Shown here: piece after piece, positions 1 to 64,000 of the stretch
Layout of the letters: each line of letters opens with the position of its first letter
Position numbering within the stretch: position 1 is the first letter of the stretch
Origin: Anaerolineales bacterium
GTDB taxonomy: Bacteria; Chloroflexota; Anaerolineae; Anaerolineales; UBA11579
Direction: 5' to 3'
Assembly: GCA_019637755.1 (NCBI GenBank)
Contig: JAHBVC010000001.1
Span: 186,001 to 250,000, forward strand
Length of the DNA: 64,000 nt
Made by a program: the position numbers and the translations under genes
The notes under the pieces: generated by a model
Seen by the model: only the letters and a program-made list of their open reading frames with translations
Databases searched by the model: none
Told to the model about the DNA's origin: nothing

Positions 1-2
1 TC

Positions 3-914
3 ATCGAGAACGAGACCCACGGCAACAAGGCCTACTCCAACCTCAACGAAGGCTATGGCAAGGTGCTGCGCTATGGCGCCTTCAGCGAGGAAGTGATTGC
101 CAAGCTGCGCTGGATGAACGAAAGCATGGGGCCGTTGCTGGCCAAAGCCATTGAGGCCAGCGGCGGCATTGATATCCGCGCCCTGCTGTCCGAGAGCTTG
201 CACATGGGCGACGAGGGCCACAACCGCAACAAGGCTGGCTCCATCATCTATACCGCCAAGCTGGCACCGTGGATTGCCAAGGTGGTCGCTGACAACGAGG
301 TGGAGTCTGAGGTGCTCAAGGCGCTGGGTGACAATGCACTCAGCGTACTGAATCCCGTCATGGCGGCCTGCAAAGCCATGTCAGCCAGCGCACACGGCAT
401 CGAGGGCAGCACGATGGTGACCACGATGGCGCGCAACGGCACCGACTTCGGTATGCGTGTCAGCGGCCTGGGCGAGCAATGGTTCACCGCCCCCGCCGAG
501 GTGCCGGATGGCCTGTACTTCCCCAGCTTCACCAGCAAGGATGCCAATCCAGACATCGGCGACAGCACCATCACGGAGACAGCGGGCATCGGCGCCTTCG
601 CCATGGCGGCAGCGCCAGCCATCGTCACCTTCGTGAGCGGTACGCCGCAGGATGCGCTCAACGCCACGCTGGAGATGTACGAGATCACCATCGCCGAGCA
701 CAGCCACTTCACCATTCCGCAACTGGAGTTCCGCGGCACGCCGACCGGTATCGACATCCGCAAGGTGGTTGAGCTGGGTATCACGCCGCGCGTCAACACC
801 GGCATCGCCCACCGCGAAGCGGGCGTGGGCCAGGTGGGCGCTGGTTTGGTACGCCCGCCGATGAAGATTTTTGAAGATGCGTTGGTGGCGTACGCGGAGC
901 GCTACAAACTTTAA
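3..914 (+). CDS. DUF1116 family protein, 5'-truncated (AllG/YlbE-like)
   Basis: The reading frame is open from the window edge, so the N-terminus lies upstream and only the last 303 or so residues are seen. The visible part has the DUF1116 pattern, including H-M-G-D-E-G-H-N-R-N about 70 residues in and a conserved N-G-T-D-F-G stretch. In E. coli the DUF1116 protein YlbE (AllG) works with FdrA and a DUF2877 protein as oxamate carbamoyltransferase in anaerobic allantoin use. A DUF2877 gene lies 4.5 kb downstream in the same operon, which supports a similar carbamoyl-transfer role. An FdrA-like gene would be expected upstream, outside the window. The substrate is inferred, not shown. Confidence 0.85.
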   Translation: MENETHGNKAYSNLNEGYGKVLRYGAFSEEVIAKLRWMNESMGPLLAKAIEASGGIDIRALLSESLHMGDEGHNRNKAGSIIYTAKLAPWIAKVVADNEVESEVLKALGDNALSVLNPVMAACKAMSASAHGIEGSTMVTTMARNGTDFGMRVSGLGEQWFTAPAEVPDGLYFPSFTSKDANPDIGDSTITETAGIGAFAMAAAPAIVTFVSGTPQDALNATLEMYEITIAEHSHFTIPQLEFRGTPTGIDIRKVVELGITPRVNTGIAHREAGVGQVGAGLVRPPMKIFEDALVAYAERYKL

Positions 915-924
915 AGAGCCAGCA

Positions 925-964
925 AGTCATCTAGTCTGTTGGTCGACCAATTGACCAGATGACT
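925..964. repeat. Intergenic imperfect hairpin between DUF1116 and cyclase genes
   Basis: AGTCATCTAGTC (925-936) pairs with GACCAGATGACT (953-964) with one mismatch. The loop itself contains the palindrome TTGGTCGACCAA. There is no T-tract, so it is not a typical terminator. Its CTAGTC/GACTA words resemble the GACTAATC-type simple repeats at 27463-27602 and 60990-61045. Confidence 0.6.
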
Positions 965-1002
965 AAGCAACTATCAGACTGCTAAAAAACTAAGGAGAAC
1001 TT

Positions 1003-1791
1003 ATGAAAATCCACGACTTGTCCCAGCCCCTCAACCAAGACGCCTCGTTCTGGCCGTTCTACCCCCCGTTTGAAGTCAAGTACATCAAGCGCAAGGCCGA
1101 GCACGGCGTGAACGCGCAGTACATCATGACCAGCAATCATATGGGCACCCACTTGGATGCGCCGCGCCACTTTGTCACCAACGGCAAGACGATTGACCAG
1201 TTGCCGCTGGATTGGCTGTATGGCGAAGGCGTGATTGTGGATCTGAGCAGCCAGCTGGACGACCTGGATGTGTTCACGCCCGAGATGATCGAGAAGACCG
1301 CCGAGGTCAAGAACGGAGATATTCTCTTCATCCACACGGGCTGGCACAAGTATTCCTTCTTCAGCCCAGAGGGTGACGAAGAGCGTTACATCCAGCGCCA
1401 CCCCGGCCCGCACCACAGCATCTGTGAGTGGCTGCTGGACAAGAAAATTCACCTGTGGGGCGTGGACATGATTTCCACTGACCACCCCATGAACCTGCCC
1501 ATTGGCCGCTTCCTCGGCAAAGGTGGTTTGGAGCACTGGGCCAAGGTGCGCAAACTCGTGGAGAAGAAACTAGGCGGCTCTGAGAAGGTGGACGAAATGT
1601 TCCCTGCTGAGGCTTACCAGCTCACCCACAATGCGCTGTTCCCGCATGACTGCTTCCATGTGGAGAACCTGGGTGGCGAGATTGGCAACCCGGCGTTGCA
1701 CAACAAGCGCCTGATCCTGGGCGCCTTCCCGTGGAAGTTCCAGGGTGGCGAGGCTGCCTTCTGCCGCGCCGTGGCTTTCACCCAAGAGTAG
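1003..1791 (+). CDS. Cyclase family metal-dependent hydrolase (kynurenine formamidase-like)
   Basis: The 262-residue protein carries the family signature H-x-G-T-H-x-D-x-P-x-H at residues 46-56 (H46, H50, D52, H56), which binds divalent metal ions. The family includes kynurenine formamidases, isatin hydrolases and other hydrolases that open amide bonds. The start is fixed by an AAGGAG Shine-Dalgarno sequence at 992-997. The next gene begins 1 nt after the stop, so translation is probably coupled. In this operon a role in opening an oxidised N-heterocycle is plausible; tryptophan degradation is less likely because no other kyn genes are near. The substrate cannot be read from sequence. Confidence 0.85.
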   Translation: MKIHDLSQPLNQDASFWPFYPPFEVKYIKRKAEHGVNAQYIMTSNHMGTHLDAPRHFVTNGKTIDQLPLDWLYGEGVIVDLSSQLDDLDVFTPEMIEKTAEVKNGDILFIHTGWHKYSFFSPEGDEERYIQRHPGPHHSICEWLLDKKIHLWGVDMISTDHPMNLPIGRFLGKGGLEHWAKVRKLVEKKLGGSEKVDEMFPAEAYQLTHNALFPHDCFHVENLGGEIGNPALHNKRLILGAFPWKFQGGEAAFCRAVAFTQE

Positions 1792-1792
1792 T

Positions 1793-4150
1793 ATGACCAC
1801 GCGGTACTTCGGCCAACGCATAAAACGCAACGAAGACCCCCGCCTGCTCACCGGGCGGGCGCTCTTCGTTGATGATGTAGATTTGCCGGGCATGGCGCAC
1901 ATCGCTTTTGTGCGCAGCCCGTACGCGCATGCGCGCATCAAATCCATTGATGCAACCGCGGCACGCGCCCTGCCCGGCGTCATCGCCGTGTACACGGCCG
2001 AAGACTTGGGTAGCTTCTGGCGCACCGGCGTGCTCAACGTTGGCCTGCCACCCATCAAGAACGCCTACCTCAACGAACGCATGCACCCCATCCTGGCCAA
2101 GGACAAGGTGCGCCATGTGGGCGAAGTCATCGTATGCATCGTGGCTGAGACGCGCTACATTGCTGAAGACGCCGCCGGGCTGGTGCTGGTGGATTACGAA
2201 GCGCTGCCCGTGCACATTGACCCGCGCAAAGCGTTGGAAGCTGGCGCGGCGCTGATTCATGATGACCTTGAGAACAACATCGCCGCTCACGTAGTGCAGG
2301 AAAAAGGCAACTACGAGAAGGCCAAAGCCAAGGCTGACCATATCATCAAGCGTGAGTTCTTCTATGACCGCGGTACGGCGGCGGCGATGGAAAACCGCGG
2401 CATCGTAGCGGCGTGGGATGCCAAGGCCGGCAAGCTCACCATGTGGGATACCACCCAGGCGCCCGTCATCATCCGCAACGGCATCGCCGGCATGCTCGGC
2501 CTCTCAGAGCATCAGGTGCGCCTGATTGCGCCGTTCATCGGTGGCGGCTTTGGGCCCAAGATTTTGATGTTCTACCCGGAGGAGATGCTGCTGCCGTGGA
2601 TCAGCATGCAGTTGAATATTCCGGTGAAGTGGATTGAAGACCGCGCCGAGAATTTCTACTCCACCACGCAGGAGCGTGGGCAACACCACGAAGCGGAGCT
2701 GGCCATCATGAACGATGGCACCATCGTGGGTGTCAAAGACGTCTTCTGGCATGACAACGGCGCCTACGACCCGTATGGGTTGACTGTACCTATCAACACG
2801 CAGTGCACCCTGCTCAATATGTACAAGGTGCCGGATTATTACAGCGAGTTCACCGCGGTATTCACCAACAAGCCCATCGTCAGCCCTTACCGTGGCGCAG
2901 GCCGCCAACATGGCGTGTTTGTGATGGAACGTCTGCTGGACGCGGCGGCCAAAGAGCTGGGGCTGGACAAAGTAGCCATCCGGCGCAAGAACCTCATCCC
3001 GCCCGAAGATTTTCCTGTCAAGCACCAAATCATCTATCAGGATTTCAGCGAGCTGACCTACGACAGCGGCAACTACGAGCCGGTGTTGGATAAGGCGCTC
3101 AAGATGATTGAATACGATAAGTTTTATAGCGAGCTGAAGCCCGCCGCCGAGAAGGCTGGCAAGAAGCTCGGGCTGGGCATCGTGTGCTATGTGGAAGGCA
3201 CCGGCATTGGCCCGTATGAGGGGGCGCGCATCCAGGTGCAGGCCAACGGCCGCGTCAGTGTGGCCACCGGCATCGGCACGCAGGGCCAGGGGCACTACAC
3301 CAGCTACGCCCAGATTGTGGCCGAGCAGCTCGGCGTACCGGTCAACCAGATTGACCTGGTAACGGGCGATACCGACCAGTTCCACTGGGGCGTGGGCACC
3401 TTCGCCAGCCGTGGTGCGGTGGTGGCAGGCAATGCCATCCACGCCGCCGCCCTGCGCGTGCGCGAGAAGATTCTTGCCAAAGCAGTAGAAGAGTTCGAAG
3501 GTGAAGTCACGCCTGACAAGCTAGAGTTGGTAGACGGCAAGGTACAGATCCTAGGCGCACCGGAAACCGCCATCCCGCTGGGCGTGCTGGCGCAGAAGGC
3601 GAACCCGATGAGAGGCGCGGTCAAACCCGGCACCGAGCCCGGGCTCGAGGCTACCGACTACTTTGGCCCGGAGATGGGCACCACCGCCTACGGTGTGCAC
3701 GCCATGATTGTGGAAGTTGACCCGGACACAATGGTGATTGATATCCAGAAATACGCCGTAGTACATGACTGTGGCGAGGTTATCAACCCGCTCATCCTCG
3801 ACGGTCAAATTCATGGCGGTGTGGCACAAGGCCTGGGCAATGCCTTCTACGAGCAGCTTGTGTTCGATGACATGGGCCAGATACTCAACGCCTCGTTCAT
3901 GGATTACTTGCTGCCTGCTGCGCAGGATGTGCCACGCATGGACACTGACCACACCACCACCCCATCGCCGCTCAATCCCATGGGCGTGAAGGGCGCGGGC
4001 GAAGCTGGCGCCATTCCGGTAGGCCCGCTGGTCGCACAGGCGCTGGAAGATGCGCTGAACATGCCCGGCTTTGAGATCCGCGAGATCCCGCTCAGCCCGC
4101 TGCGCCTGTGGCAACTGGCGGATGAGCACAAGAACGCCACAACCCAGTAA
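1793..4150 (+). CDS. Xanthine dehydrogenase/aldehyde oxidase family molybdenum-binding large subunit
   Basis: The 785-residue protein starts with the family motif F-G-Q-R-I-K-R-x-E-D-P-R-L-L-T-G. It also contains G-G-G-F-G-P-K, S-P-Y-R-G-A-G-R, a long T-G-I-G-T-Q-G-Q-G-H stretch and G-V-K-G-A-G-E-A-G near residue 738, whose Glu is the likely catalytic base. The CO-dehydrogenase active-site loop (AYRCSFR) is absent, so this is a hydroxylase of the xanthine or aldehyde type, not CoxL. Such enzymes hydroxylate purine, pyrimidine, nicotinate or aldehyde carbons. The partner FAD and 2Fe-2S subunits, usually adjacent, are not in the window; they may lie upstream or elsewhere. An ATG 48 nt downstream of the longest in-frame start fits the family N-terminus. 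Confidence 0.92.
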   Translation: MTTRYFGQRIKRNEDPRLLTGRALFVDDVDLPGMAHIAFVRSPYAHARIKSIDATAARALPGVIAVYTAEDLGSFWRTGVLNVGLPPIKNAYLNERMHPILAKDKVRHVGEVIVCIVAETRYIAEDAAGLVLVDYEALPVHIDPRKALEAGAALIHDDLENNIAAHVVQEKGNYEKAKAKADHIIKREFFYDRGTAAAMENRGIVAAWDAKAGKLTMWDTTQAPVIIRNGIAGMLGLSEHQVRLIAPFIGGGFGPKILMFYPEEMLLPWISMQLNIPVKWIEDRAENFYSTTQERGQHHEAELAIMNDGTIVGVKDVFWHDNGAYDPYGLTVPINTQCTLLNMYKVPDYYSEFTAVFTNKPIVSPYRGAGRQHGVFVMERLLDAAAKELGLDKVAIRRKNLIPPEDFPVKHQIIYQDFSELTYDSGNYEPVLDKALKMIEYDKFYSELKPAAEKAGKKLGLGIVCYVEGTGIGPYEGARIQVQANGRVSVATGIGTQGQGHYTSYAQIVAEQLGVPVNQIDLVTGDTDQFHWGVGTFASRGAVVAGNAIHAAALRVREKILAKAVEEFEGEVTPDKLELVDGKVQILGAPETAIPLGVLAQKANPMRGAVKPGTEPGLEATDYFGPEMGTTAYGVHAMIVEVDPDTMVIDIQKYAVVHDCGEVINPLILDGQIHGGVAQGLGNAFYEQLVFDDMGQILNASFMDYLLPAAQDVPRMDTDHTTTPSPLNPMGVKGAGEAGAIPVGPLVAQALEDALNMPGFEIREIPLSPLRLWQLADEHKNATTQ

Positions 4151-4171
4151 CCCGCTTGGGTTACTGGGTTG
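4140..4171 (+). other. Perfect 14-bp hairpin spanning the molybdenum hydroxylase stop codon
   Basis: CAACCCAGTAACCC (4140-4153) and its exact complement (4158-4171) enclose a GCTT loop, and the TAA stop lies inside the first arm. No T-tract follows directly (TTTTT comes 11 nt later), and the operon continues after 51 nt. It may be a leaky terminator or an mRNA-stabilising hairpin that lowers expression of the downstream genes. Confidence 0.7.
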
Positions 4172-4201
4172 TGGTTGCTGGTTTTTCGCACCAGGAGGCG
4201 C

Positions 4202-5407
4202 ATGGCCACTTCGATCCTGATCTCCAACGCGCAGCTGCGCAACAAGCCCGCCGGTGAAACCGTATCCATCTTGATCCAAGACGGGCGCATAGCGGCCATT
4301 GATAAGGTCATCACGGGCAGCGCCGATACTCAGCTGGATGCTGGCGGCAACCTGGTTACCGAATCGTTTGTGAATGCCCATCTGCATCTCGACAAGGTAT
4401 ACACGCTGGACCGCATGGATGAACTGGCACTGCAGAGCTACCAGGGCGCCGGCATGGGCAAGGCGATGAACGCCATCGAGCTGGCCAGCCGCGTCAAAGC
4501 CGAGTACGACGAGAGTTGGATTCTTCCCAATGTCCGCAAAGCGCTGAGATTGGCCACCAAGAACGGCAACACGCACATCCGTGCCTTTGCGGATGTGGAC
4601 AGCAAAGCCAAGCTGATTGGCGTGCAGGCGCTGCTCAAAGCGCGCGACGAATTCAAGGGCATCGTAGACGTGCAAGTCGTTGCCTTCCCGCAGGATGGTG
4701 TGGCGCGCGAGCCAGGCACCGAGGAGCTCATTCGCGAAGCCATGAAACTGGGCGCAGACGTCGTGGGCGGTATCCCGTGGATTGAATTCACGGATGCAGA
4801 TGCGCAACAGCACGTGGATGCCATGTTCGCCATCGCCAAGGAGTTTGACAAACCTGTCTCCATGCTGGTGGATGATGCCGGCGATGCTGGCTTGCGCACG
4901 CTGGAGATGATGGCGCTGGCCGCCATCAAGCAGGGCTGGCAGGGCCGCGCCCTGGCCCACCACGCACGTGCCATGGCGTTGTACCCTGTGCCCTATTTGC
5001 AAAAAGTGATTGCCTTGCTCAAGCAGGCGCGCATGTATGTAGTCAGCGACCCGCAAACCGGCCCGCTGCACGCCCGGGTGCGTGAGCTGCTGGAAGAGAA
5101 TGCCTACGTGTGCATCGGGCAGGATGATATTTCCGATGCGTACTATCCCTACGGACACAACAACATGCTCGAGGTGGCCTTCCTGGCTTCGCACCTGCTG
5201 TGGATGACCTCACGCGCTGAGATGGAAACGCTGTACAGCCTGGTGACCACTGAGGCTGCCAAAGCCATCGGCCTGCAGGATTTTGAACTCAAGGTCGGCG
5301 CGCCTGCACATCTGGTAGTGCTGGACACTCCCACTGTGCGCGAGGCGCTGCGCTACCACCGCGCCCCAGTACATGTGATTAGCCACGGGGTGCTGCTTCA
5401 CGAATGA
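4202..5407 (+). CDS. Cytosine deaminase-like amidohydrolase with altered metal-site residues
   Basis: The 401-residue protein has the amidohydrolase H-L-H-L-D-K motif at residues 60-65, H-H-A-R-A-M around H254 and a G-Q-D-D-I-S-D motif near 306-312. These match the first His pair, fourth His and metal Asp of E. coli CodA. The segment equivalent to CodA H214-C-D-E217 reads L222-V-D-D225, so the His ligand is Leu and the catalytic Glu is Asp. The reaction may therefore differ from cytosine deamination, for example hydrolysis of another cyclic amide. AGGAGG at 4193-4198 decides the start. The stop overlaps the next start (ATGA). Confidence 0.82.
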   Translation: MATSILISNAQLRNKPAGETVSILIQDGRIAAIDKVITGSADTQLDAGGNLVTESFVNAHLHLDKVYTLDRMDELALQSYQGAGMGKAMNAIELASRVKAEYDESWILPNVRKALRLATKNGNTHIRAFADVDSKAKLIGVQALLKARDEFKGIVDVQVVAFPQDGVAREPGTEELIREAMKLGADVVGGIPWIEFTDADAQQHVDAMFAIAKEFDKPVSMLVDDAGDAGLRTLEMMALAAIKQGWQGRALAHHARAMALYPVPYLQKVIALLKQARMYVVSDPQTGPLHARVRELLEENAYVCIGQDDISDAYYPYGHNNMLEVAFLASHLLWMTSRAEMETLYSLVTTEAAKAIGLQDFELKVGAPAHLVVLDTPTVREALRYHRAPVHVISHGVLLHE

Positions 5408-6285
5408 ACGCTGACCGTAGACTGCGGGCGCGTTCGATTGCGCCCGCAGCCCAGCACTGGCTGCACAGCACGCAGGAGGCACGCGTGCTGTATGCCTTTG
5501 AGGCCGTGGTGAACTTGGTCAATCAAGACGCGCAGGTGCTCTCCCTGGTGGATGCGCGCATTGGCGATGGCCCATTTTCCATCGTGCTCGAAGACTTTCC
5601 ACAAGGGACTCAGGCCGAATCGCGCCTGCTGGTGTTTGAAAACGGCTTGTGGCTGGACGATTGGCTGATTGATGCTGACTCGGCCCCACAATGGCACCCT
5701 GTGCCTGCGTGGGCGGCGCTACACACGATGCCAGACACCGTGGCGCATGCAGCGGGCGAGCTCAGCCTGTTGTTGCAGCAGTATGCGCCTGAAGATAGCC
5801 TGGCTCGCATCGTATTATTGGATGCAGGCACCTCTACTTTGCCTGTGCGCATTCAACAGCTTGCCGAGCAGAACATTCCCCAGTTGCTTGAAGGTATCCG
5901 CAGCCAAGATGCCAACAGGATACAGGCTGCGGCACGCAAGCTGGCCGGCGTTGGCCCCGGGCTGACCCCCGCCGGTGATGACCTGCTGCTGGGCTCCATG
6001 TACGGGCTGTGGGCCACTCAGCCGGCCTCGGCGGCCAGCGAACTGGCCGAGGGCATGGCAGACGTGGCGATTGAACGCACGCATGCCCTGTCAGCGGCCT
6101 GGCTGGCTGCGGGAGCACGTGGCGAAGCGGCCCAGCCTTGGCACCAGCTGATAGCCGCCATCGCCAGCAGCGATGGCGCAGCCCTGCAAGCTGCTGCGCT
6201 GCGCATCCTGCCCACCGGGCACACCTCCGGCGCTGATGCGCTGGCAGGCTTCATGGCTGTGCTGCAGCAGGGTGGCACAGCATGA
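5404..6285 (+). CDS. DUF2877 family protein (AllH/YlbF-like)
   Basis: The 293-residue protein carries the DUF2877 hallmark G-V-G-P-G-L-T-P-A-G-D-D-L-L-L-G at about residues 181-196. In E. coli the DUF2877 protein AllH forms the oxamate carbamoyltransferase with FdrA/AllF and the DUF1116 protein AllG. Both ends overlap neighbouring genes by 4 nt (ATGA), so it is translationally coupled to the amidohydrolase and the NmrA-like gene. Its presence in one operon with DUF1116 is the strongest evidence for carbamoyl-transfer chemistry here. Confidence 0.87.
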   Translation: MNADRRLRARSIAPAAQHWLHSTQEARVLYAFEAVVNLVNQDAQVLSLVDARIGDGPFSIVLEDFPQGTQAESRLLVFENGLWLDDWLIDADSAPQWHPVPAWAALHTMPDTVAHAAGELSLLLQQYAPEDSLARIVLLDAGTSTLPVRIQQLAEQNIPQLLEGIRSQDANRIQAAARKLAGVGPGLTPAGDDLLLGSMYGLWATQPASAASELAEGMADVAIERTHALSAAWLAAGARGEAAQPWHQLIAAIASSDGAALQAAALRILPTGHTSGADALAGFMAVLQQGGTA

Positions 6286-7136
6286 TCTTGGTGACCGGAG
6301 CCAACAGCAAGACCGGCCGTGCCGTCCTGGCCGCCTTGCAGACCAAAGGCGCAGCCACGCGGGCGCTCGTACGCCGCGAGGTGGACATGCCTGCAGACGA
6401 AGTAGTGCAGGCGGACATGGCCGACCCTGCCGCTATGCAAGCTGCCCTGGCTGGTGTAGACGCGCTGTACTTCATTGCACCCAACATGTACCCGGATGAA
6501 GTCGCGCTCACTGCCGCATGGATTGCGGCGGCCAAAGCCGCAGGCCTGCGCCGCTTTGTATATCACTCCGTGCTGTATCCGCAGATAGCCGCCATGCCGC
6601 ATCACTGGCAAAAGTTGCGCGTGGAAGAAGCGCTGATTCAATCAGGCTTGGATTTCACCATCCTGCAGCCCGCCAGTTACATGCAGAACGTACTGCCCTA
6701 TTTGCCCGCCATGCGCACGCAGGGCGAGTACCGCGTGCCTTACTCTGTGGATGCACAGTTCACTCCCGTTGATTTGAACGACGTAGCCAGCGTGGCTGCC
6801 CGCGTGCTGCTAGAAGCCGGCCACCACGGCGCCATCTACCCGCTTGCCGGGCCACAGGTACTGAGCTCAGCCGATATGGCCGCACAGACCGCGCTCCACA
6901 TCGGCCGCCCGGTAGCCGCGGCGCAGCAAGCGCTGGCTAACTGGCAGGCCAGCAACGCGCAGCTGCCCAGCTATGCGCGTGACACGCTGAGTGCAATGTT
7001 CGCCTATTACGATGCACACGGCTTCGCCGCCAGCAGCTTCACGCTGCAAAGCTTGCTAGGGCGTGCACCGAGTAGCTTTACGGAATTTCTTCAGCGCGAG
7101 CTGGTTAAGAATCCACAGATGAACACAGATTATTGA
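6282..7136 (+). CDS. NmrA-like/atypical SDR NAD(P)-binding protein
   Basis: The 284-residue protein begins with a Rossmann motif, V-T-G-A-N-S-K-T-G-R at residues 4-13, and has the length and layout of NmrA/QOR2-type atypical short-chain reductases, which bind NAD(P)H and act as reductases or redox sensors. The H-S-V-L-Y segment replaces the classical YxxxK. It overlaps the DUF2877 stop by 4 nt and ends the operon. The last nine or so residues are encoded by a dispersed intergenic repeat (see 7105-7132), so the C-terminus has been rewritten by that element. Its role in the pathway is unknown. Confidence 0.8.
   Translation: MILVTGANSKTGRAVLAALQTKGAATRALVRREVDMPADEVVQADMADPAAMQAALAGVDALYFIAPNMYPDEVALTAAWIAAAKAAGLRRFVYHSVLYPQIAAMPHHWQKLRVEEALIQSGLDFTILQPASYMQNVLPYLPAMRTQGEYRVPYSVDAQFTPVDLNDVASVAARVLLEAGHHGAIYPLAGPQVLSSADMAAQTALHIGRPVAAAQQALANWQASNAQLPSYARDTLSAMFAYYDAHGFAASSFTLQSLLGRAPSSFTEFLQRELVKNPQMNTDY
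7105..7135. repeat. Family B repeat copy inside the NmrA-like gene end
   Basis: The text CACAGATGAACACAGAT at 7114-7130 matches the CCACAGATGAACACAGATAAA family seen at six other intergenic sites in this window. Here it supplies the last codons and stop of the upstream gene. Confidence 0.65.
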
Positions 7137-7180
7137 GCCGCTGATACAAGCGATGAACGCGGATAGCCCTGGCACCCCCC

Positions 7181-7289
7181 GTCATTCCGACCGAATGCAA
7201 CCAGGGAGGAATCATTTAGGGCAAAACAAAGGTTTTTTAGAATGGCCTAAAGGATTCCTCCTCGGGCTTTGCCCTCGTCGGAATGAAGG
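7181..7289. repeat. Family A intergenic inverted repeat, copy 1
   Basis: GTCATTCCGA and GAGGAATC-TTTAGGGC on the left arm are mirrored by CTAAAGGATTCCTC and TCGGAATGA on the right arm. The same layout occurs at 61663-61773, 62588-62733 and 62745-62862. It carries no ORF and can fold into a long hairpin. Confidence 0.8.
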
Positions 7290-7298
7290 TTTGTAGTT

Positions 7299-7333
7299 AT
7301 CAGCGTTCATCTGCGTTTATCCGCGGTTAAAAC
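7299..7333. repeat. Family B repeat (inverted orientation)
   Basis: GTTCATCTGCGTTTATC followed by CGCGGTTAAAA is the reverse complement of the TTAACCACAGATGAACACAGATAAA element found elsewhere in the window. Confidence 0.75.
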
Positions 7334-7366
7334 AGCAGTTAGTTTTCATCTATGGAAAATACCTGC

Positions 7367-7403
7367 AAAAAAAAAGAGCAGCGCGATGCGCTGCTCTTTT
7401 TTT
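7367..7403. terminator. Bidirectional rho-independent terminator
   Basis: GAGCAGCGC (7376-7384) and GCGCTGCTC (7388-7396) form a 9-bp stem with a GAT loop, flanked by A9 and T7 tracts. It separates the + strand operon from the convergent permease. Confidence 0.92.
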
Positions 7404-7420
7404 CTTGCTAGTCACTCAGC

Positions 7421-8878
7421 TTAGCGGCGAGCCGTTTTCTTCGCCGCCGTCTTCTTGGCAGCCGTCTTCTTACCAGCCGCTTTCTTGACTGCGGTAGCCT
7501 TGCTAGCCGCGACCTTGCTCTCCCCCTCAGGAGCGAAGATGAGGAACACTGCATTCAACAGGATGCCGAGCACCGCCGCAGTGGCGATGGCGGGCAGGCC
7601 GCTGGGGAAGATTCCCTGCAGGAACGGAATGGGCAGGAAACCACCCGCATAGCCGATGTTGCCGCCGATACCCACCACCATGATGGTGGCGCCTACGGCC
7701 AGGTTGCGCGGGTCAAACATGCTGACCTTGTGCTCCTGCATCAGGGCGATGCCTTGCATACCAATCACACCGAACAGGTAGATGGCCAGGCCACCACTCA
7801 CCGCCAGGGGCACCGCGCTCACCAGCGCAGCCAGCTTGCCGACGAAGGCCAGCAGGATCGACAGCACACCCGCGGCGATCAAGGCCGGGCCGGAGTAGTT
7901 GCGCGTAATCGCCATCAGCGAGTTGTTCTCGCCATAGTTGGTACCCGCGGTAGCGCCAAACAAACCGTTGATGGCATCGCCCACACCGTCCAACACCAGG
8001 TTGAAGCCAATGTTCTTGTCCAACTCGTAGGGCTTGGCCTTGCGCTCCGCCGCGAAGCGGTCCACATATAGGCTGATCTGATACAGGTGAGCCGTGGATT
8101 CAGGAATGGTAGCGATCGCCATGATAGCAATGCTAAACACCGCTGTAGCCACGAACGCGCCACTGAAAATGGGAGCGGTCAGGTGCGGCATATCAAACAG
8201 CGGAGCTGCCGCCACGCCACCGAAGTTCACTGAGCCGGGCGCAATCAAGCCAGAGATCAGCATACCGGCAACTGCACCGAGCAACACGGGCAGCATGCCC
8301 AGGAAGCCCCGGTTCTGCAGATAGACCGAGAACAGGATGGTAAGCACCAGTGTCGCGATGGAGACGCCCCAGTTAGCAGAAGCCATATCCAGCGCAGCGA
8401 AGGCGAGACCGAAACCGATGATGGCGGCCACAGAGCCCGTCACCACCGGAGGCAACACCTTATCCAGCGCACTCTTGCCGAGGGCGCGGATGATGAAACC
8501 GATGACGATGTTGAGCAAACCGGTAACAATGATGCCGGCCTGCATCGTGCCGATCACTGCATCGGGCGCAGCAACGCCGAACTCCGGCGCCGCGCCGGTC
8601 ATCGCGCTCACCACAGCCACGTAGGCGGCGATGTAGCTGAAGCTGGAGCCATAGAACAGCGGAATGAACTTGCCGATGCCCATCTTCGACAGGATCAGCG
8701 CCACGATGGTGGAAACGCCGGAAGCGAACAAGACGGTGTTGACGTGGAAGCCACACAAAGCAGCCACCAAAACGGTGGCCGGAAACATGGTGAGGACGTG
8801 CTGGAAACCTAAAAGAATAAGTTGCCCCACAGGTGGGGTTTCATTGGGCAGGTAGCCCATACGTTGATTAGCAGCCAT
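7421..8878 (-). CDS. NCS2 family purine/pyrimidine permease with Lys/Ala-rich C-terminal tail
   Basis: The 485-residue hydrophobic protein matches the UraA/xanthine-uracil permease family: N-terminal P-P-V-G-Q-L-I-L-L-G-F-Q-H, a S-T-A-H-L-Y-Q-I-S motif in the middle (PES-T-A-H) and G-T-N-Y-G-E-N-N-S, typical of the substrate region. It would import uracil, xanthine or urate by proton symport. The last 30 or so residues are a KKAAGKKTAAKK-type basic tail, like bacterial histone H1-like tails and very unusual for this transporter. The convergent catabolic operon suggests the cargo feeds that pathway. A GAGGAG Shine-Dalgarno precedes the start. Confidence 0.93.
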   Translation of the reverse strand: MAANQRMGYLPNETPPVGQLILLGFQHVLTMFPATVLVAALCGFHVNTVLFASGVSTIVALILSKMGIGKFIPLFYGSSFSYIAAYVAVVSAMTGAAPEFGVAAPDAVIGTMQAGIIVTGLLNIVIGFIIRALGKSALDKVLPPVVTGSVAAIIGFGLAFAALDMASANWGVSIATLVLTILFSVYLQNRGFLGMLPVLLGAVAGMLISGLIAPGSVNFGGVAAAPLFDMPHLTAPIFSGAFVATAVFSIAIMAIATIPESTAHLYQISLYVDRFAAERKAKPYELDKNIGFNLVLDGVGDAINGLFGATAGTNYGENNSLMAITRNYSGPALIAAGVLSILLAFVGKLAALVSAVPLAVSGGLAIYLFGVIGMQGIALMQEHKVSMFDPRNLAVGATIMVVGIGGNIGYAGGFLPIPFLQGIFPSGLPAIATAAVLGILLNAVFLIFAPEGESKVAASKATAVKKAAGKKTAAKKTAAKKTARR

Positions 8879-8927
8879 ATACTCTCCTCATCGACTAAAA
8901 AATAAAAGCGGGATTGCGGGTAGGAAA

Positions 8928-8987
8928 GACAGTATGCAAAACGCCCCCAGGCACCTCCTTTTCGATAAAGAAGTCCGACATACTGCA
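8928..8987 (-). promoter_or_regulatory. Candidate structured leader of the NCS2 permease mRNA
   Basis: On the minus strand CAGTATG (8979-8985) pairs with CATACTG (8930-8936). Between them CTTCTTT and AAAGGAG can form an inner stem, leaving a G-rich bulge. The element lies about 50 nt upstream of the permease start. It does not match the classical guanine/adenine riboswitch. It could be a small purine-sensing element or a chance fold. Confidence 0.3.
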
Positions 8988-9045
8988 GATTTACAACCCA
9001 CAGATTCGCCAAAAGCTACGCGCCAAAATCATAGAATATTTGACC

Positions 9046-9051
9046 TATAAT
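9046..9051 (+). promoter_or_regulatory. -10 box (TATAAT) giving a leaderless CoA-transferase mRNA
   Basis: TATAAT ends 6 nt before the ATG at 9058, so the predicted transcription start falls on or next to the start codon. Confidence 0.7.
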
Positions 9052-9057
9052 GGGGCC

Positions 9058-10263
9058 ATGACCTCACCTACACCCGGCCTGCTACAAGGCATCCGCATCC
9101 TCGATCTCACCCGTGTGCTGGCTGGCCCCTACTGCACCATGCTGCTCGGTGACATGGGGGCGGATGTCATCAAAGTAGAGGCGCCCGATAAAGGCGACGA
9201 TACCCGCCAATGGGGCCCGCCCTTCACCGCCAGCGGCATGTCGGCCTATTTCATCTCCGCCAATCGCAACAAGCGCAGCCTGACCCTGAACCTGAAGCAT
9301 GCCGAAGGCCTGGCCATCCTGCGCCAGCTCATCGCCACCTGCGACGTGCTCGTGGAGAATTTCAAGCCCGGCACCCTGGAACGCCTGGGGCTCAGCTACG
9401 CCGCCCTGCAGGCCCTACGCCCCGACATCATCTACTGCACGATCAGCGGCTACGGCTACACCGGGCCGGATAGCACCCAGCCCGGCTACGACTTCATGGC
9501 CCAGGCCCGCGGCGGCCTGATGAGCATCACCGGCCCGGCCGATGGCGAGCCGGTGCGCGTGGGCTTGGCCATCGCCGATCTGCTCTCTGGCATTTATGCG
9601 TGCAATGCGATTACCGCCGCGCTTTTCGCACGCGAACGCCAAAAAACCGGGCAGCGCATCGATATTGCGCTGTTCGATGCCCAAGTGGGCACGCTTTCCT
9701 ACGTAGCCAGCAACTATCTCATCTCCGGCCAGCCGCCCAAACGCTACGGCAACGGCCATCCCAACATCGTGCCCTACCAATCGTTCAAAGCCAGCGATGG
9801 CTACTTTGCCTTTGCCAGCGGCAATGACGGCCAGTGGCAAAAATTCTGCGCTGCCGCCCGCCGCCCAGAATTGGCCACAGACCCGCGCTTTGCCAGCAAC
9901 CCCCAGCGCGTTGAGCACCGCCAGGCGCTGATTGCCCTCTTGGAAGAGCTGTTCGCTACCCGCCCCGTGGCCGCGTGGCTGGCGCTGTGCGCCGAAGCGG
10001 GCATCCCCGCTGGGCCAATCAACACGATCGACCAGGTCTTTCAGGATCCACAGGTGCTCGCCCGCGAGATGGTCTGGCACACTGCGCTTACCAGCGGCGA
10101 GCCTATCGATCTGCTGGCCTCACCGCTGAAAGTGCCCACCAGCCCGATGCAGCTGCGCTATCCTCCGCCCGCGCTCGGCGAACACACCACCACCATCCTG
10201 CACGATGAGCTTGGCCTGGCGGAAGAAGCCATCACTGCGCTTAAAGACAGCGGTGCCATCTAA
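9058..10263 (+). CDS. CaiB/BaiF family class III CoA-transferase
   Basis: The 401-residue protein has the family start I-R-I-L-D-L-T-R-V-L-A-G-P-Y, then G-A-D-V-I-K-V-E, and Y-D-F-M-A-Q-A-R-G-G-L-M-S-I-T-G at about residues 142-157, whose Asp corresponds to the catalytic Asp of formyl-CoA transferase. Enzymes of this family move CoA between carboxylic acids such as formate, oxalate, succinate, carnitine or aromatic acids. A longer in-frame start at 8914 exists, but the TATAAT box at 9046 and family N-terminus favour 9058. No neighbouring gene reveals the acid; an oxalate link to region 1 is possible but unproven. Confidence 0.9.
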   Translation: MTSPTPGLLQGIRILDLTRVLAGPYCTMLLGDMGADVIKVEAPDKGDDTRQWGPPFTASGMSAYFISANRNKRSLTLNLKHAEGLAILRQLIATCDVLVENFKPGTLERLGLSYAALQALRPDIIYCTISGYGYTGPDSTQPGYDFMAQARGGLMSITGPADGEPVRVGLAIADLLSGIYACNAITAALFARERQKTGQRIDIALFDAQVGTLSYVASNYLISGQPPKRYGNGHPNIVPYQSFKASDGYFAFASGNDGQWQKFCAAARRPELATDPRFASNPQRVEHRQALIALLEELFATRPVAAWLALCAEAGIPAGPINTIDQVFQDPQVLAREMVWHTALTSGEPIDLLASPLKVPTSPMQLRYPPPALGEHTTTILHDELGLAEEAITALKDSGAI

Positions 10264-10297
10264 GCTCTCCCTAAGTGGCTATACGCAATCCAGCCGT

Positions 10298-11521
10298 ATG
10301 CACGCTGAGACGCTCCCCCCGCAACGCACCATCATCCACCTTGACCTGGATGCGTTCTTCTGCGCCGTGGAAGAGCTGCGCGACCCCACGCTGCGTGGCA
10401 AGCCCTTCGCCGTGGGCGGCAGCCCCGAGGGGCGCGGCGTTGTAGCCTCATGCTCCTATGCGGCACGCAAGTTCGGCATTCACTCCGCCATGCCGATGGC
10501 CCGCGCCCTGCGCCTGTGCCCCCAACTGATCGTGGTGCGCCACCACTTCCGTGATTACAGCGATCTCTCCGGCAAAGTGATGGATGTCCTCGGCAGCTAT
10601 TCGGATAGCGTACAGCCTATCTCCATCGATGAAGCCTTCATTGATATCAGCCACCTGCCGCAGCCTGGCATCGTCTACGCCCGCCAATTGCAGGCCCAAA
10701 TTCGCGATCATTTGCACCTACCCTCCTCGCTGGGTGTGGCCAGCAACAAACTGGTGGCCAAGGTAGCCACTAACGTTGGCAAGGCCAGCATGAAAACTGG
10801 CAACTATCCCTTTGCCATCCAGGTGGTGCCGCCCGGCGAGGAAGCCGCCTTCCTGGCGCCGCTGCCCAGCGACGCGCTGTGGGGCATCGGCCCCAAAACC
10901 GCCGAGCGCCTGGCACGTCTCGGCATGCACACGGTTGGCGATATCGCCCGCTATCCGCTGCATGAGATGCTGCGCCTGTTCGGCCAAACCGGCTCCTCTT
11001 TGCATTTCCGCGCCCAAGGCATTGACGATAGCCCGGTGCACGTCAGCCACGAAACCAAATCGATCAGCCACGAAGAAACTTTCGCCCGTGATACCAATCT
11101 TGAAAGCGAACTGCTGGCGGTGCTGCACGAACACAGTCTCTCGATCAGCAAGCAGTTGCGCAAACAAAATCTACAATGCAACACCGTGGCGATCAAGATC
11201 CGTTGGCCAGATTTCACAAAGATCAGCCGCCAACTGACCCTGCCCGAGCCTACCGACGATGCCAGCCTGATCGAGCAGGCTGCCCGTAAACTGTGGCTGG
11301 CCCACTGGAAGCCCGGCCGCAAAGTGCGCCTGCTGGGTGTGCGCGCCAGCAACCTGGCGCCGCCCAGCTTCCAGCCCAAGCTCTGGGATTGGGACCCGAA
11401 GGAGCATGAGAAGCAGGAACGCCTGGATGCCGCACTCAAAAGCGTGCAGGCGCGCTTTGGCGCCACCAGCCTCACCCGCGCCAGCGGCTTGGCGCCGCGC
11501 AAAGGTAAGCCGCAGCCATGA
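10298..11521 (+). CDS. dinB: DNA polymerase IV (Y-family translesion polymerase)
   Basis: The 407-residue protein has the Y-family metal motif H-L-D-L-D-A-F-F near residue 17, Y-A-A-R-K-F-G-I for the nucleotide site, and S-I-D-E-A-F-I-D-I-S with the catalytic Asp-Glu pair. The little-finger domain follows. It copies past damaged template bases. The start at 10298 matches the family N-terminus; upstream in-frame codons overlap the CoA-transferase. TATACG lies 12 nt upstream. The stop overlaps the next gene's start (ATGATG), so the two are co-translated. Confidence 0.93.
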   Translation: MHAETLPPQRTIIHLDLDAFFCAVEELRDPTLRGKPFAVGGSPEGRGVVASCSYAARKFGIHSAMPMARALRLCPQLIVVRHHFRDYSDLSGKVMDVLGSYSDSVQPISIDEAFIDISHLPQPGIVYARQLQAQIRDHLHLPSSLGVASNKLVAKVATNVGKASMKTGNYPFAIQVVPPGEEAAFLAPLPSDALWGIGPKTAERLARLGMHTVGDIARYPLHEMLRLFGQTGSSLHFRAQGIDDSPVHVSHETKSISHEETFARDTNLESELLAVLHEHSLSISKQLRKQNLQCNTVAIKIRWPDFTKISRQLTLPEPTDDASLIEQAARKLWLAHWKPGRKVRLLGVRASNLAPPSFQPKLWDWDPKEHEKQERLDAALKSVQARFGATSLTRASGLAPRKGKPQP

Positions 11522-12228
11522 TGCAGCCGGGTACCCACATCGGCACGCTCACCGAGCAAAGCCTGCACGCTGGACTGAAGCGCTGGCTGGCCCAGCCCGG
11601 CGATGCCTTCGAGCAACGCATGGATGGCTACCAGATCGATATTGTGCGCGGCCGCTTGCTGATCGAGATCCAGACCGCTAACTTCAGTGCGCTCAAAACC
11701 AAGCTCGCGCGCCTGCTCGAGAAGCACAAAGTGGTGCTGGTGCACCCAATTGCCGAGGCCAAATGGATCGTGCGCGAAAACAAACGCGGCAAGCTGCTCA
11801 GCCGGCGCAAATCGCCCAAGCACGGGCGCATTGAAAACTTATTCGACGAGCTGCTCTATATCCCCCAGTTTGTCAGCCACCCCAATTTCAGTTGCATGGC
11901 CGTCTTCACCCAGCAAGAGGAGATCTGGCGCGATGACGGGCGCGGCAGTTGGACGCGCAAGCATTGGAGCATCGCCGATCGCCGCCTGCTAGAAGTCACC
12001 GGCAGCCACCGCTTTCGTGATCTGAAGGATTTTCAGCGCCTGATCCCCAAGGAGCTGGCTACGCCTTTTACCCACAAGCAATTGGCCGCGGCGCGCAACA
12101 TTCCCCTATGGCAAAGCACGCGCATGAGTTACTGTCTGCGCAAAATGGGCGCCCTGGAGAGCGTAGGCAAGGATGGCCGCACCCTGCTGCTTGCCCCCGT
12201 CGATATCAAGCAGCGGCCGCGGCGCTAA
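11518..12228 (+). CDS. Uncharacterised protein, candidate PD-(D/E)XK-type nuclease with C-terminal winged-helix-like region
   Basis: The 236-residue protein is not assigned to a named family here. Residues 38-55 read D-I-V-x5-L-I-E-I-Q-T, matching the D-x(n)-(E/D)-x-(K/Q) core of PD-(D/E)XK nucleases with Gln in place of Lys. The C-terminal 70 residues (F-T-H-K-Q-L-A-x... to G-R-T-L-L-L) look like a helix-turn-helix with a wing. It overlaps polymerase IV by 4 nt, which suggests a DNA-repair or damage-tolerance partner. The nuclease call is inference from a short motif. Confidence 0.6.
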   Translation: MMQPGTHIGTLTEQSLHAGLKRWLAQPGDAFEQRMDGYQIDIVRGRLLIEIQTANFSALKTKLARLLEKHKVVLVHPIAEAKWIVRENKRGKLLSRRKSPKHGRIENLFDELLYIPQFVSHPNFSCMAVFTQQEEIWRDDGRGSWTRKHWSIADRRLLEVTGSHRFRDLKDFQRLIPKELATPFTHKQLAAARNIPLWQSTRMSYCLRKMGALESVGKDGRTLLLAPVDIKQRPRR

Positions 12229-12911
12229 TTCAACTCCCCGTACAAAACCCACGGCCCCACAAGAACACCGACAAAGGCATCATTTGCCAAGCGTTGCGCC
12301 TCTTCGAGCGGCATGCCTTCGGGTTGCGCTACGATCGCATAGCCGCCTGAATTTTCCATCTGGTAGCACTCGATCTCGATCCCCGTGCCTTGTAGCTTGC
12401 TGCGCGCCGCAGGGCAATCGATATTCTCGCTACGCGAAGTTTCCAGGCGCGGCACGGTCACGCGCACTTCCCCAGGCGCGGCAGAAACGGCATACGGAAA
12501 GCTCACCGCGTCACAGCGCTGCGCAGCTTTACCGCTCTCATCGTAGCGGTACTCGAGCAACGCCCAATAGCTGGCCTGGATCGTGCTACCACCAATACTA
12601 AGTTAGCTACGGCTCAGGTTCCAATCGTCCTCAGAGATTCGCGCAAAGCAAATATCCACCAGCACCGCACCGTTCTCCCTACGCCAGTTGGAGGCCTCAA
12701 TGGCGACGCCATTCACTTCGGCAGTGTAGCCAGCCGCGCTGTGCGTTGCATCCAGTTCGCGGCCAGCGGGTGGCTGCGGCAAAGACGTAGGGCTAGCAGG
12801 CCTCAGCACATAACCTCTGCCAAGCAAAGCAATGACAACTACAACCGTGAAGGTTGTTAAAAGAATGCCTATCCTACCCAGAACGGATTTATCGTTAATC
12901 CCAGACTCCAT
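12225..12911 (-). pseudogene. Membrane-anchored Chloroflexota-type protein broken by an in-frame TAA
   Basis: Two ORFs (12603-12911 and 12225-12560) lie in the same frame and are separated only by a TAA at 12603-12605. Codons on both sides of the stop continue sensibly (W-N-L-S-R-S, stop, L-S-I-G-G-S-T-I-Q). The full 228-codon frame has an N-terminal transmembrane helix (about residues 12-32) and ends with C-Y-Q-M-E-N-S-G-G-Y ... G-P-W-V-L-Y. I recall that ending from secreted or anchored proteins of Anaerolineae. One point mutation would disable it; a sequencing error or readthrough are alternatives. It converges with the upstream gene, overlapping by 4 nt. Confidence 0.7.
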
Positions 12912-13053
12912 TCACAGTCAGGTACTATATCGGGCCAGTGCGATGGCCGCGTGTGTTGCAAATACGTTATCCAGTTCCCCACTCAGCGTCAATCAACAAA
13001 TGTACTGAAGCGGCCGCGCACAAACGCGGCCGTCAGCACCCGCTTAGGCAAAC

Positions 13054-13080
13054 AAAAATCGGCCCCTAGGGCCGATTTCA
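13054..13080 (-). terminator. Terminator of the hisS/tRNA-His unit
   Basis: AAATCGGCCC (13056-13065) and GGGCCGATTT (13069-13078) form a 10-bp stem. On the minus strand it is followed by TTTTTGTT, just after the tRNA 3' end. Confidence 0.85.
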
Positions 13081-13087
13081 TTCTTAC

Positions 13088-13164
13088 TGGGGTGGATGAC
13101 GGGACTTGAACCCGCAACCACCGCATCCACAGTGCGGTGCTCTGCCGATTGAGCTACATCCACC
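13088..13164 (-). tRNA. tRNA-His (anticodon GUG)
   Basis: The minus strand folds as a tRNA: acceptor GTGGATG pairs with CATCCAC, the anticodon stem CCGCA/TGCGG holds the loop CTGTGGA with GTG, and the T-arm contains GGTTCAAGTCC. An extra G at the 5' end (G-1) faces discriminator C73, the identity element for histidyl-tRNA synthetase. The 3' CCA is encoded. It sits 39 nt downstream of hisS on the same strand, so tRNA and cognate synthetase are likely co-transcribed. Confidence 0.96.
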
Positions 13165-13203
13165 AAGAAGGCGCTATTTTATCACGAAGGCTACCTGAAC
13201 GCG

Positions 13204-14469
13204 CTACTTCAGCGCACCGCGCAACATCTCCACCAGCCCCACACGCGGCACGCTGTGTTGCTCGCCGTTACGCAGATCCTTAACGCTCACCACGCCTTGC
13301 GCCTGTTCATCCGGCCCTTGCACCAGCACCAGCTTGGCGCCGCTGCGGTCGGCTTGCTTGAATTGCTTCTGCAACTTATCGGCTTGCAAATGGCTGGTGA
13401 CGCGCAGCCCGGCCTGGCGCAGCTCGGCGCCCAGCGCCAGGGCCTCCGCCAGCCCCGCTTCGTCAAACACGGTCACGTAGATCGGCGCCCGCCCGCTCAG
13501 ATCTGGCGCGTGGCCCAGCGCCTGCAACAGCAGGCTGATCACCACGTTGCCCACGGCGAAGCCCACTGCCGGCAGCGGCTCGCCGCCCACCGCGTTGACC
13601 AAGTCGTTGTAGCGCCCGCCGCCAAAGATGGCGCGGAACTCCCCGGCGGTGTCCCAGGCTTCCAGCACCGTGCCAGTGTAATAATCCAGCCCGCGGATGA
13701 TGTGCGGGGCATAGCGCACGTACTCCGCTACGCCCTGCGCCTCAACCGCACGGAAGAAGCGCTGCAACGATTCAGATTTTTGCCACAGCGCAGCATTGGC
13801 CAACAGCTTCTCAACCCCCAGCAATTGCGCCGCATCCAGGCCCAGCTCTTTGCCGCGTGTTTGCCAGGCTTCCGCACTCAGCTTGTCGCGGCGGTCGATC
13901 AGTCCAAACACTTCGCTGCGCAACGCACCGGCGATCCCCAGCGTTTCCAACTCCGCTTGCATCAACTGGCGATTGTTGACCAGAATCTGCGCTTCTCCGC
14001 TGCCCAGGCCGATCGTCTTGAGGAAGCTGGCAGCGATGGTAGCCAGCTCAGCGTCAGCTTCAGGCGAATCCTCGCCCACCATGTCAATGTTCCACTGGAA
14101 GAATTCGCGCGTGCGCCCCTTCTGCGGTTTCTCGTAACGCCAAAACGGGCCAAACGACCACCAGCGCAGCGGATAGGTCAGTTGGCGTTGGCGGCTGGCC
14201 ACCATGCGCGCCAGCGTAGGGGTCAGCTCCGGGCGCAAGGTGATGCGCTCGCCGCCGCGGTCCTCAAACACGTAGGACTGCTTCTCCACCAACTCGGCGC
14301 CGGATTTAGCCGCATACAGCTCAAAGCGCTCCAAAAACGGGCCATCGTATTCTTGATAGCCGAACGATTCCGACACCTGGCGCATCTTGGCATACAGCCA
14401 GGAGCGCACCGCCATCTCTTCGGGATAATAGTCTTGCGTACCGCGTACGGCTTGAATAATGTTAGGCAT
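13204..14469 (-). CDS. hisS: Histidyl-tRNA synthetase
   Basis: The 421-residue protein is full length for class II HisRS. It shows motif 1 in the early G-T-Q-D-Y-Y-P region, motif 2 with F-x-R-Y-E-K-P-Q-x-G-R-x-R-E-F near residue 112, the His-specific R-G-L-D-Y-Y-T-G motif and the motif 3 G-G-G-R-Y-N-D-L region. The C-terminal anticodon-binding domain ends with the V-S-V-K-D-L-R-N-G-E-Q type segment. It charges tRNA-His, whose gene lies immediately downstream. TATAAT ends 6 nt before the ATG. Confidence 0.97.
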   Translation of the reverse strand: MPNIIQAVRGTQDYYPEEMAVRSWLYAKMRQVSESFGYQEYDGPFLERFELYAAKSGAELVEKQSYVFEDRGGERITLRPELTPTLARMVASRQRQLTYPLRWWSFGPFWRYEKPQKGRTREFFQWNIDMVGEDSPEADAELATIAASFLKTIGLGSGEAQILVNNRQLMQAELETLGIAGALRSEVFGLIDRRDKLSAEAWQTRGKELGLDAAQLLGVEKLLANAALWQKSESLQRFFRAVEAQGVAEYVRYAPHIIRGLDYYTGTVLEAWDTAGEFRAIFGGGRYNDLVNAVGGEPLPAVGFAVGNVVISLLLQALGHAPDLSGRAPIYVTVFDEAGLAEALALGAELRQAGLRVTSHLQADKLQKQFKQADRSGAKLVLVQGPDEQAQGVVSVKDLRNGEQHSVPRVGLVEMLRGALK

Positions 14470-14475
14470 GTGCGC

Positions 14476-14481
14476 ATTATA
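14476..14481 (-). promoter_or_regulatory. -10 box (TATAAT) of hisS, leaderless type
   Basis: TATAAT on the minus strand is separated from the hisS ATG by 6 nt (GCGCAC). Confidence 0.72.
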
Positions 14482-14564
14482 TAAGACTGGGAGAACGCAG
14501 GAACGAGATTTGAGAATAGAGATTTCGGAATCTCCGCTCTCTATCCTCTGCTTGCCAAACCCAT

Positions 14565-14570
14565 TACAAT
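14565..14570 (+). promoter_or_regulatory. -10 box (TACAAT) of exonuclease III gene, leaderless type
   Basis: TACAAT is followed by 6 nt and then the ATG at 14577. It diverges from the hisS promoter about 85 nt away. Confidence 0.62.
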
Positions 14571-14576
14571 CTACCT

Positions 14577-15344
14577 ATGAAACTGATCAGCTGGAACGTC
14601 AATGGCCTGCGCGCCCACCTCAAAAAAGATAGCTGGGCCTGGATCCATAAGCAAAAGCCAGATGTGATCTGCCTGCAAGAGATCAAGAGCAAGCCCGAGC
14701 AGCTCAGCGACGCGCAGATGGAAACGTTCAAAGGCTACACCGTCGCCTGGAACCCCGCGGAGCGCCCCGGCTACAGTGGCGTAGCCACCATGGTATCGAA
14801 GCACAGCAAAGAAGACATCATCGGCTTCGGCGTACCGAAGTTCGATGTTGAAGGCCGCGTGATCCAGACCCGCTTCGATGATTTCACCCTGCTCAACGTC
14901 TACTTCCCCAGTGGCACCACCGGCATGCAGCGCGTCACGTTCAAGCTGGAGTTTTACGAAGCGCTGCTCAAGCACATCAAGAAGCTGCACAAAGCGGGTG
15001 AGAACCTGATCCTGACCGGCGATTTCAACACCGCCTACGCCGAAATTGACCTGGCCCGCCCCAAGGACAACCAAAAAACCTCCGGCTTCATGCCCGAGGA
15101 GCGCGCCATGCTGGGTAGCTACTTTGAGGCCGGGCTGGTGGATAGCTTTCGCCACCTGTATCCCGATAAGCAGCAGTTCAGTTGGTGGACGGCGCGCTTC
15201 CCCAGCGCACGCCTCAACAACATCGGCTGGCGCCTGGATTACTTCCTCGTCTCGCAGCCCCTGCTCAAAAGGGTTAAGGACGTTACGATCTTTAGCGAGG
15301 TTACCGGCTCTGACCACTGCCCGGTGATGCTGGAGCTCAAATAA
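14577..15344 (+). CDS. xth: Exodeoxyribonuclease III / AP endonuclease
   Basis: The 255-residue protein is the normal length of the ExoIII family. It has W-N-V-N-G-L-R-A at residues 6-13, L-Q-E-I-K with the metal-binding Glu near 36, the T-G-D-F-N-T-A motif (catalytic Asp/Asn) near 147, and a final G-S-D-H-C-P-V with the catalytic His. It cuts DNA at abasic sites and trims 3' blocks during base excision repair. It is monocistronic between hisS and the P450 gene. Confidence 0.96.
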   Translation: MKLISWNVNGLRAHLKKDSWAWIHKQKPDVICLQEIKSKPEQLSDAQMETFKGYTVAWNPAERPGYSGVATMVSKHSKEDIIGFGVPKFDVEGRVIQTRFDDFTLLNVYFPSGTTGMQRVTFKLEFYEALLKHIKKLHKAGENLILTGDFNTAYAEIDLARPKDNQKTSGFMPEERAMLGSYFEAGLVDSFRHLYPDKQQFSWWTARFPSARLNNIGWRLDYFLVSQPLLKRVKDVTIFSEVTGSDHCPVMLELK

Positions 15345-15395
15345 CCGCTCGGCACTCTTAACCCAATGTTAAAGTGATAAGCTTCACAAGTGGCG

Positions 15396-15401
15396 TATAC
15401 T
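15396..15401 (+). promoter_or_regulatory. -10 box (TATACT) of the P450 gene, leaderless type
   Basis: TATACT ends 6 nt before the ATG at 15408, the same spacing as several other genes in the window. Confidence 0.68.
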
Positions 15402-15407
15402 GGCCGC

Positions 15408-16757
15408 ATGATCAATACGGAAACCGTATCCTCCACCCCTTCGCCATTGCCCACTCCGCCGATGCTCAAAGGCGGCCTGCCCTACCTCGGCCACGCGTTG
15501 GAGTTTTACCGTGACCCCGAGAATTTCTTCCGTCGTGGCTACCAGCAGCACGGCAGCGTCTTCGGCATAAAGCTGCTCGGCCAGCCGATGGCCATCCTGG
15601 TCGGCCCGCAGGAACAATCCTTCTTCTTCAAGAGCACGGATAAAGAGCTGGATATGGAGAAGCCCTACCAGTTCCTGGCGGCCATCTTCGGGCGCATTGC
15701 CTTCCTGGCGCCGCACGAAACCTACATGCGCCAGCGCCCGATCCTGCACAGCCTGTTCACGCGCGATCAGATGACCAGCTACCTGCCGATCATGAGCCGC
15801 ACCATCACACACTGGCTCGCTGGCCTGGGTGAACGCGGCGAGATCGAGCTCACCGAAGCCATGACCCACCTGGTGAAAGAGGTGGCCGGGCGCTGCTTCC
15901 TGGGCGATGAGGTACATGAGCACCTCGAAGCCAGCGGCTTTTGGGATCAGTACGATGCACTGAGCGCCTCGCTCGACCCGCTACTCTACAAGCTGCCGTT
16001 GCCTAAGTTCTACCGTCGCGATCAGGCCAAGAAAAAGATGCGCGCCATCCTGCAACCGCTGATCGATGCGCGCCGCGCCAACCCCAAGCCCGATGGCTTC
16101 CAATACTTCCTCGATCAGCCGGATGGCTCCGGCGCCCCGCTGCCAGATGACATTGTGGCCAGTTTCTTCTCGGCGCTGCTGTTTGCCGGCCACGAAACCA
16201 CCGCCGGGCAGAGCGCCTGGTCGGTCATTCACCTGATCGAGAACAAGGCCTACCAGGCCCAGGTGCGCGAAGAGATCGATCGCGTGCTGGGTGACAGCGA
16301 CGAAGTCAACCATGTGCACATGCGCGAGATCAAGCGCATCAACGCCGCCGTGCAGGAGACCGGGCGCCTGCGCCCCTCGGCCGAGACGCTGATCCGCGAG
16401 GTCAAGCAAGATATCGAGCTGGACGGCTACCGTATCCCGGCGGGCTGGTTCGCCATGACCTCAACCGCCGCGGCGCATTTCCTACCCGAATTCTTCAGTG
16501 ATCCGTATCGCTACGACCCCACGCGCTTCTCCGAAAAAGGCGAAGGCCGCGGCTTCGAACTGCTGACTTTCGGCGGCGGGCTGCACAAGTGCACCGGCAT
16601 GAACTTTGCCCGCACTGAGATGGCCATCATCGTCGCCCTGCTGTTCCGCGCCTATGATCTGGAGTTGGTAACCCCCTTCGAGCAGATCGGCGTCAACCGC
16701 GGCGGCTCCAGCAAGCCCTCGCCGGTGATGGTGCGTTACCAAAAGCGCCAGCGCTAA
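15408..16757 (+). CDS. Cytochrome P450 (CYP51/CYP120-like type)
   Basis: The 449-residue soluble protein has the I-helix oxygen motif F-A-G-H-E-T-T-A near residue 260, the K-helix E-T-G-R (ExxR) near 310, and the heme-binding F-G-G-G-L-H-K-C-T-G near the C-terminus. The sequence is closer to the CYP51/CYP120-like class E enzymes than to the short soluble bacterial class, but the substrate (sterol, retinoid or fatty acid) cannot be told. The N-terminus lacks a membrane anchor. Redox partners are not nearby. A start at 15390 is possible but would sit on the promoter box. Confidence 0.93.
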   Translation: MINTETVSSTPSPLPTPPMLKGGLPYLGHALEFYRDPENFFRRGYQQHGSVFGIKLLGQPMAILVGPQEQSFFFKSTDKELDMEKPYQFLAAIFGRIAFLAPHETYMRQRPILHSLFTRDQMTSYLPIMSRTITHWLAGLGERGEIELTEAMTHLVKEVAGRCFLGDEVHEHLEASGFWDQYDALSASLDPLLYKLPLPKFYRRDQAKKKMRAILQPLIDARRANPKPDGFQYFLDQPDGSGAPLPDDIVASFFSALLFAGHETTAGQSAWSVIHLIENKAYQAQVREEIDRVLGDSDEVNHVHMREIKRINAAVQETGRLRPSAETLIREVKQDIELDGYRIPAGWFAMTSTAAAHFLPEFFSDPYRYDPTRFSEKGEGRGFELLTFGGGLHKCTGMNFARTEMAIIVALLFRAYDLELVTPFEQIGVNRGGSSKPSPVMVRYQKRQR

Positions 16758-16773
16758 CCGGCAGCTACTACAC

Positions 16774-16813
16774 AAAAAAAGAGCGCTGTTCATCACTGAA
16801 CAGCGCTCTTTTT
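16774..16813. terminator. Bidirectional terminator between P450 and sigma factor genes
   Basis: GAGCGCTGTTCA (16781-16792) and TGAACAGCGCTC (16797-16808) form a 12-bp stem with a TCAC loop, flanked by A7 and T5. Confidence 0.93.
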
Positions 16814-16829
16814 GAACCTCAGGGTCAGT

Positions 16830-18062
<1,233 letters not shown>

Positions 18063-18340
18063 TCGATACTCTGCCTCCGTGTATTCAGAGTTGGCTTACC
18101 GTCAAATCCTTACACCCGTGTGCCCCAGATAACGCAGCATCACGAGAAATAACACACCACAAACCACCCAAGGCAAGGTACAGCCCAGGCAAACTGATAT
18201 GCAGTTTTAGGCTTAGTTGGCGTATGGGAGTGAAACAACTACTTAGGAGTCATTCTAGCATGGGGCGTATTAATGAAATGTTTGACCCAGATTAGGGCAA
18301 GCTTAGGAACTATTCCCCCGTTTTGCCGGGCCGCGCGGCC
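18063..18340. other. Intergenic region upstream of rpoD
   Basis: The 278-nt gap holds no convincing gene. A TAGAAT at about 18252-18257 on the minus strand could be the rpoD -10 box with a leader near 190 nt. No clear -35, riboswitch or repeat is seen. Confidence 0.4.
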
Positions 18341-19351
18341 TCAGGCGGCTTGTTGCTGTTGCGCGTAAGCCGCCGCACCCAGCAAGGCCACTGCCGGGTC
18401 AAGGATCAATTGCACCGGGAAGCGCGCCAAGTAGTCCTCGTAGCCCGTCTTGCCCAGAAAGAAATCCATGAAGCGATAGCGGCCCAACGCGGCCTGGATG
18501 CGCGGCGGGATGCCGCCGCCCAGATACACGCCCGCGGTGGCGCCCAGGCCCAGCGCCAGGTTGCCGGCGGTGGCCCCAAGAATTTCTACGAACAGTTGCA
18601 AGGTCAGCGCGCAAATTTCGGCGCCGGCGGTCTGCGCCAGCGCATGCTGCACAATGATCACATTGTTGTCATCACCCTGGCGGTCCAGCTCCGCCCGCAG
18701 CCACTCGGGCTCGGGGGCATGGCCGCTGGCCTTCAGGAAGGCATAGATGTTGGGCAACCCCACCCCGGCGCAGACATGCTCCACCGCCACCTGGCCCAGC
18801 CGCGGCCGCAGCCAGGCCAGCAGCTCCTGCTGCAGCACAGTCTCCGGTGCAAAGCTGGCGTGGCCACCCTCGGTGGCATAGGCGCGGTACTGCCCGCCCG
18901 CCGAGGTGAGATAGCCAATCCCCAGGCCGGTGCCCGGGGCGATCACAGCGATCGTGCCCCCGGGTTCGGGCACGCCGGCTTGCAAGGTCTGCACTTCATG
19001 CGGCTGCAGCAGCGGTACGGCGTTGGCCAACGCCTTCAGATCATTGATCAGCCAGGCCGCCTGCCAACTAAACTCAGCGCACAGCGCCGCAGCATCCACT
19101 TCCCAATCCAGGTTGACCATGCGCACATGATTGTTGATCACCGGGCCAGCCACGCCAAGGCAGGCTGTGTGGATGGCCTGCGCGTCCTTGTCAGCCAGGT
19201 ATTTGCGCAAGATCGCCGGCAGATCCGCATGGTCTGCGTTCAGGTAGCTGGCCTCAGCCTGCGCCCCGGCCTGCAGGTCACTGGCATCGAAGAGCGCCAG
19301 ATTGGTTTTGGTGGCGCCAAGATCGCCGGCAAGGATGTAGGAGTTGGTCAC
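18341..19351 (-). CDS. glk: Glucokinase (Glk family, PF02685 type)
   Basis: The 336-residue protein starts with the phosphate-binding G-D-L-G-A-T-K-T-N at residues 9-17 and contains G-V-A-G-P-V, W-L-I-N-D-L-K-A-L-A (catalytic Asp) and A-P-G-T-G-L-G-I-G. This matches the E. coli Glk family rather than the ROK type. It phosphorylates glucose with ATP to glucose 6-phosphate, which the zwf and gnd products in this window could then oxidise. It starts with GTG, 8 nt after a TATAAT box. Confidence 0.92.
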   Translation of the reverse strand: MTNSYILAGDLGATKTNLALFDASDLQAGAQAEASYLNADHADLPAILRKYLADKDAQAIHTACLGVAGPVINNHVRMVNLDWEVDAAALCAEFSWQAAWLINDLKALANAVPLLQPHEVQTLQAGVPEPGGTIAVIAPGTGLGIGYLTSAGGQYRAYATEGGHASFAPETVLQQELLAWLRPRLGQVAVEHVCAGVGLPNIYAFLKASGHAPEPEWLRAELDRQGDDNNVIIVQHALAQTAGAEICALTLQLFVEILGATAGNLALGLGATAGVYLGGGIPPRIQAALGRYRFMDFFLGKTGYEDYLARFPVQLILDPAVALLGAAAYAQQQQAA

Positions 19352-19359
19352 AAGGCGGC

Positions 19360-19365
19360 ATTATA
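19360..19365 (-). promoter_or_regulatory. -10 box (TATAAT) of glucokinase gene, near-leaderless
   Basis: TATAAT on the minus strand is followed by 8 nt and the GTG start of glk. Confidence 0.68.
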
Positions 19366-19380
19366 ATGCGCGCCTCAGTT

Positions 19381-19420
19381 TTTTTAACCACAGATGAACG
19401 CAGATAAACACGGATAAAAC
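19381..19420. repeat. Family B repeat, forward copy
   Basis: TTTAACCACAGATGAACGCAGATAAACACGGATAAAA type sequence (positions 19383-19418). An inverted copy follows at 19497-19524, so the two flank a 76-nt spacer that includes AAGGCACAGAAAAGTACACA. Confidence 0.8.
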
Positions 19421-19496
19421 TAGAACTACCTAACCATAAAGGCACAGAAAAGTACACAAAGGAATCTCCAATCTTAGTTGCACTTAGATAGAGAGC

Positions 19497-19524
19497 TTTA
19501 TCTGTGTTTATCTGTGGTTAAACT
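19497..19524. repeat. Family B repeat, inverted copy
   Basis: TTTATCTGTGTTTATCTGTG followed by GTTAAAC is the reverse complement of the 19381 copy. Confidence 0.8.
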
Positions 19525-19533
19525 GACTGCAAG

Positions 19534-19914
19534 ATGAACCCCGTCACCCAAAGCCTGCTCAGACAGCTCAACGATCCACAGTTGCATGCATTCGCGGCAG
19601 ACTGGGACCTGTTGACCGCGCTGGTGATCGAGATCTACCAGCAGAAGTCGCTCACCGTGGCGCAGCAGGCGCGCTTCTTTGAAGCCCAAGCACGGCTGCA
19701 AAGCAGCTATGCCGCCCTGGCGGCTGAGCTGGAGCCGCACTGGCGTGCCGCCCGCGTCAAAGGCGATCTGGTGGTGGGCGATCCCTTCCGCGCCATCATC
19801 GACAAGCCCTCCGCCAAGGAATTCGTTGAAAATTGGGATGCGCTGCGCGCCCTGCCCGCGGCACGCGAAGCCTTGAACAATTTGCTAATGAGCAAGCTAG
19901 AAACACAAGGATGA
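19534..19914 (+). CDS. Hypothetical helical protein
   Basis: This 126-residue protein is not recognised. It is rich in Ala, Leu, Gln and Glu and looks entirely helical, with no membrane segment, signal peptide or cysteine. A short conserved-looking piece G-D-P-F-R-A-I-I-D-K lies around residues 81-90. It starts 10 nt after a family B repeat and ends before a strong terminator. Codon use matches its neighbours, which supports a real gene. Confidence 0.65.
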   Translation: MNPVTQSLLRQLNDPQLHAFAADWDLLTALVIEIYQQKSLTVAQQARFFEAQARLQSSYAALAAELEPHWRAARVKGDLVVGDPFRAIIDKPSAKEFVENWDALRALPAAREALNNLLMSKLETQG

Positions 19915-19956
19915 GGGGCGCCCGCCGCGCTCAGCGTTACACAAATCGCAATAACA

Positions 19957-19995
19957 CAAAAAGCCAGGCGCATGCGGTGCGCCTGGCTTTTTTAT
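19957..19995. terminator. Bidirectional terminator
   Basis: AGCCAGGCGCA (19962-19972) and TGCGCCTGGCT (19978-19988) form an 11-bp stem with a TGCGG loop between A and T tracts, at a convergent junction. Confidence 0.92.
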
Positions 19996-20019
19996 CTATT
20001 TGCGGATCGTTACGAACGA

Positions 20020-21540
20020 TCAGTCACCAAACTTGATGCCCTGCGCCAGCGGCAGTTCCTTGCCCCAATTTATTGTATTCGTCTGGCGGCGCATGTAGGC
20101 GCGCCAGGCATCCGAGCCGCTTTCGCGCCCGCCGCCGGTTTCCTTCTCTCCGCCGAAGGCACCGCCGATCTCGGCACCGGAGGTGCCGATGTTGACGTTG
20201 GCAATGCCGCAGTCGCTGCCGCCCGCCGAGAGGAAGCGCTCCATCGTCTGCATACTATCGGTGAAGATAGCGCTGCTCAGCCCCTGCGGCACATCGTTGT
20301 GCATGCGCAGCGCCTCATCCACGGTTTCATAGTCGAGGATATACAGGATCGGTGCGAAGGTTTCCTCCAGCACTACGCCGGTTTGCGCCGGCATGCGCAC
20401 GATCGTGGGCTGCACGAAGTTACCCGGCCCATCAATGCGCTTGCCGCCGGTGAGCACCTGGCCGCCTTCGTTCTGCGCACGCGCCAGTGCATCTTCCATC
20501 TTCTCCACGGCCACCTCGGTGACCAGTGGGCCCATCAACGTGTCTTCTTCCAACGGGTTGCCGATGTTCACCTGGCCATACGCCTTCACCAGGCGTTCGG
20601 TCAGCGCGTCCACCACGCTCTTGTGGGCAATGATGCGGCGCGTGCTCGTGCAACGCTGCCCCGCCGTACCCACTGCGCCGAACAAAATCCCGCGCACGGC
20701 CAGATCCAAATTGGCATCCTCCGCCACAATGATGGCATTGTTGCCGCCCAACTCCAGCAGGGTCTTGCCAAAGCGCCCGGCCACCGTCTGATTGACGTGG
20801 CGGCCCACCTTGGTGGAGCCCGTGAACGAGATCAGCGGCAGGCGCGGATCATTGATCATGCGCTCACCCACTTCCTGGCCGGTGCCGACCACCAGGCTGA
20901 AAATCGCCTGCAGGCCATGGTCGGCCATGACGCGGTTGCAAATGTGCTGCATGGCAATCGCGCTGAGCGGCGCCAGTTCCGAGGGCTTCCAGATCACCGT
21001 ATCGCCGCACACGCTGGCCAGCGTAGAGTTCCACGACCAGACCGCGATGGGGAAGTTGAACGCCGAGATCACGCCCACCGGGCCGAGCGGGTGCCACTGC
21101 TCATACATGCGGTGGCTGGGGCGCTCACTGTGCATGGTGAGGCCATAGAGCTGGCGGCTGAGGCCCAGGGCAAATTCGCAGATGTCGATCATCTCCTGCA
21201 CTTCACCCAAACCCTCGGCGCGGATCTTGCCCATCTCCAGTGAGACCAGCTCGCCCAGCGGCTCCTTGAGCTCGCGCACGGCTTCGCCCAGATCGCGCAC
21301 CAGTTGGCCACGCTTGGGCGCCGGCACGTTGCGCCAGCTCTCGAAGGCTGCCTGCGAGGCACCGACCACCTGGTCATACGAGGCCTGCGTAGCCTGGATG
21401 ATCTTGGCGATCGGTTCGCCGGTGGCCGGATTGTAGGAGATCAGTTCGGCGCCGTTCTTGTCTTCGATCCAATGATCGCTGCCGTAGGACGCGCCGGGGT
21501 TAATGTCTTGGATGTTGAGTTTTTGGAGGAGTGATTTCAT
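20020..21540 (-). CDS. Aldehyde dehydrogenase, ALDH7/antiquitin type
   Basis: The 506-residue protein has the NAD-binding P-A-P-K-R-G-Q region, the general base in L-E-L-G-G-N-N-A and the nucleophile in G-T-A-G-Q-R-C-T-S near residue 298. The C-terminus [14 protein letters not shown] is typical of antiquitin (alpha-aminoadipic semialdehyde dehydrogenase). In bacteria this family oxidises aminoadipate semialdehyde in lysine catabolism, or other semialdehydes and stress aldehydes. No lysine-degradation gene is adjacent, so the substrate is open. Confidence 0.93.
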
Positions 21541-21549
21541 AAGGCAAAT

Positions 21550-21588
21550 TTAACCACAGATGAACACAGATAAACACAGAGGTTTAAA
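21550..21588. repeat. Family B repeat copy
   Basis: TTTAACCACAGATGAACACAGATAAACACAGAGG at 21549-21582, just upstream of the aldehyde dehydrogenase start. Confidence 0.8.
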
Positions 21589-21617
21589 AGCCATCTTCGC
21601 GAGCAGTGTGCTGCGCT

Positions 21618-21862
21618 GACGAATGCGATTAGGGATTAGGGATTAGGAATTAGCGATTAAAGGATTGGGTTTCCTTGTGCTCTTTGCGCCTTTGTGGCCA
21701 AGCTTTTATCTGCGCCTATCCGCGTTTATCTGCGGCCAAACAAGCCTAAGCACCTTTGCAGCGAAGTTGCACTGACGAATGAGATTAGGGATTAGCGATT
21801 AAAGGATTAGGTTTCTTTATGTCTTTGTGGTTAAGCTTTCCGCGTTATCTGCGGCTAAACAA
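21618..21862. repeat. Two tandem composite repeat units upstream of the ALDH gene
   Basis: Two related units lie head to tail (about 21618-21743 and 21772-21862). Each has TGACGAATG, a run of GATTAGGGATTAG words, CGATTAAAGGATT, a TTTGTGG-AAGC segment and a family B end with TATCTGCGGC. The second unit supplies the TAG stop of the Suc_Fer-like gene. The whole 21541-21854 gap holds nothing else recognisable. Confidence 0.75.
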
Positions 21863-22748
21863 GCCGAAACTCCACCGTAGGCGTAGTCTTCGCGTCCCCG
21901 CACGAAGCGTGCACCGGCGCGCCAAGCTCCCGCACTACGCTGACACGATGCCGGCTGCCATCCGCCAAAGCGAACTCGCCCTGCCAGCGCGCCTCATCCA
22001 GCGCGGCGCCTGCCAGCAAGCGCGGCCCCACCGCCGTGCTCAGCTGCAAACGCTGGCGCAGCAACAGCTCCGCCGCTTGCGCCGCCGGCTCCCAGGCGGT
22101 GTAGCCGCGGCAATAAGCCAGCGGCAGCGCCCCGGCCATCACCGCCGCCCCCACTGCGAGCGCATTGTCTGCACGCAGGCGGCCATAGGCGCGGCCGCTG
22201 GGCAGCGCCAGCAGATTCGCCGCGTAACGGTGACCGCCCAGGTGGCTGCTCTCCCACACCGCATCGCCAAACTCGCGCTGCAAGCGATTGTAGACGCCGA
22301 TGCCGTGCAGCACGCAGCAGGCGTCCCGCTGGCCATTGGTGCACACCAGCAGCAGCGGCTGCTGGCTGCGCTGGGCCGCATACTGCGGCGCCCCGGCGAC
22401 GATCGCCGTCAGATCCAGCTCGGCCAACTCCGCATAACTGGAGAGTTCAAACGTATACAGTGCCGGCTGTTCTCCCAGCACGGCGGCAAAAAAACGCAGG
22501 TGAGCTGCGCGGTCCTTCTGCTTGATCAACAGCAGACGCGCTCCCGCAATACCGGCCAACTGCGCGTCCACCGCCTGGCGTATAGCGGCGTCGATCGAGC
22601 TTTGCTCCCAGGCCTTGTGCTCCCACCGCTCGCGATACTCCAGCGCGAACCACACCTGGGCGCGCGGCGCAGTGCCGGCCAGGCTTTCTCCCGCCTGTTC
22701 AGACTCTAGTGAACAAGGAATAGCAAGGGTTTCATCAAGTGCCGTCAT
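21855..22748 (-). CDS. Suc_Fer/Apd1-like thioredoxin-fold ferredoxin protein
   Basis: The 297-residue protein has C-T-N-G-Q-R-D-A-C-C near residue 160 and W-E-S-S-H-L-G-G-H-R about 30 residues later. This combination marks the sucrase/ferredoxin-like (Apd1) family. Yeast Apd1 binds a 2Fe-2S cluster through two Cys and two His, which fits the C-C and H-x3-H seen here. A redox role is likely; the old name sucrase is misleading. The ATG lies 6 nt after a TAGAAT box. The stop codon lies inside a repeat. Confidence 0.85.
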   Translation of the reverse strand: MTALDETLAIPCSLESEQAGESLAGTAPRAQVWFALEYRERWEHKAWEQSSIDAAIRQAVDAQLAGIAGARLLLIKQKDRAAHLRFFAAVLGEQPALYTFELSSYAELAELDLTAIVAGAPQYAAQRSQQPLLLVCTNGQRDACCVLHGIGVYNRLQREFGDAVWESSHLGGHRYAANLLALPSGRAYGRLRADNALAVGAAVMAGALPLAYCRGYTAWEPAAQAAELLLRQRLQLSTAVGPRLLAGAALDEARWQGEFALADGSRHRVSVVRELGAPVHASCGDAKTTPTVEFRLV

Positions 22749-22754
22749 GGCACG

Positions 22755-22760
22755 ATTCTA
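22755..22760 (-). promoter_or_regulatory. -10 box (TAGAAT) of Suc_Fer-like gene, leaderless type
   Basis: TAGAAT on the minus strand is followed by 6 nt (CGTGCC) and the ATG. Confidence 0.6.
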
Positions 22761-22769
22761 ATCAAGATG

Positions 22770-25373
22770 TCAGGCTTTGAGCACTTGCTCGATCAAGGCA
22801 AAATCGGGCAGCGGCTGGCGTGCCGCGAAGAAGCCTGCCCAGCGGTCGCCGCCGTCGGCCAGGCGCGCCATGATATTGGCCAAGGTGAAATGATCGGCGC
22901 GCAGCGCGGCATCGTCCAACTCTTCCCACAGTAGTGGCATCGCCAGCGGCGCCTCGGGGCGGGCGCGTAGCGAATATGGCGCAATCCCGGTTTGGGCGTA
23001 GCGGTTGCGCAGATAATCCAAAAAGATCCGCCCTTTACGCTTGTCCTTACGAATCTGCGTGGTGAACTTCGCATCGCGCCGCTCCAGCGTGGTGCACACC
23101 GTCTTGGCGAACAGCAGCACCGTATCAAAGGGATGCTCTGGCTGGATCGGCACCACCACATGCAGGCCGCGCGAACCAGTGGTCATCACGAAGGAGGGTA
23201 ACTGCATATCCGCCAGCAGGCCGCGCAGATCCTTGGCCCCGCTCACCACCGCGTCCCAACTGTCATCCGTGGAAGGATCCAGGTCGAAGACGATCTTATC
23301 GGGCTGCTCCAGCTGCGGCGCCTGGCTGGTCCAGATATGGATCACGAACGAGGCCAGTTGCGCCAGATACACCAGCGTGGCAGCGTTGTTGATCATCACT
23401 TGTAGCTGCGTTTCGGCGGCGCTGGCACTGGTGCGCACTTCCACCAAACTTATGAACTTGGGAAAGTACTCCGGCGCTTCCTTATGAAAAAAGCCTTGCA
23501 CTCGAATGCCATCGGGAAAGCGCTGCATGCTGATCGGGCGGTTCTGCACATGCGGCAGCATCACCGGGGCGATCTGCTCGTAATAATCGATCACCTGCGT
23601 CTTACGAATTTGCGGGAAGAGCAACTTGCCCGGGTTGGTGACCTTGATCTTGTGCCCATCCACCTGGCGCATCTCTTCGCCATCCGCCCGCCCGCCAGAG
23701 GCTGGCACCGTCAGCGGCGGCGGTGCCGGGCTGGCCGCGCTAGCCTCGCGCACCACATGGCGGGCCGCCTTATCCGGTCGCAAGCCCAAAAAGCGCGGGT
23801 GGCGAATCTTATCCAGCCGCGTCCATTCCCCAAAACCCACCTGGGCCACCAGCTCAGGCGCCACCCAGCGCACAGCTTGGCGCGGCAACAAATCATCCGG
23901 CAGGAAGGGGCACTCTTCACTGGTCAGCGCATCCAATTGCTGGCGGATGGCGCGGATCGCCTCATCCGAGAAGCCGGTGCCTACCCCACCCACAAATTGC
24001 AGTTTGTCTTGCCCCTCCGGGTAGTAGCCCACCAGCAGCGCGCCAAAGCCGCGCATGCCGGCCTGCGGTTCGGTAAAACCGCCGATCACAAATTCTTGCT
24101 GGCGCACGCACTTCCACTTCAGCCAGCTCTTGGAGCGGCCGCGCTGGTAGCTGGCATTGCCATCCTTGGCAATCACGCCTTCTTGCCCGCTGGCGCAGGC
24201 CTGCTGGAACAGCTCAAGCCCGCCCTGCTCCTGATGCTCCAGATAGCGCAGCGGGTCAGCATACTGCACCAGGCCGCGCAGCACGTCCTTGCGCTCTAGT
24301 TGGCTGAGGCGCGTGGTGTCGTAGCCGGCGCAATAAGTCACATCAAACAAATACATGAACACCGGCGCCTCTTGCAGCAGCTCGGCGCTAGGCTTTTGGA
24401 TGTGCATCCGCTTTTGCATCTGCTCAAAGCTGGGGCGGCCATTTTCAAAGGAGACGATCTCCGCATCGGCCACAAAGTCACCTTGGCCGTGTTGGCGCAG
24501 CGCGCCGGCCAATTCAGGATACTGCTCGGTGATGATCAGCTTGTTGCGCGAGAGCAGCTGCACCTGTTGGCCTTTACGGTAAACGATTACCCGTTGCCCA
24601 TCCAGCTTGGGTTCGTAGATCCAGCCAGCGCGCTCCACCGGGCGCTCTTCCGGCGTGGCCAGCATCGGCTCCTGCCAGCCGGGGAACTCGGCCAGGCTCA
24701 GCTTGCTAAGCGCCTCCGGCGGCAGCCTGCGCAGCGCCGCGGGCAACTGCGCCCGGCTGCCTTCTTCTTTCAACTCCTCGATGCTCTTGCCACTCTTGAC
24801 CGAAAGCGGGCGCTCGTTGACGATGTCATAGGCCGGGTTGGCAAAGGCATCTTTCATCTTCACCATCAGCCAGTTTTCCTGTTTGCCTTCGTAACGCGTG
24901 CGCACCAGCGCAAATTCGCCCTTGAGCTTCTCCCCATCGAAGCGCACCTCAACCAGGCCAGCCTCCAGCGACTCTTTCATCGTGAAGGGCTTGCGCTTGG
25001 TGCCGCGGATATTGGTATAGGTTCCCTGATCCCACAGGATGATCGGACCGGCGCCATACTCCCCCTTGGGAATCACGCCTTCAAAATCCAGATACTCCAT
25101 CGGGTGGTCTTCGGTGCGCACCGCCAGGCGTTTTACCACCGGGTCGTGCGCCGGGCCTTGCGGCACGGCCCACGAGACCAATACGCCGTCGATCTCAAGG
25201 CGCACGTCATAGTGCAGGCGCGTGGCATCATGCTTTTGGATGCAGAAGCGCGCCTGGTGCGGGCCGAGTTCCGCGGCCTGCGCAGCGGCGGCGGCAGCGG
25301 GCGCAGGTTCGCTGGTCTTGCTAAAATCGCGCTTGTCGCGGTATTCCTGTAAGCGCTGCTGCGGGTCAGCCAC
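22770..25373 (-). CDS. ligD: Multifunctional ATP-dependent DNA ligase D
   Basis: The 867-residue protein has three domains in PE-LIG-POL order. Residues 1-190 are the 3'-phosphoesterase (H-D-A-T-R-L-H-Y-D and the G-E-Y-G-A-G motif). Residues 230-540 are the ligase with E-P-K-L-D-G-Q-R, where K255 or so is adenylated. Residues 570-860 are the primase-like polymerase with F-D-L-D-P metal Asp residues. It processes, fills and seals broken ends in bacterial non-homologous end joining. The ku gene ends 11 nt upstream, so both are in one operon. Confidence 0.96.
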   Translation of the reverse strand: MADPQQRLQEYRDKRDFSKTSEPAPAAAAAAQAAELGPHQARFCIQKHDATRLHYDVRLEIDGVLVSWAVPQGPAHDPVVKRLAVRTEDHPMEYLDFEGVIPKGEYGAGPIILWDQGTYTNIRGTKRKPFTMKESLEAGLVEVRFDGEKLKGEFALVRTRYEGKQENWLMVKMKDAFANPAYDIVNERPLSVKSGKSIEELKEEGSRAQLPAALRRLPPEALSKLSLAEFPGWQEPMLATPEERPVERAGWIYEPKLDGQRVIVYRKGQQVQLLSRNKLIITEQYPELAGALRQHGQGDFVADAEIVSFENGRPSFEQMQKRMHIQKPSAELLQEAPVFMYLFDVTYCAGYDTTRLSQLERKDVLRGLVQYADPLRYLEHQEQGGLELFQQACASGQEGVIAKDGNASYQRGRSKSWLKWKCVRQQEFVIGGFTEPQAGMRGFGALLVGYYPEGQDKLQFVGGVGTGFSDEAIRAIRQQLDALTSEECPFLPDDLLPRQAVRWVAPELVAQVGFGEWTRLDKIRHPRFLGLRPDKAARHVVREASAASPAPPPLTVPASGGRADGEEMRQVDGHKIKVTNPGKLLFPQIRKTQVIDYYEQIAPVMLPHVQNRPISMQRFPDGIRVQGFFHKEAPEYFPKFISLVEVRTSASAAETQLQVMINNAATLVYLAQLASFVIHIWTSQAPQLEQPDKIVFDLDPSTDDSWDAVVSGAKDLRGLLADMQLPSFVMTTGSRGLHVVVPIQPEHPFDTVLLFAKTVCTTLERRDAKFTTQIRKDKRKGRIFLDYLRNRYAQTGIAPYSLRARPEAPLAMPLLWEELDDAALRADHFTLANIMARLADGGDRWAGFFAARQPLPDFALIEQVLKA

Positions 25374-25384
25374 GCCTCGCCTCG

Positions 25385-26218
25385 CTATGCGTCAACGCGA
25401 GCTTTGCTGGCTTCGATGCTGGCACGCAACGAGGCCAGCAGGTCATCATCCTTGGTCTGCTCGGGCGCGGCGCCCACCACCTCAGGCGTCAGACCCTCAG
25501 CCTTCTGGTCAATGATGCGCCGGATCTCGGCCGTAAACGTGTCTTCGTATTGCTCCGGCTTGAACGGCTGGGTGAGCTGGTTCACCAGACTGAGCGCCAG
25601 GTCCAGTTCGCTCGCCTTGACTTCATCGGCTCCCGGCAGGTTGAGGCCCTCCGCCTCGCGCACCTCGGATTGGTAACGGATCTGGTTCAAGATCAGTACA
25701 TCACCCTCCGGCTTGAGGATCGCCAGGTTCTCCTTGGTGCGCAGGATGAATTTGGCCACAGCGACTTTTTTGGATTGCTTCAGTGCCTCGCGTAGCAAGC
25801 TGTAAGCCCGCGCCGCGTTCTTATCCGGCCCCAGGTAATAGGGCTTATCAAAATACACACTGTCGATCTCGTCTTCGTTGGCAAAGGCGAGGATTTCAAT
25901 ACTTTGAGTCTTCTTGGGGCTGGCGTTCTTGATGTCTTCGTCTTCAATCACCACGTAGCGCCCGTCTTCAACCTCAAAGCCTTTGACAATCTGGTCGTAG
26001 GGTACTTCCTGGCCGTCGGCGGCTGCCACGCGCAGATACTTAATGCGCGAATGGTCGCTCTTGCGCAATTGGTTGAATGACAGCTCGTTCTCGCGCGTGG
26101 CTGAGAACAATTTGACCGGGATGTTGATCAAGCCGAAGGCAATCGCCCCGGACCAAATGGCGCGGGCGCCTGCGGCAGCTTTCTTGCTCTTCGCTTCAGG
26201 TGCATTATCTTCTGGCAT
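25385..26218 (-). CDS. ku: Bacterial Ku protein
   Basis: The 277-residue protein carries the Ku core: A-I-W-S-G-A-I-A-F-G-L-I-N-I-P-V-K-L near the start, then K-S-D-H-S-R-I-K-Y and the F-I-L-R-T-K-E-N-L-A strand. It forms a homodimeric ring on DNA ends and recruits LigD, encoded just downstream. The N-terminus is extended by about 20 Lys/Ala-rich residues. An AAGGAG Shine-Dalgarno 8 nt before the ATG supports the start. Confidence 0.96.
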   Translation of the reverse strand: MPEDNAPEAKSKKAAAGARAIWSGAIAFGLINIPVKLFSATRENELSFNQLRKSDHSRIKYLRVAAADGQEVPYDQIVKGFEVEDGRYVVIEDEDIKNASPKKTQSIEILAFANEDEIDSVYFDKPYYLGPDKNAARAYSLLREALKQSKKVAVAKFILRTKENLAILKPEGDVLILNQIRYQSEVREAEGLNLPGADEVKASELDLALSLVNQLTQPFKPEQYEDTFTAEIRRIIDQKAEGLTPEVVGAAPEQTKDDDLLASLRASIEASKARVDA

Positions 26219-26347
26219 GGCGATGCTCCTTACTTATGGGAGTGCTATCAATTCTAGCGCAAGCCATCCCACTTGACCGCCTGTGGGGCGACGCTTGAGC
26301 CGGCGATCACAAACGCCCACTGGCCGCAATCAGCGGCGATAGCCCTC

Positions 26348-26353
26348 TATAAT
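26348..26353 (+). promoter_or_regulatory. -10 box (TATAAT) of the HDAC-family gene
   Basis: TATAAT ends 8 nt before the ATG at 26362, and no Shine-Dalgarno sequence fits between them. Confidence 0.68.
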
Positions 26354-26361
26354 CCAGCGCA

Positions 26362-27372
26362 ATGACCGCGCCCATCGCCTACTACTATCCCGAAGGCCAT
26401 AGCGCCCACGCCCAGGCCGCTCACCCCGAACGCCCCGAGCGCGTGGACACAATTCGCCAGGCCCTGCAGCAGCACGGCCTGTGGCAAGCGCCACTCCCCG
26501 CTGCGCCGCTGCCCGCTGGCCTGCTGGAGCGCGTGCACAGCCCGGCGATGTTGCAAGCCATCCAGATGCACGCCCAGGCCGGCCGCGCGCTGGATGCCGA
26601 CACCTACACCACGCCGCACAGTTGGCCGCTGGCACAAGCCGCCGCCGGCGGCGCGCTGGCAGTAGCGGGCGCGGTGTGGCGCGGCGAGGCGCACACGGGC
26701 TTTGCCCTCAGCCGCCCGCCCGGCCACCATGCCACCCGCCAGCAGCCGATGGGCTTCTGCTTGCTGAACAATATCGCCCTGGCCGCCGAATATCTCCTGC
26801 AGCACGGCGGTGCCCGGCGCCTGGCAATTCTGGATATGGATGTACACCACGGCAACGGCACGCAGGATATTTTCTACGCCCGCGCGGATGTGCTCTTCTG
26901 CAGCAGCCATCAAGCACCGCTATGGCCGGGCAGCGGCCACCTGGACGAGCGCGGCGAAGGCCCCGGCGCCGGGCTTACCGCCAACCTACCCCTGCCGCCC
27001 GGCAGCGGTGACGCGGCCTTCGCCGCGGTGTATGGTGAGCTGTTCCCCGCCCTGCTGGATGCATATCAACCGGAGATGTTGCTGGTGAGTTTTGGCTTCG
27101 ATGCCCATTGGCGCGACCCGCTGGCCAACCTGCAAGTCAGCGCCGCCGGCTATGGCCGCGCCGTGGCCGCACTGCGCCAATGGGCCACAGCGCATTGCGG
27201 CGGCAAGCTGGCCGTGATCCTCGAAGGAGGCTACGACTTGCCCGCCGCGGCCGCCTGCAGCCTGGCGGTGGCGCAAGCCCTGCTAGGCGAGGAGATCAGC
27301 GATGCGCTCGGCCCCGCACCCACCCCCGAAAGGGAAGACTGGCGCGCCGTGGTGGCCGCCGCGCGAGAATAG
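26362..27372 (+). CDS. Histone deacetylase family amidohydrolase
   Basis: The 336-residue protein has the zinc-hydrolase signatures R-P-P-G-H-H-A (catalytic His pair, about 116-122), D-M-D-V-H-H-G-N-G-T (zinc Asp and His, about 157-166), S-F-G-F-D-A-H (zinc Asp) and L-E-G-G-Y-D. Bacterial members deacetylate acetylpolyamines, acetyl-lysine proteins or acetoin-related substrates. The central loops resemble class II HDACs and acetylpolyamine amidohydrolases. Nothing nearby fixes the substrate. Confidence 0.92.
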   Translation: MTAPIAYYYPEGHSAHAQAAHPERPERVDTIRQALQQHGLWQAPLPAAPLPAGLLERVHSPAMLQAIQMHAQAGRALDADTYTTPHSWPLAQAAAGGALAVAGAVWRGEAHTGFALSRPPGHHATRQQPMGFCLLNNIALAAEYLLQHGGARRLAILDMDVHHGNGTQDIFYARADVLFCSSHQAPLWPGSGHLDERGEGPGAGLTANLPLPPGSGDAAFAAVYGELFPALLDAYQPEMLLVSFGFDAHWRDPLANLQVSAAGYGRAVAALRQWATAHCGGKLAVILEGGYDLPAAAACSLAVAQALLGEEISDALGPAPTPEREDWRAVVAAARE

Positions 27373-27412
27373 GCGACTAGTTGAGTAGTTGACTAGTCAT
27401 ATAGTCATCTGG

Positions 27413-27454
27413 ATATTTAGCCGCAGATGAACGCGGATGAACGCAGATAAAACC
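27413..27454. repeat. Family B repeat copy
   Basis: TTTAGCCGCAGATGAACGCG followed by GATGAACGCAGATAAAACC, directly left of the octamer tandem array. Confidence 0.75.
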
Positions 27455-27462
27455 GACTAAAC

Positions 27463-27602
27463 AACTAATCGACTAATCGACTAATCGACTAACTGACTAA
27501 TTGACTAATTGACTAATCGACTAATCGACTAATCGACTAACTGACTAATCGACTAATCGATTAATCGATTAATTAATTGACTAACTAACTATTTCGACTA
27601 AC
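27463..27602. repeat. Tandem 8-bp repeat (GACTAATC)n, about 17 units
   Basis: The unit GACTAATC and variants GACTAACT, GACTAATT and GATTAATC follow each other without spacers for about 140 bp. Related GACTAGTTGACTAG words run from 27372 to 27410. The array is AT-rich against a GC-rich background and has stops in several frames. It lies just upstream of the LLM oxidoreductase gene. Confidence 0.9.
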
Positions 27603-27641
27603 TTTCATACATCTACGGTTAAATAATCATAAGGAGCCACT

Positions 27642-28571
27642 ATGCAACTCTCCATCATGATCGAAGGCCAAGACGGGCTTACCTGGCCGCGCTGGCAACG
27701 CCTGGCGGCCGCCGCCGAAGACTTTGGCTTCGCCGGCCTCTACCGTAGTGACCATTACACGAACATGGACCCGCCCGAAAAAGATTCGCTCGAGCTGTGG
27801 ACTTCGCTGACCTGCCTGGCCAGCCACACGCAGCGCATCCACTTCGGCCCGCTGGTCTCGCCGCTCTCCTTCCGCCACCCCAGCATGACCGCTCGCATCG
27901 CCGCCGCCGTGGATGATCTCAGCGGCGGGCGCCTGGTGCTCGGCCTCGGCGCCGGTTGGCAAGTACGCGAGCACGAAATGTTCGGCCTCGAGCTGCTCGA
28001 GCTGCCGGCCCGCATGCAACGCTTCGAAGAAGGCTTGCACGTCATCCACAGCCTGCTGCACAACGCAGCGCCGCTGGATTTTGCCGGCACCTTCTACCAA
28101 CTTCAGCAGGCTGTGCTGCTACCGCGCCCGCAGCGCCCAGGTGGCCCGCCGCTCCTGGTGGGCGGCAACGGCAAGCAGCGCACGCTGCAATTGGCCGCCC
28201 GCTATGCCAGCGAATGGAACGGCGTTGGCCTTAGCGCCGCGGCTTACGCCGAACGCATGCCGCTGCTGGATGGCTACCTGGCGGCCCTCGGCCGCCCGCC
28301 GCAGGCCGTCAAGCGCAGCCTGATGACCCGCGGCCTGTTTGGCCGCTCCTCGGCCGAATTGGCCAGCAGGCTGGCCGCCAGCGGCCGCAGCCTGGAGGAG
28401 TGGCGCGCCCGCGGCGCACTGGTCGGCGAGGCCAACGCCCTGGTCGAGCAACTGGGCACACTGGCTGCCGCTGGCTGCCAACAGGTCATGCTGCAATGGC
28501 TCGATCAGGACGATATTGCCGGGCTGGAAGCGCTAGCCGCCCAGGTCTTACCGCAGCTTGCCACTCACTAA
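27642..28571 (+). CDS. LLM-class flavin/F420-dependent oxidoreductase
   Basis: The 309-residue protein has the luciferase-like monooxygenase fold signatures: G-L-Y-R-S-D-H-Y near residue 32, then H-P-x-M-T-A-R-I-A-A-A-V-D-D-L-S-G-G-R near 85-103 and L-G-L-G-A-G-W. These match the TIM-barrel family that uses FMNH2 or coenzyme F420. An AAGGAG Shine-Dalgarno is 5 nt before the ATG. The nitroreductase starts 9 nt after its stop, suggesting a two-gene redox operon. Confidence 0.9.
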   Translation: MQLSIMIEGQDGLTWPRWQRLAAAAEDFGFAGLYRSDHYTNMDPPEKDSLELWTSLTCLASHTQRIHFGPLVSPLSFRHPSMTARIAAAVDDLSGGRLVLGLGAGWQVREHEMFGLELLELPARMQRFEEGLHVIHSLLHNAAPLDFAGTFYQLQQAVLLPRPQRPGGPPLLVGGNGKQRTLQLAARYASEWNGVGLSAAAYAERMPLLDGYLAALGRPPQAVKRSLMTRGLFGRSSAELASRLAASGRSLEEWRARGALVGEANALVEQLGTLAAAGCQQVMLQWLDQDDIAGLEALAAQVLPQLATH

Positions 28572-28580
28572 GGAGAGCCG

Positions 28581-29093
28581 ATGAACGTATCCACCGCCAT
28601 CCGGCGCAAACGCGCCATCCGTGACTTCACCGCCGAGCCCCTCCCCGAAGAGGTGGTGCTGGCGATCCTGCGCGCCGGGCGCCGGGCGCAGTCTTCGAAG
28701 AATCGTCAGGCCTGGCGCTTCCTCGCCATTCGCCAGCGCCAGACGCTGCAACAACTCAGCAAGCTCGGCCAGTTTGCCGGGCACCTGGCCGGGGCCGCGC
28801 TGGGCGTGCTGATCCTGACCCCGCCGCCGGATGTCTTCTACGGGGCACTATTCGATGCCGGGCAAGCCGCGGCCTATATGCAACTCACCGCCACCGAACT
28901 CGGCGTAGGCTCCTGCCTGGCCACGATCTACGCAGGAGAGGAAGCCGCCGCTCTGCTGGGCGTGCCCCCCGAATGGCAAGTGCTCATGGCGATTTCGTTT
29001 GGCTATCCGGCGCAGAAAGAAAAGCTGCGCCTCAGCAAGTTGCTGCGTGGGCGCAAAGATTTTGAGGAGCTGGTGCACTGGGAGCGCTGGTAG
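28581..29093 (+). CDS. Nitroreductase family flavoprotein
   Basis: The 170-residue protein shows the nitroreductase start R-R-K-R-A-I-R-D-F-T with FMN-phosphate-binding Arg residues, then R-R-A-Q-S-S-K-N-R-Q-A-W-R-F near 37-50 and G-x-A-A-A-Y-M-Q-L-T-A-T-E-L-G-V-G-S-C. These enzymes use FMN and NAD(P)H to reduce nitro groups, enones or quinones. It has an AAGGAG Shine-Dalgarno and follows the LLM gene closely. It is 8 nt from a convergent neighbour. Confidence 0.9.
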   Translation: MNVSTAIRRKRAIRDFTAEPLPEEVVLAILRAGRRAQSSKNRQAWRFLAIRQRQTLQQLSKLGQFAGHLAGAALGVLILTPPPDVFYGALFDAGQAAAYMQLTATELGVGSCLATIYAGEEAAALLGVPPEWQVLMAISFGYPAQKEKLRLSKLLRGRKDFEELVHWERW

Positions 29094-29101
29094 CGGCGCG
29101 C

Positions 29102-29641
29102 TCAGGCCATCTTTTGCAGAATACGCGCCAGCGTTTGCGCGGTGCGCGTAGTGACCGCTTTGCCATAGCGCCGTTCCAGCCAATAGCTGAAGGCGCCATT
29201 GGGCTTGGATGCATCCACAATGCTGCACAGCATGCCATCGGCGTAATACACCAGCTCAAATGGCTGCCCTGCAGGCTGGTGAGGTAGCTGCAGATCCAAG
29301 GCCGCGGGCGCAGGCTTGATACAGGTCACCACTAGGTAGCTGCGCGTACTATGCACCGCCTTGCCAAACGGCTGTGCGGCCAGCAAGGCTTCTACCTGCG
29401 TCTGGCTCTTGATGATCGTGCTGGCTTCAAAGCCCAATTGGCGCGGCCAGGCAGCTTCCATGCGCTGTTCCCACTGCGCCAGCGCCGGGCGCCCCGTCGC
29501 TTCGAACACCAGGTTGCCGCTGCTGAGGACGCTGCGCACGTTTTCGAAACCCAATTGCTCCAGCACGCCGCGCAAGTTGACGTTGTGCATGTTCGGGTTG
29601 GCCGGGGCAATGCCGCGTAGCAACGCAACATAAGCGGGCAT
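29102..29641 (-). CDS. DUF1697 family protein
   Basis: The 179-residue protein begins with the family text Y-V-A-L-L-R-G-I and V-N-L-R-G-V-L-E-Q-L-G-F-E-N-V-R and continues with V-L-S-S-G-N-L-V-F near residue 39. DUF1697 proteins are small, cytoplasmic and without known function. The last 40 residues (S-I-V-D-A-S-K-P-N-G onward) complete the fold, so the gene is full length. An AAGGAG Shine-Dalgarno lies 7 nt upstream. Confidence 0.9.
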   Translation of the reverse strand: MPAYVALLRGIAPANPNMHNVNLRGVLEQLGFENVRSVLSSGNLVFEATGRPALAQWEQRMEAAWPRQLGFEASTIIKSQTQVEALLAAQPFGKAVHSTRSYLVVTCIKPAPAALDLQLPHQPAGQPFELVYYADGMLCSIVDASKPNGAFSYWLERRYGKAVTTRTAQTLARILQKMA

Positions 29642-29686
29642 GCAAACACTCCTTGCAATCGTGGTATAGTGCAGCCTCTTGCGATT

Positions 29687-31360
29687 ATGCCACGGCGTAA
29701 CTTAGCTCAGCTGTATCGTTCCGAATTCTCCGGTTACACCCTAACTAAGTTCCGTCAAGACCTCTTGGCCGGGATCACCGTCGCCGCAGTGGCCTTGCCG
29801 CTGGCGTTGGCCTTCGGCGTGGCCTCTGGCGCCACCGCAGCCGCTGGCCTGGTGACCGCCATCCTGGCTGGCCTGGTGATCGGCGCGCTCTCCGGCGCGC
29901 CCTACCAGATCAGTGGCCCCACCGGGGCAATGAGCGCCGTGCTGATCGTGCTCGTGGGCCGCTATGGCTTGGACGGCATCTGGGCCGCCGGGCTGCTCTC
30001 CGGCCTGCTCTTGTTGCTCATCGGCGTGCTCAAGCTGGGCCGCTTTATCGCCTTCATCCCTTCGTCCGTCATCACCGGCTTCACCTCCGGCATCGCCCTG
30101 ATCATCTTCATCGGCCAAATTGATAATTTTCTCGGCGTGCACACGCCTGAAAAAGAAACCGCCCTGCAGAAGTTGCTCGGTTACTTCAACGGCGGCTTCA
30201 GCCCCAACTGGCAAGTCATCGCCCTGGCGCTGGTCGTGATCGGCTTGATGCTGCTGTGGCCCAAGAAATGGGATCGGGTGGTGCCGGCTTCGTTGCTGGG
30301 CATCATCGCTGCCACGCTGGTGGCCGTGCTGACGGGCTGGCAGGCCGAGCAGATCGGCGCCATCCCGCAGACCCTGCTGCTGGCTGAGCGTTTTAACCCG
30401 CTCAGCTTCGATTGGAGCGAGCTGCCGGCATTGCTGCCGCCCACGCTTACCATCACCGCCCTCGGCGCGGTGGAGTCCCTACTGTGCGGCGCGGTTGCCG
30501 CCAACATGACCGGGATCCGTTTGCAGGCCAATCAAGAGCTGATCGGCCAAGGCATCGGTAATATGCTCATCCCCTTCTTTGGCGGCGTGCCGGCCACCGC
30601 CGCCATCGCCCGCTCCAGCGTGGGCATCAAATCTGGCGGGCAAACACGCCTCACCAGCATCATCCACGCCCTGGGCTTGCTGCTCTCCATGTTCCTGCTG
30701 GCGCCGCTGATGGCGCGCATCCCGCTGGCTGCACTGGCTGGCGTGCTGATGGTGACCGCCTGGCGCATGAACGAATGGCACGCCATTCGCTTCATGTTCA
30801 GCCATCGCTTCAAAACGGATATCGGCGCATTTCTGATCACGATGCTGGCGACGATCAGCCTCGATCTGACCCAGGCGATCCTGATCGGCTCGCTGGTGGC
30901 GGGCGGCATCTTCCTGAACCGCATTGCCAGCCTTGAAGTCGAGATCAGCCCGGTAGACCCGGAACGCTTGCGCCAGCGCGGCCTGCAAAGCCAGCGCGCC
31001 TGCGAGCACATGCAGGTAGCTTTCGTCACCGGGCCGCTATTCTTCGCCGCCACCGGCACCTTCAATGAAGCCTTTAGCAAGCTCGGCCCCACCCATGCGC
31101 TGATCCTTTCGATGCGCGGCGTACCGCTGATGGATACGGCCGGCATCGAGGCCATCCGCAGCCTTAACGCGCGCATCCGCCAGCATGGCGGCACGCTGAT
31201 GTTCGCCGGCGTGCACAAGAATGTGCACGCCATGCTGGTGCGCGGCGGCCTGCTGGCGGAGATCGGTGAGCAGAACCTGTTTTGGAGCAGCGACCAGGCC
31301 ATCCTGGCCGCAGAGGCGCGGCCTTGCGCGTTTTGCCAGCACAAGGCCAACGCCCGCTAA
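29687..31360 (+). CDS. SulP family anion transporter with C-terminal STAS domain
   Basis: The 557-residue protein starts with the SulP pattern F-R-Q-D-L-L-A-G-I-T-V-A near residue 21 and G-L-V-T-A-I-L-A-G followed by Q-I-S-G-P-T-G-A-M. About 10-12 hydrophobic helices follow. The C-terminal 110 residues form a STAS domain (L-I-L-S-M-R-G-V-P-L-M-D-T-A-G). Bacterial members carry sulfate, bicarbonate or dicarboxylates. TATAGT at 29665-29670 precedes the ATG. The longer GTG start at 29669 overlaps that box and is less likely. It converges with, and overlaps, the CBS gene by 4 nt. Confidence 0.93.
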   Translation: MPRRNLAQLYRSEFSGYTLTKFRQDLLAGITVAAVALPLALAFGVASGATAAAGLVTAILAGLVIGALSGAPYQISGPTGAMSAVLIVLVGRYGLDGIWAAGLLSGLLLLLIGVLKLGRFIAFIPSSVITGFTSGIALIIFIGQIDNFLGVHTPEKETALQKLLGYFNGGFSPNWQVIALALVVIGLMLLWPKKWDRVVPASLLGIIAATLVAVLTGWQAEQIGAIPQTLLLAERFNPLSFDWSELPALLPPTLTITALGAVESLLCGAVAANMTGIRLQANQELIGQGIGNMLIPFFGGVPATAAIARSSVGIKSGGQTRLTSIIHALGLLLSMFLLAPLMARIPLAALAGVLMVTAWRMNEWHAIRFMFSHRFKTDIGAFLITMLATISLDLTQAILIGSLVAGGIFLNRIASLEVEISPVDPERLRQRGLQSQRACEHMQVAFVTGPLFFAATGTFNEAFSKLGPTHALILSMRGVPLMDTAGIEAIRSLNARIRQHGGTLMFAGVHKNVHAMLVRGGLLAEIGEQNLFWSSDQAILAAEARPCAFCQHKANAR

Positions 31361-31800
31361 ACGGCGGCCACCGCCACTTTGTCCTCTTCGAACAGGCGCA
31401 TGAAGGCCCGGAAGATGTCGGATTCCGTGATCAGGCCCACCAACTCTCCGTGATCCACCACCGGCAGTGCGCCGATCTTGTGTTGCAGCATCAGGCGTGC
31501 TGCCTCGGTCAGTGCGGTATCCGGCGCAACGGTGTAGGGCTTGGGCGTCATCAGCTTATCCACGCCCAGTTTGTTGAGCAGATACGAAATCTCATGCACG
31601 CTCAGGCCGGTGGCATCAGAGGGGCTGGCCTCACGCAGATCCCCGTAGGTAACAATCCCCACGAGACGGCCATCGTCCACCACTGGCAAGCGGCGGATGT
31701 GATTGGTGCGCATCAGGGCCACAGCCTCAGGCAAGGGCGTCCCCGGCGCGACGGTGATCAGTTCGGTGGTCATCCATTCGGCAACTTTAGGTAGGTTCAT
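31357..31800 (-). CDS. Two-CBS-domain protein
   Basis: The 147-residue protein consists of two CBS domains. One spans about residues 8-60, with G-T-P-L-P-E-A-V-A-L-M and R-R-L-P-V-V-D-D-G-R-L-V-G-I-V-T. The second spans 78-135, with T-E-A-A-R-L-M and I-G-A-L-P-V-V-D-H-G-E-L-V-G-L-I-T. Such stand-alone pairs bind adenine nucleotides and often regulate a transporter or enzyme. Its end overlaps the SulP gene by 4 nt in convergent orientation; the STAS-SulP neighbour is a possible target. Confidence 0.92.
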   Translation of the reverse strand: MNLPKVAEWMTTELITVAPGTPLPEAVALMRTNHIRRLPVVDDGRLVGIVTYGDLREASPSDATGLSVHEISYLLNKLGVDKLMTPKPYTVAPDTALTEAARLMLQHKIGALPVVDHGELVGLITESDIFRAFMRLFEEDKVAVAAV

Positions 31801-31904
31801 GGCGATTCTCCTTTACGCCCCTACTGTATGCGCCCCCGCGCCGTCCCACTAGATACATATGTCCCGAGAAAGTCACAAATCCTGGCCCTTTTGTCATGCC
31901 CCAA

Positions 31905-31938
31905 CAAAAAAGACCGGCCAAGGGGCCGGTCTTTTTAT
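31905..31938. terminator. Terminator downstream of the prenyl synthase gene
   Basis: AGACCGGCC (31911-31919) and GGCCGGTCT (31924-31932) form a 9-bp stem between A6 and T5 tracts. It serves the minus-strand tatD-prenyl synthase pair. Confidence 0.9.
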
Positions 31939-31954
31939 ATTCTTGCCGTGTGGG

Positions 31955-32920
31955 CTAATGCAAGCGCTCGACGACGTATTCAGCCAGATCGGCCAGGCCG
32001 TCGCGCTCGGCACAGGCCGGCATGCTTTGCAGCGCGTCCTGCGCCAGGCGCACATAGCGATGCGCCTCCTCATTGGCTTGTTGCAGCGCGCCGCTGCTGC
32101 GAATATCGGCGATCAGTGTATCGATCTCCGTCTCCTGCAGGCTATCGCCTTGCAGCAGTTGCGCCACGCGTGCGTCGCCGGGCTGCATGTCCAGATAATA
32201 CAGCGTAGGCAGTGTTACCAAGCCATGCCGCAGATCGCTGGCGGCCGGCTTGCCCAGCGTGTCCTCGTCTGACGAGAAGTCGAGCACATCATCCACCACC
32301 TGGAAGGCCATGCCGATGCTATTGCCATAGGTATTGAGCAGCTCACCATACTGCGGGAAAACGCCCGCCAGGTGCGCCGGCGCTTTAGCGGCCAGCTCGA
32401 ACATCGAGGCCGTCTTGGCATAGATGCGCTGGTCGTACTCGGCGCGGGTCGGGAAGGTGTTGCGCGTAAAGATCTGATTGACCTCACCGTTGACGATGAT
32501 GGAAAGCGTCTTGGCGAACATCTGCATCACGTCTACCGATTCGGCCTGCGCGCCCAACCAGGCCGCCTGTGAGAACAGAAAATCGCCCGCCAAAATAGTG
32601 GCGGCCGAGTTCCATAGCGCGTTGAGCGTCGGCTCACCGCGGCGCAGCGTCGCCCCGTCGATGAGGTCATCGTGCACCAGGGTGGCGGTGTGCAACATCT
32701 CCACCGCCGCGGCCACGGTCACGGCGTGCGCGTGCGGCGCATCCAGCATGCCGGCCACCAACAGCGTCACCGTGGGGCGCACCCGCTTGCCGCCCGAGCC
32801 GAGCAACTGCTCCAGGGCATGGCCCAGCTCGGGGTGGTAGCCATCCGCCACGCGGCGCATGCGCTCCTCCACCTCCGGCAATTGAGTTTGTACCTGTGCG
32901 TGAAAATCCAGCATGGTCAT
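31955..32920 (-). CDS. Polyprenyl diphosphate synthase (trans-isoprenyl, long chain)
   Basis: The 321-residue protein has the first aspartate-rich motif D-D-L-I-D at residues 84-88, followed by L-R-R-G-x-P-T, and the second motif V-V-D-D-V-L-D-F near 210. These bind Mg2+ and the allylic diphosphate. The residues before the first motif are small (M-L-H-T-A-T), which usually allows long products such as the octaprenyl or nonaprenyl quinone side chain. It overlaps the tatD stop by 4 nt. Confidence 0.93.
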   Translation of the reverse strand: MTMLDFHAQVQTQLPEVEERMRRVADGYHPELGHALEQLLGSGGKRVRPTVTLLVAGMLDAPHAHAVTVAAAVEMLHTATLVHDDLIDGATLRRGEPTLNALWNSAATILAGDFLFSQAAWLGAQAESVDVMQMFAKTLSIIVNGEVNQIFTRNTFPTRAEYDQRIYAKTASMFELAAKAPAHLAGVFPQYGELLNTYGNSIGMAFQVVDDVLDFSSDEDTLGKPAASDLRHGLVTLPTLYYLDMQPGDARVAQLLQGDSLQETEIDTLIADIRSSGALQQANEEAHRYVRLAQDALQSMPACAERDGLADLAEYVVERLH

Positions 32921-33723
32921 TGCGGTGCCTCAAAACGGAATAAACGCTGGGCGTTGGCGCTAGTGGCGGCGGCAACCTCAGCGAAGGGCAAGCCCTTCAA
33001 CTCGGCCAGCTTCTCCGCCACCAGGCGCACACGCGCCGGCTCGTTGCGCTGGCCGCGCCGCGGGTGCGGCGAGAGGTACGGGCTGTCGGTCTCTATCAGG
33101 ATCTGCTCCAGCGGGGTGTGTTGTGCGATGGCCTGCACCGCGGCGGCGTTCTTGAAGGTAAGCGGGCCAGTGAAACCGAGGAAGAAGCCCGCCGCCAGGG
33201 CGCGTTCGGCCATTGCCTGATCGCCGGAGAAAGAATGCAGCACGCCGGGCCGCGCCGCCAGCGGGCTGTGCGCCGCGGCCAACCCAGCCTGCCATTCAAG
33301 CAAAATAGCCAGCAACTCTTCGCTGGCTTCACGGTTGTGAACGATCACCGGCAATTCCATCTCCGCTGCCAATTCTAACTGAGCTTGCAAGACTTTTCGC
33401 TGCACATCGTGCGGCGCATCATCCCAGTAGTGATCCAACCCAATCTCGCCGATGGCGCGCACCTTGGCATGCTGCGCCAGTTGGCGCAACTGCGCCCCGC
33501 TGGCATCATCCCACTGCGTGCTGCTGTTAGGGTGCATGCCTACTGCGGCGTACACGCCGGTGTGCGCAGCCGCCAACGCCAGCACGCCGTCCGCGCTACT
33601 CAGCTCAATGCTGGGGATCAGCAACGTGGTGACACCCTCTTGCTCGGCGCGCGCCAACACCTCCGCACGGTCCGCGTCGAAGGCGTCCAGATCCAAGTGA
33701 CAGTGCGTATCCACCAGCGTCAT
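32917..33723 (-). CDS. tatD: TatD family metal-dependent deoxyribonuclease
   Basis: The 268-residue protein opens with V-D-T-H-C-H-L-D (HxH metal motif, residues 4-10). It contains I-G-E-I-G-L-D-H-Y with the metal Glu near 91, V-I-V-H-N-R and H-S-F-S-G, and ends with I-E-T-D-S-P-Y-L-S-P-H-P. This is the complete TatD/YcfH set. It acts as a 3'-5' exonuclease in DNA repair or RNA turnover. The stop overlaps the prenyl synthase start. Confidence 0.95.
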   Translation of the reverse strand: MTLVDTHCHLDLDAFDADRAEVLARAEQEGVTTLLIPSIELSSADGVLALAAAHTGVYAAVGMHPNSSTQWDDASGAQLRQLAQHAKVRAIGEIGLDHYWDDAPHDVQRKVLQAQLELAAEMELPVIVHNREASEELLAILLEWQAGLAAAHSPLAARPGVLHSFSGDQAMAERALAAGFFLGFTGPLTFKNAAAVQAIAQHTPLEQILIETDSPYLSPHPRRGQRNEPARVRLVAEKLAELKGLPFAEVAAATSANAQRLFRFEAPQ

Positions 33724-33732
33724 CGCGTCTCG

Positions 33733-35010
33733 CTACACCGCATGCAAGAAGAGTTGATTGATCACCACGCCCACCAAGCCAGCCAGCGCGATCAAAACCA
33801 ACGAGAGAAAGGTTTTGCGCTTAAAGGCCGGCTCTTTGGTAATGGAACGAATCAACGGGATGTTGATGAGGATGCTCGTCAAGCTCGAGAGGATCACCCC
33901 GGTGACGCCCACGATCAGCGGCAGCTCGTGATGGTTCATCAGCGTAGTCGCAGACGCAATGCTCGACCCGCTGGAGAGCAAGCCACCCAAGACGCTGACA
34001 AAATAAAAGCTCTGCGAGCCGAAATAGCGCTGCATCAGCGCACCGGCAATGTTCAAGAACATAAAAGTCAGGCCGAAGGTCAGCGCCGCCGAGAGGCGAA
34101 ACGGCGATTCGAGCGCCAGGGGGGCCGCTTCGTTAGTCTGTGCCTGTGGTTGCGCGGGAGCGCGCAGCCACAGGAGCAGGCTGCAGGCCAGCATCAGCGC
34201 AAAGGGCACGATGCTGTAGAGCAAGGCATCCGGCGCGAAGAGGCCCACGATGATGACGTTGCGCAACAACATCGAGCCCGTGGCCAAAATAATGCCGCGG
34301 TACACGGAGGGCAACAACGCATCACCCATCGATTGCAAGCGCGTGGTCAATTCCACGATCACTTTGCGGCTGTTCACCAGCCCGCCGAAGAAGGCGGTCA
34401 ATTCCATCCCGCGCGGGCCAAAGATCTTCATCAGGATGTAGTTGATCAGCCCGATCAAGGCGATGATGATGACGGTGACGAACTCCGTCTTGGGCACCAC
34501 CAAACCCCAACGGTCCACCGGGGTGGCGGGCAACAAGGGATAGATGACGAAAGCTAAAATGGCCAGCAAGATCCCCGAGCGCACTTCCTCAGCGGTGAGG
34601 TTGTGGCTGAAGACCGCCAGGCGCTCCTTCCAGGCCAGCAGGCCTGCCGCGATCACGCCCACCGCGGCCGGCGTGACCGTGTGGCCCACGCCACACAACA
34701 CGCCGATCACGCCGGTAACCAGCAGCGCGATCGAAGTCGTCAGTACCGTGTTGTTATGCGTTTTGAGCGACTGCCAGTTAAGAATGAAGACCAAAATACC
34801 CAGCAAGCAGATGCTGACGATGGCATAGGCTTCGCCCAGCAGCCCGCCCAAGGCCCCCAGCAAGGCGGCGAAGCCGAAGGTGCGCAAGCCGGCTTCCTTG
34901 CCGCGCCATTCGCGCTCCAGGCCCACAAACATGCCGATCCCCAGCGCCAATAACACGCGATACAGGCTCACCAGTGGTGGCCAATTAGCAGTACCCAAAA
35001 ATCCTTGCAT
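33733..35010 (-). CDS. MgtC/SapB-DUF4010 family membrane protein
   Basis: The 425-residue protein has about 11-12 membrane segments. The N-terminal third matches MgtC/SapB (L-L-A-L-G-I-G-M-F-V-G-L-E-R-E-W-R, then A-G-L-R-T-F-G). The remainder is the DUF4010 domain with F-F-G-G-L-V-N-S near residue 230. The function is unproven; relatives are often annotated as Mg2+ transport or homeostasis proteins without direct evidence. A GAGGT Shine-Dalgarno lies 8 nt before the ATG. Confidence 0.88.
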   Translation of the reverse strand: MQGFLGTANWPPLVSLYRVLLALGIGMFVGLEREWRGKEAGLRTFGFAALLGALGGLLGEAYAIVSICLLGILVFILNWQSLKTHNNTVLTTSIALLVTGVIGVLCGVGHTVTPAAVGVIAAGLLAWKERLAVFSHNLTAEEVRSGILLAILAFVIYPLLPATPVDRWGLVVPKTEFVTVIIIALIGLINYILMKIFGPRGMELTAFFGGLVNSRKVIVELTTRLQSMGDALLPSVYRGIILATGSMLLRNVIIVGLFAPDALLYSIVPFALMLACSLLLWLRAPAQPQAQTNEAAPLALESPFRLSAALTFGLTFMFLNIAGALMQRYFGSQSFYFVSVLGGLLSSGSSIASATTLMNHHELPLIVGVTGVILSSLTSILINIPLIRSITKEPAFKRKTFLSLVLIALAGLVGVVINQLFLHAV

Positions 35011-35046
35011 GGCAAAACCTCGTTCCTGGATGCAATGCTCCGGAAA

Positions 35047-36468
35047 CTATTGTATGCCCGCTACCTTTAAACCGTCCTGCAGGATGGCTTGTACTTTATC
35101 GGCGTGCGTGGTTTCACAGTACACGCGGATCTTTGGCTCTGTGCCGGAGAAGCGGATCAGCAGCCAGCCGCCATCTTCCAAATTGAACTTGAAGCCATCG
35201 GTCGTATCCAGGCTGGTCACGCCCAAGCCACCGATGGTCTGCGGCTTGGCGGCCAGGATCAGCGCTTCGCGCGCCGCCCGATCGCCCTCAAACAGGCTAT
35301 CGATGCGGTCGTAATAGTGCGCACCCACCTTAGCAAACAGCCAATCGATCAACTCGGTGGGTTTCTTTTTCAGCTTGACCATCAAGTCGAGGATGTACAA
35401 ACCGGCCAGAATGCCATCACGCTCCGGCACGTTGCCGCGGAATGCATACCCGCCCGACTCTTCCCCGCCGATCATGGCGTCTACTTCCATCATCTTGGGC
35501 GCCACATACTTGAAGCCCACGCCGGTGTCGTACACGGGCACATCGTAGAGCTTGCCCAGCTTGTTCAACATCGTAGTGGTGGAGAGCGTCTTGACGATCG
35601 GGCCGCGCTGGCCGCGTACTTCCAGCAGGTAGTACGCTAACAAGCCATAGGCGCGCAGTTGATCAATGAACTGGCCCTTCTCGTCGCCCAGGCCCATGCG
35701 GTCGGCGTCGCCATCCGTGATCAGCAACACATCCGCCTGGTTGGCCAGCGTGGCGGCCAGGCCAGCATCCACATTCGGCTGGATCGGCTCAGGGCGCAGC
35801 ATCTCAGGGTAGATCGGGTTGCGCTGGTTGTGAATTTCGATCACGCGGGTTTTGCCGCCGGCCAGCAGACGCGGGAACCAGCCCGCGCCGTTGCCCCACA
35901 TCGTATCCACCATCACGGTGAAGCCCGCATCCTTGATCGGTTGCAGATCGATCAGATCGTGCAGGTGCTCAATGTATTTCGGCGCCGCATCAAAGAGCTC
36001 GATCAAGCCCTGCGCTTTGGCATCGTCAAAGTCTATACGGGTTACGCCGGCCGCGGTATCCGGAATGGCCTCTTCGATCTCCGCCAGACCTTCAGGATCG
36101 ATGGCGCCGCCGTTTTCGTCGCGTACTTTAAAGCCATTGTCCGTCGGCGGGTTGTGCGAGGCAGTGATGTTGATCGCCCCGCCCGCCTGCTGAGTCAGCA
36201 CAGCATAGGCGATCACCGGGGTTGGCGTGGCTTCCTGCGTCAGCCAGGCTTTGATGCCATTGCCCGCCAGCACCTCGGCCACGGCCGCGGCAAAGTTCTC
36301 GGAGTGAAAGCGCTTGTCATACCCCACCACCACCCCTTTGGCGGTCAGGCCATGATTTTTGATGTAGCTGGCGTAGCCTTGTGCGGCCCGTTGCACCGCA
36401 TCAAATGTATAGTCCTTGGCAATCACCCCGCGCCAACCGTCTGTTCCAAAGCGAATATCCTTGGCCAT
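35047..36468 (-). CDS. Phosphoglucomutase/phosphomannomutase family phosphohexomutase
   Basis: The 473-residue protein contains the phosphoserine loop I-T-A-S-H-N-P-P (S104), the metal loop D-G-D-A-D-R-M-G near 242-249, the sugar-binding G-G-E-E-S-G-G-Y near 332 and the phosphate-binding R-F-S-G-T-E-P-K near the C-terminus. All four domains are complete. It interconverts hexose 1- and 6-phosphates, probably glucose, linking glucokinase and the pentose phosphate enzymes to polysaccharide precursors. Sugar specificity cannot be set from these motifs. Confidence 0.92.
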
Positions 36469-36560
36469 GCAGTATTCCCGTATAAATGTGATTTTTGGTA
36501 CAAGCTGATTATAGCAGAAGGGCCACCCAACTCAAAGCGAGCCGGGCCGTTTCGATAGTT

Positions 36561-36685
36561 TTAGATAGTATCCCGCACGCCGCGCTGCAGCCGCTCGTAG
36601 GCGCATAAGCGGCGCGCATGGGCCAGGCGGGGATTAGCTGACAGCGTGTACGTGAGCAGGTATGAGCTACGAGGCGCTGCTCCGA
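36561..36685 (-). pseudogene. Orphan gene 3' end resembling the C-terminus of the stalk protein
   Basis: On the minus strand a frame ends with R-R-L-C-A-Y-E-R-L-Q-R-G-V-R-D-T-I and a TAA at 36561-36563. The R-R-L-C-A-Y-E-R-L-Q-R-G segment is identical to the end of the protein encoded at 37709-38829, and the DNA (36577-36617 against 37725-37765) is nearly identical. No start or upstream domain is present, so it is a remnant. Confidence 0.6.
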
Positions 36686-36778
36686 TCACTTCTGGGGGTT
36701 GATGTGCTCAATCGCAAACAGCTTGTCATCTGGCATGAGAAGAATGTGAAACAATAGTTTTATCTTTTCGCCATATAA
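36686..36778 (-). pseudogene. Second gene remnant (C-terminal fragment)
   Basis: A minus-strand frame reads K-I-K-L-L-F-H-I-L-L-M-P-D-D-K-L-F-A-I-E-H and ends in TGA at 36686-36688. It looks like a genuine protein end but lacks everything upstream (TGA at 36779-36781). It may instead be a very short ORF starting at the internal ATG. Together with 36561-36685 it fills most of the 350-nt gap. Confidence 0.35.
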
Positions 36779-36779
36779 T
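36774..36779 (+). promoter_or_regulatory. -10 box (TATAAT) of the zinc-ribbon gene with normal leader
   Basis: TATAAT lies 40 nt before the ATG at 36820, and a GGGAGG Shine-Dalgarno is at 36807-36812. This is a classical leadered layout, unlike the leaderless genes nearby. Confidence 0.55.
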
Positions 36780-36819
36780 CATTCAGAATAATTATCAGTA
36801 GCAGGCGGGAGGCCAAGAT

Positions 36820-37698
36820 ATGAAAAACTGCCCATTTTGTGCAGAAGAGATCCAAGACGCAGCGATCGTGTGCAAACACTGCGGGCGTGATTTGCCTGCT
36901 CCTCTGGCAGAAGAAACTCAAATCGTAGACACTAAAGACCGTACGGTGCCTAAGAAGGGTCTGCCGCGCTGGCGAAAAATTGCCATTGGGTTTGTTCTCT
37001 TAAGCGCAATGTGCATGTGCCTGTTTGTAATTTCGCAATCCGGAGAAAATGAACAGGATCAAGAAGCCAAGAATGCGCAGATAGTAGCGCCTTCCTTGAC
37101 CCCTTCACTGGAACCCAGTAGCACCCCAGTGGATCGCAATCTATCCATCCTGATGGATGTGGTTGGGCTGAGCGAGGAGGAGGCTAGCGACGCGTTTGAA
37201 GCGATTAAAAGTGTTGGGTTTGATCGGATTTCAAGCCTAGAATTTGTTATGGATCGAGATGGCCTTCTAGCTTATTCTGCCGATTTTGGCTACACGAATA
37301 GCTTCTCCGTTACTTTCTGGCAAAACAAAGTGTTTGGCATCAGCAACGTGAACACGGTTTTCTACGATGCTGACGCTGGTGGGCCGCTGGACAATATCAA
37401 GAACTACACCCTCGATATCACTGAGCAAGCTACTTTTATGTACCTCACCGAGCAGTATGTCAAGCAGGCATTGCGTTCCCCATCCACTGCAGAGTTCCCT
37501 AGCGGCTTGTTCGCCATAGATCAGTGGGGATTTGGCCGCAAGCGAGACGTTGTCACAGTGCAATCCTACGTAGACGCGCAGAATGGTTTTGGGGCCATGA
37601 TCCGCAGTAACTTTACGGCCCAATTTTCTTATTCGACCGAGGCCTTGCTTTACCTCGAAATTGATGGACAGGCAGTTTACGGGAGCCCACAGCATTAA
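36820..37698 (+). CDS. Zinc-ribbon single-pass membrane protein of unknown function
   Basis: The 292-residue protein starts with a double-CxxC zinc ribbon (C4, C7, C18, C21). One transmembrane helix follows at about residues 52-71, then a Pro/Thr/Ser-rich linker and an extracytoplasmic domain of about 190 residues that I do not recognise. A short N-L-S-I-L-M-D-V-V-G-L-S-E-E-E-A segment begins that domain. The gene is visibly richer in A/T and in AT-ending codons than its neighbours and is flanked by duplicated sequence, which suggests recent insertion. Confidence 0.75.
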   Translation: MKNCPFCAEEIQDAAIVCKHCGRDLPAPLAEETQIVDTKDRTVPKKGLPRWRKIAIGFVLLSAMCMCLFVISQSGENEQDQEAKNAQIVAPSLTPSLEPSSTPVDRNLSILMDVVGLSEEEASDAFEAIKSVGFDRISSLEFVMDRDGLLAYSADFGYTNSFSVTFWQNKVFGISNVNTVFYDADAGGPLDNIKNYTLDITEQATFMYLTEQYVKQALRSPSTAEFPSGLFAIDQWGFGRKRDVVTVQSYVDAQNGFGAMIRSNFTAQFSYSTEALLYLEIDGQAVYGSPQH

Positions 37699-37708
37699 GT
37701 CCTCGCTT

Positions 37709-38829
37709 TTAGATTGGCAAGGATGCGCCGCGCTGCAGCCGCTCGTAGGCGCACAGGCGGCGCACATCTCCCAGCTTGACGGGGCGCCCAAGCGCATCTG
37801 CGATCAGGCGCTGCATGCGCGCCCCGCCCTGCTCCAGCAGCAAGGCCCGGTTGGCTTTGCGGCCCAGCAAGACACAATCCGCCTCGTCCGCTAGGTTGTG
37901 CGCGGGCGCGGGCTGCTCGACCAGTTGGCTCCAGGCGCGCACTAGCCGCTCGCAGTGCGCCGCCCGCGTTGCCAGTGTCTGCGGCGTCACCGCCATCACG
38001 CGCAAGCCGTGCGCCAGGCGCAGCGCCCCCGGCGAGCAAGCGTGCACATAGATGATGCGCAGCTCGGTACCGCTCTCAGCCAGATCGATAATGTCGTGCA
38101 GGCTGCCCAGCAGCACATCGCTTTCGCCGCGCACAAACTGGGCTGCGGCGCGCCCCATCGAGCCGCGCGGCTTGATGCGCAGCGCCAGGCGCTGCCGCGT
38201 CGCCAAGCCCAGCGCCTGCAGACGGCGCAGCCCCTGCTCTTCGCTGGCCAGCACCGGGCTGACCCGCAAGCGCGCCGGTGTGGCTACGATCAGCCAGCCT
38301 GGGGCGCCCAACGCCACCAGCGAGAGCAGCAGCCAGGGCAGATAGCCCAACCAACCGCCGCTGCTGGCACTGGCCAGGCCCACGCGGGCTTGCTGAAAGC
38401 GGAAACTGATCGCGGTAGGCGCCGCCGCCTGGGCGCCCACCACGATCGCCGCTGAGGGGGTAGCCGCGCCCTCGCCGGGCAGCGCGGTTGTGCTGGGCGT
38501 AGCAGTGAACGCGTTTGGCGTCAGCGTGGGTTGGCGCGGCACGGGCGTGGCTGTGTTAAGCGGCGCCGCTGAGGCGGAAAGCAGGATCGAGCTGAGCGTA
38601 GCAGTGGGCGTGGCACTCGGCCCGGACAGGCTCGTGCTGCTGGGGCTAGCGCTGAGCAGCGGGGTGGCACTGGCGGCATGCGTAGCCGTGCTGGCCAGCG
38701 TGCTGCTGGGCGCGGCGCTGGCGGTGGGGCCAGCCGCCGCCAGCGCTTCCACCGCGTCCACACACAGCAGGCTGAGCAAGCCGGAGCGCAGACGTACATA
38801 GCGGTACGGGCTGGGCGCGGCGGGATAGG
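37709..38829 (-). pseudogene. 3' part of the frameshifted stalk protein (TM and cytoplasmic domain)
   Basis: This frame continues the third copy of the surface domain ([13 protein letters not shown]) after a frameshift near 38828-38833. It then encodes an Ala/Ser/Thr/Pro linker, one transmembrane helix (L-P-W-L-L-L-S-L-V-A-L-G-A-P-G-W-L) and a cytoplasmic domain of about 200 residues ending R-R-L-C-A-Y-E-R-L-Q-R-G. That domain has no family I can name. Without the upstream signal peptide this part would not be exported as expected. An ATG-like start at 38779 is probably incidental. The last 12 conserved residues also occur in the remnant at 36561. Confidence 0.7.
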
Positions 38830-39715
38830 CTAGGTGGCCTGCGTATCACCCAGCACCAATTGCAGCAGCGGCGCTGGCGCAGTGGCCAAGACGTTTTGCG
38901 CCGCATCCAAAAACTCCACGCTGGGCAGCAGGGCTGCGCCAATCCCGAGCACATCGCCCTGGTAATAGACGCGCAGATCTGCCTGCCCTTCCTCGCCCAC
39001 GCCCATATCCAAAGTCAGCGTCGCATCGAGCAACAGCGTGCCGAGCAAACTGGCGCATTGGCCGTCTGGCGCGCCGAGCGCACCTGCGGCGTTGCTCACC
39101 ACCCCGGCCGTGCTAGATACAAAATCAGCATGTACGTCAATGGGATTGCTGGTAGCGCTGGGCGCCAGGGTGAGCGTGGCGCTGGCCGTAGCCGTCGGCG
39201 AGGGGCTGGCCGTTGGCGAGGGGCTGGCCGTCGGCGAAAGGCTGGCCGTTGGCGAAGCGGTTAGCGTGAGCGTGGGGCTGGGGGTCAGCGAAGCGGTCGG
39301 TGAGAGCGTAAGCGAAGCCGTTGCCGTGGGGGCGATGTAGGCCAGCGCTTCCACCGCGTCCACACACAGCAGGCTGAGCAAGCCGGAGCGCAGACGTACA
39401 TAGCGGTACGGGCTGGGCGCGGCGGGATAGGTGTAGGTGGCCTGCGTATCACCCAGCACCAATTGCAGCAGCGGCGCCGGCGCAGTGGCCAAGACGTTTT
39501 GCGCCGCATCCAAAAACTCTACGCTGGGCAGCAAGGCCGCGCCTATGCCGAGCACATCGCCCTGGTAATAGACGCGTAGGTTGCCTTGCCCTTCTTCGCC
39601 AGCGCCCATATCCAGGGTCAGGGTGGCATCCAACAGCACCGTGCCGAGCAAACTAGCACATTGGCCCTCAGGCGCCCCCAGCGCACCTGCCGGATTGCTC
39701 ACCGTGCCGGCGCTG
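38743..39715. repeat. Tandem near-identical duplication of a surface-domain coding unit
   Basis: About 370 nt at 38743-39114 and 39345-39715 are almost identical, offset by about 600 nt. Both encode G-A-L-G-A-P[10 protein letters not shown] and V-D-A-V-E-A-L-A. The low divergence indicates a recent duplication. The left copy carries the 1-nt loss that causes the frameshift. Confidence 0.88.
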
Positions 39716-40794
39716 CTCACCACCGCATTGGCGAATTCGGCCGCCGCGGGCAGCGTAGGTGTTTCGCTTGGCGTCAGCGTCGGCGTGTCGCTTGGCGTCA
39801 GCGTCGGTGTTTCGCTTGGCGTCAGCGTCGGCGTGTCGCTGGGCGTCAGCGTCGGCGTTTCGCTGGGCGTAAGCGTCGGTGTGTCGCTTGGAGTCAGTGT
39901 TGGCGTATCGCTCGGGGTCAGTGTGGGCGTGTCGCTTGGCGTCAACGTCGGTGTGTAGCTTGGAGTCAGTGTTGGAGTTTCACTCGGCGTCAGTGTCGGC
40001 GTGTCGCTTGGAGTCAATGTTGGTGTTTCGCTTGGCGTCAGCGTCGGAGTGTCGCTTGGCGTCAAAGTCGGTGTTTCGCTGGGCGTGGGCGTCGGCGTGT
40101 CACTTGGCGTCAGCGTTGGCGTCTGGCTCGGAGTCAGTGTTGGAGTTTCACTTGGCGTCAGTGTCGGTGTTTCGCTCGGCGTCAGCGTCGGTGTGTCGCT
40201 TGGAGTCAGCGTCGGCGTGTCGCTAGCCGTTGGCGATGGAGTCAGCGAAGGCGTCAGCGACGGAGTAAAAGTTAAGCTCGGCGTATAGGTGGGAGTGACA
40301 TAGTTCAACGCTTCCACCCCATCCAGCCCCAACCCCAAGCCCAGCCCCACTGAAATACGCACATAACGGTACGGGGTAGCCCCGCTGTACGGCACCGTGA
40401 CCGAAGAGGAGAGCAAGTCCAGCAAGATCACCTGGGTAGCCAATACATTCTGGCTGGCATCCAGAAAACTCACCGTGGTGCTCACGCCGACCAAAATGTT
40501 GTAGTGGATGCGCAAGGGGCCGCTACCCTCCTCCCCCGCGCCCATATCCAACACGACCTGTGAAGAAGCCAAAATGCTTATTGGCGCAGCGGAGCGCACC
40601 CCGTCCGGCGCGCCGAGGGCATTGCTGGCATTGTTGAAATTACTAGAAGAAAGCACCGCGTCGGCATACGGATCCGGCGGCGGGGCGGCCTGGGCCACCA
40701 GCACCGCCCACAGCAAAGCCGCCCCTGCCAACAGGGTCCCTAACAACGTCTGCTGCAAAACGTGCTGCGTAGACGGTCTTAACACCTTCCGCAC
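38830..40794 (-). CDS. Exported Thr/Pro-stalk surface protein, 5' part (truncated by frameshift)
   Basis: The 654-residue frame starts with a signal peptide (about residues 1-36, cleavage after A-Q-A). A beta-sandwich-like domain (about 40-165) follows, with D-M-G-A-G-E-E-G and Y-R-Y-V-R-I. Next come about 20 octapeptide repeats x-T-P-T-L-T-P-S, a second copy of the domain, a Ser/Thr/Pro linker, and most of a third copy. It stops at TAG 38830-38832, where copy 2 reads on. The domain resembles carbohydrate-binding or adhesion modules, but that is inference. It was probably one gene with 37709-38829, anchored in the membrane. Confidence 0.8.
39757..40254 (-). repeat. 24-nt coding repeat encoding (D/E)TPTLTPS, about 20 units
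   Basis: The minus strand repeats an octapeptide x-T-P-T-L-T-P-S, where x is D, E, Q or Y, about 20 times without gaps. Units differ mainly at silent positions and at the x codon. The block forms a probably O-glycosylated, extended stalk. Plus-strand frames over it are repetitive shadows. Confidence 0.93.
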
Positions 40795-40965
40795 TCCTAT
40801 ATGGCGGATCGAGCCTTGGTGCTTCTATTCACTTATTTACAATGGCGATGGCCCTCCAGGACAGCTTCGTCCCCACAATGTACTAGAAGCTTAAAAACTC
40901 TAGCATCTCTCAGCCCCAGTTGGGCTTTCAATTACGCAAGCTCGCCGCGCCGCAACGCTTTGCCG

Positions 40966-40971
40966 TATACT
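40966..40971 (+). promoter_or_regulatory. -10 box (TATACT) of the GT39-like gene, leaderless type
   Basis: TATACT ends 7 nt before the ATG at 40979. Confidence 0.63.
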
Positions 40972-40978
40972 CCCCGCC

Positions 40979-43024
40979 ATGCCCGCCGCTCCCGCCCCGC
41001 GCCGCCCGGCCGCCCCTCGCCGCCCCTCCGCCCCGCGCCCCAGCTTGGGCCAGCGCCTGCGCACTGCCTACGCCGGCCCCGCCGCCGCACGCCTGGCCTT
41101 CGGGCTGATGCTATTCGCAATCGTGGCGGTGCGCTTTTGGAACCTAGACGGCTTACAAAGTGAAGTTTTCGGCGATATCAGCACGGCTACCATCTACGTG
41201 CGCGATGTGCTCAGCGGAACATGGCCCTTTTACATCCCGCTCAGCACCGGGCCACTGTTCCACTATCTGGCTGCGCCCGCGGCCCTGCTGCTGGGCCTCA
41301 ATTACCTTAGCCTCAAAATCAGCTCGGTGCTGATCAGCCTGGCCGCCCTGGGCTTCACCTATTTGCTGGCGCGCCGCCTGCTGGGGGCGCGTTTCGCCAC
41401 GTTGGCCACCTTCATCGCCGGCATCTCCTTCTGGCTGCTGATCCACAGCCGCCTGGGCAACGTACCCATCGTGGTGCCACTGCTCGCCGCAGCCTTGGGC
41501 TGGCTGCTGGTCAGCTACCAGCAGCAGCCGCAGCCGCGCTGGCTGTATTGGGCAGCGTTCGTCTCCATCCTGGGCCTCTACACCTATCCGGGCGCCTACC
41601 TGCTACCGGCGGCGCTGCTGGCCTGCATGCTGCTCTGGCACTTCCGCACGCCGCGCCCCAGCGCCGCATTGTGGCTGCGCGTGCTGGCGCTCCTGTTCGT
41701 GCTGGCGCTGCCCTACGTCTGGATCGTGTCGCAAAATACCGTGGCGTTCAGTTCCGAGGGCTACCTGGGTGGCAAATTCGCCACCAGCGCGCAGGCCTTA
41801 TGGCAATTGGCGCAGAATGCGATCAAGGCCTTCGCCGCCTATAACTTCAAAGGCGATAGCATCAGCCGCGTCAACATCGCCGGCCGCCCACACCTCGATG
41901 CGCTCAGTGGCGTGCTCTTCCTGCTCGGCATCCTGTTCTGGCTGCGCCAGCCGCGCCGCACCACGGGCGGCGTGCTGCTGATCCTGTTCGTGATGCTACA
42001 CATCCCCTCAATGCTGGTGGTGGCCAACAGTCAAGAGGTGCCCAGTGCCACGCGCACGCTGGGCGCCGCGCCGCTGGCCTATCTCTTCGTAGCCAGCGGC
42101 CTGTGGCAACTGGCCGCCGGGTGGCCACGCCGTTGGCCCCTGGTCTGGCGCCACCTGGCGCTGGGCGCGCTGCTGGCCGCAATCAGCGTGCTCAACCTGG
42201 TGGGTTACTTCGGCGCCTACATTCACGGCCTGCCCTACCAAAATACACCGATCGCTCGCCACATTACCCAACTGGCAGACCTGTTGCCCGCTGATACGCA
42301 GGTTTATCTGGTGGGCTGCTGTTGGGAAGGCAGCATGCCTGAGCCGATCAGCATTGCTGATGAGATCGCCCGCCCGGAAAACTTCCACCCCTTGCAAGCC
42401 GAAGCCTTGGATTGCCGCGCCCTGGAGGCCAGCCTGCAAGGCCCAGCCGTGGTCTTCTGGAGCTTTCACACGCCCCTGCCCGCGCCGCAACTCGCCGCTT
42501 GCGCCGAACGCTTCCCCGCCCAGCTCTATACCAGCCCGGCCGGCCTGCCGATGTTTTATGCCGCCACGGTCCAGGGCCTGCCTATTATCGTGCCCGTGCC
42601 CAACTTGGAAAGCCAATGGTTGCACTGGGAGGATGCGCTAGTGTTGGTGCGCCACTCCGCCCTGGATAGTGGCCGCATCGAAGACCTCTTTGACGGCAAT
42701 TTTGATTCGTTGCTGCGCGGACGCGAAGCCAATCCACTCATCCTGGATTTTGAGTTCGACTCCGCGCGCACGCTCAGCGCCGTGCAGCTCAGCCTGGCCG
42801 GCTTGCGCGAGTTTGAGGTGAACCTGGCGCTCACCTACGCCGACGGCAGCCAGCATACGCAACAAGCGCACTACGCCGATCTGCCATCCGACCCGCGCGT
42901 GACGCTGAGCCTGCCGCCCAGCCAAAGCCCGGTGAGCCGCGTGGAGCTTGCCATTCGCGATCTGGCGCCGCCGCCCACCAATGGGTACCACATCCACGTT
43001 CGTGAGCTGACGCTGCAGCCCTAA
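40979..43024 (+). CDS. GT39-like multispanning membrane glycosyltransferase
   Basis: The 681-residue protein begins with a basic Pro/Arg/Ala segment, then about 11 transmembrane helices. The first external loop contains E-V-F-G-D-I-S-T-A, in the place where ArnT/PMT-type enzymes have an acidic catalytic loop. The C-terminal 250 residues are soluble and probably external. They include a discoidin-like stretch (L-I-L-D-F-E-F-D ... V-S-R-V-E-L-A). Such enzymes move sugars from polyprenyl phosphate to proteins or lipids. The Thr/Pro-stalk protein encoded next door is a plausible acceptor, by proximity only. Confidence 0.82.
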   Translation: MPAAPAPRRPAAPRRPSAPRPSLGQRLRTAYAGPAAARLAFGLMLFAIVAVRFWNLDGLQSEVFGDISTATIYVRDVLSGTWPFYIPLSTGPLFHYLAAPAALLLGLNYLSLKISSVLISLAALGFTYLLARRLLGARFATLATFIAGISFWLLIHSRLGNVPIVVPLLAAALGWLLVSYQQQPQPRWLYWAAFVSILGLYTYPGAYLLPAALLACMLLWHFRTPRPSAALWLRVLALLFVLALPYVWIVSQNTVAFSSEGYLGGKFATSAQALWQLAQNAIKAFAAYNFKGDSISRVNIAGRPHLDALSGVLFLLGILFWLRQPRRTTGGVLLILFVMLHIPSMLVVANSQEVPSATRTLGAAPLAYLFVASGLWQLAAGWPRRWPLVWRHLALGALLAAISVLNLVGYFGAYIHGLPYQNTPIARHITQLADLLPADTQVYLVGCCWEGSMPEPISIADEIARPENFHPLQAEALDCRALEASLQGPAVVFWSFHTPLPAPQLAACAERFPAQLYTSPAGLPMFYAATVQGLPIIVPVPNLESQWLHWEDALVLVRHSALDSGRIEDLFDGNFDSLLRGREANPLILDFEFDSARTLSAVQLSLAGLREFEVNLALTYADGSQHTQQAHYADLPSDPRVTLSLPPSQSPVSRVELAIRDLAPPPTNGYHIHVRELTLQP

Positions 43025-43036
43025 GCCACACCCCGC

Positions 43037-43042
43037 TATAAT
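43037..43042 (+). promoter_or_regulatory. -10 box (TATAAT) of the cysteine desulfurase gene
   Basis: TATAAT ends 7 nt before the ATG at 43050, with no room for a Shine-Dalgarno sequence. Confidence 0.7.
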
Positions 43043-43049
43043 CAGCGCC

Positions 43050-44234
43050 ATGGCCGCGCCTACGCGCATCTATTTCGATCACGCCGCCACCACACCGCTC
43101 GATCCGCAGGTGTGGGCCGCGATGCAGCCCTACTTCACTGAAGAGTTTGGCAACCCGGCCTCGGTGCACAGCTACGGCCAGCGCGCCGAAGCCGCACTGG
43201 AGGATGCCCGCGGCCAACTGGCCGCCCAGTTGGGCTGCGAGCCCGAAGAATTGCTGTTCACCTCCGGCGGCACCGAGAGCAACAATCTGGCGCTGCGCGG
43301 CGCGGCCCTGGCGGCGCGCCAACAGCGCGGCGCCCACCAGCTCCTGGTTAGCCCGGTGGAGCATCCCGCGGTGGCGCGCACGGCCGAGCAGCTGGCCGCG
43401 GAGTTCGGCTTCGAATGCGTCTGGCTGCCGGTGGATCGCTACGGGCGCGTGGCGCCCCAGGCCGTCGCCCGCCAGCTCGGCCCGCAGACCGCCCTGGTCT
43501 CGGTGATCCTGGCCAATAACGAGATCGGCACGCTCAACCCCATTCCCGAGATCGCCGCCATTTGCCGCGAGCATGGCGTGCCACTGCATAGCGATGCGGT
43601 GCAGGCCCCGGCGATGCTGGCGCTACACCTGGCCGAGCTGGGCGTCGATCTGCTCAGCCTGGGCGCGCATAAGCTCTACGGCCCCAAAGGGGTCGGCGCG
43701 CTCTACGTGCGCCGCGGCACGCCGCTGCTGCCCATCCAAACCGGCGGCAGCCACGAAGCCGGCCGCCGCGCCGGCACGCCCAACGTACCCTATATCGCCG
43801 GCATGGCCGCCGCCTATGCCCTGGCGGATGCTGAGCGCAGCCAGGTGCAGCCTCATCTACTGGCGCTGCGCGAGCGCATCATCAGCGCGGTGCTCGAGAG
43901 CATTCCTGAAAGCCAGCTGACCGGCCACCCCAGCGAACGCCTGGCTAACCATGCCAGCTTCGTTTTCCGTGGCGTGGATGGCAATGCCTTGCTGATGCTG
44001 CTGGACGATGCCGGCTTTGCCTGCTCGTCCGGCTCGGCGTGCAAAACCGGTGACCCGCAGCCCAGCGAAGTCTTGCTGGCGATTGGGCTGACCCCCGAGT
44101 GGGCCGGCGGCTCGCTGCGCATCACGCTGGGCAAGCACAGCCGCGCCGCCGAAGTAGACGCGCTGCTGGCGGCGCTGCCCAGCCTGGTCGAGCGCGCCCG
44201 CGCCCTGGAAGGAGCCCACCGTGAGCCGCGCTAG
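43050..44234 (+). CDS. Cysteine desulfurase (IscS/NifS family)
   Basis: The 394-residue PLP enzyme has D-H-A-A-T-T-P-L at residues 8-15, G-G-T-E-S-N-N for PLP, L-G-A-H-K-L-Y-G-P-K-G with the PLP Lys near 207, and S-S-G-S-A-C-K with the catalytic Cys near 330 in a long flexible loop. It takes sulfur from cysteine for tRNA thiolation or Fe-S clusters. The MnmA gene follows after 69 nt, so sulfur delivery to tRNA 2-thiouridine is the likely local job. Confidence 0.95.
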   Translation: MAAPTRIYFDHAATTPLDPQVWAAMQPYFTEEFGNPASVHSYGQRAEAALEDARGQLAAQLGCEPEELLFTSGGTESNNLALRGAALAARQQRGAHQLLVSPVEHPAVARTAEQLAAEFGFECVWLPVDRYGRVAPQAVARQLGPQTALVSVILANNEIGTLNPIPEIAAICREHGVPLHSDAVQAPAMLALHLAELGVDLLSLGAHKLYGPKGVGALYVRRGTPLLPIQTGGSHEAGRRAGTPNVPYIAGMAAAYALADAERSQVQPHLLALRERIISAVLESIPESQLTGHPSERLANHASFVFRGVDGNALLMLLDDAGFACSSGSACKTGDPQPSEVLLAIGLTPEWAGGSLRITLGKHSRAAEVDALLAALPSLVERARALEGAHREPR

Positions 44235-44303
44235 CGCCGGGCCGCAGCCCGCTGCGCCCGAAGCCTCGGTTGTCTGCGTTCAACTGTGGCGGATGGTGGT
44301 TGC

Positions 44304-45416
44304 ATGAGCAAAGGTAAAGTCGTTGTCGCCATGAGCGGCGGCGTGGATAGCTCGGTGGCGGCGGCCCAGTTGCAACAACAGGGCTACGAGGTCACCGGTA
44401 TGATGCTGCGCCTGTGGAGCGAACCCGGGCGCGAGGCGAGCAATCGTTGCTGCACCCCGGCAGCGATGAGCGTGGCGCGGCGTGTGGCCGGCCAGCTCAA
44501 CATCCCCTTCTATGCGATCAATGCACAGGAAAGCTTCCGCGAGATCGTGGTGCAGAATTTTCTGGAAGGTTACGCCGCCGGCGGCACGCCCAACCCCTGC
44601 CTGGCCTGCAACCGCGAGATCCGCTGGGAGTATTTGCTGCAGCGCGCCCTGGCCCTGGGCGCCGATTACATGGCCACCGGGCACTATGTGCGCCTGCACC
44701 GCCAGCCCGGCGAACCGGTGCGCCTGTTCGAAGCCGCCGATGCGCACAAGGATCAATCCTACGTGCTGCATGTGCTCAACCAGGCCAAGTTGCAACACGC
44801 CCTGTTCCCGCTGGGTGAGCTGACCAAGCCCGAAGTGCGTGCCATTGCCGCAGAGTTGAAGCTGCCCGCGGCCACCTCCAAAGAAAGTATGGATCTGTGC
44901 TTCCTGGCCGGGCAAGACTATCGCCAATTCTTGCAGCGCCACCAGCCCGAACTGGCCCAACCCGGCCCGATCGTGAACCGCGCCGGCGAAGTGCTGGCGC
45001 AACACACGGGCCTGGCCAACTACACCATCGGCCAGCGCAAAGGTCTCGGCATCCCTGCCGCGCAGCCGCTGTATGTGCTGGCCAAAGACAGTGCCAACAA
45101 CCGCCTGGTAGTGGGCACGGCCGTCGAGCTCGGCGGCAACGAGCTGCACACGCACACGATGCACTGGCTCAGCGGCCAGGCACCGCAATCCGAATTCGCC
45201 GCCGAAGTGAAGATCCGCTACAGCGCGCGCAAGGCCGCCGCCACCGTGCGCCCGCTGGCCGATGGCCGCGCTGAGATCCTCTTCGCCGAGCCGCAGCGCG
45301 ACATCACTCCCGGCCAAGCCGCCGTGGTCTATCGCCATGGCGAAGTGTTGGGCGGCGGTATCATCCAGCACAGCGCCGGCATCGCGCAGCCCACTGATTT
45401 GCTGCAAGTGCAGTAA
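44304..45416 (+). CDS. mnmA: tRNA-specific 2-thiouridylase MnmA
   Basis: The 370-residue protein has the PP-loop A-M-S-G-G-V-D-S-S at residues 9-17. The first catalytic Cys lies in N-P-C-L-A-C-N near 101-107, M-A-T-G-H-Y follows, and the second Cys is in S-M-D-L-C-F-L near 198. It thiolates U34 of tRNAs for Lys, Glu and Gln using sulfur passed on from a cysteine desulfurase. The ATG at 44304 fits the family N-terminus better than the in-frame GTG at 44286. Confidence 0.96.
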   Translation: MSKGKVVVAMSGGVDSSVAAAQLQQQGYEVTGMMLRLWSEPGREASNRCCTPAAMSVARRVAGQLNIPFYAINAQESFREIVVQNFLEGYAAGGTPNPCLACNREIRWEYLLQRALALGADYMATGHYVRLHRQPGEPVRLFEAADAHKDQSYVLHVLNQAKLQHALFPLGELTKPEVRAIAAELKLPAATSKESMDLCFLAGQDYRQFLQRHQPELAQPGPIVNRAGEVLAQHTGLANYTIGQRKGLGIPAAQPLYVLAKDSANNRLVVGTAVELGGNELHTHTMHWLSGQAPQSEFAAEVKIRYSARKAAATVRPLADGRAEILFAEPQRDITPGQAAVVYRHGEVLGGGIIQHSAGIAQPTDLLQVQ

Positions 45417-45456
45417 ACTGCCTGCACGCCGCCCGGCGCGGCGCAACCATAGCTCA

Positions 45457-45723
45457 ATGACCTTTCCTGCTTTTATCCTCGGCGCCACCCTCGCCACCCT
45501 GTTCGCCGCCGCCATGCACCTGTGGCGCGGCGGCGGCTTAGGCCGCTTGCTGCTCTATCAGGGCTTAGCCTGGGGCGGCTTCTGGGGCGGCCACCTGCTT
45601 GCCCAGCAACTGGGCTGGACGCTATTGCGGCTGGGCCCGCTGTACCTGGGCGTGGCACTGCTGGCCAGCCTGCTCAGCCTGGCCGCCGGCCACTGGATCT
45701 TTGTGGTGCAGCCCGGTGAGTAG
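45457..45723 (+). CDS. Small hydrophobic membrane protein
   Basis: The 88-residue protein has about three membrane helices (residues 3-20, 30-48, 58-83) with Gly-rich turns and no charged catalytic pattern. I do not recognise a family. Its stop codon overlaps the GTG start of the methyltransferase gene (GTGAGTAG), which indicates coupled translation and supports it as a real gene. It may simply be a membrane protein of the tRNA-modification operon without functional link. Confidence 0.65.
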   Translation: MTFPAFILGATLATLFAAAMHLWRGGGLGRLLLYQGLAWGGFWGGHLLAQQLGWTLLRLGPLYLGVALLASLLSLAAGHWIFVVQPGE

Positions 45724-46516
45724 CCCCGCCTCCTCATACGCTCAGGCGGGCGAGCTGGCCCATCTATTAGGGCCGCGCGGCCACGCGCTCACCGTGCGCC
45801 TGGCGCCAGGCGAGCGCGTGCAGAGCATGCACGGCGTGATCGCCCATGAAGCGCTCATCGGCCGCGAATGGGGCACGCAGGTACAGACGCACCGCGGCGT
45901 GGTGTTCACCCTGTTGCAACCAGCGTTGGACGATCTGCTGCGCGAGATGGAACGCGCCAGCCAGGTGATCTATCCCAAAGATATTGGCTACATTCTGCTC
46001 AACCTTGGCATCGGCCCGGGCACCGAAGTGCTCGAAGCCGGCACTGGCTCCGGCGCGCTGACCGTGGCGCTGGCCCATGCGGTAGGCCCCAGCGGGCATG
46101 TGTACAGCTATGAGCGCCGCCCCGAAGCGCAGGCCATGGCGCAACGGAACCTGGCGCGCCTCGGCCTGCTGGAACGCACCAGCCTGCACCTGGCGGATAT
46201 CAGCGGCGGGTTTGCCGAGCGCCAGCTGCCTGCCGCCTTCCTCGATCTGCCCAACCCTGAGGATTATTTGCTACAGGTGCGCGCCGCCCTGCGGCCGGGC
46301 GGCTTCCTGGGCTGCATCCTGCCTACTACCAATCAAGTTAACCTGCTACTGGCGGCGCTGGAGCAACACGCCTTTGGCTTCGTCGAGGTATCCGAATTGC
46401 TGCACCGCTACTACAAAGCGATCCCCGGCCGCCTGCGCCCCGTCGACAACATGGTGGCGCACACCGGCTTCCTGATCTTTGCGCGCAAGCTGGCCGCCCC
46501 CCAGGAGCCGGGCTGA
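45716..46516 (+). CDS. TrmI-like tRNA (adenine-58-N1)-methyltransferase
   Basis: From the GTG at 45716 the protein is 266 residues. It has the GCD14/TrmI layout: an N-terminal beta domain, then Y-P-K-D-I-G-Y-I near residue 83, S-A-M motif I V-L-E-A-G-T-G-S-G-A-L-T near 102, and Y-E-R-R-P-E for the ribose acid. L-D-L-P-N-P-E (catalytic region) and L-P-T-T-N-Q-V-N-L-L follow. It makes m1A58 in the tRNA T-loop. Upstream in-frame codons overlap the previous gene and do not resemble the family. Confidence 0.9.
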   Translation: MSSPASSYAQAGELAHLLGPRGHALTVRLAPGERVQSMHGVIAHEALIGREWGTQVQTHRGVVFTLLQPALDDLLREMERASQVIYPKDIGYILLNLGIGPGTEVLEAGTGSGALTVALAHAVGPSGHVYSYERRPEAQAMAQRNLARLGLLERTSLHLADISGGFAERQLPAAFLDLPNPEDYLLQVRAALRPGGFLGCILPTTNQVNLLLAALEQHAFGFVEVSELLHRYYKAIPGRLRPVDNMVAHTGFLIFARKLAAPQEPG

Positions 46517-47124
46517 TGGCAAATTCGCCGCGCCGCCGTTTTCGCTATGCGCGCCGCCCACTGGCCGAGCGCCTGCAAAAGTTCAAGCAGCAACGCCCGC
46601 GCGGCCCGCTGCTGCCCGGCCGCGCTCTGAACCCGCGCCTGCAAAAAGAGCTGCGCCGCGCCAACCACTTGCTGGCCGTGGGCGCACACGCCAACGCCGG
46701 GCGCATCTTTGCCGATATGGCCAGCCGCGCCCTCGATCACGACATCTGGTATCCGGCGCCGATGCTGTTCCTGCAAGCCGCGCATGCCTACCTGCTCGGC
46801 GAAGACAGCACTTCCTCGCTTGGCTATGCGCAACGCGGCCTGGAATTGCTGACCAGCCAGCAACGCGCCGCCGAGTTGCGCCACGCCGCTGCGCGCTACC
46901 TTAACGAGCTGGATGCCAGCGCCAGCGCATCCGAAAGCGCCGCCCTGCGCACCTGGCTGGATACGGCACTCCAGCAGACCGCCCAGGCGCCCAGCACCCC
47001 GGCTCCCGGCAGCCTGTGCCCGTACTGCGGCGCCCACGGCAGCCTGGAGGCGCTGGCGGCGCGCGGCGGCCAGGCACAGCTGTGCCGCTACTGTGACAGC
47101 ATCTGGCACAACGAGGCGGCGTGA
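46516..47124 (+). CDS. Hypothetical protein with helical repeat region and C-terminal zinc ribbon
   Basis: The 202-residue protein has a strongly basic start (about 45 residues rich in Arg). A TPR-like helical middle follows (A-N-H-L-L-A-V-G-A-H-A-N-A-G-R-I-F). The C-terminal zinc ribbon is C-P-Y-C-G near 168 and C-R-Y-C near 192. The basic tail and zinc ribbon suggest nucleic-acid or protein binding. It overlaps the TrmI-like gene by 1 nt and the Nudix gene by 4 nt, so it is in the same operon. No named family is assigned. Confidence 0.7.
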   Translation: MANSPRRRFRYARRPLAERLQKFKQQRPRGPLLPGRALNPRLQKELRRANHLLAVGAHANAGRIFADMASRALDHDIWYPAPMLFLQAAHAYLLGEDSTSSLGYAQRGLELLTSQQRAAELRHAAARYLNELDASASASESAALRTWLDTALQQTAQAPSTPAPGSLCPYCGAHGSLEALAARGGQAQLCRYCDSIWHNEAA

Positions 47125-47729
47125 ACCCGGCCGATCTAAGCATCACCCAGATCCAGGCGCGCCTGGCCGCCCGCCAGGCCGACCCGGCCATCGGGGTCGC
47201 CAACGAAGGCTACCCGGTGGCCGACCCGCGCCCGGCGGCGGTGCTGCTGCCGCTGCTGCGCCACGCGGATGAATGGCACCTGCTTTATATCTTGCGCGCC
47301 GTGCACGCTGGTGATATGCACAGCGGCCAGGTGGCCTTCCCCGGCGGCCGCTGGGAAGCGCACGAGAACAATGCTGTGCAGGCCGCCTTGCGCGAGGCGC
47401 ACGAAGAGATCGGCCTGCGGCCTGAACAAGTGCAATTGTTAGGGAATTTAGAAGACTTTATTACGATCAGTAGCTACCGCGTGACGCCGGTGGTGGGCCT
47501 GATCCCCTGGCCGCTGGCGCTGCAGCCGCAGCCCGGCGAGGTGCAGCGCATCTTCACCATCCCGCTGGCCTGGCTGGCCGACCCGGCCCACCGCGAGGAG
47601 CGCGCCCGCAGCGCCCCCAACGGCGCGGCTGTGCAGGTGGTGTACTTCACTGAATATGACCGCGAAGTATTGTGGGGCATTACGGCCCGCATCACGCTGA
47701 ACTTCTTGCAGGCGCTGGGCCTGGCGTAG
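47121..47729 (+). CDS. Nudix hydrolase, CoA pyrophosphatase type (NudL-like)
   Basis: The 202-residue protein has the CoA-specific motif H-S-G-Q-V-A-F-P-G-G followed by a full Nudix box, G-x5-E-x7-R-E-x-x-E-E-x-G (G74 to G97 approx). Enzymes of this group split CoA and its derivatives into 3'-phosphoadenylate and acyl-phosphopantetheine. It ends 2 nt before the convergent zwf gene. Confidence 0.92.
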   Translation: MNPADLSITQIQARLAARQADPAIGVANEGYPVADPRPAAVLLPLLRHADEWHLLYILRAVHAGDMHSGQVAFPGGRWEAHENNAVQAALREAHEEIGLRPEQVQLLGNLEDFITISSYRVTPVVGLIPWPLALQPQPGEVQRIFTIPLAWLADPAHREERARSAPNGAAVQVVYFTEYDREVLWGITARITLNFLQALGLA

Positions 47730-47731
47730 CA

Positions 47732-49248
<1,517 letters not shown>

Positions 49249-49252
<4 letters not shown>

Positions 49253-50160
49253 TCGGCCTTCTTGACGGCGTGCCCGCCGAACTGGTTGCGCAGTGCGGCG
49301 ATGAGCTTGTTGGCAAAGCTCTCCGGCTGGCGGCTGGCAAAGCGCTGCATCAGCGCCAGCGTGATCGTCGGGGCGGGCACATCTTGATTGATCGCCTCGA
49401 ACACCGTCCAGCGCCCCTCGCCAGAATCTTGTACGTAGCCAGCAATATCGGTGAGCTTGGCGTCAGATTCGAGGGCACGCGCTGCCAGATCCAGCAACCA
49501 GGAGCGGATCACGGTGCCATACCGCCACATCTCAGCCACCTGGTGCAGGTCCAGCGCGAATTCTTCTTTGGTGGCCAGCAGCTCAAAGCCTTCGGCATAG
49601 GCCTGCATCAGCGCGTATTCGATGCCGTTGTGCACCATCTTGACGTAATGGCCCGCACCGCTCGGCCCCACGCGCCCCCAGCCGCGCTGCGGCTCGGGCG
49701 CCAGCGCGGCAAACAGCGGCGCCAGGCGCTCGGCGGCGGCGGCCGCGCCGCCCACCATCAGGCCGTAGCCATTCTCCAGCCCCCACACGCCGCCGCTCAC
49801 ACCCACATCCAGCATGTCAATGCCGTGCTCGGCCAGGCGAGCGGCGCGGCGCATACTGTCACGAAAGTTGGCGTTGCCACCATCCACGACTACATCGCCG
49901 GGGCTGAGCAAGCCCAGCAGCGCTTCCAGCGTGCTTTCGGTGGCCTCACCGGCGGGCAACATCAGCCACACGGTGCGCGGCGCGTCGAGTTGCGCCACCG
50001 CCTCCGCCAGCGAGAAGGCCGCCAGCAACCCAGCCTCTTGCTGCAATTGGCGCGTGGCCGCATCGTCCAGGTTGTAGCCCACCACCTGGTGCCCCGCCTG
50101 TAGCAAGCGGCGGCTCATGTTGCCGCCCATGCGGCCAAGACCAATCATGGCAATTTTCAT
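49249..50160 (-). CDS. gnd: 6-phosphogluconate dehydrogenase, decarboxylating (short GndA/YqeC type)
   Basis: From the ATG at 50158-50160 the protein is 303 residues, the short form found in many bacteria. It starts with [11 protein letters not shown], has [11 protein letters not shown] near 100-110, V-S-G-G-V-W-G near 130 and [10 protein letters not shown] with the catalytic Lys near 185. It turns 6-phosphogluconate into ribulose 5-phosphate. A longer start adds five residues (M-R-S-R-L) and is less likely. Its last codons overlap the zwf start. Confidence 0.95.
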
Positions 50161-50227
50161 CAATCGACTCCTCATTACAAATCAGCGCGCCGTGAACCGC
50201 GCGCGCAATAGGCTGGCTAGTGGCCGC

Positions 50228-50593
50228 TTACTTCTTTGCGGTTTCTTTAATTCTCTTGCGGTGCGCCAGGGCAAGCTTGCGGATCAAGGCCAGCGGCAAG
50301 GGCTTATCCAGCGCGAAGCGCAGCGTGCCCTTGGAGGCTTGGTACGGTTCGATCTGCTTTTGGGTGCTGGCCGGCAACGGCGGGATGGGATACACGGCCA
50401 CATGCTTGCTGTGGCCGGCAAAATACATCAGATACTTGCCCCCCACGGTGAAGGCAGCGATGCGATAGCTGATCGCCTCCTGTGCCTCCGGCACGGCGTC
50501 CTGAATGGTGCTGCGGATGGCTTGCAGTAATTGCTGGGTGGCAGGCGGAAAGGTGCGAATGTACTCACTGACAGTTTTGGGAGATTCGGCCAT
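50228..50593 (-). CDS. DUF1801/YdhG-like protein
   Basis: The 121-residue protein matches the DUF1801 pattern: V-S-E-Y-I-R-T-F-P near residue 8, I-S-Y-R-I-A-A-F near 41 and the P-x-S-K-G-T-L-R-F-x-L-D-K-P-L-P motif near 86-101. A Bacillus relative is described as an intracellular iron chaperone, but this function is not established for the family. The C-terminus is very basic. A GAGGT Shine-Dalgarno lies upstream. Confidence 0.88.
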   Translation of the reverse strand: MAESPKTVSEYIRTFPPATQQLLQAIRSTIQDAVPEAQEAISYRIAAFTVGGKYLMYFAGHSKHVAVYPIPPLPASTQKQIEPYQASKGTLRFALDKPLPLALIRKLALAHRKRIKETAKK

Positions 50594-50636
50594 GGGTAAC
50601 CTCCTGCGGTTACGGCACTCCCAACTACTATAGCGT

Positions 50637-51131
50637 TTAAAAGCCGCGTGCGCCGATCATCATGGATACGAAGATCACCAGCATAACGCTGAGCCCCACC
50701 CGCGGCAGGATGCGCAACACCTTAACGATGCGCTCCGCCTCGCGCGGGGTGACCTCGGCGGCCATGCCCTTTACCCCCGGCTCGATACGATGCTCAACAA
50801 AAAAGTGAAACAACGCCAGCAGCAATCCCAAGCCACCACCCAGGGCGATGAATACGCCGCGTGGCGAGCTGAAGTAGGCGCCCAAATTGCGCCAGCCGGT
50901 GAGCTGGTAGTTGAGCGTGGCGCCGGCCACTAAGGTGATGAAGGCCAGCACCGAAGCGAGTTGAAAAATGCGCGGAAAGACGCGGCCGATGAATTCCAGC
51001 CGGGCGGCCAGCTCCATCTTGAGCGCCGCGGGCACCAGCACAAAAACGATGACGATGACTTCACCCAGCCAGGCCGCGCCAGCCAGAACGTGCGCCCAAC
51101 GCGCCGCAGTAAGCAAACTAATCTCAGGCAT
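50637..51131 (-). CDS. Four-helix membrane protein, CopD-like
   Basis: The 164-residue protein has four transmembrane helices (about 8-33, 53-74, 88-107, 138-160). It begins with A-R-W-A-H-V-L-A-G-A-A-W-L-G, similar to the first helix of the copper-resistance D/DUF2269-type membrane families with a conserved His. A heme or copper role is possible but not proven by this sequence. It stands alone on the minus strand, divergent from tig. Confidence 0.65.
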   Translation of the reverse strand: MPEISLLTAARWAHVLAGAAWLGEVIVIVFVLVPAALKMELAARLEFIGRVFPRIFQLASVLAFITLVAGATLNYQLTGWRNLGAYFSSPRGVFIALGGGLGLLLALFHFFVEHRIEPGVKGMAAEVTPREAERIVKVLRILPRVGLSVMLVIFVSMMIGARGF

Positions 51132-51249
51132 GGCCGCATGCTAGCTCAGGCTGGCGCAGAAATCTAGCCCCTCGGTTTAACATATTGGTCACCCGCGGCC
51201 GCCGCCCCTTCTTACACTCCTCTGATGGTCGCCGCCAGGCGCCGCATGC

Positions 51250-51255
51250 TATAAT
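51250..51255 (+). promoter_or_regulatory. -10 box (TATAAT) of the tig-clpP operon
   Basis: TATAAT lies 39 nt before the TTG start of tig. The leader contains an AAGGA Shine-Dalgarno at 51280-51284. Confidence 0.6.
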
Positions 51256-51294
51256 CCCGCCCGTTCGTTCTAAATTCGTTAAGGAAGCGTACTC

Positions 51295-52779
51295 TTGAAG
51301 ATCAATAGTCAATCCACGTCAGAGGACCATCAACTGCTGCTCTCGGTCGAGATCGAGCCCGAGGTGATGGCCAACGCCAAGCAAAAAGCGGCGCGTAAGA
51401 TCGCCAAGCAGATCAAGATCCCCGGGTTTCGCCCCGGCAAAGCGCCCTACAACGTGGTGGAAAAGCAAGTTGGCGAAGCCGCCATCAAAGATGAAGCCAT
51501 CGACATCATGTTGGGTGATGTATATCCCCAACTCATCGAAGAGACCGGCGTAAAACCCTACGGCCCCGGCACGCTGGAAAAGATCGACGAGGAGCAGAAC
51601 CCGCCGGTATATGAATTCCGCGTGCCGCTGACCCCCGAAGTCACCCTGGGCGACTATGACAAGATCCGCCTGCCGTTTGAAGAACGCCAGCCGAGCGAAG
51701 AAGACATCCAAAAAGTCTTTACCAATCTGCGCGAGCAGAACGCCACGCTGACCCCGGCGGAGCGCCCGGCGCAGGAAGGCGATATCGGCTACATCCTGCT
51801 CAGCGCCGTACGCCAGCAACCCAAGGATGGCGAGGCGGATTTGCTGCCCGAGCGCCGCTACCCGGTGGTGATCGAAAAAGAAGACGTGGATGGCAACAAC
51901 GAATGGCCCTTCCCGGGCTTCTCGCGGGCCTTGATCGGCCTGAGCGCCGGAGAAGACAAGAGCTTCACGCACACCTTCGCGGCGGACTCTGAATTTGAGG
52001 ACCTGCGCGGCGAGACGGCCGAATTCAAAGTGAAGCTGGAAGAGGTCAAGGCGCGCGAGCTACCGGCGCTGGATGATTCGCTGGCTCAGAGCATGGGCGA
52101 TTACAAAACCATGGACGATCTGCGCGCCGAGATTGTGCGCCAGCTCACCGAGAACATGAACCAGGAAGCGCGTGAGGCATACGAAGACAAGATCGTCACG
52201 CAGATGATCGCCGAGAGCACGATCAAGTACCCGCCGCAGATGCTGCACCACGAAGTGCACCATTACATCGAAGACATGGTGCCGGATTTGAACGCGCGGG
52301 GCCTGGATATGGACACCTACCTCAAGAGTCGCCAGATGAGCATGGACGACCTGGAAAAAGAGGTAGAGCCGGTGGTGGAAGAGCGCCTGAAGAAATCACT
52401 GGTGATCATGGAAGCCTCGCGCAAAGAGACGATCGAGATCCCTGAAAATGAAATGCAGGAGATCGTGCAGCGCCGTCTGGGCCAGTTGCAACAAATGGTC
52501 TCGGCGCAGGATATGCGCAAGTTCCTGCAAGACCGTGACAACGTGCAGGGCTTGGTAAGCCGCACGATGAGCGAAGAGATCATTCGCCGCACCCTCGCCC
52601 GCCTGGGCGCGATTGCCCAGGGCAAGGGTGACGAGCACCGTAAAGAATCGGCGGCGGCCAGCGTCAGTATGGAAGACGCCGCCGAGGCGCCTGCAGGCGA
52701 AGCGCCTGCGGCCGAAGCGGCCCCCGAGGCCAGCCAAGCGGCGGCCAAAGACACAGGAAAGGAAAGTGACAATGAATAA
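51295..52779 (+). CDS. tig: Trigger factor (ribosome-associated chaperone)
   Basis: The 494-residue protein has the ribosome-binding signature G-F-R-P-G-K-A-P at about residues 44-51, a middle PPIase-type domain (about 155-245) and a long helical C-terminal chaperone arm. An Ala/Glu-rich tail of about 45 residues follows. It shelters new chains at the ribosome exit. A TTG start is chosen because the N-terminal domain needs these residues and AAGGA lies 10 nt upstream. The stop overlaps the clpP start, so both quality-control genes are coupled. Confidence 0.94.
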   Translation: MKINSQSTSEDHQLLLSVEIEPEVMANAKQKAARKIAKQIKIPGFRPGKAPYNVVEKQVGEAAIKDEAIDIMLGDVYPQLIEETGVKPYGPGTLEKIDEEQNPPVYEFRVPLTPEVTLGDYDKIRLPFEERQPSEEDIQKVFTNLREQNATLTPAERPAQEGDIGYILLSAVRQQPKDGEADLLPERRYPVVIEKEDVDGNNEWPFPGFSRALIGLSAGEDKSFTHTFAADSEFEDLRGETAEFKVKLEEVKARELPALDDSLAQSMGDYKTMDDLRAEIVRQLTENMNQEAREAYEDKIVTQMIAESTIKYPPQMLHHEVHHYIEDMVPDLNARGLDMDTYLKSRQMSMDDLEKEVEPVVEERLKKSLVIMEASRKETIEIPENEMQEIVQRRLGQLQQMVSAQDMRKFLQDRDNVQGLVSRTMSEEIIRRTLARLGAIAQGKGDEHRKESAAASVSMEDAAEAPAGEAPAAEAAPEASQAAAKDTGKESDNE

Positions 52780-53431
52780 GCTCAATACCGCCCCCGGCGC
52801 GGCCGGGTTTAGCCCGCAAGCTGTCATCCCGATGGTGATCGAATCCACGGGGCGCGGCGAGCGTGCCTTTGACATCTACTCGCTGCTGCTCAAGAACCGC
52901 ATCATCCTGGTGAGCACGCCGATCGACGACCAGACCGCCAACCTGGCCGTGGCCCAGCTCATCTACCTCAGTAATGAGGATCCGGATGCGCCGATCCAGA
53001 TGTATATCTCCTCCCCCGGTGGTTCGATCTACGCGGGCATGGGCATCTACGACACCATGCAAATGATCCCCAACCAGATCAGCACGGTGGCCGTGGGCTT
53101 CACCGCCTCGTTCGGCACGATCTTGCTGACCGCTGGCGCCAAGGGTCACCGCTATGCACTGCCCAACGCCACCATCCACATGCACCAGCCGTGGCAGCAA
53201 GGCGGCGGCGGCCAGGCCAGCGACATCGAGATCCAGGCCAAGGAAATTCTGCGCCAGCGTGCCCGCCTCAACGAGATCCTGGTGGAGCGCACCGGCCGCA
53301 CTTTGGCGGAGATCGAGAAGGACACCGACCGCGACACCTACATGACCGCCAAGGAAGCCGTGGACTACGGCCTGGTGGATCAGGTACTGGAGCCGCGCGA
53401 GTTGAAGCAGCTCAACGAGAAGAAGAAGTAA
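52772..53431 (+). CDS. clpP: ATP-dependent Clp protease proteolytic subunit
   Basis: The 219-residue protein contains the ClpP core: R-G-E-R-A-F-D-I-Y-S-L-L-L, S-S-P-G-G-S-I-Y-A-G-M, and V-G-F-T-A-S-F-G with the nucleophile S113. The usual text is G-M-A-A-S-M-G, so the Met next to Ser is Phe. The catalytic His is H138 in I-H-M-H-Q-P, and the Asp lies in the D-R-D-T-Y-M region. It overlaps the tig stop by 8 nt. No clpX follows; a terminator does. Confidence 0.96.
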   Translation: MNKLNTAPGAAGFSPQAVIPMVIESTGRGERAFDIYSLLLKNRIILVSTPIDDQTANLAVAQLIYLSNEDPDAPIQMYISSPGGSIYAGMGIYDTMQMIPNQISTVAVGFTASFGTILLTAGAKGHRYALPNATIHMHQPWQQGGGGQASDIEIQAKEILRQRARLNEILVERTGRTLAEIEKDTDRDTYMTAKEAVDYGLVDQVLEPRELKQLNEKKK

Positions 53432-53453
53432 GCGTTCGCAACCAGCGACACAT

Positions 53454-53487
53454 AAGAGCCGAGGCATAGCCTCGGCTCTTGTTTTTT
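53454..53487 (+). terminator. Terminator after clpP
   Basis: AAGAGCCGAGGC (53454-53465) and GCCTCGGCTCTT (53469-53480) form a 12-bp stem with an ATA loop, followed by GTTTTTT. Confidence 0.94.
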
Positions 53488-53545
53488 AAGCACAGTCATT
53501 AGTTTTAGCCAAGGAATGGCGGGGCTTACTGCAAGCACATCACCT

Positions 53546-53688
53546 CTGTCATTGAGAGGAGTATTCCAGTGCGCCAGCACTGGAAACGGACGAAGCAATC
53601 TTGTGCTCATTAGGCTTAGGACTAGTACAGATTGCTTCGTCCGTTTTGAGGAGCACTTCGTGCTCCTCAAATACTCCTCGCAATGACA
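53546..53688. repeat. Family D long inverted repeat
   Basis: TGTCATTG-GAGGAGTATT and GGACGAAGCAATCT on the left are mirrored by AGATTGCTTCGTCC and ACTCCTCGCAATGACA on the right. The two arms, each about 55 nt, surround a short spacer; the right arm contains a nested GAGCACTTCGTGCTC hairpin. Confidence 0.85.
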
Positions 53689-53781
53689 TGATGTCTTTAT
53701 TCCATCAACGTTTGCACTTCATCTGCAAGGTACTGCAATACCTCATTGCCTGGCATGCTAAAAACTTACACATTACCTCAC

Positions 53782-53836
53782 TGTCATTGCGAGGAGTATT
53801 CCAGTGCGCCAGCACTGGAAACGGACGAAGCAATCT
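53782..53836. repeat. Family D repeat, single arm
   Basis: TGTCATTGCGAGGAGTATTC through GGACGAAGCAATCT nearly repeats the left arm at 53546, including the GTGCGCCAGCAC palindrome. Confidence 0.85.
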
Positions 53837-53882
53837 GTAGTAAGCGATGAAGCGAGCATTGCTAGACAGCGTGACTTTGCGT

Positions 53883-53990
53883 GCCCTAAAGGATTCCTCT
53901 CTCGCTACGCTCGCTCGGAATGCCGAGGCTTGCAGAAAACACAGCACCCCTCTGTCATTGCTTCGTCATACCCCCTACGTGCCGCTCGCA
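53883..53990. repeat. Family A half element next to a family D fragment
   Basis: CCCTAAAGGATTCCTCTCTC and CTCGGAATGCCGAGG match a right half of family A. At 53953-53972 TGTCATTGCTTCGTCAT looks like a shortened family D end. The region 53490-54020 therefore consists almost entirely of repeats and has no gene. Confidence 0.75.
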
Positions 53991-54006
53991 ATACAATCCT
54001 GCAGCT

Positions 54007-54012
54007 TATAAT
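54007..54012 (+). promoter_or_regulatory. -10 box (TATAAT) of the HAD phosphatase gene
   Basis: TATAAT ends 8 nt before the ATG at 54021. Confidence 0.68.
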
Positions 54013-54020
54013 GCTGCACC

Positions 54021-54797
54021 ATGACTGCACTCAAAGCTCTACTCTTGGATATGGATGGCGTGCTGTGGCGCGGCACGCAGCCGATCGGCAGCGTGCCCGA
54101 CAACCTGGCGGCGATTGCCGCCAAGGGGCTGCAAGCCGCCTTCGTGACCAACAACTCCACCCTCACAGTGGAGCAATACCAGGAAAAGTTCCGTAAATTC
54201 GGTGCGGAAGTAGACGCCAGGCAGATCCACACCTCGGCCAATGCTTCGGCCCACTATCTGCAGCAACAGTTCCCCCAAGGTGGCAACGTCTTCGTCATCG
54301 GCGAAGAAGGACTGCAGCAAGCTATGCTGGCGCGCGGCTTCACCCTGGCGGATCACGATTGTGTAGCCGTGGTGGCTGGGCTTGATCGCCAGCTCAGCTA
54401 TGACAAGCTGCGCAGCGCCACGCTGCAGATCGCCAAGGGTGCTGCATTCATCGGCACCAACCCCGACCGCACACTACCCTCGCCGGATGGCCCGGTACCA
54501 GGCGCGGGCAGCATCCTGGCGGCGATCCAAGCCGCCAGCGGCGTGCAGCCTACCATCATCGGCAAGCCCGGCACCGCGGGCTTCATGGCGGCCATGGATG
54601 CCCTGGGCGTCAGCCCGGCTGAAACGATGATGATCGGCGACCGCGTGGATACCGATATCGCCGGCGCGCAAGCGGCCGGCTGCCGCACCGGCCTGGTGCT
54701 GAGCGGCATCACCACCGCCGCCGAGGCGCAGGCCTGGCAGCCCGCGCCGGATCACATCGCCGCCGACCTGGCCACATTGCTGGCAGCTTTGCCGTAA
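54021..54797 (+). CDS. HAD superfamily IIA phosphatase (NagD-like)
   Basis: The 258-residue protein has HAD motif I L-D-M-D-G-V-L-W (nucleophile Asp near residue 10), motif II T-N-N-S, I-G-K-P-G for the Lys and M-I-G-D-R-V-D-T-D-I-A-G-A for the metal Asp residues. The cap domain between them is of class IIA type, as in NagD and 4-nitrophenylphosphatase/PGP enzymes. The substrate is a small phosphate ester, not identifiable here. Confidence 0.93.
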   Translation: MTALKALLLDMDGVLWRGTQPIGSVPDNLAAIAAKGLQAAFVTNNSTLTVEQYQEKFRKFGAEVDARQIHTSANASAHYLQQQFPQGGNVFVIGEEGLQQAMLARGFTLADHDCVAVVAGLDRQLSYDKLRSATLQIAKGAAFIGTNPDRTLPSPDGPVPGAGSILAAIQAASGVQPTIIGKPGTAGFMAAMDALGVSPAETMMIGDRVDTDIAGAQAAGCRTGLVLSGITTAAEAQAWQPAPDHIAADLATLLAALP

Positions 54798-54818
54798 ACA
54801 CAGTACCCTAGTAAAGCT

Positions 54819-55901
54819 ATGCACCCACACCCCCTCATTTACGATTTCAGCCAGGCCGAGCTGGCCGAGCAGTTGCGCGGCTTCGGCCAACCGGCGTACC
54901 GCGCCGCGCAAATTTGGGATGGGCTCTACAAGCAGCTGTGGGCACGGCCTGAAGAGTTCACCAACCTGCCCAAAGAGCTGCGCGCCCAACTGGCCGAGCA
55001 CTTTAGCTTCGCCAGCCTCAAGGCGATTCTCACGCAGCACTCCAGCGACAAGCAAACCCACAAGACGCTGTTCAAGTTGCCCGATAACAACGCCATCGAA
55101 ACCGTGCTGATGCGCTACGACGATCGGGATGGTAGCCAGGGGCGCCGCACGCTGTGCATCAGCAGCCAGGCTGGCTGTGCGATGGGCTGCGTGTTCTGCG
55201 CCACCGGACAGATGGGCTTCCGCAGCAATCTGAGCAGCGGCCAAATCGTGGAGCAGGTGCTGTACTTTGCGCGCCAGCTCAAGCAGGATGGTGAGCACGT
55301 CACCAATGTGGTGCTGATGGGCATGGGCGAGCCCTTTCACAACTACAACGCGGTGATGGGAGCGATCGCGCGCCTCAACGATCCCAAGGGCTTCGGCCTC
55401 GGCAACCGCCACTTCACCATCTCCACCGTGGGGCTCATCCCGGCCATCCGGCGCTACACCCAAGAGCGCCACCAAATGGGCCTGGCGATCTCACTGCATG
55501 CCGCCGATGACGCGCTGCGCGCCAGCATGCTGCCGATCAACAATCGCTACCCGATCAAAGACTTGATCGAGGCGTGCCGCGACTATGTGGCCAGCAGCGG
55601 GCGGCGCATCACCTTCGAGTGGGCGTTGATCAGCGGGGTCAACGACACGCCGGAGCAAGCGCGCAAGCTGGCCAACCTGCTGCAGGGCTTGCTATGCCAC
55701 GTGAACGTGATCCCGCTCAACCCCACCAAGGGCTACGGCGGCAAGCGCTCCACCCGCGAGAGCGTGGCCGAGTTCAAGCGCATCCTCGAAGAAGGCGGGA
55801 TCTCGTGCACCGTGCGCGTGCGCCGCGGCATCGATATTCAGGCGGGCTGCGGCCAATTGGCCGAAAAAGCGCAGGGCCAACTTGTGCACATTGACAACTG
55901 A
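54819..55901 (+). CDS. rlmN: Dual-specificity rRNA/tRNA adenine-C2 methyltransferase RlmN
   Basis: The 360-residue radical-SAM enzyme has the cluster motif C-A-M-G-C-V-F-C at residues 120-127. The catalytic methyl-carrying Cys lies near the C-terminus in the I-S-C-T-V-R region. It also has M-G-M-G-E-P-F-H-N near 169 and I-S-L-H-A for substrate. It makes m2A2503 in 23S rRNA and m2A37 in some tRNAs. It starts 21 nt after the HAD gene. Confidence 0.96.
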   Translation: MHPHPLIYDFSQAELAEQLRGFGQPAYRAAQIWDGLYKQLWARPEEFTNLPKELRAQLAEHFSFASLKAILTQHSSDKQTHKTLFKLPDNNAIETVLMRYDDRDGSQGRRTLCISSQAGCAMGCVFCATGQMGFRSNLSSGQIVEQVLYFARQLKQDGEHVTNVVLMGMGEPFHNYNAVMGAIARLNDPKGFGLGNRHFTISTVGLIPAIRRYTQERHQMGLAISLHAADDALRASMLPINNRYPIKDLIEACRDYVASSGRRITFEWALISGVNDTPEQARKLANLLQGLLCHVNVIPLNPTKGYGGKRSTRESVAEFKRILEEGGISCTVRVRRGIDIQAGCGQLAEKAQGQLVHIDN

Positions 55902-55924
55902 AGGGTGTAAAATGCGGGGTACCA

Positions 55925-56155
55925 ATGACTGAACAAGTCGTGCGCCTTATCTATCCGCCTGCCGCGGTGAACACGCCGGTTGTGACTCACTTGATTCGCA
56001 ACTTCAACGGGCTCACTGTGAACATCATGCATGCGGAGACAAATTCCAGCGATGGCTGGATCGAAGTGCAGCTCGCCGGAACGGCAGCCATCATTGAAGC
56101 TGCCATCGATTGGCTGCGCAAACAAGGGATCGAGGTGCAAGTCTTGGGGCATTAA
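55925..56155 (+). CDS. Stand-alone NIL domain protein
   Basis: The 76-residue protein is a single NIL domain: V-R-L-I-Y-P, then P-V-V-T-H-L-I-R-N-F, an N-I-M-H-A-E strand and a C-terminal I-D-W-L-R-K-Q-G-I-E-V helix-strand. NIL domains occur at the end of MetN ABC ATPases and in ferredoxins and act as amino-acid sensing folds. Here it stands alone, upstream of mgtE with 24 nt between them; co-transcription is likely. Its ligand is unknown. Confidence 0.85.
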   Translation: MTEQVVRLIYPPAAVNTPVVTHLIRNFNGLTVNIMHAETNSSDGWIEVQLAGTAAIIEAAIDWLRKQGIEVQVLGH

Positions 56156-56179
56156 ATCTTAACGTGTAGTGAGGTTGCT

Positions 56180-57547
56180 ATGAACGACCGAGTGCCGGAT
56201 TTCGAACTCGAACTGGAGCGCATCCAGGAATTCTTACGAGAGGACCGAATAACCGAGGCACTCGATGTGTTTAAGGGCCTCAACCTCGGCGATCAGGTCG
56301 AGGTGTATAACCAGCTCCCCGAAGAACGCCAGGAAGAATTCGTACGCTTGCTGCCCCCTGAAGAGGTGGCGGAACTGTTTAACCGTCTGAGCGATGCGCA
56401 GGCGGTGGACGCGGCCGAGCATCTCACCGCCGAAACGCTCTCCGAAATTTTGGATGAGATGCAGCCGGACCAGGTGGCAGACATCCTGGGTGACCTGCCG
56501 CCCGAGCAAGCCAATGAAGCGCTGCAACAGATGGAGGATCCCGATGATGTGATCCCCCTGCTGGCCTACCCGGATGAAACCGCCGGTGGCCGCATGACCA
56601 CCGAATACATCGCCATGCGCCGGCATACGCGTGCCGCCCAGGCGATCGAGTTCCTGCGTGAGATCCACCCGGATCATGAGGTACCGTATTACGTCTTCGT
56701 CATCGACCGCGAGCGGCGGCTGTGCGGCGTAATGGGCATGCGCGAGCTGGTGGTGGCGCTGCCCGACAAGCTGGTGGAAGACCTGATGGACCCGGATGTG
56801 ATCTACGTCACGGCCGGCACCCATCAGGAGGAAGTGGCGCGCCTGATGAGCAACAACAACCTCTCAGCCATCCCGGTGGTGGATGACAATGGCCACATGC
56901 TGGGCGTGATCACCTTTGACGATGTGATCGACGTGCTGAAAGAGGAAGCGGGTGAAGACATTCTGCAATTGGGTGGTGTTGAGCCTGGCCCTTTGCTGGA
57001 CGTGCCCTATTGGTCACAAAAGATTTCGCAGGTGGTGCGCTCACGCTTTACCTGGCTGCTGACGCTGTTTGTGGCCGAGACGCTGACCGGCACGGTGATG
57101 CGCCACTACGATGAGGAGATCAAAACGGTGGTCTCGCTGGCCTTCTTTGTGCCCCTACTGATCGGCACCGGCGGTAACGCCGGCTCACAAACCGTGGCCA
57201 CGATCATTCGCGGCATGGCGCTCGGCGAAGTAAAGCGCAACGAAATGCTGTGGGTGCTGTGGAAGGAGTTCCGCACCGGCATCGCCCTGGGCGTGCTCCT
57301 GGGGCTGGTGGGCTTTGGGCGCGCCCTATTGTGGGGGGTGGATTGGCATCTGGCCATCACCGTCGCATTGACGATTGCGATTATCTGCATCTGGGCCAAC
57401 TCCGTGGCGGCAATGATCCCCATGCTGGCCGATAAGATGGGCATCGACCCTACGATCATCTCCGGGCCGTTTATGTCGACCTTGATCGATGCCACCGGGC
57501 TGATCATCTACTTCAGCCTGGCCGCCTGGATCCTGCCACAGCTCTAA
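56180..57547 (+). CDS. mgtE: Magnesium transporter MgtE
   Basis: The 455-residue protein has the full MgtE plan. Residues 1-125 are the superhelical N domain (L-P-P-E-E-V-A-E-L-F, D-L-P-P-E-Q-A-N). Residues 130-255 hold two CBS domains that sense Mg2+. The last 180 residues form five transmembrane helices with G-T-G-G-N-A-G-S-Q near residue 330, part of the ion pore. It imports Mg2+ with CBS-gated closure. No M-box leader is seen upstream. Confidence 0.95.
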   Translation: MNDRVPDFELELERIQEFLREDRITEALDVFKGLNLGDQVEVYNQLPEERQEEFVRLLPPEEVAELFNRLSDAQAVDAAEHLTAETLSEILDEMQPDQVADILGDLPPEQANEALQQMEDPDDVIPLLAYPDETAGGRMTTEYIAMRRHTRAAQAIEFLREIHPDHEVPYYVFVIDRERRLCGVMGMRELVVALPDKLVEDLMDPDVIYVTAGTHQEEVARLMSNNNLSAIPVVDDNGHMLGVITFDDVIDVLKEEAGEDILQLGGVEPGPLLDVPYWSQKISQVVRSRFTWLLTLFVAETLTGTVMRHYDEEIKTVVSLAFFVPLLIGTGGNAGSQTVATIIRGMALGEVKRNEMLWVLWKEFRTGIALGVLLGLVGFGRALLWGVDWHLAITVALTIAIICIWANSVAAMIPMLADKMGIDPTIISGPFMSTLIDATGLIIYFSLAAWILPQL

Positions 57548-57554
57548 GCGAGCG

Positions 57555-58178
57555 ATGCACGCGCTGCTGCGCTTATTCTTCTATCTGCTCTACCAGCCGT
57601 TGGCGTGGAGCTATGATGCGGTGGCCTGGCTGGTTTCGCTGGGCCGCTGGCGTAGCTGGGTGGCCAGCAGCCTGAGCGCCCTGCGCGGCCAACGCGTGCT
57701 GGAGCTGGGCCAGGGCCCCGGCCACCTCCAGGTGGTTATGCGCAAGGCGGGCTATACGCCAGTGGGGCTTGACCTTAGCGCCCAGATGGGCCACCTGGCA
57801 GCCCGGCGGCTGGCCGCCGCGGGCAATGCGCCCCTGTTGGTACGCGCCGATGGGCGCTGGCTGCCCTTCCGCGCTGGGGCTTTTGACAGCGTTGTGGCCA
57901 CCTTTCCCACCGAGTATGTCTTCAGCGCGCAGAGCCTGAGCGAGGCGCGGCGCGTGCTGCCTGCGGGTGGGCGCCTGGTCTTGTTGCCCGTGGCCTGGAT
58001 CACCGGGGGCAGTATGCTAGAGCGCGCCGCGGCCTGGCTGTTCCGCATCACCGGCGAAGCGCCGGCCTGGGACGAGCGCTGGGCTGCGGCGATTGCCGCA
58101 GCAGGCTTCGTGGTGCGCGAACAGCGTGTAGCGTTGCCCGGATCCGAGGTGCTGCTGCTGCTGTGTGAGCGGCGATGA
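57555..58178 (+). CDS. Class I SAM-dependent methyltransferase
   Basis: The 207-residue protein has motif I V-L-E-L-G-Q-G-P-G-H-L near residue 52, V-G-L-D-L-S near 74, R-A-D-G-R-W-L-P-F near 96 and E-A-R-R-V-L-P-A-G-G-R-L near 130. This is the Methyltransf_11 pattern. The N-terminal 30 residues are hydrophobic (L-L-R-L-F-F-Y-L-L-Y) and could attach it to the membrane. The substrate is unknown. It starts 7 nt after mgtE and overlaps the next gene by 4 nt. Confidence 0.88.
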   Translation: MHALLRLFFYLLYQPLAWSYDAVAWLVSLGRWRSWVASSLSALRGQRVLELGQGPGHLQVVMRKAGYTPVGLDLSAQMGHLAARRLAAAGNAPLLVRADGRWLPFRAGAFDSVVATFPTEYVFSAQSLSEARRVLPAGGRLVLLPVAWITGGSMLERAAAWLFRITGEAPAWDERWAAAIAAAGFVVREQRVALPGSEVLLLLCERR

Positions 58179-58834
58179 GCGCTATCCAAAACTTGCTCGA
58201 AGACATATTCGGCGGCCAGCCCAGCAGCTTGCGCAACGAATTTGAGGGCTGGTTGCGCAGTTCGCGGCGCTTCTACACGTTTGCCTATGAGTACCGCAAC
58301 AAAATTCGCGCCAAGGTGCATAACGCTCAGCACCCCGGCAGCCGCGAGGACCTGCGCGCCGAGCTGGAGCTAGCGGCCACGTTGAGCGCACAGCCGAGCT
58401 TTGCCGTGGAGTACGAGCGTTTTGCGGCGCGCAAAACACGCGGCCCCGACTTTAGCGTACGGTTCAAGGGCCACACCGAATTCCACATCGAGGTGCGCCG
58501 CGTGCAGGCGCAAGCGCCACGACTGGCGCAGATCGTGGCCGAAAAGGCACGCCAACTGCCCAGCGGCGCGATCAATCTGCTGTGGCTGGCCAGCGAATAC
58601 CCCGTATCCGTGGAGGAGATCGCCGCCAGCCTGCAGACGCTGCGGCAACTCAGCGCACAGGCCGCGCCCGAGGACGCCGTACTGGGCTACCGCAATCCGG
58701 CCGCGCTGCGCAAGCAACTGCCGCGCCTCAGTGCGATTCTGGTGTGGCAGGCTGGGCAGGCGACGCTGTGGCCGCAGCCAGCAGCACGCCACAGCGTGCC
58801 GCCGGAGCTGGCGAACAGCCTACGCCGTTTGTAG
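58175..58834 (+). CDS. Uncharacterised protein, possible nuclease-like fold
   Basis: The 219-residue protein is not recognised. Residues 87-104 read G-P-D-F-S-V-R-F-K-G-x-T-E-F-H-I-E-V-R, which resembles a P-D-x(n)-E-x-(K/R) core of PD-(D/E)XK-fold proteins with Arg in place of Lys. The helical N-terminus (L-R-S-S-R-R-F-Y-T-F-A-Y-E) and the mixed C-terminal part have no named domain. It overlaps the methyltransferase gene by 4 nt. The nuclease suggestion rests on that single motif. Confidence 0.55.
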   Translation: MSAIQNLLEDIFGGQPSSLRNEFEGWLRSSRRFYTFAYEYRNKIRAKVHNAQHPGSREDLRAELELAATLSAQPSFAVEYERFAARKTRGPDFSVRFKGHTEFHIEVRRVQAQAPRLAQIVAEKARQLPSGAINLLWLASEYPVSVEEIAASLQTLRQLSAQAAPEDAVLGYRNPAALRKQLPRLSAILVWQAGQATLWPQPAARHSVPPELANSLRRL

Positions 58835-59193
58835 CCTGATTTGTATTCACCCCCTTGCCTGCAAAAGATTGGCCAGCCGCGGCTGGCCAGGCAGCGCCCT
58901 GACGGACGCCCTGCCGCATGCCGCGCACGTTGGCGGCGGCCCGGTGGCAGGTACGGAAACTTGCTGCGTGCAGCTACTGGCCTGGCGCGAAGCCGGGGCC
59001 GCGGGCGGGGCCCCACATCCCGCTGGGGATCCCGGTCTTGGCCAAGGGTTCACTGCTCTGGCAGCAAATTCAGGATGCTTATCGCATAGTTTGGGCCGCA
59101 GGGCGCAAACTGGCTGGTGAAATCAAGCCACTGGACAAGACGCTAGGCGCGTGGTTCCACGCGGTGGTGGTTTCATTTACAATTCCCGCCGCA
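58835..59193. other. Intergenic region without recognised gene
   Basis: These 359 nt have open frames, including an upstream extension of the phosphatase frame from 58918, but no family match and no start signal. The left part is more GC-rich than the right. TACAAT at 59178-59183 probably serves the next gene. A decayed gene is possible; nothing in it can be named. Confidence 0.4.
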
Positions 59194-59904
59194 ATGGAAA
59201 TCCTCATCGGTGTAGCCAAGACCAATAAATACGCCATGTCTGAAAGTGGCGACACGCTGGAAGTGGTGGAACGGCCCAGTGGCGGGCTTTCCGTGGTGCT
59301 GGCGGATGGCCAGCGCTCAGGCAAGAGCGCCAAGTTCATCTCCACCATGGTGGTGCGCAAAGTGATCAGCCTGCTGGCCGAGGGTGTGCGTGATGGCGCG
59401 GCGGCGCGGGCGGCCTCGGACTATTTGCTGACCCATCGCAATGGGCAAGTGCAATCCACGTTGAACATCATTTCGATCGAAATGGAAACACGCAAGCTAC
59501 TGGTAACGCGCAACAATCCGTTGCCCGTGCTGGTCTTTCAAGATGGGGAGATCACCAGCCTGGACGAGCGCAGCGACGCGGTAGGCTTGCGGCGCGAAAC
59601 GCGCCCGGTGCTCACCGCGCTGGAGATCCGCGCCGGGCTGAGCGTTGCGGTCTTCACCGATGGCTTGCCCTTTGCCGGTGAGCGCAGCGGCACACCGATG
59701 GATATTCACTCGGCGTTCAATCGCATGGCCACGCTGGGCGAAAGCCCGCAGGCGATCGCTGATGGGCTGATGAGCGAAGCGCTGACGCTGGAGCACAACC
59801 GCCCCGGCGACGACATTAGCATTCTGGTGGTGGGTGTGCGCTCGACTCTGCAGGATGACGCTGTGCGGCGCATGCAGGTGCGCCTGCCGGTGTGGCCCGG
59901 GTAG
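59194..59904 (+). CDS. SpoIIE/PP2C-like serine phosphatase domain protein
   Basis: From the ATG at 59194 the protein has 236 residues. It contains V-L-A-D-G-Q-R-S-G-K-S-A near 35-46, in the place of the D-G-x-G metal motif, I-S-I-E-M-E, F-T-D-G-L-P-F-A-G (metal Asp) and G-D-D-I-S-I-L-V near the end. This is the SpoIIE-type PP2C phosphatase core without sensor domain. It may dephosphorylate an anti-sigma antagonist. TACAAT ends 10 nt before the ATG. A longer frame from 58918 exists but its extra residues resemble nothing known. Confidence 0.8.
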   Translation: MEILIGVAKTNKYAMSESGDTLEVVERPSGGLSVVLADGQRSGKSAKFISTMVVRKVISLLAEGVRDGAAARAASDYLLTHRNGQVQSTLNIISIEMETRKLLVTRNNPLPVLVFQDGEITSLDERSDAVGLRRETRPVLTALEIRAGLSVAVFTDGLPFAGERSGTPMDIHSAFNRMATLGESPQAIADGLMSEALTLEHNRPGDDISILVVGVRSTLQDDAVRRMQVRLPVWPG

Positions 59905-59907
59905 AAT
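59902..59907 (+). promoter_or_regulatory. -10 box (TAGAAT) of the small P-loop gene, leaderless type
   Basis: TAGAAT overlaps the phosphatase stop codon and ends 6 nt before the ATG at 59914. Confidence 0.55.
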
Positions 59908-59913
59908 AGCGCC

Positions 59914-60270
59914 ATGTCGAGTACCAAGCCGCGCGTTGGAGTGGTTGGGCCCTGCAAATCGGGCAAATCCACCCTGGTGCGCGGCTTGTTGGCGGCAGGC
60001 TACCCTGCCAATCAGATCGCCCAAGAACATTCGTTTGCGCCACGCATGTGGCAACAATTAGCCCCCACCCCGGATATTTTGTTGTATCTACATACGGAGT
60101 ACCCCAATACGGTGGCACGCGGCTTGAACTGGCTGGAGCGCGACTACGCTGAGCAACTCAGGCGCTTGGCGCACGCGCGCGAGCATGCCGATTTCGAGAT
60201 CAGCACGGATGCGCTCGCCGCGGAAGAGGTGCTGCAACGCGTGCTGGCGTTTTTGGACGCGGCAGCTTAA
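59914..60270 (+). CDS. Small P-loop NTPase-like protein
   Basis: The 118-residue protein has a Walker A motif G-P-C-K-S-G-K-S-T at residues 11-19 and a hydrophobic strand before a D-I-L-L-Y-L segment near 54. That segment may act as Walker B-like or switch region. It is too short for a full GTPase or kinase. No guanine-specificity motif (NKxD) is visible. It follows the phosphatase gene by 9 nt and overlaps the convergent prepilin peptidase gene by 4 nt. The function is unknown. Confidence 0.68.
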   Translation: MSSTKPRVGVVGPCKSGKSTLVRGLLAAGYPANQIAQEHSFAPRMWQQLAPTPDILLYLHTEYPNTVARGLNWLERDYAEQLRRLAHAREHADFEISTDALAAEEVLQRVLAFLDAAA

Positions 60271-60974
60271 GGGTAGAGGCCGAGCAGCACCAGCGCCACG
60301 GCGCCGAGACACAAGAAGGGCGCATAGGGGATCGAAGCAAACAGCGAATAGCGCCCACGCATCAAGCTGACGAAGACAAACCCCAGGCTGTAAGCACCGG
60401 CCAGCAGGATGCCAGCCATCAGGCCCGGCAGTATCGCCGGCCAGCCCAGCAGCAAGCCGATCACGCCTGCCAAATTCACATCGCCGAAACCGAGGGCGAC
60501 CTCCTCCCAGGCTTGCTTGCGCAGGCGGGCCAACAGGCGGCCAATGAGCTCGCCGGAGAAGTATAGGCCGAGCATGAGCAGGAAGCCCGCCGCCCCACCC
60601 GCCAGCGTGGGCAGCAGGCCGTGGCGCCAGGCGCCCAAGGCACCGAGCGCCAGCGCGCCGAAGAGGCTGACCGGGTGCAGAACCAGGCGATGCTCAATAT
60701 CGATGACAGTGACGAGCGCGAAGTACGCAAGTACCACGGTAAGTAGATATGGCGAAAAATCCGCGGGGGGATTTTGGAAGATGTATACACAGGCCAGCAA
60801 CAAGACCACGTGCACCACAAACTTGCGCGGGGCATGGATGTATGCGCCGATGGACTCAGGGGTCAGTGGCCACCAGGCCGGCCGGGCCAGGCGGCGGTGG
60901 AGTGGCAGCACGTCGGCAAGATAGTTGACGAGCAGCGCCGAGAGCAGGCCAGCGGCGATGGCGGCAATGAGCAT
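60267..60974 (-). CDS. Prepilin peptidase (A24 family) without cysteine-rich methylase domain
   Basis: The 235-residue protein has about 7 membrane helices and the aspartate protease motifs T-V-I-D-I-E-H-R-L near residue 91 and G-F-G-D-V-N-L-A near 163. The Asp of G-x-G-D is catalytic. The N-terminal region normally carrying two CxxC pairs and N-methyltransferase activity has no cysteine pairs. It would cut prepilin leader peptides; no pilin gene is near. The ATG follows a TATAAT by 6 nt. Confidence 0.88.
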   Translation of the reverse strand: MLIAAIAAGLLSALLVNYLADVLPLHRRLARPAWWPLTPESIGAYIHAPRKFVVHVVLLLACVYIFQNPPADFSPYLLTVVLAYFALVTVIDIEHRLVLHPVSLFGALALGALGAWRHGLLPTLAGGAAGFLLMLGLYFSGELIGRLLARLRKQAWEEVALGFGDVNLAGVIGLLLGWPAILPGLMAGILLAGAYSLGFVFVSLMRGRYSLFASIPYAPFLCLGAVALVLLGLYP

Positions 60975-60980
60975 GCGGGG

Positions 60981-60986
60981 ATTATA
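60981..60986 (-). promoter_or_regulatory. -10 box (TATAAT) of the prepilin peptidase gene, leaderless type
   Basis: TATAAT on the minus strand is followed by CCCCGC and the ATG. Confidence 0.7.
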
Positions 60987-60989
60987 GAG

Positions 60990-61045
60990 GGGAATAATCG
61001 ATTAATTAGTTAGTCAATTGTTGATTGGTTGATTGGTTGATTAGT
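60990..61045. repeat. Short simple repeat (GATTGGTT-type words)
   Basis: The segment contains ATCGATTAATTAGTTAGTC and TTGATTGGTTGATTGGTTGA, octamer words related to the (GACTAATC)n array at 27463. Confidence 0.7.
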
Positions 61046-61049
61046 CCCC

Positions 61050-61170
61050 TCACCCCATTGACGTCGATCCACGACTGGCTCCTAACCCCCCTCTCCCTTA
61101 AGGGAGAGGGGACGCAGCGAAGCTGCGGGGGTGAGGGTTCGCGTATTGCAGTAAGAGCGCAGCGCGGCGG
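61050..61170. repeat. Family E palindromic intergenic element
   Basis: CCCTCTCCCTTAAGGGAGAGGG at 61089-61110 is a perfect palindrome, embedded between CCCCTCACCCC on the left and GGGGGTGAGG on the right. It looks like a mobile or selfish repeat unit, and no ORF is present. Confidence 0.7.
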
Positions 61171-61181
61171 GGGTGCATACA

Positions 61182-61216
61182 AACAAAAAGACCGAGCGAA
61201 CGCTCGGTCTTTTTGC
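61182..61216. terminator. Terminator downstream of the thioredoxin gene
   Basis: AAAAAGACCGAGCG (61185-61198) and CGCTCGGTCTTTTT (61201-61214) form a perfect stem with an AA spacer. It serves minus-strand transcription from the thioredoxin gene. Confidence 0.93.
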
Positions 61217-61230
61217 TTTACATGCAGAGC

Positions 61231-61590
61231 CTAGTTGGCTTCGGCGGCCGGGCGGGAAGCTACGTCGACGAACTGGTCGAAGAGCTCGCGCAGCATCGGC
61301 TCCGGCAGCGCGCCGACCTGGCGATGCACCAGCTTGCCGTTGGCGACGAAGAGCATGGTGGGGATGCCGCGCACATCAAACTGGCCAGCCCACTGCGGAT
61401 TCTCGTCGGTGTTGACCTTGGCGATGACGACTTTGCCGGCATACTCCTGGGCAAACTTATCCAGGATCGGGGCTACGGCGCGGCACGGGCCACACCACGG
61501 CGCCCAAAAATCCACCACGACCGGGGTTTCGGATTGCAAAACGGCCTTCTCAAAGGCTTCGTCAGTTACATGTACAGGTTCGTTGATCAT
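61231..61590 (-). CDS. trxA: Thioredoxin
   Basis: The 119-residue protein has the active site W-A-P-W-C-G-P-C-R-A with C33 and C36, the cis-Pro loop R-G-I-P-T-M near residue 75 and G-x2 motifs at the end. It reduces protein disulfides with electrons from thioredoxin reductase. The protein is about 10 residues longer than E. coli thioredoxin at its C-terminus (S-R-P-A-A-E-A-N). A GGAG Shine-Dalgarno lies 8 nt before the ATG. Confidence 0.97.
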   Translation of the reverse strand: MINEPVHVTDEAFEKAVLQSETPVVVDFWAPWCGPCRAVAPILDKFAQEYAGKVVIAKVNTDENPQWAGQFDVRGIPTMLFVANGKLVHRQVGALPEPMLRELFDQFVDVASRPAAEAN

Positions 61591-61662
61591 GTCTCGCTCC
61601 GTTGTTGAGTTCTACGGTATCTGATGGCTTGTCGCAAGCCAATCTTACCCGTTTCCCATTTC

Positions 61663-61773
61663 GTCATTCCGAACAGTACCGAGCAAAGAAGAATCCTTAG
61701 GGCATTCCAAGAACTAGCTTGGCTCGCTATGCTCTAAAGGATTCCTCCCTCGTTTCACTCGGTCGGAGTGACA
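61663..61773. repeat. Family A intergenic inverted repeat, copy 2
   Basis: GTCATTCCGA and GAATCCTTAGGGCATTCC on the left are mirrored by CTAAAGGATTCCTC and GTCGGAGTGAC on the right. It lies directly before the scpA promoter box. Confidence 0.85.
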
Positions 61774-61787
61774 GTAAACGCCAGGAG

Positions 61788-61793
61788 TATAAT
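61788..61793 (+). promoter_or_regulatory. -10 box (TATAAT) of scpA, leaderless type
   Basis: TATAAT ends 6 nt before the GTG start at 61800. It follows the family A repeat by 14 nt. Confidence 0.7.
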
Positions 61794-61799
61794 CGCCGC

Positions 61800-62579
61800 G
61801 TGGTTTCCTTACTTCACCGAGACGCCCCCCAACCCTATACGGTAGACACCCCGGTATATCAAGGCCCGCTGGACCTGTTGTTGCAGCTGATCGAGCGCGC
61901 CGAGCTGGATATTACCAAGCTGGCGTTGGCGCAGGTAACCGATCAGTTTCTTGGCTATATGCGCACGCTGCAGGAGCTGAAGGCCGAGCGCGTGTCTGAA
62001 TTCCTGGTGGTGGCGGCGCGTTTGATGCAAATCAAGTCTGAGGCGCTGCTGCCGCGCCCGGTGGTGCGCCAACCCGACGAAGAGGACCCGGCCGAAGCGC
62101 TGGTGCAGCAGTTGCTGCTGTATAAGCGCTTCAAGGAGCTGGCCAGCCTGCTGACGCTGCGCCAGGACACCGCGCTGCGCAGTTACCTGCGCATGGCGCC
62201 GCCGCCGAAGGTGGAGGGCCGCCTGGACCTGAGCGGGCTGACCGCGGTGGACATTCACCGCGCGGCGATGAAGGTGCATGCGCGTGCGGATGCGCGCGCC
62301 CCGCTGCGCACGGTGGTGGCCGCGCCGCGCGTGACGATTCGCGAGAAGATCAAAACGATCGCCGATATGCTGCGCCAGAAGACGGTCACCAGCTTCCGCG
62401 AACTGGTCGCCGGCACGCCGGACCGTTTGCACGTCGTGGTTACCTTCCTGGCAATGCTGGAGCTGGTGCGCCGTTACCGCATCGCCGCCAAGCAGGAGGC
62501 GCTATTCGAAGATATTGAGCTGCGCCGCGATGACAACTGGAATGAGACGCTCGACTTTGAGTTGGAGTTTACGGAGTAA
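61800..62579 (+). CDS. scpA: Segregation and condensation protein A
   Basis: From the GTG at 61800 the protein has 259 residues. It has the ScpA start Y-Q-G-P-L-D-L-L-L-Q-L-I near residue 20, I-T-K-L-A-L-A-Q-V-T-D-Q-F near 40 and the E-F-L-V-V-A-A-R-L-M-Q-I-K-S-E-A-L-L-P helix near 70. A C-terminal winged-helix ends with F-L-A-M-L-E-L-V. It is the kleisin that bridges the SMC heads with ScpB. An ATG at 61719 is in frame but lies inside a dispersed repeat. ScpB is not adjacent. Confidence 0.95.
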   Translation: MVSLLHRDAPQPYTVDTPVYQGPLDLLLQLIERAELDITKLALAQVTDQFLGYMRTLQELKAERVSEFLVVAARLMQIKSEALLPRPVVRQPDEEDPAEALVQQLLLYKRFKELASLLTLRQDTALRSYLRMAPPPKVEGRLDLSGLTAVDIHRAAMKVHARADARAPLRTVVAAPRVTIREKIKTIADMLRQKTVTSFRELVAGTPDRLHVVVTFLAMLELVRRYRIAAKQEALFEDIELRRDDNWNETLDFELEFTE

Positions 62580-62587
62580 GTACCTCC

Positions 62588-62733
62588 GTCATTCCGACGA
62601 GGGCAAAGCCCGAGGAGGAATCCTTTAGGGCATTGCAAGGACCAGCTTGACTCCTAATGGCCCAAAGGATTCCTCGGCTTTGTACATAGCAACCCAAATA
62701 GACTTAAGAATGCCGCCTCGGAATGACATAGAC
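62588..62733. repeat. Family A intergenic inverted repeat, copy 3
   Basis: GTCATTCCGACGAGGGCAAA and GAGGAATCCTTTAGGGCATT on the left, CCAAAGGATTCCTC and CTCGGAATGACA on the right. The right half carries a 40-nt insertion relative to other copies. Confidence 0.85.
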
Positions 62734-62744
62734 TTCAAGCACCC

Positions 62745-62862
62745 CCTCATTCCGAGCCTGAGTGAAGCGAATGGCGAGGATCCTTTAGGCATTCCGAGTA
62801 CAAGCTTGACTTTTCCTGCCCTAAAGGATTCCTCACTCACTTCGTTCGTTCGGAATGACGGG
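62745..62862. repeat. Family A intergenic inverted repeat, copy 4
   Basis: CTCATTCCGAGCC and GAGGATCCTTTAGGCATTCC on the left, CCCTAAAGGATTCCTCAC and TTCGGAATGACGG on the right. It lies back to back with copy 3 and ends 9 nt before the GIY-YIG start. Confidence 0.85.
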
Positions 62863-62871
62863 TCGGATTTT

Positions 62872-63177
62872 ATGCCTTACTACGTGTATATCATGTGCAA
62901 CCGCACTCGCACGATCTATACCGGCGTGACCAGCAATCTAGAAGGCCGCGTATTGCAGCATAGATCCAAAGCACAGGCAGGCTTCACTCAAAAATACGAC
63001 ATTACTAAACTGGTTTATTATGAGGAGTACACAACCGCGCTGGAAGCGATTGCGCGCGAGAAGCAAGTTAAAACGTACAGAAGAGAAAAGAAGGTTGCTC
63101 TGATCAACGCCCTCAACCCCAAGTGGCAAGACCTAGCTGAGGATTGGGAACCGAATGCCCCCAAAGAAAACCGCTAA
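62872..63177 (+). CDS. GIY-YIG nuclease superfamily protein (UPF0213-like)
   Basis: The 101-residue protein has the GIY-YIG core Y-V-Y-I-M at residues 4-8 and I-Y-T-G-V-T-S-N at 15-22. The catalytic Arg follows in L-E-G-R-V-L-Q-H, and A-I-A-R-E-K-Q-V-K-T-Y-R with the metal Glu is near 66. The first motif is Y-I-M rather than G-I-Y, normal for this subfamily. It is a possible small DNA nuclease of unknown role. The longer frame from 62647 runs through two repeats and is rejected. Its last 23 nt overlap the next gene. Confidence 0.92.
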   Translation: MPYYVYIMCNRTRTIYTGVTSNLEGRVLQHRSKAQAGFTQKYDITKLVYYEEYTTALEAIAREKQVKTYRREKKVALINALNPKWQDLAEDWEPNAPKENR

Positions 63178-64000
63178 AACTACAAAAGCCAAAACCACAA
63201 AAAAGGCCGCCGCCCCCAGCGTGAACTGGGAGCAGGTGGCCCGGCTGCTGCTCACCTCGCGCACGATTGACGAGATCGAGGAGCAGGAGCTGGCGCCGGC
63301 TGGCAAGGTAACCTACCAGTTCTCCTCCAAGGGGCACGAGCTCTCGCAGATACTGCTGGGGCTGCAGCTGACCCAGGGGCATGATGCGGCTACGGTGTAT
63401 TACCGCAGCCGCCCGTTCATGCTGGCCGCCGGGCTCACGCCGCAGGAAGCCTTCGCCGCCGACATGGCGCGCACTGGCTCGCCGTCTGAGGGGCGCGATG
63501 TGGGCGTGGTGTACAGCCTGCCGCCGCGGCACGGCGTGACCGTGCTGCCCTCCTCCGGCGATGTGGGCGCGCAATACACCCCTGCGGCGGGTTGGGCGCA
63601 GGCGGCCACCTACTACCAGAACGAACTCAAGGACAAAGAGTGGAAAGGCGCCATCGCCGTGGCGCTGGGCGGCGACGGTTCGGTGGCCACCAATGGCTTC
63701 TGGGCAGCGCTGACGATTGCCACCACGCTTGAGCTGCCGATGCTGTTCTTTATCGAAGACAACGGCTACGGCATCTCAGTGCCCAAACACTTCCAAACGC
63801 CTGGCGGCGATATTGCCGCCAATTTGAAATCATTTAAGAACTTGCGCATCACCACTGGGTCTGGCACCGAGCCGAAGGAAACCGCCGAGCGCATCGCCGA
63901 CGCGGTGAGCTATGTACGCTCCGGCGCGGGCACGGCGCTGCTCAAACTCAGCGTACCGCGCCTTACCGGGCACACGTTTGGCGAAGACCAGACGGCCTAC
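63155..64000 (+). CDS. 2-oxoacid dehydrogenase E1 component alpha subunit, 3'-truncated by window end
   Basis: The frame runs from ATG 63155 to the window edge, so at least 282 residues are seen. A Lys/Thr/Ala-rich leader of about 22 residues comes first. Then come T-S-R-T-I-D-E-I-E-E-Q, Y-R-S-R-P-F for substrate and the thiamine diphosphate motif G-G-D-G-S-V-A-T-N-G-F-W near residue 171. F-I-E-D-N-G-Y-G-I-S follows. This fits the E1 alpha of the branched-chain or pyruvate dehydrogenase complex; the E1 beta gene is expected downstream. The basic leader is not part of the usual fold. No stop is in view. Confidence 0.9.
   Translation, partial: MPPKKTAKTTKAKTTKKAAAPSVNWEQVARLLLTSRTIDEIEEQELAPAGKVTYQFSSKGHELSQILLGLQLTQGHDAATVYYRSRPFMLAAGLTPQEAFAADMARTGSPSEGRDVGVVYSLPPRHGVTVLPSSGDVGAQYTPAAGWAQAATYYQNELKDKEWKGAIAVALGGDGSVATNGFWAALTIATTLELPMLFFIEDNGYGISVPKHFQTPGGDIAANLKSFKNLRITTGSGTEPKETAERIADAVSYVRSGAGTALLKLSVPRLTGHTFGEDQTAY

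Follow-up and report, generated by a model that had tools for sequence, protein, structure and literature searches.

A candidate phosphorolytic route of pyrimidine catabolism encoded by a conserved gene block in Chloroflexota

What is a molybdenum hydroxylase doing among carbamoyltransferase subunits and ring-type hydrolases? The question is raised by the start of the window, the whole stretch of 64 000 nucleotides of Anaerolineales DNA analysed here, where an earlier note had described six co-directional genes, followed by a convergent NCS2 permease, and had proposed that a ring compound is imported, hydroxylated and opened. On balance it is probable that the Chloroflexota gene set encodes oxidative pyrimidine catabolism in a phosphorolytic form, leading from uracil to malonate.

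Layout of the operon

All six genes and the permease were present in the window, every gene scored above its curated Pfam cut-off, well outside what chance would give, and the spacings from AllG to NmrA (88, 1, 51, −4 and −4 nt) matched those originally described. The window start cuts the operon, which extends ∼4.7 kb further upstream and there includes CoxM, CoxS, an amidase and AllF; AllG has its 5′ end outside the window, with the ATG at L002:9670, 331 bases ahead of the window start. Coordinates of upstream features are those of locus L002 (G000:C1:176001-195500), from which the window coordinate is obtained by subtracting 10000.

L002 2382-2879, +, CoxG homology (tblastn), maturation gene
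L002 2895-3893, +, XdhC, maturation gene
Between XdhC and CoxM, −, thiolase
L002 5257-6132, +, CoxM, FAD subunit
L002 6137-6625, +, CoxS, 2Fe-2S subunit
L002 6625-7905, +, malonamidase-like amidase
L002 7907-9577, +, AllF/FdrA (FdrA model 529 bits, cut-off 433)
Window 1..914, +, AllG (DUF1116) transcarbamylase subunit (PF06545, 314 bits)
Window 1003..1791, +, PF04199 cyclase-family metal-dependent ring-opening hydrolase (132 bits), predicted barbiturate hydrolase
Window 1793..4150, +, CoxL-type Mo-binding large subunit, xanthine-oxidase family (MoCoBD_1/2 domains), predicted pyrimidine hydroxylase
Window 4136..4175, +, terminator- or attenuator-like element (18-bp inverted repeat, then a short T tract) that overlaps the stop codon of CoxL
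Window 4202..5407, +, CodA/AtzC-fold amidohydrolase with altered active site, accessory
Window 5404..6285, +, AllH (DUF2877) transcarbamylase subunit (PF11392, 80.8 bits, cut-off 25)
Window 6282..7136, +, NmrA-like NAD(P)-binding protein (PF05368)
Window 7421..8878, −, NCS2 nucleobase permease, UraA/RutG-like, convergent
Window 8914..10263, +, CaiB/BaiF-type CoA-transferase, dicarboxylate kind

A single co-directional run therefore holds all three hydroxylase subunits, the amidase, AllF, AllG and AllH. The 2Fe-2S and FAD subunits that were to be sought upstream were found there as CoxS and CoxM, and with CoxL they make a complete three-subunit enzyme, which rules out the description of the hydroxylase as lone. 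An FdrA homologue, whose absence had been named as evidence against the proposed operon, lies directly upstream of AllG as AllF and scores above its model cut-off; together with AllG and AllH in the window it completes the AllFGH-type module that had been proposed. Owing to the hairpin and T tract between CoxL and CodA (4136-4175), the last three operon genes may be partly uncoupled from the rest; terminator-like matches across the sequence (14 found versus 12.0 ± 4.5 expected) were not above chance. NmrA and NCS2 are parted by a bidirectional terminator-like hairpin, read by eye.

Conservation of the block and the hydroxylase

The block CoxM-CoxS-(amidase)-AllF-AllG-cyclase-CoxL recurred across Anaerolineae and Caldilineae. 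Among 44 cyclase loci flanked on each side by 7 kb or more, 40 had CoxM, CoxS and CoxL, and 40 had AllF and AllG. In a class sample of 249 genomes, AllG and the cyclase occurred together in 88, each occurred alone in 10 and neither occurred in 141 (counts uncorrected for shared ancestry); the cyclase was present in 88 of the 98 AllG-positive genomes. The expectation that the six genes stay together in relatives held for AllG, the cyclase and CoxL, while CodA-like and NmrA-like genes proved accessory. The NmrA-like gene was found in 12 of the 44 loci, and its product may serve redox sensing or an extra step. AllH was poorly conserved and undetected in many loci.

CoxL was accompanied by CoxM and CoxS in relatives. 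Its active-site loop reads SPYRGAGR in the window and matched [TS]PYRGAGR in 80 of 92 sequences, the remaining 12 giving no pattern match, and the conserved Glu of GVKGAGE is kept. The best model for CoxL was CODH group-5 (902.6 bits, below the cut-off of 950), which speaks for a CODH-like or aldehyde-oxidising hydroxylase that simply lies beside an unrelated carbamoyl-transfer operon. That reading is very improbable: the loop is YRGAGR and not the CSFR of CODH, which rules out aerobic CO dehydrogenase, and in many lineages the gene order is rearranged, with hydroxylase subunits both flanking AllFG and interspersed with it.

Another N-heterocycle might be degraded by the same carbamoyl-harvest logic, such as thymine or 5-methylcytosine products, dihydropyrimidines or a plant or soil ring compound, and further rings that give acylureas, such as parabanate or hydantoins, might also serve. 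Substrates of the xanthine-oxidase family are unreadable from sequence, and a second operon type combines AllFG with a type-B cyclase, an NCS2 permease and a Mo hydroxylase that is plainly distinct (∼30% identity). Uracil is nevertheless favoured, since the window-type operon joins a malonate to a pyrimidine context, and we regard a different heterocycle as fairly unlikely.

Carbamoyl transfer, ring opening and amide hydrolysis

The AllFGH complex of E. coli forms carbamoyl phosphate from oxalurate, a function assigned only in 2024 and for oxalurate alone (PMC11326118). Compared with this system, AllF and AllG showed 40% and 48% identity, and AllH 34% to YlbF over 114 aa, the similarity being local only. 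AllG was 50% identical to E. coli YahG and the carbamate kinase of the source genome 51% to YahI; for AllG and AllF, similarity to the two E. coli paralogue sets was roughly the same. Trees placed the window AllG in a separate, supported, hydroxylase-linked clade, but its separation from the proven enzyme YlbE is tentative, YlbE being a long branch; Rhodococcus ruber AllG, a very long and compositionally odd branch in both trees, was disregarded. The carbamate kinase sought upstream is encoded in the genome (386.9 bits, arcC equivalog cut-off 358), elsewhere than in the operon. In two loci of relatives (L132 and L141) it adjoins AllFG; a 627-aa frame in L141 was rejected as spurious.

The cyclase carries the metal motif HMGTHLDAPRH (pattern HxGTHxDxPxH), and a structure model of modest quality, weak in residues 11-59, matched the fold of isatin hydrolase and kynurenine formamidase. 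The window protein shares motif and fold with these PF04199 enzymes at low identity; they act on isatin and formylkynurenine, whereas its predicted substrate is barbiturate. We know of no PF04199 protein recognised as a barbiturase, and only AtzD-type barbiturases turned up in the literature searched. No AtzD-type barbiturase was found in the source genome or eight relatives, in a search whose positive control worked, and neither urease nor dihydropyrimidinase was found in the source genome. A dihydropyrimidinase above cut-off adjoined the block in relatives. Plasmids searched with the cyclase contained no match of 60% identity or more.

Of two supposed ring-type hydrolases, the cyclase belongs to the conserved core, but the CodA-like protein occurs in close relatives only, and both a metal ligand and the catalytic Glu are missing from it. 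Relative to cytosine deaminase, His214 is replaced by Leu, Glu217 by Asp and Trp319 by Tyr, which rules out a plain cytosine deaminase; the Leu and Asp were found in the window protein and all 12 close relatives, while CodA of a Hyphomicrobiales locus (L125) keeps both residues. The AlphaFold model matched AtzC and CodA and indicates no substrate.

The decisive amide hydrolase, a malonamidase-like amidase, lies outside the window. Its best PDB match was malonamidase E2 (1ock and others, over 404 residues), a distant homologue though the best solved one. The Ser-cisSer-Lys residues are kept, as is a GSVIRP motif (GS[VI]IRP, with GSxxRP arginine spacing), where two paralogues in the source genome read GSVRQP and GSIRQP instead. 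The amidase was absent from many Caldilineaceae-type operons, and therefore another enzyme must act there. A Pseudolabrys locus (L135) has an amidase, with recognisable pathway genes absent.

These proteins could also be read as true oxalurate chemistry, in which a hydantoin- or imidazole-type ring yields parabanate on oxidation, the cyclase forms oxalurate from it, and AllFGH and the amidase act simply as an oxamic transcarbamylase and an oxamate hydrolase, respectively. AllFGH is proven for oxalurate only, AllG and AllF here do not side with either E. coli paralogue set, and the neighbouring CaiB protein scores on oxalate as well as succinate-glutarate and mesaconate CoA-transferase models, all below cut-off. 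Yet allB, allC, allD and allE were absent from the annotated neighbours in L002 and at the window start, in agreement with the earlier view that this is not the classical allantoin pathway, and urate genes were absent from the locus; the amidase has the malonamidase E2 motif, and related loci carry malonyl-CoA synthetase, dihydropyrimidinase and cytosine deaminase. Oxalurate chemistry thus appears unlikely.

For the uracil route, malonyl-CoA synthetase was linked in a minority of loci only. A MatB-like gene lay near the block in seven loci besides the Hyphomicrobiales locus L125 (one checked, above cut-off), and no malonyl-CoA synthetase above cut-off was found in the source genome. Malonate:CoA activation is tentatively suggested for the CaiB/BaiF protein, a homologue of which lies directly upstream of AllF in three loci (L036, L037 and L041). 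The Hyphomicrobiales locus L125 has the same cyclase (79%), CoxMSL, an amidase and NCS1/NCS2 permeases without AllFG, together with malonyl-CoA synthase (757 bits, cut-off 558) and cytosine deaminase (784 bits, cut-off 438); judged by gene content, it would be a hydrolytic version of the predicted pathway. The best listed model for the window permease was uracil permease PRK10720 (202 bits, below the curated NCBIfam cut-off of 477), its best PDB match was UraA, and equivalents of the uracil-site residues Glu241, His245, Gly289 and Glu290 are kept.

The proposed pathway and known systems

Import, hydroxylation and ring opening, as first proposed, are supported by these genes. The UraA-like permease would import uracil or a closely related compound (thymine, for instance), and the CoxMSL hydroxylase would oxidise C6 of uracil to give barbiturate, which the cyclase-family hydrolase would open to ureidomalonate, an N-acylurea like oxalurate. 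AllF-AllG-AllH, working in the catabolic direction, would convert ureidomalonate and phosphate to carbamoyl phosphate and malonamate; the amidase would release ammonia and malonate from the latter, carbamate kinase would yield ATP, CO2 and ammonia from the former, and malonate would then be activated to malonyl-CoA. All of these reactions, and in particular the choice of ring compound, are predicted from observed gene presence, families, conservation, co-occurrence and several diagnostic residues.

The Rhodococcus-type oxidative pyrimidine pathway comprises uracil/thymine dehydrogenase, barbiturase and ureidomalonase, and oxidative pyrimidine breakdown is poorly assigned to genes. The route proposed here likewise runs from uracil through barbiturate and ureidomalonate to malonate. 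However, the Rhodococcus-type ring opener is an AtzD-fold barbiturase where a PF04199 cyclase is found here, and its last step is hydrolysis to urea in place of the predicted phosphorolysis to carbamoyl phosphate. No report of the gene combination was found in the literature searched, nor anything relevant on a cyclase-type barbiturase, on uracil with ureidomalonate or on pyrimidine oxidation in Chloroflexota, subscription papers being outside the scope of both searches; this form of pyrimidine breakdown would be a variant not yet reported. If correct, it supplies candidate genes for the pyrimidine hydroxylase, a second barbiturase class and a new transcarbamylase substrate, and the mostly uncultured Chloroflexota could earn ATP and nitrogen from the nucleobases of dead biomass.

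Homologues of all three subunits of E. coli AllFGH are present here, and the genome has a counterpart of the associated carbamate kinase AllK (the four E. coli genes were formerly fdrA-ylbE-ylbF-ybcF). The predicted reaction is of the same kind, with phosphate cleaving an N-acylurea into carbamoyl phosphate and a monoamide. The E. coli genes have allantoin gene neighbours, whereas those here stand with a Mo hydroxylase, cyclase and amidase, and the predicted substrate is ureidomalonate. It is an evenly balanced proposition that AllFGH-type enzymes are general ureide phosphorylases, paired with different ring-openers to gain ATP from N-heterocycles, and that the Chloroflexota version, present in a large share of Anaerolineae, degrades uracil phosphorolytically by means of a new barbiturase from the cyclase family and a pyrimidine Mo hydroxylase assigned to genes. 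An enterobacterial plasmid cluster similarly joins a ring opener and permease (NCS2) to DUF2877, FdrA, DUF1116 and carbamate kinase, but its ring opener is of the AtzD family and it has no Mo hydroxylase. E. coli yahEFG-yahI-yahJ also brings together DUF2877, FdrA-like, DUF1116, carbamate-kinase-like and CodA-like amidohydrolase genes; unlike the window operon, the annotated stretch lacks a Mo hydroxylase, cyclase and amidase, and the His and Glu missing from the window CodA-like protein are retained in YahJ. If the proposed pathway is correct, it offers a testable guess for this unexplained cluster.

Composition of the operon

The operon is cut by the start of the window (G000:C1:186001-250000), in which all genes named in the earlier note were found, spaced as it had described. 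The upstream 10 kb (locus L002) encodes, on the same strand and with tight spacing, CoxM, CoxS, an enzyme bearing the amidase signature, AllF/FdrA and the first part of AllG; XdhC and CoxG lie farther upstream of CoxM, and a thiolase gene of divergent orientation separates XdhC from CoxM. The hydroxylase, previously regarded as lone, is therefore complete, with its FAD (CoxM) and 2Fe-2S (CoxS) subunits, and the FdrA homologue sought upstream is present. Carbamate kinase, sought there likewise, is encoded in the genome (above the arcC equivalog cut-off) but absent from the operon; in the relatives' loci L132 and L141 a carbamate kinase gene adjoins AllFG. CoxL and the CodA-like gene (window 4202-5407) are separated by a strong hairpin, and the three distal genes, from the CodA-like gene onward, may therefore be under their own control.

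The neighbour of the carbamate kinase gene (G000:C2, about 456-458 kb; L035, L156) encodes an amidohydrolase resembling guanine/8-oxoguanine deaminase, a hint that the genome has an additional route for purines or ureides.

Conservation among relatives

With the cyclase as query and one genome per species, 80 loci were recovered; most came from Chloroflexota, and the outliers carried the labels Hyphomicrobiales, Pseudolabrys, Thermomicrobiaceae and Bacillota. Among the 44 well-flanked loci (at least 7 kb either side), 40 contained CoxM, CoxS and CoxL, and AllF with AllG was likewise found in 40/44. The order ALLF-ALLG-CYCL-COXM-COXS-COXL was present in 18 loci; many others had COXM-COXS-AMID-ALLF-ALLG-CYCL-COXL, in some cases with accessory genes added. 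As membership is kept despite shuffled gene orders, function is favoured over recent shared ancestry alone. In 249 genomes sampled from the class, AllG and the cyclase were each detected in 98, both in 88 and neither in 141, these being raw counts that ignore kinship. NmrA was found in 12 of the 44 well-flanked loci, and the CodA-like gene in close relatives plus locus L140 only. From gene content and conservation, the prediction of a carbamoyl-transfer operon is well supported.

A tandem two-domain cyclase (~560 aa) replaces the single-domain protein in some AllFG-hydroxylase operons (L036, L037, L041, L044, L059, L066). A second operon type (L042, L046, L056, L061, L062, L074) combines AllG, mostly with AllF, a type-B cyclase, a clearly different Mo hydroxylase (~30% identity) and, in some, an NCS2 permease; it presumably serves another ring compound.

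Residues, proposed substrate and proposed route

CoxL carries the loop YRGAGR, as opposed to CSFR of CO-dehydrogenase, and preserves the catalytic glutamate of GVKGAGE. The cyclase preserves the metal motif HMGTHLDAPRH, and its model, weak at residues 11-59, resembles isatin hydrolase and kynurenine formamidase. The CodA-like protein has an AtzC/CodA fold with His214 replaced by Leu, Glu217 by Asp and Trp319 by Tyr, all invariant within its clade; where the His214 ligand and Glu217 have been lost, the sequence reads SMLVDDAGDAG.

Oxalurate is an N-carbamoylated dicarboxylic acid amide, and opening of barbiturate yields ureidomalonate, its homologue longer by one carbon. AllFGH-type cleavage of ureidomalonate would release malonamate as the second product. 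The best solved homologue of the operon amidase is malonamidase E2. Operon-linked amidases carry GS[VI]IRP, and the common GSxRxP spacing occurs in both G000 paralogues and in the L125 and L135 amidases; the arginine of GS[VI]IRP is presumably the binder of the malonate carboxylate in the malonamidase E2 structure. The E. coli AllFGH complex interconverts oxalurate plus phosphate and oxamate plus carbamoyl phosphate (PMC11326118).

Four lines of genomic context favour pyrimidines and malonate. The window NCS2 permease is closer to UraA and RutG than to the xanthine permease model, albeit below the curated cut-off, and preserves UraA Glu241, His245, Gly289 and Glu290. In Caldilineaceae-type loci the block lies beside genes for a dihydropyrimidinase (602 bits, cut-off 393), an amidase of the nitrilase family and an ABC-permease-like protein. 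A malonyl-CoA-synthetase-type gene occurs in eight loci, both of those checked (L119, L125) scoring above cut-off. In the Hyphomicrobiales locus L125 the same cyclase (79%) and CoxMSL are accompanied by an amidase, malonyl-CoA synthetase, NCS1/NCS2 permeases and a true cytosine deaminase; AllFG is absent from this locus, and it looks like a hydrolytic counterpart of the same route. No AtzD-type barbiturase, urease or dihydropyrimidinase was found in the G000 genome. A pyrimidine/malonate-type substrate is moderately favoured, every catalytic step being predicted.

A haloarchaeal cyclase (41%) on Halorussus caseinilyticus plasmid NZ_CP119810.1 (L164) lies near hydroxylase subunits, XdhC, CoxG, CaiB and a transporter of NCS2 type (SLC23); the annotation shows no AllFG in the vicinity.

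Other AllFGH modules and AllG phylogeny

On Enterobacteriaceae plasmids an AtzD-family ring opener accompanies NCS2, DUF2877, FdrA, DUF1116 and carbamate kinase, and plasmid matches to AllG and AtzD largely agree in number per host genus (Citrobacter, Enterobacter, Leclercia, Raoultella). Such clusters possibly convert cyanuric acid to biuret and harvest carbamoyl phosphate. In comammox bacteria allFGHK is reported to adjoin biuret and triuret genes (2025, PMC12625717). Viewed alongside the all and yah clusters of E. coli, these cases suggest a role for AllFGH modules in the use of several ureides, with a separate ring opener coupled to each.

On the Citrobacter freundii plasmid (NZ_CP154588.1:126181-134972; L172) genes for the AtzD-family ring-opening amidohydrolase, NCS2, DUF2877, FdrA, DUF1116, carbamate kinase and LysR are consecutive. 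The uncharacterised E. coli yahE-yahJ cluster (L157 6926-13508) comprises DUF2877, FdrA-like, DUF1116, carbamate-kinase-like and CodA-like genes.

Window AllG is slightly nearer YahG (50%) than YlbE (48%). In trees, whose deeper order is unsure owing to long branches, it groups with hydroxylase-linked proteins in a clade of good support, separate both from the two E. coli proteins and from a second clade of Chloroflexota, the one linked to the different hydroxylase and type-B cyclase.

Follow-up and report, generated by a model that had tools for sequence, protein, structure and literature searches.

Introduction

Mononuclear amidohydrolases of subtype III bind their metal through three His residues and one Asp. 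Escherichia coli cytosine deaminase (CodA) follows this four-ligand pattern (H, H, H, D), with H61, H63, H214 and D313 as its ligands. Uronate isomerase is a precedent for a metal site built from an HxH pair and an Asp only. In CodA and GuaD, the Asp deprotonates the metal-bound water, a His forms a bridge, the ring nitrogen receives its proton from a Glu, and the intermediate is stabilized by a Gln (PMC12828455). The Glu is presented as part of the highly conserved machinery of CodA/GuaD-type deaminases in this and a second report (PMC12828455, PMC13054789), and because of this conservation a deaminase without the Glu would be unusual. The first of these reports also describes two uncharacterized proteins of the CodA cluster, one annotated as a cytosine deaminase, whose activity was confined to a single compound of the library tested (PMC12828455). 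In AtzC, the Zn ligands are given as His60, His62, His217 and Asp303, and malonate is bound via K65, Q160, H219 and N304 (PMC4577212).

The genes around the amidohydrolase examined here recall a second described system. E. coli AllFGH constitute an oxamic transcarbamylase that is reported together with a carbamate kinase (PMC11326118), and in nitrifiers AllFGHK genes are placed beside other ureide genes (PMC12625717).

An amidohydrolase of the CodA/AtzC type without the beta-5 metal His

The window analyzed in this study is a stretch of 64,000 nucleotides from an Anaerolineales genome. Its open reading frame at 4202..5407 (plus strand) encodes a CodA/AtzC-type amidohydrolase (Amidohydro_3) of 401 amino acids without the beta-5 metal His. 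The ATG at 4202, with AGGAGG 3 bases upstream, was chosen as the start, and a TTG at 4169 is a possible alternative. The protein passes the gathering cut-off of PF07969 (Amidohydro_3; 137.2 versus 29.7 bits), and CodA and AtzC are the nearest PDB proteins by sequence (phmmer against CodA 3o7u, E 7e-50). The AlphaFold2 model (pLDDT 92.6) matches 3o7u with a VIA Z score of 54.4 and an rmsd of 1.9 over 387 residues, and CodA/AtzC top both the Foldseek and the VIA lists. Scores against the NCBIfam cytosine deaminase models all fall below their cut-offs (PRK07572, 249.6/438 bits; PRK09230, 221.1/483 bits; PRK07583, 121.5/403 bits). The closest relatives, at 93% identity, are found in Anaerolineales MAGs, and a search of the gene's own genome (2.26 Mb, two contigs) returned a single match at E 0.001.

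The features expected of the amidohydrolase superfamily are present, namely a TIM-barrel fold, the beta-1 HxH pair and the beta-8 Asp. Like E. coli CodA (3o7u, 1k6w), the protein has the same fold, the HxH pair and equivalents of Gln156, His246 and the beta-8 Asp. On the plus strand, the HxH metal pair lies at the end of beta-1 in H60-L-H62-L-D64-K65 (4379..4396; H60 at 4379-4381 and H62 at 4385-4387), the retained Gln156 equivalent is Q164 (4691..4693), and the retained His246 equivalent, after beta-6, is H254 (4961..4963). The retained beta-8 metal Asp is D308 (5123-5125) in D308-D309-I-S-D312 (5123..5137), which corresponds to CodA Asp313. Unlike CodA, the protein carries Leu222 in place of the third metal His and Asp225 in place of the catalytic Glu217. 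Both residues lie at the end of beta-5 in M221-L222-V223-D224-D225-A-G-D228 (plus strand, 4862..4885). The initial annotation had stated that L222-V-D-D225 replaces the H-C-D-E of CodA and that H60, H62, H254 and the later Asp are kept. The codons, read directly (M221 4862-4864, L222 4865-4867, V223 4868-4870, D224 4871-4873, D225 4874-4876, in addition to those for H60, H62, H254 and D308), agree with this statement, as does an HMMER alignment that sets LVDD opposite HCDE in CodA (3o7u) and HIHD in AtzC (5akq).

The likeness to AtzC (5akq, 4cqb) extends to the HxH pair, Lys65, the Gln, the beta-6 His and the beta-8 Asp equivalents, and the CodA Glu is absent from both proteins. However, AtzC keeps its Zn ligand His217 and has His219 at the Glu position, where the protein studied here has Leu222 and Asp224/Asp225. 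With Leu222 at the place of the beta-5 His, the protein departs from the four-ligand pattern of CodA, from the Zn ligand set of AtzC and from the ligand set of subtype III.

The altered motif is fixed in relatives from many phyla

A scan of genome contigs recovered 68 named loci (here given L numbers) whose proteins are 49-93% identical to that of the window. All 67 that reach the site carry L-[VLIT]-D-D; locus L066 stops short of the site and is unreadable there. The L-x-D-D motif formed no part of the peptide patterns that recovered the 68 loci, although one of them (IPWIEFTD) contained W193. Members of the L222 type occur in Chloroflexota, Caldisericota, Spirochaetota, Verrucomicrobiota, Kiritimatiellota, Actinomycetota and Pseudomonadota, and among isolates in Herbidospora, Microtetraspora and Bradyrhizobium. 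A sequencing error or single-strain oddity, which would make the motif an accident of this one gene, is refuted by its presence in all 67 loci, isolates included, and retains next to no probability in our estimate. The view of the initial annotation that the protein is intact and not decaying gains from the same data, because the motif is fixed across many phyla and the remaining active site is kept.

Additional rows were taken from searches of 301 Chloroflexota, 246 Actinomycetota and 149 Spirochaetota genomes, which brought the final alignment to 129 rows. When split on residue 222 itself, these comprise 79 L222 and 49 H222 rows, counts that alone prove nothing because the split is made on that residue, and two of the 79 rows duplicate a gene (L132 = L059, L154 = L054). 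Independent checks of the split come from sorting on other residues and from a tree. Sorted by residues 129 and 193 only, 80 rows fall together (79 with L222/D225, plus L066, which is unreadable there), and each of the remaining 49 has H222. The shared residues are strongly conserved. H60, H62 and Q164 are invariant in L222-type and outgroup rows (Q164 in 79/79 and 49/49), as is H254 (78/78 readable L222-type and 49/49 outgroup rows); D308 is present in 75/75 readable L222-type and 47/49 outgroup rows, and K65 in 79/79 L222-type rows.

Asp225 is likewise found in 79/79 L222-type rows. AtzC and 5 of the 49 outgroup rows (3 Asp, 2 Phe) also have other residues at the Glu position, and what sets the L222 type apart is therefore the missing His. 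Among these rows the Glu-to-Asp change alone is unremarkable, and the prominence given to the missing Glu in the initial annotation is not upheld.

The L222 type is rare in Chloroflexota, where it was read in 4/301 genomes (that of the window and three at 63-72% identity). The next Chloroflexota matches stand at 39% identity, and 26 of them could be read at the site, all with His222; in total the site was read in 30/79 Chloroflexota matches, and the remaining matches are all at ≤40% identity. In a quick tree of 81 rows, built with the trait columns unmasked and L137 absent, one branch with an SH-aLRT of 100 divides the L222 and H222 types. When L137 and extra outgroup rows are included and the trait columns are masked, the best tree requires two changes. 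A single origin of the His loss is still admissible on these sequences, with one change in the tree without L137 and two on the best tree with it.

Remodelling of the active site and the missing metal ligand

The L222 change is, in these alignments, part of a wider active-site remodelling that includes residues 129, 193, mostly 283, a loop with Y80, and Cys64. Unlike the CodA-like outgroup rows, the window protein has changed residues at 129, 193 and 283. F129, in beta-2 (plus strand, 4586..4588), is F/L/M in the 79 L222-type rows and His in 48/49 outgroup rows; W193, after beta-4 (plus strand, 4778..4780), is present in 79/79 L222-type rows, and the outgroup has His in 40/49. D283, after beta-7 (plus strand, 5048..5050), is found in 75/77 readable L222-type rows, the exceptions being Asn in L134 and L137, and the outgroup has Asn in 42/49 rows. 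The loop with Y80 is specific to the L222 type and is a gap in 49/49 outgroup rows. Residue 64 (window 4391-4393), beside the HxH pair, is Cys in 52/79 L222-type rows and Asp in 49/49 outgroup rows, and its Asp/Cys switching amounts to at least 9 changes on a 99-row tree. The initial annotation spoke of a selective loss at two active-site positions. Both losses are real, but 129, 193 and 283 are altered as well, so the change extends beyond those two positions.

In the AlphaFold2 model, L222 lies at the end of beta-5 (219-222), H254 follows beta-6 (250-253), D283 follows beta-7 (279-282) and D308 follows beta-8 (303-305). D283 was considered as an obligatory compensating ligand and rejected, as L134 and L137 combine Asn283 with L222. 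The actinobacterial L137 protein, which shares 37% identity with that of the window, combines F129, W193, L222 and D225 with Asn283, and Asp283 is therefore dispensable for the L222 state.

We also looked for another His that might fill the metal site. Among the tabulated positions, His is present in all readable L222-type rows at 60, 62, 204, 254 and 331, and those at 204 and 331 sit inside helices (198-215 and 322-333). H253 is variable (Gln, Cys or Ser in 22/78 readable L222-type rows). H290 (plus strand, 5069..5071) is typical, being present in 71/76 readable L222-type rows, and differs in the other 5 (Y, A, F, R, I). No invariant candidate was found at the C-terminal end of the barrel in the L222-type rows and the secondary structure of the model. 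Judged by conservation and predicted secondary structure, there is no obligatory replacement His. Because no invariant His is placed to substitute for the lost one, a changed metal state, as suggested in the initial annotation, is likely; the different reaction that it named as the other option is conjectural.

A type-I dihydroorotase from Aquifex aeolicus belongs to the same superfamily and carries His180 and His232 on strands 5 and 6. One metal sits there on the His-x-His pair, and the two further His are dispensable by mutation: H180A/H232A keeps its kinetics, and these His are described as not being ligands of the bound zinc (PMC3880350). Unlike the protein studied here, the Aquifex enzyme is described as keeping those His in the wild type and using Asp153 as a ligand, and it is a cyclic amidohydrolase of another branch (PMC3880350). 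Compared with the CodA/GuaD machinery, the Asp, His and Gln are kept in the window protein and the Glu is replaced by Asp225. An active enzyme with a three-ligand metal is favoured because the Asp, His and Gln are kept and because the Aquifex dihydroorotase works without two His. We infer that one divalent metal would be held by H60, H62 and D308 only. H254 (beta-6) and D308 would activate a metal-bound water, Q164 would polarize a ring carbonyl, K65 would contact the substrate, and D225/D224 (with D283 in most members) would take over the proton transfers of the CodA Glu.

Genes that accompany the amidohydrolase

The order of genes in the genome is CoxG-type, XdhC-type, thiolase-like (opposite strand), CoxM, CoxS, amidase, AllF, AllG, PF04199 cyclase, CoxL, amidohydrolase, AllH and NmrA, followed by NCS2 (minus strand) and CaiB. 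AllF, CoxM, CoxS and the PF01425 amidase lie just upstream of the window, and the window begins with the 3' part of AllG (1..914, plus strand; PF06545, 314 bits for the whole protein), whose start is further upstream. A PF04199 cyclase-family hydrolase, the candidate ring opener (1003..1791, plus strand), and the large subunit of a CoxL/XdhA-type Mo-hydroxylase (1790..4150, plus strand) precede the amidohydrolase. Downstream lie AllH (5404..6285, plus strand; PF11392, 80.8 bits), an NmrA-family NAD(P)-binding protein (6282..7136, plus strand; similar gene in 11/68 loci), an NCS2 permease (7421..8878, minus strand; 202 bits with the uracil permease model, 162 with RutG and 127 with xanthine permease, all below cut-off) and a CaiB-type CoA-transferase (9058..10263, plus strand; PF02515, 451 bits; similar gene in 11/68 loci).

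An AllFGH cluster can be recognized from the matches to the FdrA model (AllF, 529 bits versus a cut-off of 433), PF06545 and PF11392. As in the E. coli system, AllF, AllG and AllH homologues occur together, here surrounding the amidohydrolase gene, and the genome has a carbamate kinase, which scores over its cut-off and lies on the other contig. Unlike in E. coli, a Mo-hydroxylase, a PF04199 cyclase and the amidohydrolase accompany AllFGH. No allantoin-pathway gene was recognized among the scanned neighbours.

Across the 68 loci, the most frequent neighbours are CoxL (24), CoxS (23), the cyclase (18), a BMP substrate-binding protein (16), NCS2 (13), AllF (13), AllG (13), AllH (11) and the amidase (10), as counted with one reference protein per gene and within flanks limited by contig ends. 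Ten of the 13 AllF/AllG loci (L002-L005, L007-L012) are close relatives of the window. AllF, AllG, the cyclase and CoxMSL recur together in L117, L124 and L125, even where the amidohydrolase lies elsewhere, and L116 and L126 have a similar recurring gene set without a called AllF; in such stretches two cyclase copies are often fused. In Herbidospora (L059), the amidohydrolase is on a different contig from AllFGH and adjoins a sodium:solute symporter. Part of the gene calls, such as those in L163-L165, come from a home-made classifier that is approximate (96% on its own training set, with some known genes missed). By these calls, L163 (= L068 reversed) holds an AtzD-type gene, AllH, CoxM, CoxS, CoxL and the amidohydrolase in one run, and in L164 and L165 (Alphaproteobacteria) the amidohydrolase found near the AtzD-type gene is instead an ordinary relative of the H222 type.

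Ring openers and hints to the substrate

Forty-one genomes with the L222 type, a chosen spread of mutually related members with many incomplete MAGs, were sampled for associated genes. AllG was found in 35 of them and had no match in 6. The AllG control covers Chloroflexota only, where 57/301 genomes have the gene (4/4 L222-type genomes versus 53/297 others; Fisher p 0.0012). Two E limits (1e-10 and 1e-30) were used for these AllG counts, and the weakest of the 35 best matches is at 2e-81.

A PF04199 cyclase (E < 1e-40) is present in 26/41 genomes and an AtzD/TrzD-family protein in 11, with both in 1 and neither in 5 (Fisher p 2.5e-5), a separation to be read with the threshold having been picked after the list was seen, with Fisher tests that ignore relatedness, and with two ring-opener groups that are phylogenetically separate. 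At E 1e-10 the counts become 28, 11, 3 and 5, respectively (p 0.0014). One or the other type of ring opener is thus present in 36/41 genomes, and the AtzD type shares one run with the amidohydrolase in 1/11 AtzD genomes (L163). Ring opening seems to be filled by other enzymes in most genomes, and therefore the amidohydrolase may act at another step, and on this count probably does. Cyclic amides, which the initial annotation had put forward as substrates, become less likely but keep some standing.

Several observations offer hints of a pyrimidine-like substrate. In addition to the uracil permease score of the NCS2 protein, the RutG model gives 371 bits, short of its cut-off of 759, for a Herbidospora permease encoded near AllG, CoxM and CoxL. 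The L023 run includes a pyrimidine-nucleoside phosphorylase over its cut-off with a purine nucleoside phosphorylase beside it, and MmdA/OadB-type genes occur in L015, L017 and L021. In L030, a uridine phosphorylase below the equivalog cut-off lies four genes from the amidohydrolase. The ring need not be a pyrimidine, because the AtzD-type proteins pass the NCBIfam cyanuric acid model, a Herbidospora regulator is PucR-type, and a purine nucleoside phosphorylase occurs in L023.

Discussion

The gene probably encodes a functional enzyme whose active site has been rebuilt, and not a decayed relic, given that relatives in many phyla share the fixed loss and often lie near genes for the breakdown of nucleobase-like rings. 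We lean towards an active, rebuilt subfamily that takes part in an oxidative catabolic route for pyrimidines or cyclic ureides. The Mo-hydroxylase would oxidize a nucleobase-like ring, the amidohydrolase would take off an amino (or similar) group while the ring is still closed, leading for example towards barbiturate, a separate opener of the PF04199 or AtzD type would yield an acylurea, and AllFGH would phosphorolyze this product to carbamoyl phosphate, from which carbamate kinase would make ATP. The amino-removing step is the one that we consider likeliest for this protein, but the assignment is tentative and has well under an even chance. The explanation in full, in which a functional and distinct CodA-type subfamily has reorganized its active site about a metal centre with fewer ligands and serves ring catabolism, has slightly less than an even chance by our reckoning. 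Against it stand the high conservation of the Glu in CodA/GuaD-type deaminases (PMC12828455, PMC13054789), the 5/41 sampled genomes without either ring opener and the 6/41 without AllG (many being incomplete MAGs), the position of the Herbidospora gene away from AllFGH, and the AtzD-type genes beside H222-type relatives in L164 and L165.

These last two loci also speak for a different assignment, in which the amidohydrolase, on its CodA scaffold, would itself be the ring-opening cyclic-amide hydrolase of the route and act much like a barbiturase. Members of this superfamily can still hydrolyze cyclic amides after losing His ligands, as shown by H180A/H232A of the Aquifex dihydroorotase (PMC3880350), the genome of the window has no AtzD-family gene and no D-hydantoinase over the cut-off, and the separation between PF04199 and AtzD genes is weaker at the looser threshold of E 1e-10. 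We nevertheless find this assignment unlikely, given that other openers are present (PF04199 in 26/41 genomes and AtzD in 11/41, with neither in 5/41) and that an AtzD-type gene and the amidohydrolase gene stand together in one run in L163. Alternatively, the protein might be a late amidase that acts on a small linear amide acid, such as the malonamate left after AllFGH. K65 and Q164 are fixed in the L222 type, and the malonate contacts described for AtzC include K65 and Q160 (PMC4577212); moreover, the PF01425 amidase that could fill this role is found in only 10/68 loci, although it may lie elsewhere in the others. The operon of the window already contains such an amidase, just upstream of the window, and within the fetched flanks CoxL (24/68) is commoner than AllF or AllG (13/68), which makes a late amidase quite improbable in our judgement.

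A catalytically dead homologue that partners the Mo-hydroxylase in a structural or regulatory role would account for the joint loss of a first-shell ligand and the catalytic Glu. However, readable rows invariably retain H60, H62, Q164, H254 and D308, along with further pocket residues specific to the type, a retention that is not expected of a dead scaffold, and 44/68 loci have no CoxL in the fetched flanks, which are often short. We judge this possibility distinctly unlikely. The preferred reading of an active, rebuilt enzyme leads to a more far-reaching and doubtful proposal, that of a candidate new amidohydrolase metal-site subtype (HxH and the beta-8 Asp, with no beta-5 His) within an undescribed, energy-conserving oxidative pyrimidine route. 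This route would combine Mo-hydroxylation, the amidohydrolase, ring opening by interchangeable enzymes of the PF04199 or AtzD type, and phosphorolysis by AllFGH of an acylurea, ureidomalonate for instance, yielding carbamoyl phosphate and ATP, and would end at malonate or methylmalonate.

If this proposal is true, a whole natural clade departs from the subtype III rule of three His and one Asp and could reveal which metal ligands catalysis really needs, and annotation pipelines that label such proteins cytosine deaminases would be in error for an entire subfamily across many phyla. The recurring neighbours would then represent a testable gene set through which uncultured Anaerolineae and others degrade pyrimidine-like rings oxidatively and form ATP from carbamoyl phosphate. 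Our searches of the open-licence PMC literature found no publication on the L222 subfamily or the proposed route.

Other recurring genes of the loci

The PF04199 cyclase takes the form of a tandem two-domain fusion in L117:8556-10229, just downstream of AllG, and frames of ~550 amino acids with two PF04199 matches occur in G304, G311, G314, G315, G317, G318, G322, G326 and G332. A small ORF that adjoins the cyclase in several loci (cluster 19) has no Pfam or NCBIfam match, and its best PDB match is at E 0.075. Upstream of the cyclase, L005:3764-4240 encodes a protein of the 23S rRNA intervening-sequence type (PF05635, from a scan of this locus only). A similar gene is present in L006, L007 and L012 and, by eye, at L117:8120-8485, and it follows AllG wherever the locus includes AllG.

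A conserved protein of ~240 amino acids (L015:9082-9807), which looks GNAT-like by eye, is also present in L013, L016, L017, L021, L026, L116, L123, L124 and L125; it matched nothing in Pfam or NCBIfam and nothing credible in the PDB. Two different sets of Mo-hydroxylase genes lie close to each other in L124:7751-19000, with CoxL proteins 57% and 29% identical to that of the window, suggesting two hydroxylation steps. Finally, an ORF that appears thiolase-like by eye accompanies the cluster in two genomes (L070:3961-5565, minus strand, and L130:15453-16001).
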